DNA from: Clostridiales bacterium | GTDB lineage: Bacteria; Bacillota; Clostridia; Caldicoprobacterales; DTU083 | DNA length: 36,779 bases | NCBI GenBank assembly: GCA_012839095.1 | Contig: DUOA01000068.1 | Span: 1 to 36,779 of the forward strand | Direction of reading: 5' to 3' | Part shown: piece by piece, positions 1 to 36,779 of the stretch | How the letters are laid out: the number at the start of each line of letters is the position of its first letter | How positions within the stretch are numbered: position 1 is the stretch's first letter | The notes under the pieces: model-generated | The model's database searches: none | What the model was told of the DNA's origin: nothing | Seen by the model: only the letters and a program-made list of their open reading frames with translations | Position numbers and translations under genes: made by a program

Positions 1-1797
1 AAACAAATCACGGTAAAGATTATGGCCCTTCATCAGATTGTCATGGCTGTCATAGGCAGCAATTTTTCCGTCCTGAAGCAGAAGAATCCTGTCACAGAAT
101 ATGGAGGAGCTCATACGATGAGAAATAAAAATAGTAGTTTTGTTCCGGGTAAGTTCATTGAAATGCTCATATACCTCACTCTCCGCCAAAGGATCCAGGG
201 CAGCTGTAGGCTCATCCAGTATTACCAGATCTGCCTTTTTGTATATTGAGCGTGCTATGGCCAGTTTCTGCTTCTGTCCTCCTGACAGGTCTGTTCCGTC
301 CTCATAGAGGGATTTGTCCAGCCTGGTTTCCAGTTTGCCGGGCAGTGCTTCTATGGCAGGCTTTATTCCCACTTCATCCAAAACACCCCATATGTCTTCG
401 GTATTCATCTGTCCGGCTTTTTCACCGGCATTTTCAGTATCGATATTTTCCTTAATGGTAAAGGGAAAGAGCTGAAAGTCCTGAAAGACACATGAGATCT
501 CCTTTATATACGCCTCGTAATCATATTCCATTATATCCCTTCCGTTCCAGAGAATCTGTCCGCTGTCCGGTTCAAAAAGCCGGCAGATCAGTTTCACGAT
601 TGTGGTTTTTCCTGCATTATTCAAACCTACTATGGATATCTTCTCTCCCTGCTTGATCTCAAAGGATATCTTATTCAGAATAATGCGATCGGTATTGGGA
701 TAAGAGAAGGTTACATCCTTAAAGGCGAGTGTCTGAAGGGGCTCAGGCATCTTTTCCCCGCTCTTGCTGCCGGTTCCTGGAATGGACATGAATTGGCAGA
801 AGGGCATAAGATAACTTACAGACTGTGCTATGTTTATAACATTCATAACAACACCGCGGAAGGAATTTGCAAAAGACTCTGCAGCGCCAATGATAATAGA
901 GAAGTCACCCAGAGTAATGCGGGTTCCGTACTGTTCCGTCAGAACACGCAAAGCTGCATAGCTATAGGTAAGGAAACGGGTAATTCCCGTAAGGAGCGCC
1001 TGTACGGTTTCGGTATTTCCCTGGATAGTGTAAATATTGTTCAACCAGTTATAAGTTTCATCCATATATTCATTTACCTTTTTAGTCATCAGCCTGTGCA
1101 TGCCATAGATTCTGTATTCCTTCTGAAAGGTCGGCTCTGTCATAGCCTGTGCGTAATAGCCGTAACGCCGGTTGATGGGAATAATTGACTCGGTGACTTT
1201 CTTCAGCACCTGCATAAAGCGGGCAGACAAGAGAAGAGCAACCAGGGTAAGGACAAATACCGCTGCTGTAAAAAGCGGACTGAAAGCAATCAGTATGGAA
1301 GCCACACTTGTTATCGTAAATAGTGAGGTAAAGAAGTCAACTGAACCTGAAAGAAGCTGGAATAAGGCACCGTAATTAGTCAGAGGGAACAAGGCACGTT
1401 CCTTCAGATCCAGAACCTCGGCATCTTCCAGGTTTGCATAATCGATGGACATAACCTTCTTAGCAAATTCCATGGGGAATTTGGCATTCAGCATAGCCTG
1501 ATGAAGGGAGTCCTGTCTTTTGGCAAAGGCCCGGAGCTGAAGCAGAGCGTATTTTGATGCCGCCAAAAGGATTATGACAATAATATATTTTTCCGGTCCC
1601 CAGCCATGCCTTAGTCCGTCTATAAGAATCTTGGGTATGAACAGGTTCAGAATAGTATTGGCTGCATTCGATAGAGATGAAAATACGAGCACGAGGTAGT
1701 ATATCTTATCAAGTTTCCAGATTAATCCCAGCAGCATTTTAAGTGCATTCCCTACTGATACACGGCTTCTGTCGGCTGTCTGCCTATTACTGCTCAT
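1..1797 (-). CDS. ABC exporter half-transporter, permease plus ATPase (3' end cut by window edge)
   Basis: Type I ABC exporter subunit with an N-terminal six-helix membrane domain and a C-terminal ATPase. The reading frame is open for 599 codons to base 1, so only the last few residues are missing. The ATPase shows a Q-loop (VFQDFQLF), signature LSGGQ, Walker B LVILDEPTAALD and H-loop FISHR. The Walker A is GLNNAGKTT, at about residues 391-399, where the usual glycine at its fourth position is asparagine. The ATG at 1795-1797 overlaps the TGA of the preceding ABC gene as ATGA, so the two are probably translationally coupled and form a heterodimer. The family exports peptides, lipids or drugs; the substrate cannot be told from the sequence. 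The operon begins with an ArsR-type regulator, which suggests inducible export. Confidence 0.9.
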   Translation of the reverse strand, partial: MSSNRQTADRSRVSVGNALKMLLGLIWKLDKIYYLVLVFSSLSNAANTILNLFIPKILIDGLRHGWGPEKYIIVIILLAASKYALLQLRAFAKRQDSLHQAMLNAKFPMEFAKKVMSIDYANLEDAEVLDLKERALFPLTNYGALFQLLSGSVDFFTSLFTITSVASILIAFSPLFTAAVFVLTLVALLLSARFMQVLKKVTESIIPINRRYGYYAQAMTEPTFQKEYRIYGMHRLMTKKVNEYMDETYNWLNNIYTIQGNTETVQALLTGITRFLTYSYAALRVLTEQYGTRITLGDFSIIIGAAESFANSFRGVVMNVINIAQSVSYLMPFCQFMSIPGTGSKSGEKMPEPLQTLAFKDVTFSYPNTDRIILNKISFEIKQGEKISIVGLNNAGKTTIVKLICRLFEPDSGQILWNGRDIMEYDYEAYIKEISCVFQDFQLFPFTIKENIDTENAGEKAGQMNTEDIWGVLDEVGIKPAIEALPGKLETRLDKSLYEDGTDLSGGQKQKLAIARSIYKKADLVILDEPTAALDPLAESEVYEHFNELTRNKTTIFISHRMSSSIFCDRILLLQDGKIAAYDSHDNLMKGHNLYRDLF

Positions 1798-3722
1798 ACT
1801 GTCACCTCCTCATTCTTATCCTGATAATATTTGCCCTGGGTCAGAAACATAGTTCGGTAAAGGCCTTCCTCTTCCATCAGCTCATCATGAGTGCCCTGCT
1901 GTGCAATCCGGCCTCCATTAAGCAGAATTATGCGGTCACAGAAACGAGTTGAGGCCAGACGATGGGAGATAAACAGCGCCGTCTTGCCGGACAGAATAGC
2001 ATCAAATTCACGATATATCCTTTCTTCCGCCAGAGCATCCAGCGCAGCCGTCGGTTCGTCCATTATCATCATACGGGCTCCTTCCCGGTAAAGAGCTCTT
2101 GCAATGGCAAGCTTCTGGTTCTCACCGCCGGAAAGGACTACCCCATCCTCTTCGATTACCTTCAGCATCGGCGAGTCAATTCCCTTTGGCAGGGAGGAAA
2201 CTTTCTCCCAGAGCCCTGCCTTTTTCAGGTTTTCCACAACACGATCCCTGTCTATATCCGTATCTGCGGCTGCCACATTTTCTGCAATGGTAAGTGCCAG
2301 GGGCTGTACCTCCTGAAATACTACGCCGAACAATGAATAAAGCTGTTCCTGAGGTATGGTCGCTGCATCCACTCCATTTATAAGGATCTTGCCTTCTGTA
2401 GGCTGATAAAGACCTGTTATGAGCTTAACCATAGTGGTTTTCCCCGCACCGTTCACGCCGACCAGGGCGCACTTTTCACCTGCTTTAATAGTAAGATTCA
2501 GGTTCTCCAGTACTAAGGCTTCCGTGCCGGGATAGCAGAAGGAAACATTACGAAATTCAACTGTAACAGGGCCGTCACCTGGGATCTCACCATCCCCTCC
2601 GGTTGATACCAGATCTGCCTCCATAAAGTCTATGGTATCTCCGTAATAGAGAGTTTCGCTTTTGACAAATGCAAGACCCTGGGCAAATAATTGGACGGTT
2701 TGGGTAAATAAGGTGACAGCGGTCAGCAGCATAACAAATTCCGCCATGAATATCTTTCCTGCATGAACCCCTGCAATCAGAGCGAAAAAGCTTACGATGT
2801 CAATAAGTACCAGGGCAGCGGATTCCAGGAAGGACAGCTGAAGCTCCCGTCTGGTGAAAGCCTTGTAAAGCTTTTCGTAGGCAGCAAGGAGAGGTCGGAA
2901 TGTCTGCCGGAAACGCTCCTCCATCTGAAACAGGCGCATGTCCTTTCCATATCGGAAGTCTGAGGACTCTGAGGTGAAGCGGTCTGTTCTGCGCCGGACC
3001 TTTTGCAGTTCTTCCCTGCGATTATGCTGGTATATGGTAATGTTTTTCTGTACAAGGTAGAATACAGTAATAAACACAAGGCCAACCAAAGCAATCCATG
3101 GACTTACCAGAGCCAGTAAGCCGCCAAGCAGCAAGACCGAGACAAAAGTTCCTCCCATCTCAAAGATTCTGTGATACGCTCCTTCAAGACCTCTGTTATT
3201 GCTTTGAAGGCTTCGATCCCAATTTCCCACGTCATCCAGAAAGGAAGCATTTTCAAACAAGCCGTAATCCATAACCATGAACTGCTGCATTGCTCTGTTC
3301 AGGTTTGTCATGCGCAGATTCATGAAATAGGAATAATTTCGATGCTTCAATTGAGAGGAAAGAGAAGAACAAACAAAAAATATAAGGGCATAAATTCCTG
3401 CTGCTGTTATGAACCTTTGCGGTGTTGCATTCTGCTGTGTAAGCAGTTGAACCAGGATATGTACGATGGATATGGAAAGAAGAGGGAGTACTCCATCGGT
3501 AAGGGCATAGGCAACTGAAGCAGCAACAATTTTCCTGTTCTTTAGAACAGGCCGGTACATGACCTTAAGTATATCAAAAAGCCCATGTTTTTCAGTATGC
3601 AGATATTGCTTGCGAACCTGCTTGTCCAGCAGCTCAATTGCAAGGTTTTTCCGTACACCGGTCATTCCGGTTGTCTGAACAGAGTTATCAGTATCATCAG
3701 TGTTTGCAGTAGTTATATGCAT
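1794..3722 (-). CDS. ABC exporter half-transporter, permease plus ATPase
   Basis: 642 residues, a usual length for a fused membrane-ATPase half-exporter. The hydrophobic membrane domain covers about residues 50-350. The ATPase follows, with Walker A GVNGAGKTT (about 420-430), Q-loop VFQEVQ, signature LSGGE (the usual Q is E), Walker B MMIMDEPTAALD and H-loop FISHRLAS. The Walker B glutamate is kept here and in the partner subunit, so the classical degenerate-site sign of heterodimeric exporters (Glu to Asp) is absent. It starts 7 nt after the regulator stop codon and its TGA overlaps the start of the next ABC gene. It is inferred to form a heterodimer with that gene product in the cytoplasmic membrane. 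The substrate is unknown. Confidence 0.92.
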   Translation of the reverse strand: MHITTANTDDTDNSVQTTGMTGVRKNLAIELLDKQVRKQYLHTEKHGLFDILKVMYRPVLKNRKIVAASVAYALTDGVLPLLSISIVHILVQLLTQQNATPQRFITAAGIYALIFFVCSSLSSQLKHRNYSYFMNLRMTNLNRAMQQFMVMDYGLFENASFLDDVGNWDRSLQSNNRGLEGAYHRIFEMGGTFVSVLLLGGLLALVSPWIALVGLVFITVFYLVQKNITIYQHNRREELQKVRRRTDRFTSESSDFRYGKDMRLFQMEERFRQTFRPLLAAYEKLYKAFTRRELQLSFLESAALVLIDIVSFFALIAGVHAGKIFMAEFVMLLTAVTLFTQTVQLFAQGLAFVKSETLYYGDTIDFMEADLVSTGGDGEIPGDGPVTVEFRNVSFCYPGTEALVLENLNLTIKAGEKCALVGVNGAGKTTMVKLITGLYQPTEGKILINGVDAATIPQEQLYSLFGVVFQEVQPLALTIAENVAAADTDIDRDRVVENLKKAGLWEKVSSLPKGIDSPMLKVIEEDGVVLSGGENQKLAIARALYREGARMMIMDEPTAALDALAEERIYREFDAILSGKTALFISHRLASTRFCDRIILLNGGRIAQQGTHDELMEEEGLYRTMFLTQGKYYQDKNEEVTV

Positions 3723-3729
3723 CTGGATT

Positions 3730-4914
3730 TCAGCCCTCCATTTTACTTCTTTCAGCCATAAGCCTGAGTGTTTCAGAGAGCTGAATCAGTTCCTCTGAAT
3801 TCAGGCTGTAATAATTTTTTCTGCCTTCCACCCTTATACCTATAAGCCTCACCTGTACCAAATGGGCCAGATGATGCGAAAGGGTGGCAGCAGTCAGATC
3901 CATTGAGTCGGCAAGCTCCTGGACATAGTGAGGACGAATGGAGAGTTGTCGAATAATTTTGTATCGGGTTGGATCTGCAATAGCCTTCAGCTGACGCTGT
4001 GCCATCTTGTCCCTATATTTACCCTTGTCCTCCAGCATGCTTAGGTCCTCAAATAAAAGCCCGGCAGATATACGGAGCCTGAGCCTGTTCCAGGATGAAA
4101 ACCTGATAGACAGCGAACCATAAGCAATTATGCCAACTTCCAGATAAATCGGATCGTCTTTTCTGAAATCTTCTATATGAAATTGAGCCTGTTCAATAAG
4201 ATCCCTGTAAAAGGTTCTTCCTTCATCGGTCTTCAGCTTTTTAATCATTTTTTCATAACGATTTCTAACTGCAGCAAAATGCTGCCTGCAAATATCTTCA
4301 AACTGAAGCAATGTGTTTTTTACCTTCGCATAGTAGTCATCAATATTCTGGAAAAAGCGCAGCAGAATCATCTGCTCCTGATCGGATAAAGACGTGGCGT
4401 TTACCGATTGAAATATCTCATTCATATCAAAATCCGGATTAGCCAGCTTTTTATACAATGCCTGCTGTTCTTCAGGAGAGCCAAGTTCATAGTTTGATTG
4501 TGAGCTATCTGCTAAATCATCCAATCCTAAAAGACAACAGGTGATGAATTCTTCTCTGGTCAATTCTTCTGTTGATTGAACATCTGACATGATAAGGGAT
4601 GTCTTCAGAAAACCAGGCATCTCTTTGGTATGCTCCGGCGGCTTTATATCGAAGTATGGCTGCAATTCATTTCGTGCACTTAATATTTTTGCAGCATCTC
4701 TCTTACATTTAAACAGGAATTGATAAACATCATTGTATAAGGTATCTATTTCGGAAGAAGACATTGTAAAATTCTCAGCATGATCAACCAGATGCGCATC
4801 TTCCCAAGGCCTTATTTGATCTTCTTCCTCTTTACTCTTTCTTGCCCATTGGAAATAGTCATCCATCAGATTAACTGCTTCCATATAGAAATTAGGCGAA
4901 CCATTTACTAGCAT
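3730..4914 (-). CDS. ArsR-type transcriptional regulator with long N-terminal domain
   Basis: 394 residues. The last ~90 residues form a winged helix-turn-helix of the ArsR type: a stretch beginning at IADPTRYKIIRQL, the recognition region LTAATLSHHLAHL, and a wing near GRKNYYSLN. The first ~300 residues are mostly charged, probably helical, and have no motif I can name; in similar regulators this part is a sensing domain. It is the first gene of a three-gene operon with the two ABC half-exporters, so it probably controls their expression. The start is uncertain. The ATG at 4914 has only a weak ribosome site, while a good AAGGAG (complement of 4941-4946) lies about 26 nt upstream with an open frame between and no ATG, GTG or TTG suitably placed. 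Confidence 0.82.
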   Translation of the reverse strand: MLVNGSPNFYMEAVNLMDDYFQWARKSKEEEDQIRPWEDAHLVDHAENFTMSSSEIDTLYNDVYQFLFKCKRDAAKILSARNELQPYFDIKPPEHTKEMPGFLKTSLIMSDVQSTEELTREEFITCCLLGLDDLADSSQSNYELGSPEEQQALYKKLANPDFDMNEIFQSVNATSLSDQEQMILLRFFQNIDDYYAKVKNTLLQFEDICRQHFAAVRNRYEKMIKKLKTDEGRTFYRDLIEQAQFHIEDFRKDDPIYLEVGIIAYGSLSIRFSSWNRLRLRISAGLLFEDLSMLEDKGKYRDKMAQRQLKAIADPTRYKIIRQLSIRPHYVQELADSMDLTAATLSHHLAHLVQVRLIGIRVEGRKNYYSLNSEELIQLSETLRLMAERSKMEG

Positions 4915-5030
4915 TCTTTCACTTAGGCTGATAATTATCGCTCCTTGCTTCCATCTAACTTCTGTTCTTAATCAATCTTTAAATAGATGACTGCTCAAGT
5001 AACCATTATTAGATGAGTATATTTGTAAAT

Positions 5031-5059
5031 AGTTTATTACATAGTTAGATATGTGTCAA
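5031..5059 (-). promoter_or_regulatory. Sigma-A-like promoter for the regulator-ABC operon
   Basis: On the minus strand a TTGACA box (5054-5059) is followed by a 17-nt spacer and TAAACT (5031-5036). It sits about 115 nt upstream of the regulator ATG. A second TTGACA (5079-5084) lies 25 bp further upstream but has no well-placed -10 box. The hexamers and spacer are the same as in the guaB promoter. The long AT-rich leader leaves room for operator sites. Confidence 0.5.
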
Positions 5060-5196
5060 CATTTATATGATAGATAGCTGTCAAGTATTGTTGTTAACTA
5101 TTTTTTTGTAAAGTGTGATATTTTAAACCTATACGGAACTGCCGCCATGGCGATTTGGAGACAATGTCTATTCATTAAAAACAAGATGATAAATGT

Positions 5197-5240
5197 AATA
5201 ACGCACCTCACTTAGTTATGTGAAGTGCGTTATTGTTTTT
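5197..5240. terminator. Hairpin terminator downstream of guaA
   Basis: A 15-bp stem with one mismatch (arms 5197-5211 and 5220-5234) around an 8-nt loop, about 57 nt past the guaA stop. The T run (GTTTTT) is on the plus-strand side. The minus-strand side is only weakly T-rich, so termination of guaA transcripts here is likely but not certain. No plus-strand gene precedes it. Confidence 0.55.
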
Positions 5241-5290
5241 CCTAACAATCAGGTAACTAATGATATTTTGTTCTATCCAATACCGGGTCT

Positions 5291-6610
5291 TTACTCCCAC
5301 TCTATAGTGGCTGGCGGCTTGCCTGTTATATCATATACCACCCTGTTTACGTGTTCTACCTCATTCACAATGCGGTTGGAAATTCTCTCCAGAACATCAT
5401 GTGGGATTCTTGCCCACTCTGCCGTCATGGCATCAATGCTGGTTACCGCCCTAAGGGCAATGGTATAGTCATAGGTTCTTTCATCACCCGAAACTCCAAC
5501 GCTTCGCATACCGGTCAGAACCGCAAAGTACTGCCATATTTCCCTGTCTAGCCCTGCTGTTGCTATCTCGTCCCGAAAGATCGCATCTGCTTCCCTCAGG
5601 ATTTTAAGCTTATCTTCTGTTACATCGCCTATTATGCGAATGGCAAGACCCGGGCCCGGAAAAGGCTGACGCCATACCAATTCTTCAGGGATACCCAGTT
5701 CCTCACCTGCCATTCGGACTTCGTCTTTGAACAGTTCCCGCAGGGGTTCTATAATCTCTCTGAAGTCCACATGCTCAGGCAGACCACCGACATTGTGATG
5801 TGACTTTATGACAGCTGCATCTCCCACACCGCTTTCAACCACATCGGCGTAAATGGTACCCTGAACCAGATAGTCCACCGAGCCTATCTTTCTTGCCTCT
5901 TCCTCAAAGACACGAATAAATTCCTCACCAATTATTTTTCTTTTTTCCTCAGGATCCGTAATGCCCCTCAAGCGGTTTAAAAAGCGTTCCTGAGCATTAA
6001 CCCTGATAAGATTCAGATTGAACAACTCTTTAAATGTCCGCTCAACCTGATCGCCTTCACCTTTGCGCAGCAGACCGTGATCCACAAAGATACAGGTCAG
6101 ATTACTGCCCACTGCCTTATGTACCAGCACTGCCGCTACCGAGCTGTCTACCCCGCCTGATAAGGCGCATAATACCTTTTTATCTCCGACACGCTCCTTA
6201 ATTGCCCTGACAGACCTGCGGACAAAGTTCCCCATGGTCCACTCAGCTGAACAGCCGCAGGTGTCAAACAAGAAACTTTCCAGAACCTGATCGCTGCATT
6301 CTGTATGTTCTCTTATGGTCACCTTGCTGCCATATTCAAGGCTAGTGGGCTGCGAATCATAGGAAATAATGAGAACAGGTACATCCATATCAAATATGTC
6401 CGGGCTGATCCTTGGTGCGCCTTCTTCTTTTTGAGCTGCAGGAGCTCCGACAAGGATGATTCCTGCCGGGTCTTTATCCCGGATACGTGCAATAGAAACG
6501 TTACAAGGAAGGATTTCGCTGTAAACTTTAGCCGCCCGCACCCTTCGGGCAATCTCCTGGCTGTATTGTCCGCCCGGGCTCAGAATCAGAATCGTTTCTT
6601 TCGGATTCAA
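5291..6610 (-). CDS. guaA: GMP synthase with degenerate, truncated glutaminase domain
   Basis: Converts XMP to GMP using ATP and an amide or ammonia nitrogen. The synthetase half looks complete: P-loop SGGVDSS (residues 151-157), the [11 protein letters not shown] and [10 protein letters not shown] segments, [16 protein letters not shown] in the dimerisation part, and the classic C-terminus PATIEWE. The glutaminase half is not normal. The GICYGMQ nucleophile motif reads IISYDSQ, with Ser83 in place of the catalytic Cys, and about 70-80 residues that should carry the catalytic His and Glu are missing before [14 protein letters not shown]. The protein is 439 residues against roughly 510 for the family. 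The frame is open, so this is not a simple frameshift. The start chosen is TTG at 6610 with AGGAGG 7 nt upstream; a TTG at 6628 lacks such a site. It lies 31 nt after guaB, in one operon. Confidence 0.93.
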
Positions 6611-6641
6611 TAGTATTCCTCCTGTCAATGGATTTGATCTG

Positions 6642-8126
<1,485 letters not shown>

Positions 8127-8175
8127 CTAATTTTTATGTTTTCTGTCTGACAGTTCTGCCGCAGATATATAAAAA

Positions 8176-8195
8176 GCAGCCTGCATTTCTGCTGC
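8176..8195 (-). promoter_or_regulatory. Small hairpin with U run in the guaB leader (possible attenuator)
   Basis: Between the guaB promoter and guaB, the minus strand carries a 5-bp GCAGC/GCTGC stem with a 10-nt loop followed directly by TTTTTAT. This looks like a weak intrinsic terminator inside the leader. The stem is short and no competing antiterminator was identified. Confidence 0.3.
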
Positions 8196-8239
8196 AAAGA
8201 TCAGTTAATATTCCAAGGACCAAATAAATATTAACAGTA

Positions 8240-8268
8240 AGTTTAACAAAAGCAGAAAAAACTGTCAA
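8240..8268 (-). promoter_or_regulatory. Sigma-A-like promoter for guaBA
   Basis: Minus strand TTGACA (8263-8268), 17-nt spacer, TAAACT (8240-8245), about 130 nt upstream of guaB and just after the end of the DUF554 gene. The perfect -35 box and ideal spacing support independent transcription of guaBA from the upstream operon. Confidence 0.65.
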
Positions 8269-8283
8269 CTGCTGCATCCTGCC

Positions 8284-8997
8284 TCAACTAAATATCTTGA
8301 TTAAAAAATAATATATAGGCGGTATCGCTATGGCAGGCAGCATATTTCCGACATTAAACTTCTTTACTTTCAGCATATTCAGCCCTATTCCCATAATAAG
8401 TATGCCCCCAACCGCAGTCATCTCTGCTATTACAATTTCCGACAGCAAAGGAGAAAGAGCTTCCGAAGCCAATGTAATGGCTCCCTGATAAACAAACACG
8501 GCAATAGATGAAAAAGCGACACCGATACCCAGTGTGGAGGATAAAACGATGGATGTTATTCCGTCCAACAGGGATTTTGCATACAGGGTTTGATAATCCC
8601 CCTTCAGGCCTGCATCAAGAGAGCCTACTATAGCCATGGCCCCTACACAAAAAATCAGACTGGCAGATACAAAGCCCTGTGAAATGGTGCTGTTTTCAGC
8701 CCCTCCCACCTTCCTCTGAGCATAATTGCCGATGGCATCCAGCTTCTTCTCTATGCCTGCTGCCTGTCCTATGATGCCGCCTATTACCAGACTCATAATA
8801 ACCAGCAGCATATTCCGGGTTTCCAAGGCACCCTTGACACCAATAATTACAACGGATAAACCGATTCCCTGCATAATAATGTCACTGTATGCTTCAGGCA
8901 GTCCCTTTCTAAGTACCAGGCCGGAACCCATATGGATCACAGAGCCCAGCAAGGAACCTGCCAAAATAGCCAAAGCATTGACAACTGTCCCCCACAA
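8284..8997 (-). CDS. DUF554 family integral membrane protein
   Basis: About 237 residues with some six to seven hydrophobic segments. Features typical of DUF554 are the N-terminal WGTVVNALAILAGSLLGS, the GIGLSVVIIGVKGAL segment, and Gly-rich helices ending with GGILIMGIGLNMLKVKKFNVGNMLPA. The function of the family is not established; a transport role is often supposed. Start: the ATG at 9039 would overlap the preceding glycosylase gene and add a charged non-family stretch. The TTG at 8997 has AAGGGG 9 nt upstream, lies 13 nt after the glycosylase stop and gives the family N-terminus, so I prefer it. It is the last gene of the nth operon. Confidence 0.85.
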   Translation of the reverse strand: MWGTVVNALAILAGSLLGSVIHMGSGLVLRKGLPEAYSDIIMQGIGLSVVIIGVKGALETRNMLLVIMSLVIGGIIGQAAGIEKKLDAIGNYAQRKVGGAENSTISQGFVSASLIFCVGAMAIVGSLDAGLKGDYQTLYAKSLLDGITSIVLSSTLGIGVAFSSIAVFVYQGAITLASEALSPLLSEIVIAEMTAVGGILIMGIGLNMLKVKKFNVGNMLPAIAIPPIYYFLIKIFS

Positions 8998-9010
8998 ACC
9001 AATCTTCCCC

Positions 9011-9886
9011 TTACTTCCCGATTTTTTTCTCTCTGGCATAATAAAAGAGATATTGCTGGGCCAGACCTGCAGCTTTTCCAAACCGCTCTGCCGCAAAGGC
9101 TTTGATTCGGGCAGAGGTAACCTCTTCTCCCATATAGAAGTATTCCATTACCCGTTTTACCCAAACATCCACCGGAAAGGCTTCTGTTTTTTCCATGGAA
9201 TATAGTAAAATGCAGTCTGCTACCTTATTCCCCACTCCCGGACAGCTCAGCAGAGTTTTATGGGCTTCTTCATATGGCAGCTTTTTCAGCTGACCGGGTG
9301 ATATGATGCCGTCGGCCACCATTCCGGCTGTTTTCTTTATATAAGGCCCGCGATACCCGCAGCCACAGGCCTTCAAATCCTCTTCTGCCGCGCCTGCCAA
9401 GGATTCCGGAGTTGGAAAGGTATAATAAATGCTGCCATTTAAACAGATCTCTTTCCCAAATTTCACGGACAGCCTCTCTATTATGCCCTTAATCCTTGTT
9501 ATGTTATTGTTGGCCGAAATAATAAAAGAGATCAAAGTCTCCCAGGGATCCTGGTTTAAAACCCGTATACCCCGGCCGTATTTAACAGCCTCTTCCATAA
9601 CCTTGTCGGCAGCAGCCAGTTCTCTTTTAAGCCGGCCGTAATCTCTGTCCAAATCAAAATAATGCCTCCACATCTCATGATAATCCTGCATTGTGCTGTT
9701 TTCAAGGATCAAAAGCTTTTTCTCTTCATTATATTTGACGTGTATTACCTTATCCTTTACCACGCCTGTATAACCGCCTTGATCCGGATTCCAGCGAAAA
9801 GCCTGTCCGCACTCAAATATATGCTCAAGGCAAAAATCCCTTACATCGTTTATAAGGACTGTGTTCTCACAGTAAGCAAGCTCCAA
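9011..9886 (-). CDS. ogg: 8-oxoguanine DNA glycosylase / AP lyase, OGG1 type
   Basis: Base-excision repair enzyme that removes 8-oxoguanine from DNA and cuts the abasic site. The N-terminal part carries the OGG substrate-binding segment with FECGQAFRW. The C-terminal half has the HhH-GPD core: hairpin and catalytic lysine in LLSCPGVGNKVADCILL, and the catalytic aspartate in FPVDVWVKRVM. There is no C-terminal Fe-S cysteine loop, as expected for OGG and unlike Nth. The start chosen is TTG at 9886 with AAGGAG 9 nt upstream; a TTG at 9907 has a poorer site. It is in one operon with nth, so two oxidative-damage glycosylases are co-transcribed. Confidence 0.9.
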   Translation of the reverse strand: MELAYCENTVLINDVRDFCLEHIFECGQAFRWNPDQGGYTGVVKDKVIHVKYNEEKKLLILENSTMQDYHEMWRHYFDLDRDYGRLKRELAAADKVMEEAVKYGRGIRVLNQDPWETLISFIISANNNITRIKGIIERLSVKFGKEICLNGSIYYTFPTPESLAGAAEEDLKACGCGYRGPYIKKTAGMVADGIISPGQLKKLPYEEAHKTLLSCPGVGNKVADCILLYSMEKTEAFPVDVWVKRVMEYFYMGEEVTSARIKAFAAERFGKAAGLAQQYLFYYAREKKIGK

Positions 9887-9914
9887 ATCCCCGCACTCCT
9901 TCGACAAATGATTA

Positions 9915-11021
9915 CTAATCCTGTATTCTGTGTTTTCTCATGAACTCCATATATTTCTGCCAGTCATACCGGCTGTGAAAATGCGTCCCTGACCGCAGAT
10001 GAAAACCAAGCCTGCCTTCATGGAATACATCCCCCGCCTCCGGCAGCCGATCAGGGTGAACAAACCCCTTATGTCCAAGAAAGCTGTATACCTCATCAGC
10101 GGCAGCCATCCCCAAATACTGACTGTCGGGATCAGCCCATGTATCTTCAACTGCTGCACCGGCACAAACATATCTGGGTGCTATAGCAGCTATCAGAAAG
10201 TGCTGATCAAAGGGCATCTCATCTTCTTTTCCGGAATACTTTCCGTAATTCGGGCAGAACCAGTAGGGAAATACCCTGGTAATATGTTCTACCCCTTCAC
10301 CTTCCTTGTCCCTGGTAATGGCATCGCCGGAACAGCCTGCATTATTCGGGAAAGCAAAAGCAAACCGCTCATCGTAGGCTGCAGCGACAAGAGAGGTTTT
10401 GCCCAGCCTGGAATGACCCATTACTGCTATGTTGCTGCGATCTAGGTCCTGGCGGGTCTGAAGATAGTCCATAAGCCTGGAAGCGGCCCATGCCCACATC
10501 ATAAGTTTGCCCGGGTCATCAGACTTACGCTGGCCTGACGGTATAAGAAACTTTGCCAGACCTTTTGTAAAATCGTTTTCCCTGTCCGGCACAATATCTT
10601 CATAGCAGAACATTGCTGCTGCAAATCCATTATCCGTAATCTCCTCAACAGGGAAATATCTGTCGGGTATATCAGGACGAAAAGCAATATATACAATTGT
10701 CATCGGATTGGTAATGCCTTTTGGTATGAATAGATAAAAAGGAAATGAAAAAAGTCCATTCTTCATTTCTATGGACAGAGTTCGCTTTTCCTGTATTACC
10801 TTGCCGGCAAAAGCCTGTTCATCACATTCTTTCATTTCTGATGAAACTGACACAGGAGCCCTGGGGCGTATTCCATATTCCTCCCTGCTCAGTAAATCAA
10901 GTATCTCGGCTTTTCTTATGCTCCAGTCCTCTGCCGTTACAACCCGTCTGCCATCCTGAAATCGGAGAAGCTGAGGCAGTTTCCGGGATTCCAGCAGCTC
11001 TTTCACTGTCCTGCCATTCAT
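9915..11021 (-). CDS. CE15-like alpha/beta hydrolase (glucuronoyl esterase family)
   Basis: 368 residues with an alpha/beta hydrolase fold. The nucleophile motif is GHSRLGKTSL, the serine-elbow form typical of bacterial CE15 glucuronoyl esterases, followed by PNNAGCSGDAITR, where CE15 proteins place the acid or oxyanion residues, and a late histidine in GTHFHSRYDW. CE15 enzymes cleave the ester between glucuronoxylan and lignin. No signal peptide is visible, so this copy is probably cytoplasmic and may act on imported oligosaccharides or another ester. It sits between the ATPase-Asp23 gene (77 nt gap) and ogg in a repair operon, a context that does not itself suggest sugar breakdown. Confidence 0.78.
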   Translation of the reverse strand: MNGRTVKELLESRKLPQLLRFQDGRRVVTAEDWSIRKAEILDLLSREEYGIRPRAPVSVSSEMKECDEQAFAGKVIQEKRTLSIEMKNGLFSFPFYLFIPKGITNPMTIVYIAFRPDIPDRYFPVEEITDNGFAAAMFCYEDIVPDRENDFTKGLAKFLIPSGQRKSDDPGKLMMWAWAASRLMDYLQTRQDLDRSNIAVMGHSRLGKTSLVAAAYDERFAFAFPNNAGCSGDAITRDKEGEGVEHITRVFPYWFCPNYGKYSGKEDEMPFDQHFLIAAIAPRYVCAGAAVEDTWADPDSQYLGMAAADEVYSFLGHKGFVHPDRLPEAGDVFHEGRLGFHLRSGTHFHSRYDWQKYMEFMRKHRIQD

Positions 11022-11098
11022 TTCGTCACCATCCTTTTGACTTAATTAAGCTGGTATTTCATTCCAAGCGAGTCCGGTGCCTGCTATATCCGCTTCTA

Positions 11099-11935
11099 TC
11101 ATTCAGACGCAGAATCGTCTTTCAAAACAATCACCTTCCTGGCAGTGACATTGACAGCCAAAATGTTCAGTCCTGTAATAAAGCCGACCTCCTCACCGAC
11201 TCGTTCCTGTATCTTCTGCATAATTTCATGTATCTTCCATCCATACACCACTGTAATATCCAGCTCAATGGAGATCCCCTGAAGCTGGCTTAAAATGTCG
11301 CAACGCTGCACTCTGTGCACACCGGGGATATTCATAGCACAGTGAACAGCAATGGATTTAACCGCGGAATCTGCTATGGTAAACCTTCCGAAGTAGCTGT
11401 AAGTGGGACGGACAACGGTTTTTTCCAGAGTTTCAATCTGCCTGCCTCTGCCTTTTACCCGGAAAATACGAAGAGGATCAATAAAAAAACCGGAAAAATC
11501 CTTTTTCACCTCGAATGTGGGCACCGGAATTATATGCTTGCCTTCCTCTCTTCTCTGCTTTTGGGCAATGCGTATTTCCCGGTCGCTGGCCACATCCTCG
11601 ATACGGATTATTTCCTCAACAGGCGGGAGATTAAGCTGCTGCACTATTCTCTCGATCATAGGAACAGAAGTGCCTATAACCAATACAGCGGATGGGCTGA
11701 TAGTTTGAATTGCCTCTCTAACCTGCTCGCCATGATCGGGATCCATGAACAGTGCCCTGCGGATGGCAGACAGCTTGGTCCTTTCCCTTTTGGCAGAAGT
11801 ACCTGCCAGGATTCTGGTCCCCATTATAAGAAGGCCGTCATCTATAATGCAGGGAATTCCCCGTTCATTGGCAATCCAGACTGACTTGTAGCTTTTTCCG
11901 GTACCACTGGTGCCAACCAGTCCGAATGTTTTCAA
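11099..11935 (-). CDS. P-loop ATPase fused to an Asp23/Gls24 (DUF322) domain
   Basis: 278 residues. The N-terminal half is a nucleotide-binding domain with Walker A GTSGTGKS at about residues 8-15 and a hydrophobic strand AVLVIGTSV. The C-terminal ~100 residues match the Asp23/Gls24 pattern: FTIADSAVKSIAVHCAMNIPGVHRV, then the strand SIELDITVVYGWKIHEIMQKIQERV and the ending TGLNILAVNVTARKV. Asp23 proteins are small acidic factors linked to envelope stress and membrane association; a fused ATPase is uncommon. It starts at TTG (11935) with GAAGGGAG 8 nt upstream, 15 nt after nth. No transmembrane segment is visible. Its role is unknown; the operon suggests a link with DNA repair or stress. Confidence 0.8.
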   Translation of the reverse strand: MKTFGLVGTSGTGKSYKSVWIANERGIPCIIDDGLLIMGTRILAGTSAKRERTKLSAIRRALFMDPDHGEQVREAIQTISPSAVLVIGTSVPMIERIVQQLNLPPVEEIIRIEDVASDREIRIAQKQRREEGKHIIPVPTFEVKKDFSGFFIDPLRIFRVKGRGRQIETLEKTVVRPTYSYFGRFTIADSAVKSIAVHCAMNIPGVHRVQRCDILSQLQGISIELDITVVYGWKIHEIMQKIQERVGEEVGFITGLNILAVNVTARKVIVLKDDSASE

Positions 11936-11950
11936 AACCGCTTCTCCCTT

Positions 11951-12655
11951 CTATTCCCCTGCTTTATCCTGTAAATCCTTAACGGATGCCTGTCCGTCAT
12001 TCCAGTATCTGCACAGATGCCGGAGAAAGCAGTTTTCACAATCGGGTTTCCTGGCTCTGCACACCCTCCTGCCATGGTAAATCAACCAGTGATGGGCTTC
12101 CGACCAATCTTCCTTTGGGATGTTTTCCATCAATTGTTTTTCTGTATTCCAGACATCTCCGGCAGCAGCCAGACCCAGGCGGTTGGAAACCCTGAATACA
12201 TGGGTATCCACTGCTATTGCATCCTGTCCGAAAGCATTGCTTAAGACAACATTGGCGGTTTTTCTGCCTACACCGGGCAGCCTGGTCAAGGCTTCCATAT
12301 TGTCAGGTACCTGACCTCCGTGCTCTGCCAACAGAATCCTGCAGGTTTCTATGATATTCCTGCTCTTGGTTTTATAGAAACCGCAGCTGCGGATTTCCTT
12401 TCCCAGCTCTTCCGGTGTAAGAGCAGCCATTTCAGCAGGACCCGGATACTTGCTAAACAGTCCCGGGGTTACCTTGTTCACCTGCCTGTCAGTGCATTGT
12501 GCTGCCAGAATGGTGGCAATCAGCAATTGAAAGGGATTTACATAATCAAGCTCTGTAGTGGCATCTTTATAATGCTGCTTAAGCAGCCTTAAAATTTCAT
12601 TTATATTCGTTTTATAAGTATTATTAACGTCTTTGACTGCCTTGGATCTATCCAT
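11951..12655 (-). CDS. nth: Endonuclease III (DNA glycosylase / AP lyase)
   Basis: Removes oxidised pyrimidines from DNA and nicks abasic sites. The 234 residues contain the helix-hairpin-helix and catalytic lysine in LTRLPGVGRKTANVVLSNAF, the catalytic aspartate in AVDTHVFRVSNRLGL, and a [4Fe-4S] loop C-x6-C-x2-C-x5-C (CRARKPDC, then C and C) near the C-terminus. The length is slightly above the usual ~211 because of a short N-terminal extension before NEILRLLKQHY. ATG at 12655 is preceded by AGGGGTG. First gene of a five-gene minus-strand operon that ends with DUF554. Confidence 0.96.
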   Translation of the reverse strand: MDRSKAVKDVNNTYKTNINEILRLLKQHYKDATTELDYVNPFQLLIATILAAQCTDRQVNKVTPGLFSKYPGPAEMAALTPEELGKEIRSCGFYKTKSRNIIETCRILLAEHGGQVPDNMEALTRLPGVGRKTANVVLSNAFGQDAIAVDTHVFRVSNRLGLAAAGDVWNTEKQLMENIPKEDWSEAHHWLIYHGRRVCRARKPDCENCFLRHLCRYWNDGQASVKDLQDKAGE

Positions 12656-12694
12656 TGTTCACCCCTGTTATCCTTTTTGCTTTTGCTTTTTGAT

Positions 12695-12723
12695 ATTATA
12701 CTATACAGCCGTATTGAAGTCCA
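12695..12723 (-). promoter_or_regulatory. Sigma-A-like promoter for the nth operon
   Basis: Minus strand TGGACT (12718-12723), 17-nt spacer and a perfect TATAAT (12695-12700), about 40 nt upstream of the nth start codon. The perfect -10 and spacing make this a good candidate. Confidence 0.6.
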
Positions 12724-12787
12724 GAAATCATCCAAACTGAAGAACGGTATAAATTAAATGTACCATCTTAGAGAAACCATGAAAACA

Positions 12788-13372
12788 CTAATCTGAAGAT
12801 TGATCTTTTCTGAACACGGGAAGGCTGTAAGATTGTGAATAGAAAAACTTTTTTGACTCCGGCCGCCTGCCGGTCGACAAAAGCTCCTGATATGCATCCA
12901 GTGTATCCTGAGCTGCTCTTCTCCATGAGAGCGAATCAACACCGGGAGCAATGATTTTAGCCGGTGTGTCAACCATCAGAATATCATGAATGCATTTCCG
13001 TTCTTCTTCAGATTGAATAAGCAGCATATGACTTCCAATAAGTATATCCCGCCGAATCAGGTTTTCCCTTCTCCATGCAGCCAGCCTGGCAGGATCATTC
13101 CTATAGTTCTCATGTTTGTCCTTGAAGAAAGGCGAAGTAATGATTTTAGCTCCCTGAGCCGCAGCATTCTTAAAAAAGCCATATGCATCCGTGACCGGAG
13201 TACAATTAACAATATGAATTATATCAAATTCCTTTAGATTGATATCGGAGAGGGAACTTAACCATATGCTATAACCCAGTTCTTCCAGATACTTTTTAGT
13301 CATAATAAGCCAGAGACTTTCATCGGATTGATCATCCCTGAACTGCGAACCAATTTGATAAAGAATCTTCAT
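12788..13372 (-). CDS. Stand-alone N-terminal half of a GT-B glycosyltransferase (hypothetical)
   Basis: 194 residues. The sequence resembles only the first Rossmann half of a family 4 type glycosyltransferase: MKILYQIGSQFRDDQSDESLW at the start, a strand FDIIHIVNC, the SPFFKDKHE region, a segment DILIGSHMLLIQSEEERKCI, and IIAPGVDSLSW at the domain boundary. The nucleotide-sugar-binding second half is absent and the frame ends soon after in a basic tail. I found no continuation in another frame before 12656. Start ATG 13372 is preceded by GGGGGAGGAAGAA. It may be a decayed enzyme, a partner of a separate half, or a binding protein. Transcribed divergently from the CAP gene. Confidence 0.6.
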   Translation of the reverse strand: MKILYQIGSQFRDDQSDESLWLIMTKKYLEELGYSIWLSSLSDINLKEFDIIHIVNCTPVTDAYGFFKNAAAQGAKIITSPFFKDKHENYRNDPARLAAWRRENLIRRDILIGSHMLLIQSEEERKCIHDILMVDTPAKIIAPGVDSLSWRRAAQDTLDAYQELLSTGRRPESKKFFYSQSYSLPVFRKDQSSD

Positions 13373-13414
13373 TTCTTCCTCCCCCTTTGGAAAAAGTTAC
13401 ATCCTCCTATTTGG

Positions 13415-13443
13415 TTGACATAATATATTTCGTATGTTACGAT
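13415..13443 (+). promoter_or_regulatory. Sigma-A-like promoter for the CAP-domain protein
   Basis: TTGACA (13415-13420), 17-nt spacer and TACGAT (13438-13443), about 60 nt upstream of the ATG at 13504. The perfect -35 suggests vegetative expression. A sporulation sigma site was not evident. Confidence 0.55.
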
Positions 13444-13503
13444 TTTATTACAAAATTGTTACATGCACATAAGTGCAAACTATTAGAAAGCGAGGACTCA
13501 ATC

Positions 13504-14253
13504 ATGAAGAAGATCAGGACAATTGTTATTCTGGCAGCTGTAATGGCAGTCCTGTTGATACCGATGCAGGGAGCCATGGCAGCAGGCAATTATGTACTAT
13601 ACAACGGATACAGGGTTTACTACGGCTCAAATGCAGAGCAGTATACCCAGAATCGCGGAATTACTATACTATATAATTGGTTTTATAATGTAGTTGGAAC
13701 CCCTGCGCAGAAACCCGCTGCGACACCCAAGCCGGTTCCGACCCAGACTCCGGCGCCTGCTCCGACTCAGGCTCCTGCGCCGGCTCCGACCCCTGCTCCT
13801 ACTCCTGCTCCTACTCCTGCTCCTACCCCTGCTCCTACCCCTGCTCCTTCAGCTAATCCGGGACAATCCTCCGGATATCAGCTGAGTGCATCCGAACAGA
13901 AGATGGTTGACCTGGTAAACCAGGAACGGGCAAAGGCAGGCGTGGCCCCTCTTAAGGTGGATCTGGAACTGAGCCGGGTTGCCCGGATCAAGTCTCAGGA
14001 TATGAGGGACAACAACTACTTTTCACATACTTCACCTACCTACGGCAGCCCCTTTGAAATGATGAAAAGCTTTGGCATCAGCTACCGTACAGCAGGCGAA
14101 AACATTGCAAAACACAGCAGCGTGGAAAGTGCTCATACCGGACTTATGAATTCCGATGGTCACAGAAAAAACATCCTGAATCCCAACTTTACCCACATTG
14201 GCATCGGTATCGTTGATGGAAGGTATTACACTCAAATGTTTATCGGAAAATAA
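13504..14253 (+). CDS. Secreted CAP-domain (SCP/PR1, YkwD-type) protein with Pro-Ala-Thr linker
   Basis: 249 residues from ATG 13504 (GAGG upstream). Residues 1-26 are a signal peptide: MKKIRT, a hydrophobic core, then AMAA. A short tyrosine-rich segment follows, then a low-complexity linker at about residues 68-120 rich in PAPT repeats, and a C-terminal CAP domain from about residue 128. CAP marks are LVNQERAKAGVAPLKVD, the histidine in NNYFSHTSPTYGSPF, GENIA, and HRKNILNPNFTHIGIGI. Homologues are secreted or spore- and wall-associated in Clostridia and Bacillus; their biochemical role is unsettled. The linker is probably wall-spanning. A bidirectional terminator follows at 14312. Confidence 0.9.
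   Translation: MKKIRTIVILAAVMAVLLIPMQGAMAAGNYVLYNGYRVYYGSNAEQYTQNRGITILYNWFYNVVGTPAQKPAATPKPVPTQTPAPAPTQAPAPAPTPAPTPAPTPAPTPAPTPAPSANPGQSSGYQLSASEQKMVDLVNQERAKAGVAPLKVDLELSRVARIKSQDMRDNNYFSHTSPTYGSPFEMMKSFGISYRTAGENIAKHSSVESAHTGLMNSDGHRKNILNPNFTHIGIGIVDGRYYTQMFIGK
13768..13850 (+). repeat. Tandem 12-bp repeat coding the PAPT linker
   Basis: Near-perfect tandem copies of CCTGCTCCTACT/C, each coding Pro-Ala-Pro-Thr, with more divergent GCTCCGACT copies in front. Such repeats are prone to length change by slippage. The pattern is in-frame and part of the CAP protein, not a CRISPR. Confidence 0.8.
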
Positions 14254-14311
14254 ATTGGAAAATAATAAGGAAAAACAATTGATTTCAGTACCAGATGAAG
14301 GTATATAGACG

Positions 14312-14340
14312 AAAAGCCGGTTTAACCGGCTTTTCATTTT
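14312..14340. terminator. Bidirectional terminator between the CAP gene and the convergent hypothetical gene
   Basis: A 23-nt palindrome, AAAAGCCGGTT / AACCGGCTTTT around a central T, followed by CATTTTTT on the plus strand and flanked by A residues that give a U run on the other strand. It serves the CAP gene (stop 14253) and probably the minus-strand gene ending at 14346. Confidence 0.85.
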
Positions 14341-14345
14341 TTGCA

Positions 14346-14999
14346 TCAGGTAATTTCCAGGTCCTCAATCTGAATCGGGAAGAATTCTGGTAAGGGCCTG
14401 GTTTCAAACATATCACATACATCTTCCGGTGAAAATTCCACGCACTCACGAGGCGGCGGGCAGTATCCGAAGGATTGAACCAGCAGCTGAACCTGCCCTA
14501 CAACCTTTACAACGACAAAAACTCCAATAGCCAGTATGAGCTGACCGCCCACCAGTTCCTCACTCAGGGTCTCACTTCTGGTTTCGATAACAATACGGAA
14601 GGAGAACTCGGAAGGTGCCTGGGGCAGAAAAACCTCAATGTCTTTTGGAAATTCAACATAATCGCTTATAGTAACAGGTTCCTTTCTGCCTTTGTCAAAA
14701 CCGGTCACTGTAAAGGGCACCCGAAAAACAAAACGAACTCTTGCAAAATTTTCCCTGATGGGAGTTATATCCAGAGTGCCATCAACAATAAATCCGGCTC
14801 CGTATACCACGTTTACATCCAAAAATGTGCCGCTGCCGGGAAGATCAATTACCTTGGAAGGTTCACATTCTCTCTGAAAGCAGGCATCAAAGACCTTGTC
14901 CGTAAGGATACATTCAGGTCGAAGGTTTTGCGGTGGTCTCGGCGGTTTCGGCTTTTTTTTGGAATCAAACGGTTCAAACAAGTCCTTCTCTAAATCCAT
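14346..14999 (-). CDS. Hypothetical cysteine-containing protein, possibly spore-coat related
   Basis: 217 residues, no signal peptide or clear membrane helix. The N-terminus is Pro/Lys-rich (KKKPKPPRPP). Next come a Cys-containing segment CILTDKVFDACFQRECEPSK and a beta-rich middle with FARVRFVFRVPFTVTGF, which recalls the SPOCS/SipL-like beta domains of clostridial spore proteins. A hydrophobic beta stretch at about 150-170 follows, then a second Cys group (YCPPPRECVEF, DVC). Cysteines near both ends suggest disulfide cross-linking as in coat proteins, but this is inference and the family is not certain. ATG 14999 has AAGGGGG upstream. Confidence 0.55.
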   Translation of the reverse strand: MDLEKDLFEPFDSKKKPKPPRPPQNLRPECILTDKVFDACFQRECEPSKVIDLPGSGTFLDVNVVYGAGFIVDGTLDITPIRENFARVRFVFRVPFTVTGFDKGRKEPVTISDYVEFPKDIEVFLPQAPSEFSFRIVIETRSETLSEELVGGQLILAIGVFVVVKVVGQVQLLVQSFGYCPPPRECVEFSPEDVCDMFETRPLPEFFPIQIEDLEIT

Positions 15000-15259
15000 T
15001 ATTTTACCCCCTTTTATAGCATCATTATGGATAGATTACAGTACTGGTTTACAATTCCATAATATGAATCAGCATATAAATGGTGCAGAATACCGTTAAA
15101 TTTATATAGATGCTCTCTTTCCTCCGCTGCCGGAGCCCCAGCACTGCTTTTCAGGCTGCAACAATTTAACTTGATGTAATATATTCTTGTCCGCCTTTAT
15201 ATATATAATTAAGGCTCGTATTGCTGCCGGCCGAATTGAACACAGATGGCGGTGATTTT

Positions 15260-16756
15260 ATGGCTGTATACAGCGGTTCTCAACATATAGTACGATTTCA
15301 CAGCGGTGAACTGTGGTGTTTTTCCATGGACAAAAACACCGGCATTTCCTACAGGCGGATGGACCAAAGCGGCGCGTGGGCACAGCCCTCTGTTCTGATT
15401 GCGGATGCCCGGGAAGATTTTTCTGTCAATATAGACAGTAAGGACCATCTTCATCTTATATGCCGCTCAGCCAAGGGTGAACTCCTGTACCTGTTTTACA
15501 GCGGTGCCGGCTGGTCCAGGCAGATCCTGTGCCGCTATGAGCCTGTCAGATATACAATCCGTTATCCCATAGTCATCCCCAGGGACAACAAAATCCATAT
15601 TCTGTTTGCCATTGGGACGACCTTTGATACAGGATACTGGTCCCTGCAGCACTATTATTGGGATGAGACGGCCTGGCATTCCAAAGAAATTGTCAGGATT
15701 ACTGCAGGATACCGCCTGAGCCCTTTTTATGCCGAGCAGTCTGAAAAGCATCTGCATTTGGTTTACCGTGCGCTGGCTGCCAGCAAATATCAAATATTTT
15801 ACTGCAGATATCATCTGGAACATGGTATTTGGAGTACACCGGAGAATGTTACCCACAGCGAGGCAGACTGCAATATGCCTTCCATCCTTATCCGTGATAA
15901 CATCTTGCATCTAGTCTGGACCTCCTTATTTAAAAATGATCTGACCATAAAATATAGGAACAAGGCTGTCCGGAATCTTGGCAGGGTGGAATGGAGTCAG
16001 GAGCTGTCACTTAATGATACCGGCAGCAATGCATCCTTTCCCCGCTTGCTATGGGTAGAAGGAAAAATCTGGTGTGTCTGGTATCAGACGGAAGCACTGT
16101 ATGGCAGCTGTTCAGAAGATCAGGGAGCAAGCTGGAGCAGTCCTGTTGTCCTTACCGGCTGTCATGATATCGGTCTTCAGCCAATTCATTACTCCACAAA
16201 TCATCCGCGAGAAAAGCAGGTCTTCCTGCTGCAATGGTTATTGGGAAGTGTGGAAGAAGGGCTTTTTCTTCCATTGGTATCCCAATATCTGGACCTGCCG
16301 GAATACCGGCCCAATCCGCCTGCCGCCGGTTGGAATGATGATTTGGATGATATGGTTCAATACAACCGCAAAAAGAAAATACCTGAGGAAAACCAGGCTG
16401 AATCCACAGGCAGTATGAAGTTATCGGTTGATTATGCTGAACTAATTGACAGTATGTCGAAAAACGTGAGAAACGTCCCCGCTGTTTCTGCTGCTGAGCT
16501 GTCACTGGAAAATATTCTGTTAAATGAATTTGATCGTCAGGAAGAACTCCACTATTCTCTCATCAGCAAACTGGATGAATACTCCAGAATAAACAGCTCT
16601 GTCCTTGAGGAAACCAGGCAGGTAATGTCTCTTCTCAGAGATAACTTTGAAATGCTGCAGGACCTGAAAAAAAGCATGGAAGAAGCAAGGGAGGATATTA
16701 AACTGCTTAGAAAAAAAGGTTTTATCCGGCGCATTCTTCCATGGCTTTATAATTGA
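15260..16756 (+). CDS. Hypothetical beta-propeller (sialidase-like) protein with C-terminal coiled coil
   Basis: 498 residues from ATG 15260, chosen because GGTGAT lies 5-6 nt upstream. Residues 1-345 contain repeated blades with an 'h-h-h-W-x...W/Y' rhythm and one good Asp-box-like turn, SEDQGASWSS, as in sialidase and BNR-type propellers. There is a tryptophan-rich pattern of the form 'IHLVW' and 'LHLICRSAKGELLY'. Residues ~345-400 are a linker with many charged residues. Residues ~420-485 are strongly coiled-coil (LISKLDEYSRINSSVLEETRQ... LKKSMEEAREDIKLL), ending in a basic-hydrophobic tail RRILPWLYN. No signal peptide. The catalytic residues of a sialidase are not recognisable, so a structural or binding role is more likely. 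I see no close named family. Confidence 0.65.
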   Translation: MAVYSGSQHIVRFHSGELWCFSMDKNTGISYRRMDQSGAWAQPSVLIADAREDFSVNIDSKDHLHLICRSAKGELLYLFYSGAGWSRQILCRYEPVRYTIRYPIVIPRDNKIHILFAIGTTFDTGYWSLQHYYWDETAWHSKEIVRITAGYRLSPFYAEQSEKHLHLVYRALAASKYQIFYCRYHLEHGIWSTPENVTHSEADCNMPSILIRDNILHLVWTSLFKNDLTIKYRNKAVRNLGRVEWSQELSLNDTGSNASFPRLLWVEGKIWCVWYQTEALYGSCSEDQGASWSSPVVLTGCHDIGLQPIHYSTNHPREKQVFLLQWLLGSVEEGLFLPLVSQYLDLPEYRPNPPAAGWNDDLDDMVQYNRKKKIPEENQAESTGSMKLSVDYAELIDSMSKNVRNVPAVSAAELSLENILLNEFDRQEELHYSLISKLDEYSRINSSVLEETRQVMSLLRDNFEMLQDLKKSMEEAREDIKLLRKKGFIRRILPWLYN

Positions 16757-16800
16757 AAGGCATAAAGTATCCGTCAGCACGCGGGATGCTGCAGCTTCTG

Positions 16801-17073
16801 TCAGATTGGAATACGGATGATTCTGGTTTCAGGACCTGCTCTCTCCACATGGTAGCAGCCAATGACCGGAATGCTGCACTGTCTGTATATTCTTAAAATC
16901 CTGCTTGTCATAAAAGGGGAAAACCGCAGTGACAGCCCGCAGCCCAGGGCAACCTCCCTGGGTGTGGACATTATCTGTGTCGGTATGCCGCGGTCGCTCA
17001 AAATCTTTTTGAAATGAAAGGCATGCTGTCTGGAACGAAACGACAGTATGTCAAAGACTTCCTGGCTGGGCAC
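16801..17073 (-). CDS. DUF3343 (putative Se/S carrier-like) protein
   Basis: About 90 residues. It matches the DUF3343 pattern: a first strand then RSRQHAFHFKKILSDRGIPTQIMSTPREVALGCGLSLRFSP, including the conserved PR-(x)n-GCGL(A/S)LRF. The family is small, often found beside YedF/TusA-like and cysteine desulfurase genes and suggested to carry sulfur or selenium on its cysteine. Here it is divergent from a cysteine desulfurase-family gene, which fits. The start is GTG at 17073 with GGGAG 8 nt upstream; the GTG at 17082 sits too close to that site. Confidence 0.82.
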   Translation of the reverse strand: MPSQEVFDILSFRSRQHAFHFKKILSDRGIPTQIMSTPREVALGCGLSLRFSPFMTSRILRIYRQCSIPVIGCYHVERAGPETRIIRIPI

Positions 17074-17161
17074 TGGTCTCACTCCCTGGTATTTTCAGTG
17101 TACCTTATCAATATATTTATCCGCCGGTATGTATGTTACAGCATAAAACAGGAGGGTTCAC

Positions 17162-18301
17162 ATGATCTATATGGATAATGCAGCGACCACCTGGCCCAAG
17201 CCTCAAAGGGTCATAAAAGCAGTCACCGGCTGCATGGAACGGTACGGAGCCAACCCAGGCAGATCCGGACATAAGATGTCTGTTCAGGCAGGCATGATTC
17301 TGCTCTATACGAGGGAAATGCTTTGCGAGCTGTTTAATATAAGGGATCCTTTTCAGTTTGTTTTTACCTGTAACTGCACCGACAGCCTGAATATGGCAAT
17401 CAAGGGAAGCGTTACGCCGGCTGATCATGTGATCACCAGCTCAATGGAGCATAATGCAGTGATCCGGCCGCTGAAGGAAATGGAAAAACAGGGACTTAAG
17501 CTAACGATTATAAAATGCAGCCCGGATGGAGACATAGATCCGGATGATATCAGAAAAGCTGTACAAACCAATACCCGTTTAATTGTCACTACTCACGCAT
17601 CCAATGTTACAGGCACCATACTGCCCATCGAAGAGATAGGCAGAATAGCAAGAAGCTTTGGTATCCCATATCTGGTGGATGCCGCACAGACTGCAGGAGT
17701 TCTGTCCATAGACCTGCACAGTCTGCCTGTTGATATGATGGCCTTTCCCGGACATAAAGGATTGATGGGACCGCAGGGCACGGGGGGATTGTATATTCAT
17801 CCCGACCTTGACCTGCCTTCTTTCCGGCAGGGCGGTACCGGGAGTCAGTCCGAAAGTCTGTATCAGCCTGACTTATTGCCTGACAAATATGAATCCGGTA
17901 CAATGAATACACCTGGTATTGCAGGCCTGGGTGCCGGAATACGGGAAATTCTCAGGGTAGAGCAATTAAAAATCCAGGCACATGAAAAAAGACTGGGAAA
18001 ACTGTTTCTGGAAGCTCTTTCTCACATCAAGGGAGTTAAAGTGTACGGGCCTTCCGACCTGTCCAGGCGGACAGGTATAATCTCCATTAATCTTGAAAAC
18101 AGGGATTCTGCGGAGGTTGCCAACCTTCTTGACGAAAGATATGATATAGCTGTCAGAGGAGGCCTGCATTGCTCTCCGCTTGCCCATGGGACCATAGGCA
18201 CTCTTAATCAGGGCACAGTACGCTTCAGCTATAGTATCTACAATCATCTTGATGAAGTTAAAAGCTGCATAAAAGCTATAGAGGAGATCAGCAGATGTTA
18301 G
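17162..18301 (+). CDS. Cysteine desulfurase family aminotransferase class V protein
   Basis: 379 residues. PLP-dependent enzyme that would release sulfur (or selenium) from cysteine or selenocysteine. Seen: N-terminal MIYMDNAATTWPKP, the PLP-pocket segment TSSMEHNAV, the aspartate in IPYLVDAAQT, the Schiff-base lysine in FPGHKGLMGPQG, and the catalytic cysteine loop RGGLHCSPLAH followed by VRFSYSIYN. The sequence is of the 'cysteine desulfurase family' (TIGR01977-like) type and not a housekeeping IscS. AGGAGGG lies upstream of ATG 17162. Its divergent neighbour is DUF3343, a common partner. The convergent PfkB-like gene ends 14 nt away, with no clear terminator between. Confidence 0.9.
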   Translation: MIYMDNAATTWPKPQRVIKAVTGCMERYGANPGRSGHKMSVQAGMILLYTREMLCELFNIRDPFQFVFTCNCTDSLNMAIKGSVTPADHVITSSMEHNAVIRPLKEMEKQGLKLTIIKCSPDGDIDPDDIRKAVQTNTRLIVTTHASNVTGTILPIEEIGRIARSFGIPYLVDAAQTAGVLSIDLHSLPVDMMAFPGHKGLMGPQGTGGLYIHPDLDLPSFRQGGTGSQSESLYQPDLLPDKYESGTMNTPGIAGLGAGIREILRVEQLKIQAHEKRLGKLFLEALSHIKGVKVYGPSDLSRRTGIISINLENRDSAEVANLLDERYDIAVRGGLHCSPLAHGTIGTLNQGTVRFSYSIYNHLDEVKSCIKAIEEISRC

Positions 18302-18315
18302 ACTGTTTAAAGCCG

Positions 18316-19236
18316 CTATCGTACGGTTTCACCTGCCATAGCGCTGACTGTTTCGCTTGCTGTCATACAGGCTGACTCCACAGGCAGCCCCTGACATATC
18401 GCCATCGACAATCCCGCCATAAATATATCCTCCGCTTCGGAATCATCTATTAAATTCCCAACTGCTGCGAGAGTATAATGAATCCACTTGCGGGGACTGT
18501 GAAACAGTATTACGCCATTACCATCCTTGACAATAATGCATGCTGTGCATCCGGTTTCAGAAAATACAATCTCTGCAGACTTCTCCAATACAGTTATATC
18601 CCTGATTTCCCTGCCATAAAAACTCTCCATGCATCGGATATCGGATTTTATTACATCAGCCCCCCGGTATTTGGAGAAGTCTGTTACCCTTGCATCAATC
18701 AATACAGGAATATTCCTGCCTGCACATATCTCACTGACCGCAGCAATTAATCTCCTTGTGACCACACCAATCCCATAATCTGAAATGGTTATCAGCCTGA
18801 TATCTTCCAATAACAAAGCAACCACTTTCAAAATATCATTGAATATTCCAATAGAGATCTCACATGCCGGATTTCTGTCCACTTGAACCGGCGTCTGTTG
18901 CCTGCTTCTGATAAATTCTCTTACTGTGGTCGGTCTGCCGGCTTCCACCCCCAGCACCGCTGGAATTTCTTTCTGATTCAGTATTTTTCGAAGGATTTCT
19001 CCTTCTTCATCCTTTCCAATTACACCGGCCAGGGTAACCTGTCCTCCCATTTTCCTGATGTTCGATGCAAGGCTGGCAGAACCTCCCGGAAAATAACGGG
19101 GTATCCCCGTATCTATTATGGATGCCTGCTCTTCGGAGTGAAAGTCTTCGGCTAAACCAATAATTTGCCGGTCCAGCATCAAATCTCCGATAACCAGTAT
19201 TTTTCCTATGGATTTGCCTATATTCCAGGCAGTCAC
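18316..19236 (-). CDS. PfkB/HldE-type sugar kinase homologue with altered active-site motif
   Basis: 306 residues from GTG 19236, chosen because AAGGAGG lies 9 nt upstream; ATG 19266 has no good site. Ribokinase-like fold closest to the kinase half of HldE/RfaE (D-glycero-manno-heptose 7-phosphate kinase): KILVIGDLMLDRQIIG, the first PfkB signature PGGSASLASNIRKMGGQVTLAGVIG, a TISDYGIGVVT segment and LIDARVTDFSKYRGADVIK. The second signature, usually T-G-A-G-D-T-F, reads S-E-A-E-D-I-F, so both glycines of the anion hole are Glu while the catalytic-base Asp is kept. It may be inactive or specialised. No heptose adenylyltransferase is fused or adjacent. Confidence 0.75.
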   Translation of the reverse strand: MTAWNIGKSIGKILVIGDLMLDRQIIGLAEDFHSEEQASIIDTGIPRYFPGGSASLASNIRKMGGQVTLAGVIGKDEEGEILRKILNQKEIPAVLGVEAGRPTTVREFIRSRQQTPVQVDRNPACEISIGIFNDILKVVALLLEDIRLITISDYGIGVVTRRLIAAVSEICAGRNIPVLIDARVTDFSKYRGADVIKSDIRCMESFYGREIRDITVLEKSAEIVFSETGCTACIIVKDGNGVILFHSPRKWIHYTLAAVGNLIDDSEAEDIFMAGLSMAICQGLPVESACMTASETVSAMAGETVR

Positions 19237-19291
19237 GAAGCAGCTCCTCCTTAAAAAGAGATCCATAATCAATATATTCCAACCGCAATAA

Positions 19292-19327
19292 TTGGTGAAA
19301 AAAGAAAACGGGAGACCGGCTCCCGTT
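19292..19327 (-). terminator. Intrinsic terminator after the subtilase gene
   Basis: On the minus strand an 8-bp stem (arms 19320-19327 and 19307-19314, AACGGGAG/CTCCCGTT) with a 5-nt loop is followed by TTTTCTTTTTT. It lies just after the subtilase stop at 19337 and before the PfkB-like gene, so the two are separate transcription units. Confidence 0.85.
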
Positions 19328-19336
19328 ATATCTTAT

Positions 19337-20593
19337 CTATTGTTTCAGATTCAAGCATTTGCGGATATCCAGAATGCCGCTTCCCTGCGCATACCTGCTT
19401 ACCTTGTTCATGTTGAATGCATTGCTCATCATGGTTTTTTTAATTTCTGCCGGTGTCATTTCCGGGTTTCTGCTTAAAAGCAGGGCTGCTGCACCTGCAA
19501 CAAGAGGTGTCGCCACAGAAGTTCCTGACATTTGAGTATAGGGTTCCTGCATAACTTCTGATCGTAAACCGCCTGTATATTCAGGATCGGTTTTTGCAGC
19601 CGTTATGCCCACACCAGGTGCCACCACATCGGGTTTAATCTGCCTGCCGTTAACAGGACCCCTGCTGGAAAAGCCGGCCATGTCATCATCTTCATACTGC
19701 GGTGTCCGTTTATCATCCACGGCACCTACGGTTAGAATCACAGGGCTGACTCCAGGGGTGGCAATCGTATTTTGTTTAGGGCCTGCATTGCCTGCTGCTG
19801 CAATTACAATGATACCTTTCTTCCAAACTGCCTCAACCGCCGCAAGAGGATCAAACCGGGATTTTTCCGATGGCTTTGCTCCCAGGGACAGGGACATAAT
19901 CCTGACATTAAGCTCCTTCTGATGGTCAACAACCCATTGTATGCCCGCTATGATATCGGATGAATTACCTGAGCCGTTGCGATCCATTACTTTAACCGCT
20001 ATCAGATCGGCCTCAGGCGCAATGCCCTTGTATTTGCCTCCGGATGCATAACCGTTTCCGGCTGCTACACTGGCAACAAAGGTTCCATGACCATTGTCAT
20101 CATAGGGATAATTTCTGTTATTGACAAAATCCTTAAAAGCCTTAATGCGATTCCTCGGTCTTGTAAAATCCTGGTGCGGATAAATGCCGGTATCCAGGAT
20201 AGCGATACCAATCCCTCTTCCTGTATATCCGGTATTATTTGCTATACTGGCCCCTACCTCCTGGGCGGCTACGTTTAAAAGCGTGGTCATCCTGACATCG
20301 TCGGAAATATATTCCACAACTTCCAGCCTGGCTGTATCCTCCAGCTTGCCGCCCTCTATTTCAACAGCATAAGCGTTGATCAGCGGCAGTTCATATTTTA
20401 TTTTCACACCTCGGCTCTCCAAATGGTTCCTGCACCTCTTAGTACCGTCTCCTTTTGTAAAAATTATGGCAGGTACTTTGCCTGAGCCAAGGGTTCTGGT
20501 CTTTTTAAGCAGTCTGCTGTCTATTTTCTCCTTTCCCCTGCTTTGATTATTGAACAGGAAAGGCAGCAAAAGTATCCCCGATAGTATTTTCAA
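19337..20593 (-). CDS. S8 family serine peptidase (subtilase)
   Basis: 418 residues from TTG 20593, preceded by GGAAGGGGGGAT; the further-upstream TTG at 20641 has no site. The start has a short hydrophobic stretch (KILSGILLLPFLF) that may act as a weak signal or anchor. An I9-like propeptide follows at about residues 38-105 (VPAIIFTKGDG... AYAVEIEGGKLEDT). The catalytic triad is present: Asp in IAILDTGIYPHQDF, His in DDNGHGTFVASVAAG, Ser in MSGTSVATPLVAGAAALLL, with the oxyanion Asn in IAAAGNAGP. It is a compact subtilase without C-terminal domains. It follows the 74-residue protein by 74 nt and is probably co-transcribed. Secreted or spore/wall-associated action is inferred. Confidence 0.93.
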   Translation of the reverse strand: MKILSGILLLPFLFNNQSRGKEKIDSRLLKKTRTLGSGKVPAIIFTKGDGTKRCRNHLESRGVKIKYELPLINAYAVEIEGGKLEDTARLEVVEYISDDVRMTTLLNVAAQEVGASIANNTGYTGRGIGIAILDTGIYPHQDFTRPRNRIKAFKDFVNNRNYPYDDNGHGTFVASVAAGNGYASGGKYKGIAPEADLIAVKVMDRNGSGNSSDIIAGIQWVVDHQKELNVRIMSLSLGAKPSEKSRFDPLAAVEAVWKKGIIVIAAAGNAGPKQNTIATPGVSPVILTVGAVDDKRTPQYEDDDMAGFSSRGPVNGRQIKPDVVAPGVGITAAKTDPEYTGGLRSEVMQEPYTQMSGTSVATPLVAGAAALLLSRNPEMTPAEIKKTMMSNAFNMNKVSRYAQGSGILDIRKCLNLKQ

Positions 20594-20667
20594 AGATATC
20601 CCCCCTTCCAATCTCGCCTTATATATCCTATGTATATACAAGGAGAGATGTTATTGGGGGAGGCAGA

Positions 20668-20892
20668 TTAATCCCAGAGTTCTTTTAACAGCTTGCTTAT
20701 TTTTTGTTTTTGCTCATTGGTCAGCATGGGCATAATCATCTGAAACATCTGCTCTGCTTTCTGAGGGGTCAGTCCCCCCTGTCCGGCTTTAATCATTTCC
20801 GCCAGCTCTCTGACCACCTGATCTTCAGATTTTCCCTCCATCTTTTTTGCTATTTGAGACATCCTTTTCATATCCTGGGTGCTGAACTCCAT
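20668..20892 (-). CDS. 74-residue hypothetical protein with one copy of a local repeat motif
   Basis: A small, Met- and Lys-rich, probably all-helical protein with a good ribosome site (AGGAGGGATGAT then ATG). I do not recognise a family. Residues 48-72 (EQMFQMIMPMLTNEQKQKIS...) match the motif repeated four times in the divergently transcribed 335-residue protein at 21063, around a conserved Pro-x-Leu-x2-Glu-Gln. It may be upstream in an operon with the subtilase. A regulator, substrate or partner of its neighbours is possible but unproven. Confidence 0.7.
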   Translation of the reverse strand: MEFSTQDMKRMSQIAKKMEGKSEDQVVRELAEMIKAGQGGLTPQKAEQMFQMIMPMLTNEQKQKISKLLKELWD

Positions 20893-21062
20893 ATCATCCC
20901 TCCTAAAAATGATCTTCCTTTACCATCCTATTCACTTCATCCGCAATTGACACAATACATCCAATATTTCAATGCACAACACTAACCATACGGCGTATTA
21001 TAGAGTAGGATGCGGCACCATACAGACAGTAACCGTTTTATATCATTGTTAGGAGGAGTGCA

Positions 21063-22070
21063 ATGATACAGAAAAGAAGCCATATGGCCTATAAAAGAAA
21101 AGAACCATGGAAGTTCATACCCAGGCGCGATCTGTTTCCTGATGCAGAGCCGCCTTACAACAGGGCAGCTTCTGCATCAACAGCCCCGGCTCCGTCAAAC
21201 AGGACAACTGTCCGGCAGGAAGCAAAGCCGGCGTATCCTGCAAGCGGCCGGCCATGGAAATCACCGCTGCCTGATCCCCGCCCCCTGAAACCTGTCAAAC
21301 CCGGGGGAAAGCCTCGCTCCATCCGGCCTGAATTCCTTCTGCTTTTGTTTGCCGGCGGAATCCTGCTGCGGCCCGGATTAAAGAAGCTGGAAGGCATATA
21401 TCATCCCCGGAGCATACAGATGCTTAAAACTCTGGGCCCCTATCTGCATGAGGCGGAGCAGGATATTGTTTATTCAGCAGCAGGTTTTATGGAAGCCTTA
21501 TACCTGATAAAGGATGTTATAAATCATACTTATCATAAGCGAAATCGGGCAGACTTGCTCCATGTGCCGTCCGATCCGGCAGCCAGGAAGGTGGAAGCAA
21601 TAAAGGCAATGAAGCCTTATCTCAGTCAGGACAGCAGAAAACGCATGGACCGGGCATTAAGTTTTTATGAAAACGCTGAAAGATTTCATAGAAACATTGC
21701 TCTTTACAGAAATAGCAGAACTCTGACAGGTGATCAGAAGGTAAATCCCTTCCAGTCCATAAGTGAAATGCTTAAGGTGATTCATCCAATTCTCCCTGAG
21801 GAGCAGAAAGAAAAAGCAGAGAAAACCATGCAGATAGTGAAAATAATTGATGCTGCGGGAACTGCGGAGCAATTGACCAGGAAAGATAAGAAGGAAAAAA
21901 AGAGACAGGCAGAAGAGACAGAGAAGGATGATCAGATACAAAAAATTATGGACTCCCTTACCCCAATGCTGAATGAGGAACAGAAGGAATCCATGGATGT
22001 GATTATGAAAATGGCTCAACTGCTGAGCCAACCGGAACAGTCGGAAAATATGGACTACGATGAGCAGTAA
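21063..22070 (+). CDS. 335-residue hypothetical protein: basic Pro-rich N-terminus, hydrophobic segment, four helical repeats
   Basis: Start ATG 21063 with AGGAGGAG upstream. Residues 1-88 are basic and proline-rich (many PRP, KPVKPGGKP). Residues 89-104 (PEFLLLLFAGGILLRP) form a short hydrophobic segment that could sit in a membrane. From 118 on the protein is helical and charged, with four copies of an 'h-x2-h-x-P-h-L-x2-E-Q' motif centred on prolines 126, 185, 242 and 301, a spacing of 57-59 residues. A very charged linker (RKDKKEKKRQAEETEKDDQ) separates copies 3 and 4. I do not recognise a named family. The divergent 74-residue protein carries one copy of the motif. A terminator overlaps the stop codon. 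Confidence 0.7.
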   Translation: MIQKRSHMAYKRKEPWKFIPRRDLFPDAEPPYNRAASASTAPAPSNRTTVRQEAKPAYPASGRPWKSPLPDPRPLKPVKPGGKPRSIRPEFLLLLFAGGILLRPGLKKLEGIYHPRSIQMLKTLGPYLHEAEQDIVYSAAGFMEALYLIKDVINHTYHKRNRADLLHVPSDPAARKVEAIKAMKPYLSQDSRKRMDRALSFYENAERFHRNIALYRNSRTLTGDQKVNPFQSISEMLKVIHPILPEEQKEKAEKTMQIVKIIDAAGTAEQLTRKDKKEKKRQAEETEKDDQIQKIMDSLTPMLNEEQKESMDVIMKMAQLLSQPEQSENMDYDEQ

Positions 22071-22094
22071 AAAAAGCAGCCGGCTGCTTTTTTT
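22069..22094. terminator. Palindromic bidirectional terminator shared by convergent genes
   Basis: A 26-nt perfect palindrome (AAAAAAAGCAGCC / GGCTGCTTTTTTT) that gives a GC stem with U runs on both strands. It overlaps the TAA of the plus-strand gene ending at 22070 and the TAA of the minus-strand gene ending at 22093, so one element and only 22 nt separate both genes. Confidence 0.9.
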
Positions 22095-22623
22095 ACTGTT
22101 TTATGGTTTTTTTCAGGACGGGAAGAATTATTACCGCCAAAATCCCGCCAATGGATGCGGTTATAAGCTGCGGCCAACTGAACTGTACTGAAAGTACAGC
22201 CTTAATCTTTTCGTTTACATCAGGCAGAAGCAAAGGTACGACTATCCTGACAACACCCAGGTATAAGGTAACAAATTTCAAAACAGCACCGGCAGCAAGG
22301 GCTGTCAACCGGTTTTTATCGTATAAAAGAGCTACAACAACTACCAGTACAAGGTTGCCCAGGGCAATAGGCGCAACCAAAATCGGAGATGGGGTAAAGC
22401 CCTGAAAAAAGGCTATCAGAGGTGCTACAACGGCAATCACACACCCTCCCCTGATTCCCACAACAACTGCAGCAACAATTAGACACAGGTTTACCAGGGA
22501 GCCTATGACATACTGGCTGATGTTGGCAGGCATGAAAGGCATCAATACCCGCAGGGACTGAAACAGTACAGTCAGGGCCAGCAGTATGGCCGTTCTTGTA
22601 ATCAATGAAAGCGACCGATTCAA
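22093..22623 (-). CDS. ECF transporter S component (substrate-binding membrane subunit)
   Basis: 176 residues, five to six hydrophobic helices. It begins SLITRTAILLALTVLFQSLR, a typical S-component opening (helix 1 with the A-x3-A-type face), followed by a Gly-rich GSLVNLCLIVAAVVVGIRGG and PLIAFFQGFTPSPILVAPIALGNLVLV. S components bind a vitamin or similar substrate and pair with an EcfAAT module that is not in this window. I cannot name the substrate. It starts at TTG (22623) with AAGGAG 8 nt upstream, 81 nt after the MASE3-SpoIIE gene, probably in the same transcript. No riboswitch was seen in the short leader. Confidence 0.8.
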   Translation of the reverse strand: MNRSLSLITRTAILLALTVLFQSLRVLMPFMPANISQYVIGSLVNLCLIVAAVVVGIRGGCVIAVVAPLIAFFQGFTPSPILVAPIALGNLVLVVVVALLYDKNRLTALAAGAVLKFVTLYLGVVRIVVPLLLPDVNEKIKAVLSVQFSWPQLITASIGGILAVIILPVLKKTIKQ

Positions 22624-22704
22624 TTATAATTCTCCTTCCCTTTATCTACTTTTTTTCCATTACAATATTTTAATGCAGGTGGTTCTGTTCTGTCTCAGCT
22701 GCTA

Positions 22705-24435
22705 TTATCGTCCGGCAGCAACCGCTGTCAGTTTTACATCACCCTGCACTTCCTGATTTTGTATTTCCGTACCAATCCTCACTACCAGTACTGTAACGTC
22801 ATCAATCATTTTCTTGTCACCTCGAAGAGCATAATAGAGATCAAACATATGGTCTACAGTTTCAGCAGCTGTGATATTCTGTACTCCACGCAGATATTCC
22901 ACCAGATTGTCCGAATTGAAATGCTCCGGCATCTTCCGATCGATCTCTATAAGCCCGTCGGTGTAGAAAAGGAGGCTGTCCCCTTCCTCCAGCTGCACTG
23001 TTTGATTGTCATAGGAAGGACTTATAATTCCCCCCAGTTTGCATATGGGCACTCCTTTTATCTGAAGGGGTTCCACGTTTCCGCTTTTGTGCAGAATCAA
23101 GGGTTCTGTGTTCATTCCAGCCGAGCAATAGGTGAAAGTATTGTCCTTAAGATTGAAAATGCCGTAAAACATCACAGTGTAGATCTCTTCAGGGAAATTC
23201 ATTCTGTTATAAATATAAAAGAGATTTGTCAGAACCTGTTTGGGAGTGTGGATTCGGATGCGCCCGTCGTCAAACTCCCTCCTGACGTGAATGTTCTGAT
23301 TAATAAAAACGGTGATCATGGCAGCAGAAACACCGTGGCCTGCAACGTCGCCTATCAGGATGCCTATGTTGTCTTCATCCAGACGAAATACATTATAAAA
23401 GTCGCCCCCTATCTTTTCACAGGGCAGATATCTGGCTGCAAAATCCAGTTTCCCGGTTCTGGGAAAGGCTAAGGGAAGCAGGGCTGTCTGAATATTTCTT
23501 GCGTAGTCCATGTCTTTCAGCAGTTTTTCATTGGCAGCTTTAATTTCCATTGTTCTAGTATCAACCAGCTTTTCCAGGTTGTTTACATACCGGGCCAGCT
23601 GCTGTTCTGCTTCGTACATGGCCAGATAGGGTTTCTGCACGTTGAGCACGAACTTACCTTTAAATATCAGGGCATATGCAATTATCTTATATACATGGCC
23701 CAGCAGGTTGTAGGTATCATAAACATTATTGTACATTGTAAATGACAGCTCACTGAAAATGCTGAGGAGCAATGACAGAATAATAAATTTGTATTCTTCA
23801 GCCTCTTCGCCCTGACGGTAGATTCGGTAGAAGAGCAGCATATTTATGATCATTATGGCAATAATCGTATATTCCAGATAAATCTTCAGTGGAGTCAACC
23901 CTGAACCTTCTATGAACAAAGGCGGTATGTACTCCTGTTTGTACAGAATCAGGAAAGTAAGCAGCCCGCTGTATAGTAGTGAGACAAGAACAAAGACAGA
24001 GCGATGCAGTCTGACAGTACGATTCTTACTGACCAGGCCTGCTGCCATCATCCCAAGAACTGTTGTAAGCCTGGCGGCGATCCAGAATGAGGTTGCCTTG
24101 GAGATTGATGCATGTGAAAAAAAGCCCGGCATTCCGTCGTAAGTCAGTGTATGTATGGCATCCAGCAGCCCAACGATTAAGAAAGTGCACATAAATAAAA
24201 TGGTTCTTAGATTTTTAGTTCTGGCAACGGTGTAATAGGACAATAAAAATATGCAAAAGGACATGACAATGCTAAGACCCTCCAGGGCTATGTGCCAGTA
24301 CAGATAGTCATCCATGCGGAATATGTGGTAGATGTGGGAATCAAACCATTGAACCGTGCTGTATATGATTACCGACAGAAGAAACACTGCAAGAAAAACT
24401 GTACTGTCCTTTTTGATGCCCTTAACCCCCATCAT
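22705..24435 (-). CDS. MASE3-type membrane sensor with SpoIIE (PP2C-like) serine phosphatase
   Basis: 576 residues. The N-terminal half has about eight membrane helices with the MASE3 pattern (DAIHTLTYDGMPGFF and TSFWIAARLTTVLG). A coiled coil at about 290-325 follows (EAEQQLARYVNNLEKLVDTRTMEIKAANEKLL). The C-terminal phosphatase domain of the SpoIIE/RsbU group holds CEKIGGDFYNVF, GILIGDVAGHGVSAAM, YCSAGMNTEPLIL, LFYTDGLIE and DDVTVLVV, which include the metal-binding aspartates. It would dephosphorylate an anti-anti-sigma-type protein in response to a membrane signal. No such partner is beside it. ATG 24435 has GGAGG upstream and a promoter candidate at 24475. Confidence 0.9.
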   Translation of the reverse strand: MMGVKGIKKDSTVFLAVFLLSVIIYSTVQWFDSHIYHIFRMDDYLYWHIALEGLSIVMSFCIFLLSYYTVARTKNLRTILFMCTFLIVGLLDAIHTLTYDGMPGFFSHASISKATSFWIAARLTTVLGMMAAGLVSKNRTVRLHRSVFVLVSLLYSGLLTFLILYKQEYIPPLFIEGSGLTPLKIYLEYTIIAIMIINMLLFYRIYRQGEEAEEYKFIILSLLLSIFSELSFTMYNNVYDTYNLLGHVYKIIAYALIFKGKFVLNVQKPYLAMYEAEQQLARYVNNLEKLVDTRTMEIKAANEKLLKDMDYARNIQTALLPLAFPRTGKLDFAARYLPCEKIGGDFYNVFRLDEDNIGILIGDVAGHGVSAAMITVFINQNIHVRREFDDGRIRIHTPKQVLTNLFYIYNRMNFPEEIYTVMFYGIFNLKDNTFTYCSAGMNTEPLILHKSGNVEPLQIKGVPICKLGGIISPSYDNQTVQLEEGDSLLFYTDGLIEIDRKMPEHFNSDNLVEYLRGVQNITAAETVDHMFDLYYALRGDKKMIDDVTVLVVRIGTEIQNQEVQGDVKLTAVAAGR

Positions 24436-24474
24436 TTTTTCCTCCAGTTTACATTACACCATAGACACAACTAA

Positions 24475-24504
24475 ATCATATCATATAATTGGAGCTTCTT
24501 ACAA
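24475..24504 (-). promoter_or_regulatory. Sigma-A-like promoter for the MASE3-SpoIIE gene
   Basis: Minus strand TTGTAA (24499-24504), 18-nt spacer, TATGAT (24475-24480), about 40 nt upstream of ATG 24435. Five of six -10 bases match the consensus. Confidence 0.45.
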
Positions 24505-24573
24505 TGATTCTTCCATCTTAACCGAACAATTTCTACAAAAATTTCAGATTTTCCGGATGCACTCACAAGAATT

Positions 24574-24837
24574 TTACAGAAATATTTGCTTCTTTGTCTT
24601 ACCTTCCACCTTTCCCACTCCATAACCCAGGGAAAAGCTCTGCATCATGCTGGCAGCAATCAATTCAGCAAGCAGCTGCTTTTCATCCTTTGTCAGACCG
24701 ATATCCCCCATCAGGATGAATTCTCCTGCTCTATCCTCCGCTATCAGCCTGATTGCTTCTTTGGTTCCGTTATACTGGTCTTCCAGCTTGAAGTTGGCTT
24801 CTCTGGTATATTCCTTTATCATGTTTCCTGTTTTCAT
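24574..24837 (-). CDS. Small hypothetical protein, 87 residues
   Basis: From ATG 24837, which has an AGAGGTG ribosome site; the longer open frame to 24957 has no good site. The product is charged and helical, with a 'YTREANFKLEDQYNGTKEAIRLIAEDRAGEFILMGDIGLTK' middle (only partly regular) and a Lys-rich end. No known domain seen. It follows the CPBP gene by 110 nt on the same strand and may share its transcript. Confidence 0.6.
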   Translation of the reverse strand: MKTGNMIKEYTREANFKLEDQYNGTKEAIRLIAEDRAGEFILMGDIGLTKDEKQLLAELIAASMMQSFSLGYGVGKVEGKTKKQIFL

Positions 24838-24947
24838 ACCTGCACCTCTTTCGGAAAGTTCCATATTATCTGAATCTTTCCCCGGCAATTGTATTTTATA
24901 CCTTTTTATAAGGATGGTAAATGAATGGAAGCCATATTGAGGAGGAG

Positions 24948-25796
24948 TCAATTCCACCCGCTGCCGATGAATTCAATGACCATTGAAACAGGAATGATCA
25001 GGGTATTAAAAGCAGAATGTGCCAAAATGGAATGTTCCAGGCCCTTCTTTTTATTGATCCATCCAAAAGCCAACCCGGCGGGCAGGATCTGTATGATTTT
25101 AATCCAGTCCTCGGTTACCACTCCGGAATGGGCAATGGCAAAAATCAAAGATGTAATGCCCACATTCAGTATGACAGCCAGCTTGCTGTCACCAAACAGT
25201 TTGGCAAAGAGACCCATGGCAAAATGCCGGTACAAAATTTCTTCAGTAACAGGTGCCAGAAATGAGGCGGTAAAAAAGGTATAGACATAAGCCATCAGAC
25301 TGTCTCCTTCCGGCGATGCTGCCAGTGCCAGCTCGGTAGGCTGGGGAGGTGCTATACCAAACCAGAAGAAGGTCCATACAACCAGGAAGGGAACAGGAAA
25401 CAGAATCCATTTCCAGTCCAGCTTTTTCAAAGTTCTTTCAGGATCCAGCAGGAGGCTGCCCGGCGCTCCGCCGGCTTTTGACAGGCCCTGACCCGTCCTG
25501 AGATAAAAAATATAAGTAAAAAAAGATACTACGGCTGATATCAGGTTTATAATCAGGTAATAGGCAGAATTCAGGTCGTATCCCCCCACTTTGGGGAAAA
25601 CCACTGCATAACGCATCATTAAAGCATTTGCCAGACCGGCTGTTAAAATCACACCGGTTATAACAAGCGTTCTTTTTGCTGCCGCCCTGGTTGCATTTCT
25701 CGCCTCCAGAAAAAAGAAAACTACAGCCAAAATAAAAAAAGACAGTGAAACAAGTCCGTTAATTAAAAACAATAATATGAAGAAAAAATTAAACAT
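24948..25796 (-). CDS. CPBP-family intramembrane metalloprotease (CAAX/Abi type)
   Basis: 282 residues with eight or so hydrophobic segments. The conserved motifs are in order: motif 1 APVTEEILYRHFAMGLFAK (Glu-Glu with the following Arg), motif 2 FAIAHSG, motif 3 ILAHSAFNTL. In bacteria this family acts on membrane peptides or prenylated-like substrates, often bacteriocin immunity or signalling. It starts ATG 25796, 19 nt after the GNAT stop, so the two are likely co-transcribed. Confidence 0.9.
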   Translation of the reverse strand: MFNFFFILLFLINGLVSLSFFILAVVFFFLEARNATRAAAKRTLVITGVILTAGLANALMMRYAVVFPKVGGYDLNSAYYLIINLISAVVSFFTYIFYLRTGQGLSKAGGAPGSLLLDPERTLKKLDWKWILFPVPFLVVWTFFWFGIAPPQPTELALAASPEGDSLMAYVYTFFTASFLAPVTEEILYRHFAMGLFAKLFGDSKLAVILNVGITSLIFAIAHSGVVTEDWIKIIQILPAGLAFGWINKKKGLEHSILAHSAFNTLIIPVSMVIEFIGSGWN

Positions 25797-25815
25797 ATAA
25801 ATGCCCCCTGCCTTA

Positions 25816-26361
25816 TCAGCTCTGCTCCTGCAGAAATTTGGCCATCAAGATTTCATCTACCCATTGATCCCTGAAGTAATACTGTTCCCTCCGTATCCCT
25901 TCAACAACAAAACCCAGCTTTTTATAGAGGGAAAGAGCCCGGTGGTTGGTGGAAAAAACGCTCAGACAGATTTTATGATAGTTCCGTTCCCTGGCCCAGT
26001 CAATACCATATGTCATCAACATTGAGCCAATGCCCAATGATCTGGCCCTTCGGACAATATGAATTCCCAGGTTGCAGAAGGTCTGAGACTTGGGCGATGT
26101 ACCACCAACAAAAAGGCCCATTCCACCTACAATCTGATTGTCCAGGGAGGCAACCGCTATCAGATTGCGGGACCAGTCCAGATAACGTATGATTCTTTCC
26201 TGTTCAGCCGGGGTACGGGTGGCATGATCATGCAAAAGGTAGATTCCCTCATTGGAAACTTCCTCCAGGGTTTCAACCAGAGCATCGGCATCCGATGGAC
26301 AGGCAGGTCTTATAATCAGGTTCTCCCCCCTGCCCGTCATGGAATGCCACGACCTCTTCAT
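25816..26361 (-). CDS. GNAT-family N-acetyltransferase
   Basis: 181 residues from ATG 26361, chosen for GGGAGG 9 nt upstream; an ATG at 26406 has no site. RimI/RimJ-like fold: beta strands with LIIRPACPSDADALVETL at the start, the acetyl-CoA-binding loop VRRARSLGIGSMLMTYGIDWARERNYHKICLSV, and NHRALSLYKKLGFVVEGIRREQYYF. The substrate is not evident. First of a GNAT-CPBP pair. Confidence 0.88.
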   Translation of the reverse strand: MKRSWHSMTGRGENLIIRPACPSDADALVETLEEVSNEGIYLLHDHATRTPAEQERIIRYLDWSRNLIAVASLDNQIVGGMGLFVGGTSPKSQTFCNLGIHIVRRARSLGIGSMLMTYGIDWARERNYHKICLSVFSTNHRALSLYKKLGFVVEGIRREQYYFRDQWVDEILMAKFLQEQS

Positions 26362-26460
26362 AAATACCGCCTCCCGTAAAAAAGCAGGAAAATCAACTAT
26401 TAACATACTATTGCCAACATGCTGGTTTCATTCAACACAAATTCATTTTAATTTAAGAAT

Positions 26461-26494
26461 AGGAAAAAAGAAAGAAGATGGTGTCAATCTTCTT
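26461..26494 (-). terminator. Terminator overlapping the end of the HPr gene
   Basis: On the minus strand an 8-bp AAGAAGAT/ATCTTCTT stem with a 7-nt loop is followed by TCTTTTTTCC. The 5' arm lies in the last HPr codons and the TGA is in the loop. Confidence 0.7.
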
Positions 26495-26753
26495 CAGAAA
26501 AGTTGTTTTCAATGAGTTTACTGATTTTATACATAGCTGTTATTTCGTCAGGGCCGTCTGCACGTACGGTTATTTTAGTACCCTTGTAAATGCCAAGTGC
26601 CAATACGGACAGGAGACTTTTTGCATTTCCGGTTTTGTTGTCCCGGATGATGCTGATATCCGACAAAAAGCTGCCTGCCAGCTTTATCAGCCTGGCCGCT
26701 GGTCTGGCATGTAATCCGGCCTCATTTTCAATGATAAATTCTTTTTCAATCAT
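26484..26753 (-). CDS. ptsH: HPr family phosphocarrier protein
   Basis: Phosphotransferase-system carrier that passes phosphate from enzyme I to sugar-specific EIIs; in Firmicutes its Ser form is also a co-repressor with CcpA. 89 residues, normal size. The active His lies in NEAGLHARPAARLIKLA, and the regulatory Ser in GNAKSLLSVLAL. The start is ATG 26753 (AAGGGG 7 nt upstream); the ATG at 26771 is weaker. It is monocistronic here, with no ptsI next to it, so it may be a lone HPr or a Crh-like form. The His argues for HPr. Confidence 0.88.
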   Translation of the reverse strand: MIEKEFIIENEAGLHARPAARLIKLAGSFLSDISIIRDNKTGNAKSLLSVLALGIYKGTKITVRADGPDEITAMYKISKLIENNFSEED

Positions 26754-26771
26754 TTGTTTCCCCTTCTCCAT

Positions 26772-26915
26772 TCCAAATCATATCTACCTGCTTGATTAAA
26801 ATTTATCCCTTGAACCATTTGGCCTGATGAGATTCAGCCATTTGTTCCCGAATTGTCTCCCCACAAATTATTAGATACATTGTACATGATATTTGTTAAA
26901 AGGGCAAGTTTTTAC
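26772..26915. other. Intergenic region between ptsH and the T-box promoter
   Basis: AT-rich, divergent region of about 140 nt. It should hold the minus-strand ptsH promoter, which I could not place with confidence. No coding frame or RNA motif seen. Confidence 0.5.
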
Positions 26916-26945
26916 TTGACAATTCTTCTTAATTCAGGTCATAAT
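26916..26945 (+). promoter_or_regulatory. Promoter of the T-box-glyQS unit
   Basis: TTGACA (26916-26921), 18-nt spacer, CATAAT (26940-26945), five of six -10 bases. It stands immediately in front of the T-box leader. Confidence 0.6.
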
Positions 26946-26949
26946 AATG

Positions 26950-27158
26950 GTTAAAGATTGACGGTAATGACAGGGAGGAGTAGTATCCTGCCTCTGCCAT
27001 AAGCGAACCGGGGATGGTGGAAGCCCGGCGGCATGCAGATATGAAGGCGCCCTGGAACCGGTGTATTTAAAGTGGATTCCCTCTGCAGGGGATCAAAAAG
27101 GGTGGAACCGCGGAAGAGAAGTCTTTCGTCCCTTTGCCGGGATGAAAGGCTTTTTATT
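26950..27158 (+). promoter_or_regulatory. T-box riboswitch (tRNA-Gly responsive)
   Basis: The signature T-box motif AGGGTGGAACCGCGG is at 27099-27113. The leader also has a stem I region with AGTA (26980-26990) and a terminal loop of the GGGATGGTGGAAGCCC kind. A candidate glycine specifier GGC lies at 27046-27048 in a GAA-GGC context. A terminator follows: a 12-bp stem (27121-27132 with 27139-27150) and TTTTTATT. Uncharged tRNA-Gly is expected to stabilise the antiterminator and allow transcription of glyQS. The specifier assignment is tentative; the T-box call is firm. Confidence 0.92.
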
Positions 27159-27190
27159 ATATAGCAGTTCTTATGAAAGGAGACACTTGA

Positions 27191-28582
27191 ATGACAATTG
27201 AAAACAAAATGGATAAACTGGTCGCCCTTTGCAAGGGCAGAGGCTTTATATTCCCTGGTTCGGAAATATACGGCGGCTTGGCCAACAGCTGGGATTACGG
27301 TCCCCTAGGTGTGGAACTCAAGAATAATGTCAAGGCTGCCTGGTGGAAAAAGTTTATTCAGGAGTGCCCTTACAATGTAGGCATGGATGCGGCAATTCTG
27401 ATGAATCCTCAGACCTGGGCTGCCTCCGGCCATCTTGGAAGCTTCAACGATCCCCTGATGGATTGCAGGGAATGCAAGGCAAGGTTCCGGGCAGATAAGT
27501 TGATTGAAGATGCTATGGAGGCAAAGGGTGAAAGTGTGGAGGGAATAGACGGCTGGTCCCATTCCCGCATGGAGGAGTATATTGCTGAACACAACATCGC
27601 CTGCCCCGAGTGCGGCAAGTTCAACTTTACTCCCATCAGACAATTCAACCTGATGTTCAAAACCTTCCAGGGTGTGACTGAAGATTCCCAGTCCGAGCTG
27701 TATCTGCGGCCGGAAACCGCTCAGGGTATTTTCGTCAACTTCAGGAATGTACTGCGTACCAGCAGAAAAAAGCTTCCCTTTGGTATAGGTCAGATCGGCA
27801 AGTCCTTCCGAAATGAAATTACGCCCGGTAATTTCACCTTCCGTACAAGGGAGTTCGAACAGATGGAACTGGAATTTTTCTGCAAACCGGGCGAGGACCT
27901 GGAATGGTTCGAATATTGGAGGGCTTTCTGCAGGGATTGGCTGTTAAGCCTGGGGATTTCGGAAGGGCATATCAGGATGAGGGATCACAGCGAGGAAGAG
28001 CTCTCTCACTACAGCAAGGCCACCACTGATATTGAATACCTCTTTCCATTCGGCTGGGGGGAATTGTGGGGCATTGCCGATCGGACAGATTATGACCTGA
28101 AACAGCATGCCGCTCATTCAGGCGAGAATTTCAATTATCTGGACCCAGAGACCAACGAACAGTTTATTCCCTATTGCATTGAGCCGTCCCTGGGTACGGA
28201 TAGGGTGGTCCTTGCCTTCCTGTCTGAGGCATATAATGAGGAAGTGCTGGAAAACGGCGACACGCGCATAGTCATGCATTTGCACCCGGTTCTGGCACCA
28301 TTTAAAGCAGCTGTCCTTCCCCTCAGCAAGAAGCTGAGAGAGCCTGCCGAGAAACTGTATCGCAGACTGAGCAGTAAATTTAATGTGGATTATGATGAGT
28401 CCGGTAGCATAGGAAGACGCTACCGCAGGCAGGATGAGATTGGCACACCTTACTGCATTACAGTGGATTTCGATACATTGGAAGACCAATCTGTTACGGT
28501 AAGAGACCGGGATACAATGGAACAGATTCGCATACCTATGGATGACCTGTCAGCTTACCTGGAAAAGAAAATCGAGTTTTAA
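27191..28582 (+). CDS. glyQS: Glycyl-tRNA synthetase, dimeric (one-chain) class II type
   Basis: Charges tRNA-Gly. 463 residues, normal length for the alpha2 form, not the alpha2beta2 form. It opens [34 protein letters not shown], typical of the family. The class II motifs are visible: motif 2 around [21 protein letters not shown], and motif 3 in the C-terminal part [14 protein letters not shown], followed by the anticodon-binding domain ([18 protein letters not shown]). Two Cys pairs (CRECKA and CPECGK) may form a zinc site. RBS AAAGGAG upstream of ATG 27191. Expression is under the T-box at 26950-27158. Confidence 0.97.
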
Positions 28583-28628
28583 AGACCATTGAGTATAAAC
28601 AGGAAGAAAGATCAAGTGGACTTGAATC

Positions 28629-28659
28629 AAAGAAGCCGCTGCCATGCAGCGGCTTCTTT
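28629..28659. terminator. Bidirectional terminator between glyQS and ferredoxin
   Basis: A perfect 14-bp stem (AAAGAAGCCGCTGC / GCAGCGGCTTCTTT) with a 3-nt loop CAT. U-rich ends form on both strands. It serves the convergent glyQS and ferredoxin genes. Confidence 0.85.
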
Positions 28660-28697
28660 ACTGCCATATGCCAAATCGTTATGTACCGGTCCGGTGT

Positions 28698-28886
28698 TCA
28701 AATCTCTTTGATGGCTTCCGTAGGACAGCTTTCAACAGCTTCCTGTACCGAATCCTCCAGTTCTTCCGGAACATCCCCGCTGACAGCCTCAGCCTTGTCA
28801 TCATCGTTCCAGTGGAATACCTCTTCGCAGATGCTTATGCACAGCCCGCAGCTGATACACAGATCCTGATCAACATAAACCTTCAC
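28698..28886 (-). CDS. Ferredoxin, single [4Fe-4S] type
   Basis: 62 residues from GTG 28886, chosen because AAGGAGG is 7 nt upstream; the ATG at 28919 has no site. Cluster ligands: CISCGLC with a further Cys three residues on, and the remote Cys in ESCPTEAI, the clostridial/Thermotoga one-cluster pattern. A small soluble electron carrier. It lies downstream of hflX on the same strand, with 65 nt between. Confidence 0.93.
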   Translation of the reverse strand: MKVYVDQDLCISCGLCISICEEVFHWNDDDKAEAVSGDVPEELEDSVQEAVESCPTEAIKEI

Positions 28887-28944
28887 AACCACGCCTCCTT
28901 GATATTCACATATATTCACATATATACTATATTACCCAAGGCTA

Positions 28945-28962
28945 ATATTGTTTAAACAATAT
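28945..28962. repeat. 18-bp perfect palindrome overlapping the hflX stop codon
   Basis: ATATTGTTT/AAACAATAT, centred on the TTT/AAA step inside the hflX TAA. It lacks a GC core or T run, so it is a poor terminator and may be a protein-binding site or a chance palindrome. It is upstream of the ferredoxin gene. Confidence 0.5.
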
Positions 28963-30721
28963 GCAGAAAATTTCTTACCTTGCCATACAATGCCTCATCT
29001 ACTTCCGCTTCTATATGAACTCCTTCAGCAGCAAATTCCTCGTTCAGGATTTTTCCTTCTTCATGAAGCATGGAGCGTACACTGCCCTGTTCATAGGGAA
29101 TTACCAGTTTTACCAACCTGGTTTTTCTGGGGAGGTTCTCCCGGATCAGATCAAGCAGGATATCCAATCCTTCGCCGTACAGGGCTGAAACGCATGCCTG
29201 AGGCTTTTCAACAGGCAGCAGCACAGAATCCCCGGCCAAATCCATTTTATTGTATACGGTAATCATTCTTTGTTTTGCTCCCAGCTGATTCAATACCCTT
29301 TTCACCACCATCATCTGCTCTGACAAATTAGGAGAGGATGCATCCACAACATGGAGCAGCAAGTCTGCCTCCGCGACTTCTTCCAGGGTGGAATGAAAAG
29401 CCTGCACCAGATCATGGGGAAGCTTGTCAATAAATCCTACCGTATCAATCAGAAGAACCTTCTGACCATCAGCCAGGGTTATCCCCCGGGATACAGGATC
29501 CAGCGTGGCAAACAGTTTGTCTTCAACCAGCACATTACTGCCGCTCAGTGCATTCAGCAAAGTACTTTTGCCTGAGTTGGTGTATCCTGCCAGAGCGCAG
29601 ATTAACAATCCCTCCCTTTCCCGTTTGCTCCGAAGTGCGCTTCTGCGTTCCTTAACCCTGGCCAGCTCAGATTCAATTTCATTAATCCGCCTATGGATAT
29701 GCCTGCGATCTGTTTCCAGTTTCTTTTCACCCGGGCCTCTTGTTCCTATGCCGCCGCCCAGCCTGGAAAGAGCATGGCCCATTCCTGTAAGCCTGGGCAG
29801 CCGGTATTTAAGCTGCGCCAGTTCGACCTGCAGTTTTCCCTCCCTTGATACTGCATGCCGGGAGAAAATATCAAGGATCAGGGTTGTCCGGTCAATAACC
29901 TTAACACCCAGCGTGCTCTCCAGATTTTTTATCTGAACTGCTGACAACTCATCGTCACATATTACCAGATTGGCGTTCATGGACTGACACTGCAGAGCCA
30001 GTTCGGCAGCCTTTCCCCGGCCGATATAGGTTGCCGGCTCCGGCATCTTTCTGTTCTGCGTAGTCTTATGGAGGACCACCGCTCCGGCCGTTTTTGCCAG
30101 CTCTTCCAGCTCATTTACCGAACGAATCCCCTCTCCTCTGTCATCCAGGCCGACCAGAATGGCCCGTTCTTCTTCATCCTGCATGGTGTCCACTGTCTGC
30201 GGCATACTTATCAGGGGATCAAGGCGTCTTATTTCACGCATCAGCTCTTCACCGCACAGAGCTTTCAATGTAAAGGGCCCGTATATGATATAGGGGTCAG
30301 GATCACCGGGAGGAGTCAAAAAGGCGGTATAGCTGTTAACATAGCTTCCATCCTGCACGCCGATGGCAGTCATTGCATCAAAACGCAAAGCAATAAGAGA
30401 GTTCAGATCAACCCCGGATAACAACCCGCTGCCCCCGGGATGAGTGTGAATACATCTGATGCCGCTCAGGCGCACATTGCTGCGGCGCAGGCTCATGTCA
30501 GACAGGGACACCTGAGTCTGATCACCCACTGAAACATCCATAACCTCTCCCCTGCGGTTCAGGTATACGGATATCTCACGGTTTATTGTTCCTGTAAGCT
30601 CACACAAAAGCAGCACCATTTCCTCAGACAGAAAATCTTCCCTTTCAACTGACATCTCATAGATACTGTCCAGTCGTTGCAGGATTTGCTTGGATAAACC
30701 CTCAATGTTGCCATTTATCAT
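28952..30721 (-). CDS. hflX: GTPase HflX with N-terminal JAMM-like extension
   Basis: 589 residues from ATG 30721. A TTG at 30742 lies at or before the expected transcript start from the promoter at 30747-30775, so I do not favour it. The HflX part (from about residue 186) has the usual RGK/HflX N-domain, GGGIGTRGPGEKKLETDRR, Walker A GYTNSGKS (379-386), DTVGFIDKLPHDL, and NKMD. HflX rescues stalled ribosomes. The first ~185 residues are unlike canonical HflX (about 420 residues). They contain HTHPGGSGLLSGVD, an exact H-x-H-x10-D JAMM pattern (His92, His94, Asp105), reminiscent of RadC-type metal sites. The ferredoxin gene follows. Confidence 0.93.
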   Translation of the reverse strand: MINGNIEGLSKQILQRLDSIYEMSVEREDFLSEEMVLLLCELTGTINREISVYLNRRGEVMDVSVGDQTQVSLSDMSLRRSNVRLSGIRCIHTHPGGSGLLSGVDLNSLIALRFDAMTAIGVQDGSYVNSYTAFLTPPGDPDPYIIYGPFTLKALCGEELMREIRRLDPLISMPQTVDTMQDEEERAILVGLDDRGEGIRSVNELEELAKTAGAVVLHKTTQNRKMPEPATYIGRGKAAELALQCQSMNANLVICDDELSAVQIKNLESTLGVKVIDRTTLILDIFSRHAVSREGKLQVELAQLKYRLPRLTGMGHALSRLGGGIGTRGPGEKKLETDRRHIHRRINEIESELARVKERRSALRSKREREGLLICALAGYTNSGKSTLLNALSGSNVLVEDKLFATLDPVSRGITLADGQKVLLIDTVGFIDKLPHDLVQAFHSTLEEVAEADLLLHVVDASSPNLSEQMMVVKRVLNQLGAKQRMITVYNKMDLAGDSVLLPVEKPQACVSALYGEGLDILLDLIRENLPRKTRLVKLVIPYEQGSVRSMLHEEGKILNEEFAAEGVHIEAEVDEALYGKVRNFLHIV

Positions 30722-30746
30722 GTAATAATCCCAGCCTTTCAAGCTT

Positions 30747-30775
30747 ATGATACCTAATCCTGCTTAAATTTTCAA
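30747..30775 (-). promoter_or_regulatory. Sigma-A-like promoter for hflX
   Basis: Minus strand TTGAAA (30770-30775), 17-nt spacer, TATCAT (30747-30752), both 5 of 6. Predicted transcript start near 30740, which leaves a very short leader before ATG 30721 and excludes the TTG at 30742. Confidence 0.6.
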
Positions 30776-30974
30776 AGTATTTCTTTGTTATATCTGATTT
30801 TCCCCATAACCTGTCAGATGTTCCGGAAGTATTTCCTGCAATTTTTGTAATACTGCTTTTTTTCCTTCTTTATTTTCTTATAATGCCCTCCTTTTATGAT
30901 ATACTGAAGTATAAGCATCAATTGTGTGAACGCTTAACTATTTTCAGAATACTATGGGGAAAGGAAGGATGCGA

Positions 30975-32285
30975 GTGAAAGAAAGACTCAGCAACAGACA
31001 GATTTCACTTCAAAGGGCCGCTGAGCTGTCCGGCAAGACCGGCGAGTATCTGGAGGCTAAAAAGTGCATACCCAGGGGAATGGAAATGCAGCAGGCATTT
31101 GACGCCTCCAGGAAAAAGCTGCTTGCTCTTTTCAATGCCAGGGAGGAAGACTGGAACAACTGGAGATGGCATATGGAAAATACCATTAATGATGTGGATA
31201 CTCTTGAAAAGATACTCAATCTCACAGAGGAAGACAAAAGTGAATTGTCAATTTTGTCCGGGAAATATCGCTGGGCAGTATCTCCATACTATGCCAGCCT
31301 GATGGATCCGGATGATGTTTTTGACCCCATACGGCTGATGGGGCTGCCAACCATAGCAGAGTTGGCAGATGACTCCGGCGAACTGGATCCAATGGGAGAA
31401 GAGTTCACCAGTCCTGCCGGCTCCATCACACGCCGCTATCCCGACAGACTGATAATCAATGTAACTAATAAATGTGCAAATTACTGCCGTTTTTGCCAGC
31501 GCAGACGCAACATCGGGCAGGTTGACCGGCACAGGCCCAAATGGCTGCTGCAGGAATCCCTTGACTATATAAGGGAAAATCCGGAAATCCGGGATGTTTT
31601 GATAACCGGAGGAGATTCCCTGATGCTGGAGGATGAAATGCTTGAATGGCTGATAAGCAGCGTACGGGCTATTCCCCATGTGGAGATTATCAGGTTAGGA
31701 TCCCGCACCTTGGTTACACTGCCTCAGAGAATAACTCCTGATCTCTGCAGTATGCTGAAGAAATACCATCCGATTTATTTAAATACACACTTCAATCATC
31801 CCAAGGAAATTACCAAAGATGCCAAAAAGGCAGCCGAAATGCTGTCCGACAGCGGTATATCAATTGGAAACCAGATGGTTCTTTTGAATGGAATCAATAA
31901 CAACAAGTTTATTGTGCAATGCCTGAATCATGAGCTTTTGAAAATACGGGTACGCCCTTATTATATATTCCATCCCAAACAGGTAAAAGGAACCGGTCAC
32001 TTTCTCTGCTCCGTGGATGAGGGCATGGAAATTCTTGAGCATCTGAGAGGCCGGACTTCCGGCATGGCCATCCCCACCTATATAATAAACGCGCCGGGGG
32101 GAGCCGGTAAGACACCTGTTCTGCCCACCTACCTGGTTTCCCGCGGGCCTGAAACTGTTACCCTGCGCACCTGGGAAGGCAAGATGTTCAGGTATAGGAA
32201 TACTCCCAGCAGAGATATTCGGGCCCTGGTAAGAGAAGCAAGAGAATCGATAAAACCCGCGCCTGAGAAAGCCAAGGCAGAATAG
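30975..32285 (+). CDS. eam: Glutamate 2,3-aminomutase (KamA family radical SAM, PLP)
   Basis: Interconverts L-glutamate and beta-glutamate, an osmolyte or metabolite. 436 residues from GTG 30975 (AAGGAAGG 6 nt upstream); ATGs at 30954 and 30969 are alternatives. Radical-SAM motif C-x3-C-x2-C in NKCANYCRFCQRR. PLP lysine in NAPGGAGKTP. Specificity: at the two positions where lysine 2,3-aminomutase has Asp293 and Asp330, this protein has Lys335 (PKQVKGTGHF) and Asn372 (INAPGG), 37 residues apart as in LAM, which are the residues reported for glutamate mutase (Lys332 and Asn369). So glutamate, not lysine, is the likely substrate. Convergent with polX, stops 17 nt apart. Confidence 0.85.
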   Translation: MKERLSNRQISLQRAAELSGKTGEYLEAKKCIPRGMEMQQAFDASRKKLLALFNAREEDWNNWRWHMENTINDVDTLEKILNLTEEDKSELSILSGKYRWAVSPYYASLMDPDDVFDPIRLMGLPTIAELADDSGELDPMGEEFTSPAGSITRRYPDRLIINVTNKCANYCRFCQRRRNIGQVDRHRPKWLLQESLDYIRENPEIRDVLITGGDSLMLEDEMLEWLISSVRAIPHVEIIRLGSRTLVTLPQRITPDLCSMLKKYHPIYLNTHFNHPKEITKDAKKAAEMLSDSGISIGNQMVLLNGINNNKFIVQCLNHELLKIRVRPYYIFHPKQVKGTGHFLCSVDEGMEILEHLRGRTSGMAIPTYIINAPGGAGKTPVLPTYLVSRGPETVTLRTWEGKMFRYRNTPSRDIRALVREARESIKPAPEKAKAE

Positions 32286-32302
32286 CACAGGTAAGAATGG
32301 AA

Positions 32303-34027
32303 TCATCTTCTTCTGCCTGATAAGAAACCTTTCATGGCACTGATATCAAGGCAGTTCAATATATCTTCCTTTTCGCACCAGCCTTTGCGTGCCATGGCAA
32401 GGCCGAAGGCTGTATTGGATATATCGTATATGCTGTGGGCATCAGGACAAATAATGAGCCGGATGCCCATTTCCTTGGCCTTTTTCACCCAGCGCCAGTC
32501 CAGATCCAGCCTGTGGGGATTTGCATTAATCTCCAGAACCGTCCCCCTTTCAGCTGCCTTTTCCAATACGCGTACCATATCCACTTCATACCCGTCCCGG
32601 GACAACAAAAGCCTTCCGGTAACGTGACCCAGGATGGTGGCGTGGGGATTGTCCATTGCATTCAGGATTCTTTGTGTCATGCTCTCCCTGTCCATACTGA
32701 AGCGGGAATGAACTGAAATGATTACAAAGTCCACAGACTCCAGAAATTCATCGGAATAATCCAGGGAACCATCGGACAGTATATCGGATTCGATACCCTT
32801 GAAGATATGAAAATCATCGTAAAGGGCATTCAAGGCATCGATTTCTTCATGCTGCCTGATTATGTCCTCTTCCTTCAGCCCTCCAGCGTAATAGGCGGAC
32901 TGGCTGTGATCCGAGACTCCCATATATTTGTAACCCTGTCTGCGTATCTCTTCTGCCAGTTCCCTGATTGTGTTGTGTCCATCGCTGTAGTTGGTATGCA
33001 AATGAAAAATCCCCTGCAGGTCGCTGCTTTCAACCAGTCTGGGAAGCCTGCCTTCCAGTGCAGCCTCCACCTCACCCATGTCCTCTCTGAGTTCAGGAGC
33101 AATATAGGACATACCGAGGGCACTAAACAGCTCCCATTCGCTGCTGCATGGAATGCTGATGCCGTCAATATCCCTGAACAAACCGTATTCATTCATTTTC
33201 AGCCCCATGGACCTGGCAATATGCCTCATTTTGGTATTGTGTTCCCTGCTTCCTGTAAAATGGTGAAGGGCATAGGGAAACTGCTCCGGTGAAACCGCCC
33301 GGAGATCCACTGCAATTCCGCTCTTCAGACGTATGCCGGATTTGGTCGGCCCATGCCCGGTTATTTCAACTGCCTCAGGCAGGGATACAAAAAAGTCCAT
33401 TACCTTCTCTGCTTCCTTCGAAGAAGCAACGATATCAATGTCCTTAATTATTTCCATGCTCCTTCGAAGGCTGCCCGCTATGCTCAGCGATTGGATCTGC
33501 GGGCAGGCCTTCAGGCTCTTCAGCAGGGAAAATGCCATACTCCCTGCTTCATGCAACAGATACCTGCCGGCAGTGGCACGAATAAGAGATATGCCTTTTT
33601 TAATGTTTTCCTGGGTCTTCCTTCCGAATCCCGGCAGAGCTGCCAGCCTGTTTTCGTCACAGGCGTATTCCAGCTCGCCGAGGGATGCAATGCCAAGGGT
33701 GTCATATAATATCCGGATTCTTTTTGCCCCCAGGCCCGGTACCTTAAAAAGCTCAAACAAACCGGGAGGAAACTCCGCCTTCAGCTCCTTAAGATACTCC
33801 AAATCCCCGGTCAGAACCAGCTCTGTTATCTTCTGCTCCAAAGCTTTTCCGATTCCCTCAACCGTGCCCAGCCGTTTTTCCTGAATCAGGGTCTCCAATT
33901 CTTCATCCAGGGTCTGGATAATTCTTGCTCCATTCTCATAAGCACGTATCTTAAAGGGGCTTTCTCCCTTTAAGGCCAGGTAGAGGGCAATCTCATTCAG
34001 TACCTCAGCTACTCTTTGTCTGTTCAT
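32303..34027 (-). CDS. polX: DNA polymerase X family protein with PHP domain
   Basis: Repair polymerase with 3'-5' exonuclease. 574 residues from ATG 34027 (GGGAG 8 nt upstream); ATG 34042 is an alternative. In order: HhH lyase-like domain (YLALKGESPFKIRAYENGARIIQTLDE, KVPGLGAKRI, LPGFGRKTQENI), the pol beta palm GSLRRSMEIIKDIDIV with the catalytic Asp pair, VDLRAV as the third acidic site, then a PHP domain (FHLHTNYSDGHNTI, SDHSQSAYYAGGL, SVHSRF, INANPHRLDLDWRW, CPDAHS) with the metal-binding His and Asp residues. Length and order match bacterial PolX. Acts in gap-filling repair. Confidence 0.96.
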   Translation of the reverse strand: MNRQRVAEVLNEIALYLALKGESPFKIRAYENGARIIQTLDEELETLIQEKRLGTVEGIGKALEQKITELVLTGDLEYLKELKAEFPPGLFELFKVPGLGAKRIRILYDTLGIASLGELEYACDENRLAALPGFGRKTQENIKKGISLIRATAGRYLLHEAGSMAFSLLKSLKACPQIQSLSIAGSLRRSMEIIKDIDIVASSKEAEKVMDFFVSLPEAVEITGHGPTKSGIRLKSGIAVDLRAVSPEQFPYALHHFTGSREHNTKMRHIARSMGLKMNEYGLFRDIDGISIPCSSEWELFSALGMSYIAPELREDMGEVEAALEGRLPRLVESSDLQGIFHLHTNYSDGHNTIRELAEEIRRQGYKYMGVSDHSQSAYYAGGLKEEDIIRQHEEIDALNALYDDFHIFKGIESDILSDGSLDYSDEFLESVDFVIISVHSRFSMDRESMTQRILNAMDNPHATILGHVTGRLLLSRDGYEVDMVRVLEKAAERGTVLEINANPHRLDLDWRWVKKAKEMGIRLIICPDAHSIYDISNTAFGLAMARKGWCEKEDILNCLDISAMKGFLSGRRR

Positions 34028-34119
34028 CCTGTACGCTCCCATGTTCTCCGGTATTAATCATTATCTCCGATTATTTTCCAGTATATCAGATTATTCAGCA
34101 TTTAAAACAGAATATAACA

Positions 34120-34149
34120 AGGCAGCCCCTCAATAATAAGAGGCTGCCT
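34120..34149 (-). terminator. Terminator after the CE7 esterase gene
   Basis: Minus strand stem AGGCAGCC/GGCTGCCT extended by CTC/GAG past a two-base bulge, with a loop TTATTATT and a moderately T-rich tail (TTGTTATATTCTGTTTT). Confidence 0.6.
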
Positions 34150-34184
34150 GATCTGCCGCTTGATGTATAGGATATGATAATGTA

Positions 34185-35147
34185 CTACATTCCCAGCATA
34201 AACTGAAAGGTAAGATCATGAAAACCCGGCAAATATTCATGCCCGAAATCCGGAAAGATCTTCATTTCTTTCTTGCAGGTCATTTTATTGAATGCTGCAA
34301 ACTGAGTTGACGGAGGACATATGGTGTCCATAAGGCCGGTACCCATCATGACCTCTGCTTTTATTCTGGGAGCCAGAAACTGAAGATCAATGTATCCCAG
34401 CCGGGTGAATATCTCCTCTTCTCTTTCATGGAGAGGATCATGGTTTCTGAAAAAGGTTCTCAGTTCCTGATAAGCATCCTTGGCCAGGTCCATTTCCCAA
34501 ACACGCTTATAATCACAGAGAAAGGGATAAAAAGGAGCTGCTCGCTTTATTCTGGGTTCCAGTGCAGCACAGGCCAGGGTAAGGCCGCCGCCCTGACTGC
34601 CCCCTATGGTTCCTACTCTGGTCTCATCCACTAAATCCATATCCATGGCAATTCCCGCCAGTTGGGCAGTATCCAGGAATATGTTTCTGAACAAAAGCTT
34701 GCTTGGATCTTCCTCATCCAGGCCGCGAATTATATGACCGTTCAGGGTGTTTCCTTTTACTCCGCCCAGGTCTTCGGATTTTCCGGCCTGGCCTCTTACA
34801 TCCAATGCAAACACACAGAATCCTTCAGAAACATAAGACAGTTTATCCGCCCAGCCGCCGCTGTCTCCTGAATAACCGTGAAACATGATAACCGCAGGAC
34901 ATGCCTGGCTTATCTTCCTGGGCCGCAGAAATTTGGAATACACTCTTGCACCGCCTGCGCCTGTAAAGTACAAGTCATAACAGACAGCGGAAGGCGTCTG
35001 AAAGGATGCTTCCTTCAGCTGAACATCCGGATCAACTGCCTTCATTTCCGCTATGGCCCGGTCCCAGTATTCGTCAAAGTCTGACGGACGAGGATTGGTA
35101 CCCTTGTATACCTTTAGTTCTTCTAATGGTAAGTCAATGATGGGCAT
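34185..35147 (-). CDS. CE7 family acetyl esterase (acetyl xylan esterase / cephalosporin-C deacetylase)
   Basis: 320 residues, the family length. Removes acetyl groups from xylo-oligosaccharides, mostly inside the cell; no signal peptide is seen. CE7 marks: PRPSDFDEYWDRAI at the start, VIMFHGYSGD, the RGQ motif in DVRGQAGKSED, the serine nucleophile in GTIGGSQGGGL, Asp in TGLMDTICPPST and His in DFGHEYLPG. RBS AAGGAGTGAG before ATG 35147. It is divergent from an ArsR-type gene, with an inverted repeat across its promoter (35162-35193). Confidence 0.92.
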   Translation of the reverse strand: MPIIDLPLEELKVYKGTNPRPSDFDEYWDRAIAEMKAVDPDVQLKEASFQTPSAVCYDLYFTGAGGARVYSKFLRPRKISQACPAVIMFHGYSGDSGGWADKLSYVSEGFCVFALDVRGQAGKSEDLGGVKGNTLNGHIIRGLDEEDPSKLLFRNIFLDTAQLAGIAMDMDLVDETRVGTIGGSQGGGLTLACAALEPRIKRAAPFYPFLCDYKRVWEMDLAKDAYQELRTFFRNHDPLHEREEEIFTRLGYIDLQFLAPRIKAEVMMGTGLMDTICPPSTQFAAFNKMTCKKEMKIFPDFGHEYLPGFHDLTFQFMLGM

Positions 35148-35161
35148 TTTCTCACTCCTTA

Positions 35162-35193
35162 AGTATGGTATATGTTATTTCATATATCATACT
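35162..35193. promoter_or_regulatory. Operator-like inverted repeat on the CE7 esterase promoter
   Basis: Arms of 13 bp, AGTATGGTATATG (35162-35174) and CATATATCATACT (35181-35193), match in 12 of 13 positions around a 6-nt TTATTT spacer. It overlaps the -10 box of the esterase promoter (35181-35186) and lies just before the ribosome site, so a bound protein would block transcription. The likely ligand is the ArsR-type protein encoded at 35318. Confidence 0.7.
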
Positions 35194-35209
35194 AAAACAG
35201 TGCAGTCAA
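35181..35209 (-). promoter_or_regulatory. Sigma-A-like promoter for the CE7 esterase
   Basis: Minus strand TTGACT (35204-35209), 17-nt spacer, TATATG (35181-35186). The -10 falls inside the right arm of the inverted repeat. Confidence 0.55.
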
Positions 35210-35247
35210 TGAAATTTCTTCTTATTTCACAATATTCACAGCCTCAA

Positions 35248-35276
35248 TTGACTAATTAATCCGCTGGTTATATAAT
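35248..35276 (+). promoter_or_regulatory. Sigma-A promoter for the ArsR-type regulator
   Basis: TTGACT (35248-35253), 17-nt spacer, perfect TATAAT (35271-35276), about 40 nt upstream of ATG 35318, which has GAGGCGG in front. A strong candidate. Confidence 0.75.
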
Positions 35277-35317
35277 CAAACAATACAAAGGCAGAAAATA
35301 TAGTTTGAGGCGGAAAC

Positions 35318-36217
35318 ATGAACATAAGTGTACATACAAAGAACATGAGAATTTTTGAAGCCCTGGCTTCCGAAACCCGAGTACGGGTATTGGAGGTTTT
35401 AATGGACGGGGACAAAAATATTGGGGAGTTGGCCAAGATTCTGGGAGTTTCCTCCTCCATTATGACCCGGCACATATCCATACTGGAGAATTCAGGCTTT
35501 GTACAAACAAAAAACGTCCCCGGAAAAAGAGGCCTGCAGAAGAAATGTTCTCTGGCCCTGGAGCAAATTACCCTTGTTCTCTCCAGGGAAAAACGCACTG
35601 ATAATATCCACCTTGTTTCAATACCTGTTGGTCAGTACAAAAGCTATGATGTGACTCCCACATGCGGATTAGCCTCCAGGGAGAATTATATCGGTATTAT
35701 AGACGATCCAAGATACTTCAGCGATCCTAATCGTGTTCATGCTTCACTCATATGGTTTCAGTCAGGCTGGGTGGAATATGAAATACCAGGCTATGTGCTG
35801 CCTTACCCATCCCCCAAATCTATTGAAATTGCTCTTGAAATCAGCTCTGAGTACCCATTATATAAAGAAGACTGGCCTTCTGATATCTATTTTTACATAA
35901 ACAACGTCTTACTGGGTTATTGGACCAGTCCGGGAGATTTCGGCAAAAGCAAAGGGATATATACACCTGAATGGTGGCGGGGCAACAGCGAATACGGACT
36001 TTTAAAAACCATCCGTGTGACAGATGCGGGCAGCAGGATAGATGGTATTACATTATCAGATATCACTTTAAGGGACCTGAACCTTTCACCCAATAAAAAT
36101 TTGACCTTCAGGATCGAGTCCCCACCGGATGCACAAAACCCCGGAGGGATAAATATATTCGGCAGAGGTTTTGGCAATTATGATCAGGATATTTCCATAC
36201 GGGTTTCCTATGACTGA
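35318..36217 (+). CDS. ArsR-type regulator fused to a C-terminal beta-sandwich domain
   Basis: 299 residues. N-terminal winged helix (about 1-85): IFEALASETRVRVLEVL, KNIGELAKILGVSSSIMTRHISILENSGFVQ, with a basic wing PGKRGLQKKCSL. The rest, about residues 95-299, is rich in beta strands and aromatic residues (WFQSGWVEYEIPGYVLPYPSP, YFYINNVLLGYWTSPGDFG, EWWRGNSEYGLLKTIRV, GINIFGRGFGNYDQDI). It looks like a jelly-roll or carbohydrate-binding type sensor found in clostridial regulators of this kind. The neighbour is a CE7 esterase, so a sugar-derived ligand is inferred. Its stop overlaps the convergent EAL-PilZ stop by 10 bp. Confidence 0.8.
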   Translation: MNISVHTKNMRIFEALASETRVRVLEVLMDGDKNIGELAKILGVSSSIMTRHISILENSGFVQTKNVPGKRGLQKKCSLALEQITLVLSREKRTDNIHLVSIPVGQYKSYDVTPTCGLASRENYIGIIDDPRYFSDPNRVHASLIWFQSGWVEYEIPGYVLPYPSPKSIEIALEISSEYPLYKEDWPSDIYFYINNVLLGYWTSPGDFGKSKGIYTPEWWRGNSEYGLLKTIRVTDAGSRIDGITLSDITLRDLNLSPNKNLTFRIESPPDAQNPGGINIFGRGFGNYDQDISIRVSYD

Positions 36218-36779
36218 CAGGTGTTCTGCATGGTTTCCTTGCACAGCACTGCCTCGTGCAGCAGCTCTGTCAGATAGGCCTTATCCTTTTCGCTTATTCT
36301 GAACTCAATTCCGTATTCATACAAGTCATCCACTGTCTCGTCAGACCAAACAGGAATCCCTTCCAATACTATTTCTTTCCCATTCAGCTTTGCTGCGATC
36401 TGCAATACAACGCTTGGCTCGATAGGTATTTTTATATTCGAAATAAAACATAACCCATCAGGCCCGATATTTTTCAGCATGACCCTTGTATTGCCGATGT
36501 TTACATTTTTCCCTCGTAATTCCTTCATGGTAAGACTGGCTTCCTGCAAGTGTAAAAAATTGACTCTGAAAGTTCTTCTTCTGTTTTCATGAATTACTCT
36601 TCGTTCTTTTTTGTAGATTAAAGGTTCACACTTCCCCTTGGAAAGAACTGCTGCAAACTCTTCAGAAAATAACGGTCTGCAATACAGATAACCCTGACCG
36701 GTATGGCAATCCAGTTCCTGCAAATATGACAGTTGTTCCTGTTTTTCTATGCCTTCTGCCACTACCTTTATTTTCAGCT
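36208..36779 (-). CDS. EAL domain - PilZ domain protein (5' part outside the window)
   Basis: The first visible residues (VVAEGIEKQEQLSYLQELDCHTGQGYLYCRPLFSEEF) are the conserved end of an EAL c-di-GMP phosphodiesterase. After a short linker comes a PilZ domain: a basic NRRRTFRV (the RxxxR c-di-GMP-binding site is present as R-R-R-x-x-R), then LGLS-like strands (VMLKNIGPDGLCFIS) and a C-terminal helix. One chain would thus degrade and sense c-di-GMP. The frame is open to the window end, so the catalytic part and any N-terminal sensor are not visible. Activity cannot be judged. Confidence 0.88.
   Translation of the reverse strand, partial: LKIKVVAEGIEKQEQLSYLQELDCHTGQGYLYCRPLFSEEFAAVLSKGKCEPLIYKKERRVIHENRRRTFRVNFLHLQEASLTMKELRGKNVNIGNTRVMLKNIGPDGLCFISNIKIPIEPSVVLQIAAKLNGKEIVLEGIPVWSDETVDDLYEYGIEFRISEKDKAYLTELLHEAVLCKETMQNTCQS

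Follow-up and report, generated by a model that had tools for sequence, protein, structure and literature searches.

Among the closest described counterparts of the locus analysed here are the AprX/Isp subtilases linked to sporulation, exemplified by C. difficile CD2000 (isp) and B. subtilis AprX. The protease CD2000 is controlled by sigma-E in C. difficile, while the dpaA gene of both C. difficile and B. subtilis is controlled by sigma-K, for which the published -10 element is CATATAAT (PMC3789822). The picture of sporulation gene sets is most complete for Bacillus and a handful of pathogens, and the literature that we searched reports no hairpin partner for Isp or AprX. Here, we describe a deeply conserved but unannotated gene pair of Clostridia, for which we provide a promoter prediction and a protease partner.

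The window, by which we mean the entire 36,779-base stretch of DNA analysed, is a single contig in a 2.7 Mb draft genome. It encodes two proteins, A and B, whose genes are transcribed divergently and are separated by 170 bp (Table 1). As the original prediction had it, they lie beside a subtilase. The gene of this protease immediately follows B on its strand, 27-60 bp away.

Table 1. Positions of the features discussed in the text, numbered from the first base of the window.
Feature	Position	Strand	Basis
Protein A, 335 aa	21063-22070	+	ORF with good Shine-Dalgarno site
Protein B, 74 aa	20668-20892	-	ORF with good Shine-Dalgarno site
AprX/Isp-like S8 subtilase	19337-20641	-	Pfam Peptidase_S8, 2.6e-58; alignment of 18 orthologues
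Hydrophobic segment of A, residues 89-104	21327-21374	+	Conserved at the same position in homologues of the order
Module 1 of A (Pro126)	21405-21521	+	Pro invariant in 28/28; hhalign modules 1-2, 7.5e-8
Module 2 of A (Pro185)	21567-21710	+	Pro in 21/28; hhalign modules 2-3, 5.8e-8
Module 3 of A (Pro242), nearest copy to B	21738-21878	+	Pro in 22/28; hhalign module 3-B, 2.4e-7
Module 4 of A (Pro301), degenerate	21921-22028	+	Pro in 10/28; hhalign module 4-B, 7.8e-5, modules 3-4, 2e-4
Predicted sigma-K-type promoter of A, AC-N16-CGTATTATA	20976-21002	+	Conserved in alignment of 12 f1 genomes
Conserved block upstream of B/subtilase, GTGTCA-N15-AATAGGAT	20925-20953	-	Conserved in alignments
Cysteine desulfurase with adjoining putative carrier	16801-18301		TIGR01977; PF11823
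MASE3-SpoIIE-type phosphatase	22705-24435		
Protein with YkwD domain	13504-14253		TIGR02909

A consists of a variable, proline-rich N-terminus, a short hydrophobic segment and four helix-Pro-helix hairpins. The original prediction had proposed four copies of one motif at near-constant spacing in A, and a single copy around Pro55 in B. All five prolines are located where it placed them. Profiles built on the homologues (28 for A, 29 for B) link module 1 to 2, 2 to 3 and 3 to 4, and B to all four modules (Table 1; B with module 2, 8.7e-7, and with module 1, 3e-5). Each of these E-values stems from a single hhalign comparison, and all lie above 40 column shuffles. Modules 1 and 3 are weakly related (0.003), and the module family alignments gave no hhalign support for pairing module 4 with modules 1 or 2. 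When whole profiles were compared, module 3 of A aligned with residues 37-72 of B (E 5.9e-5). Shuffles of the single sequences gave P<0.001 for module 3 against module 4 and against B, and P=0.002 for module 1 against 2, with the remaining module pairs weak or non-significant.

The distance between the prolines is 57-59 residues from copy 1 to 2 in all 28 homologues and 56-58 from copy 2 to 3 in 26 of them (46 in the other two). The interval between copies 3 and 4 ranges from 38 to 97, so that the third value of 59 in the window is a coincidence. Thus, regular spacing holds for the first two intervals and fails for the third, and copies 1-3 stand as proposed, whereas copy 4, with its weakly conserved proline, is not an equal module. 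For copies 1-3 and B, the repeat is significant on self-comparison and the prolines persist among the homologues. We conclude that A and B are, judged by their sequences, two members of one helical-hairpin family, which is indeed unnamed, as neither the proteins nor their alignments gave a credible match in Pfam, NCBIfam or PDB sequence searches.

Alphafold2 models of both proteins were calculated from alignments of four sequences. The model of A is of low confidence (mean pLDDT 49) and shows helical hairpins, in which a helix ends at every motif proline and the next helix begins on the E-Q side; the shared motif is therefore most plausibly a helix-Pro-helix hairpin. B is modelled with four helices (mean pLDDT 76). 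Its hairpin occupies the C-terminal half (residues ~43-73) and is preceded by two further predicted helices, meaning that B is longer than the single module it was first taken for. A Foldseek search with the B model returned no match in the PDB with an E-value below 1.

Residues 25-71 of B align with residues 73-119 of the ribosome recycling factor (RRF, PF01765) over 47 ungapped columns, which include P-M-L-T-x-E-(Q/R)-(K/R). For the window protein the Pfam E-value is 3.4e-5 at 24.2 bits, below the family cut-off of 29.7 bits, and hhalign gives 1.2e-6. With 74 residues, B also falls short of the full two-domain length of RRF. Matches to RRF occur in 12 of the 29 B proteins of the order and are absent from the six distant relatives tested. 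The aligned segment of RRF includes beta strand, whereas B is predicted to be helical. On these grounds we set homology with RRF aside, and the resemblance probably reflects convergence.

The variable N-terminus of A is followed, ahead of the repeats, by the hydrophobic segment of ~15 residues that had been suspected of linking A to the membrane. The segment is real and conserved, and probably serves as a single-pass membrane anchor. In family f1, to which the window belongs, the N-terminus of A additionally contains a conserved FIPRRDLFPDA box. Just upstream of A, two other families (f2 and f141) harbour tiny, highly hydrophobic ORFs of 48, 61 and 35 aa with ribosome-binding sites (L068:8380-8526, L069:8541-8687, L076:9193-9339; L251:4862-5047, 5414-5521), which have no Pfam or NCBIfam match.

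A whole-genome search found A and B as single-copy, adjacent and divergent genes in 28 genomes of the order. Profile searches reaching other orders revealed related pairs in at least six other families. The two genes are divergent in G036, G100, G127, G047, G232, G270 and G164, lie within ~3 kb of each other in G064, and share a strand in G083, G050, G109 and G136. At two loci (L128 and L132), the A and B profiles cross-match. In family f25, the genes of the subtilase and B are separated by that of an extra short protein, which has one hairpin and a hydrophobic C-terminal end and looks like a piece of a divided A. Outside the class, a strong match to A was found in one family, f141, again beside a subtilase; B was not recognised near these two genes.

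The subtilase adjoins A and/or B in families f22, f39, f25, f33, f40 and f8. Its catalytic motifs are intact in the alignment of 18 orthologues (Asp DTG, His NGHGT, Ser GTS). The N-terminus is propeptide-like; it has a short hydrophobic stretch in f1, which is minimal or absent in several other families. An internal TTG near 20592-20611 is the more likely true start. In one genome of family f4 (G015), the orthologue is split into two same-strand halves 45.5 kb apart (L071:10274-10786 and L239:11297-12043; G015 C1:125273-172042). The 14-bp sequence CATGGTACCTTTGT is directly repeated at the two junctions, inside the catalytic-His motif. The insert encodes ParA, ParB and a relaxase, as well as a 533-aa large serine recombinase near its right end. 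This arrangement recalls the elements that interrupt genes in other spore formers (sigK/skin, spsM, gerE gin and yabG yin), but differs from them in that, from its gene content, the insert looks like an integrative conjugative element.

Other genes flank the locus. The cysteine desulfurase (itself also close to the selenocysteine lyase SclA) and the adjoining putative Se/S carrier form a neighbour pair that is kept in the order. A membrane sensor of MASE3 type fused to a SpoIIE-type phosphatase is likewise kept near A in the order, and in f25 its gene and that of A are immediate neighbours. A protein with a spore-associated YkwD domain is encoded a few genes off.

Upstream of A, a block of the form AC-N16-C[A/G]TANNNT can be aligned across the four families that make up the order. 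Outside f1 it reads AC-N16-CATATTATG or CATAATATG in f2 and f3, families f2-f4 together giving CATATTATG, CATAATATG and CATATATTA, and AC-N16-CATATATT(A/G) in most of f4. This layout is of the sigma-K type, for which a -35 AC and a -10 CATANNNT(A), 16-17 bp apart, are expected. The exact -10 CATANNNT is found in f2, f3, f4, f11, f74 and part of f25, and the CGTA of f1, the window included, is one mismatch away from CATA. The strict pattern is located 54 to 61 bp before A in f11 (3/3), f74 and two f25 genomes; no sigma-K match was found upstream of A in f22, f39, f70, f33 and f40. Altogether, the strict pattern precedes A in 6 of 14 families (P 0.0015), against a background in which it occurs anywhere within 250 bp in 10% of 359 upstream regions.

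Genes of known regulation served as controls within the same genomes. The element of dpaA is GCAC-N17-CATA(T/C)NAT in f1, f2 and f4, spoIVA has a sigma-E element of the GTCATATT type, and the SASP genes have a third kind. A candidate sigma-E promoter for A, ATA-N16-CATACAGA, situated further downstream, is missing in L008, L010 and L011 and was dropped because it is the AC-N16-C[A/G]TA block that aligns in all four families. The SASP control lent no support to sigma-G for either A or B. The block preceding B and the subtilase reads GTGTCA/GTATCA-N15/16-AATANNAT across the order. It lacks the sigma-K combination of -35 AC and -10 CATANNNT and is not of the sigma-E type either, so that A and the B/protease unit may differ in timing; the block could be assigned to no sporulation sigma factor.

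The order is spore-forming, as SASP genes are present in all 28 genomes tested. Across the class, where 208 of 291 genomes have spoIVA, the gene occurs in 40 of 42 A-positive and 168 of 249 A-negative genomes (Fisher 4.6e-5), and outside the order in 27 of 28 A-positive genomes (Fisher 4.2e-4); in both cases related genomes are not independent and the P-values are optimistic. In family f40, the A/subtilase locus is found ~5-6 kb from spoIVA (L145 = G065 C1:1980000-1992000; G092 C78). A possible lead to SpoVIF had no supporting Pfam match. Literature on AprX, subtilases or Isp together with sporulation yielded no description of the A/B pair. Based on promoter type and genome distribution, the pair is probably an unnamed part of the spore-building machinery. 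This link to sporulation, seen in the promoter type of A and the spoIVA distribution, and the long-range conservation of the A/B/subtilase neighbourhood extend the original prediction.

The model that we tentatively favour sees A and B as an unnamed pair of hairpin proteins among the accessory sporulation genes of Clostridia. Expressed from its sigma-K-type promoter, A would appear late in the mother cell, where its single short hydrophobic segment would tether it to a membrane and its three or four hairpins would serve for docking or as a scaffold. The small, soluble, four-helix protein B would be made together with the subtilase from their own promoter. Because B has the hairpin of A and is co-directional with the protease, it is a natural candidate for the link between the two, and its hairpin would most likely pack against the hairpins of A and/or the protease. 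B may act as a recruiter, a restrainer or a substrate. Through such packing, the protease would be positioned or restrained at the membrane of A, where it could process spore-envelope proteins or contribute to end-stage proteolysis in the mother cell.

Other readings of the locus have to be weighed against this model. A and B might be proteins of the spore envelope or the outer forespore membrane without any functional tie to the subtilase, with the neighbourhood simply reflecting inherited gene order. We consider this possible, albeit less likely than the favoured model. In family f3 the subtilase orthologue (52-54% identity) has moved away from A and B, and a search at E<=1e-20 detected no subtilase in G270, G036 and G073, which retain both A and B; moreover, the cysteine desulfurase and the MASE3-SpoIIE phosphatase are conserved alongside the pair as well. 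Against it, the subtilase is the neighbour that recurs in distant families as well as in another class, and B directly precedes it in the order and in f22, f39, f33 and f8. The close, same-strand arrangement of B and the subtilase would also suit a general control of post-exponential proteolysis, not specific to sporulation, in which B would inhibit or chaperone the intracellular subtilase and A would be a membrane-bound target or anti-protease reservoir. In line with this, G064 encodes a free-standing 89-aa homologue of the propeptide-like N-terminus beside A (L129:6357-6626), by its sequence a possible trans-acting protease inhibitor or chaperone. We nevertheless deem such a role improbable, given the co-occurrence with spoIVA, the sigma-K-type element of A and the presence of B without an adjacent subtilase in L139-L141.

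Finally, the motif itself could have arisen by convergence, if helical proteins of separate origin each use P-h-L-T/N-x-E-Q as a generic helix N-cap. The likeness of B to RRF despite probably different folds illustrates how this might happen, and module 4 has no link to modules 1 and 2. However, the profile scores among modules and between modules and B are far above those of column shuffles, modules 1-3 keep a near-fixed spacing in all homologues, and the two profiles cross-match in L128 and L132. Convergence is accordingly the least probable of these explanations, and a very unlikely one.

The most far-reaching form of the favoured hairpin-pair model is that A, as a membrane-anchored repeat protein, and B, as its single-hairpin partner, constitute an undescribed adaptor system, widespread in Clostridia, that brings an intracellular subtilase to a membrane of the sporulating mother cell at a time set by sigma-K. 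We regard this as unlikely on present data. If true, it would amount to a mechanism of spatial control for intracellular subtilases, whose contribution to spore formation is ill-defined.

The family formed by A and B is new to annotation, while an accessory sporulation protein with helical repeats is of a kind already known. Similar to HEAT and TPR-like repeats, A is built from tandem helix-turn-helix hairpins, with one proline per module and a plausible protein-binding surface. It differs from them in the linkers between its hairpins, its period of ~57-59 residues and its three or four copies, and no named helical repeat family in Pfam or NCBIfam scored above the cut-off. With the sigma-K regulon (dpaA/dpaB and cot genes), A shares its promoter type, as dpaA has AC-N16/17-CATANNNT in the same genomes; A and B have no sequence relation to named coat or envelope proteins in Pfam, NCBIfam or the PDB. 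The AprX/Isp systems offer a further parallel. There, as here, the protease is an S8-type subtilase of spore formers, and that of the window may likewise lack a classical signal peptide; what sets this locus apart is that A and B are not proteases themselves.
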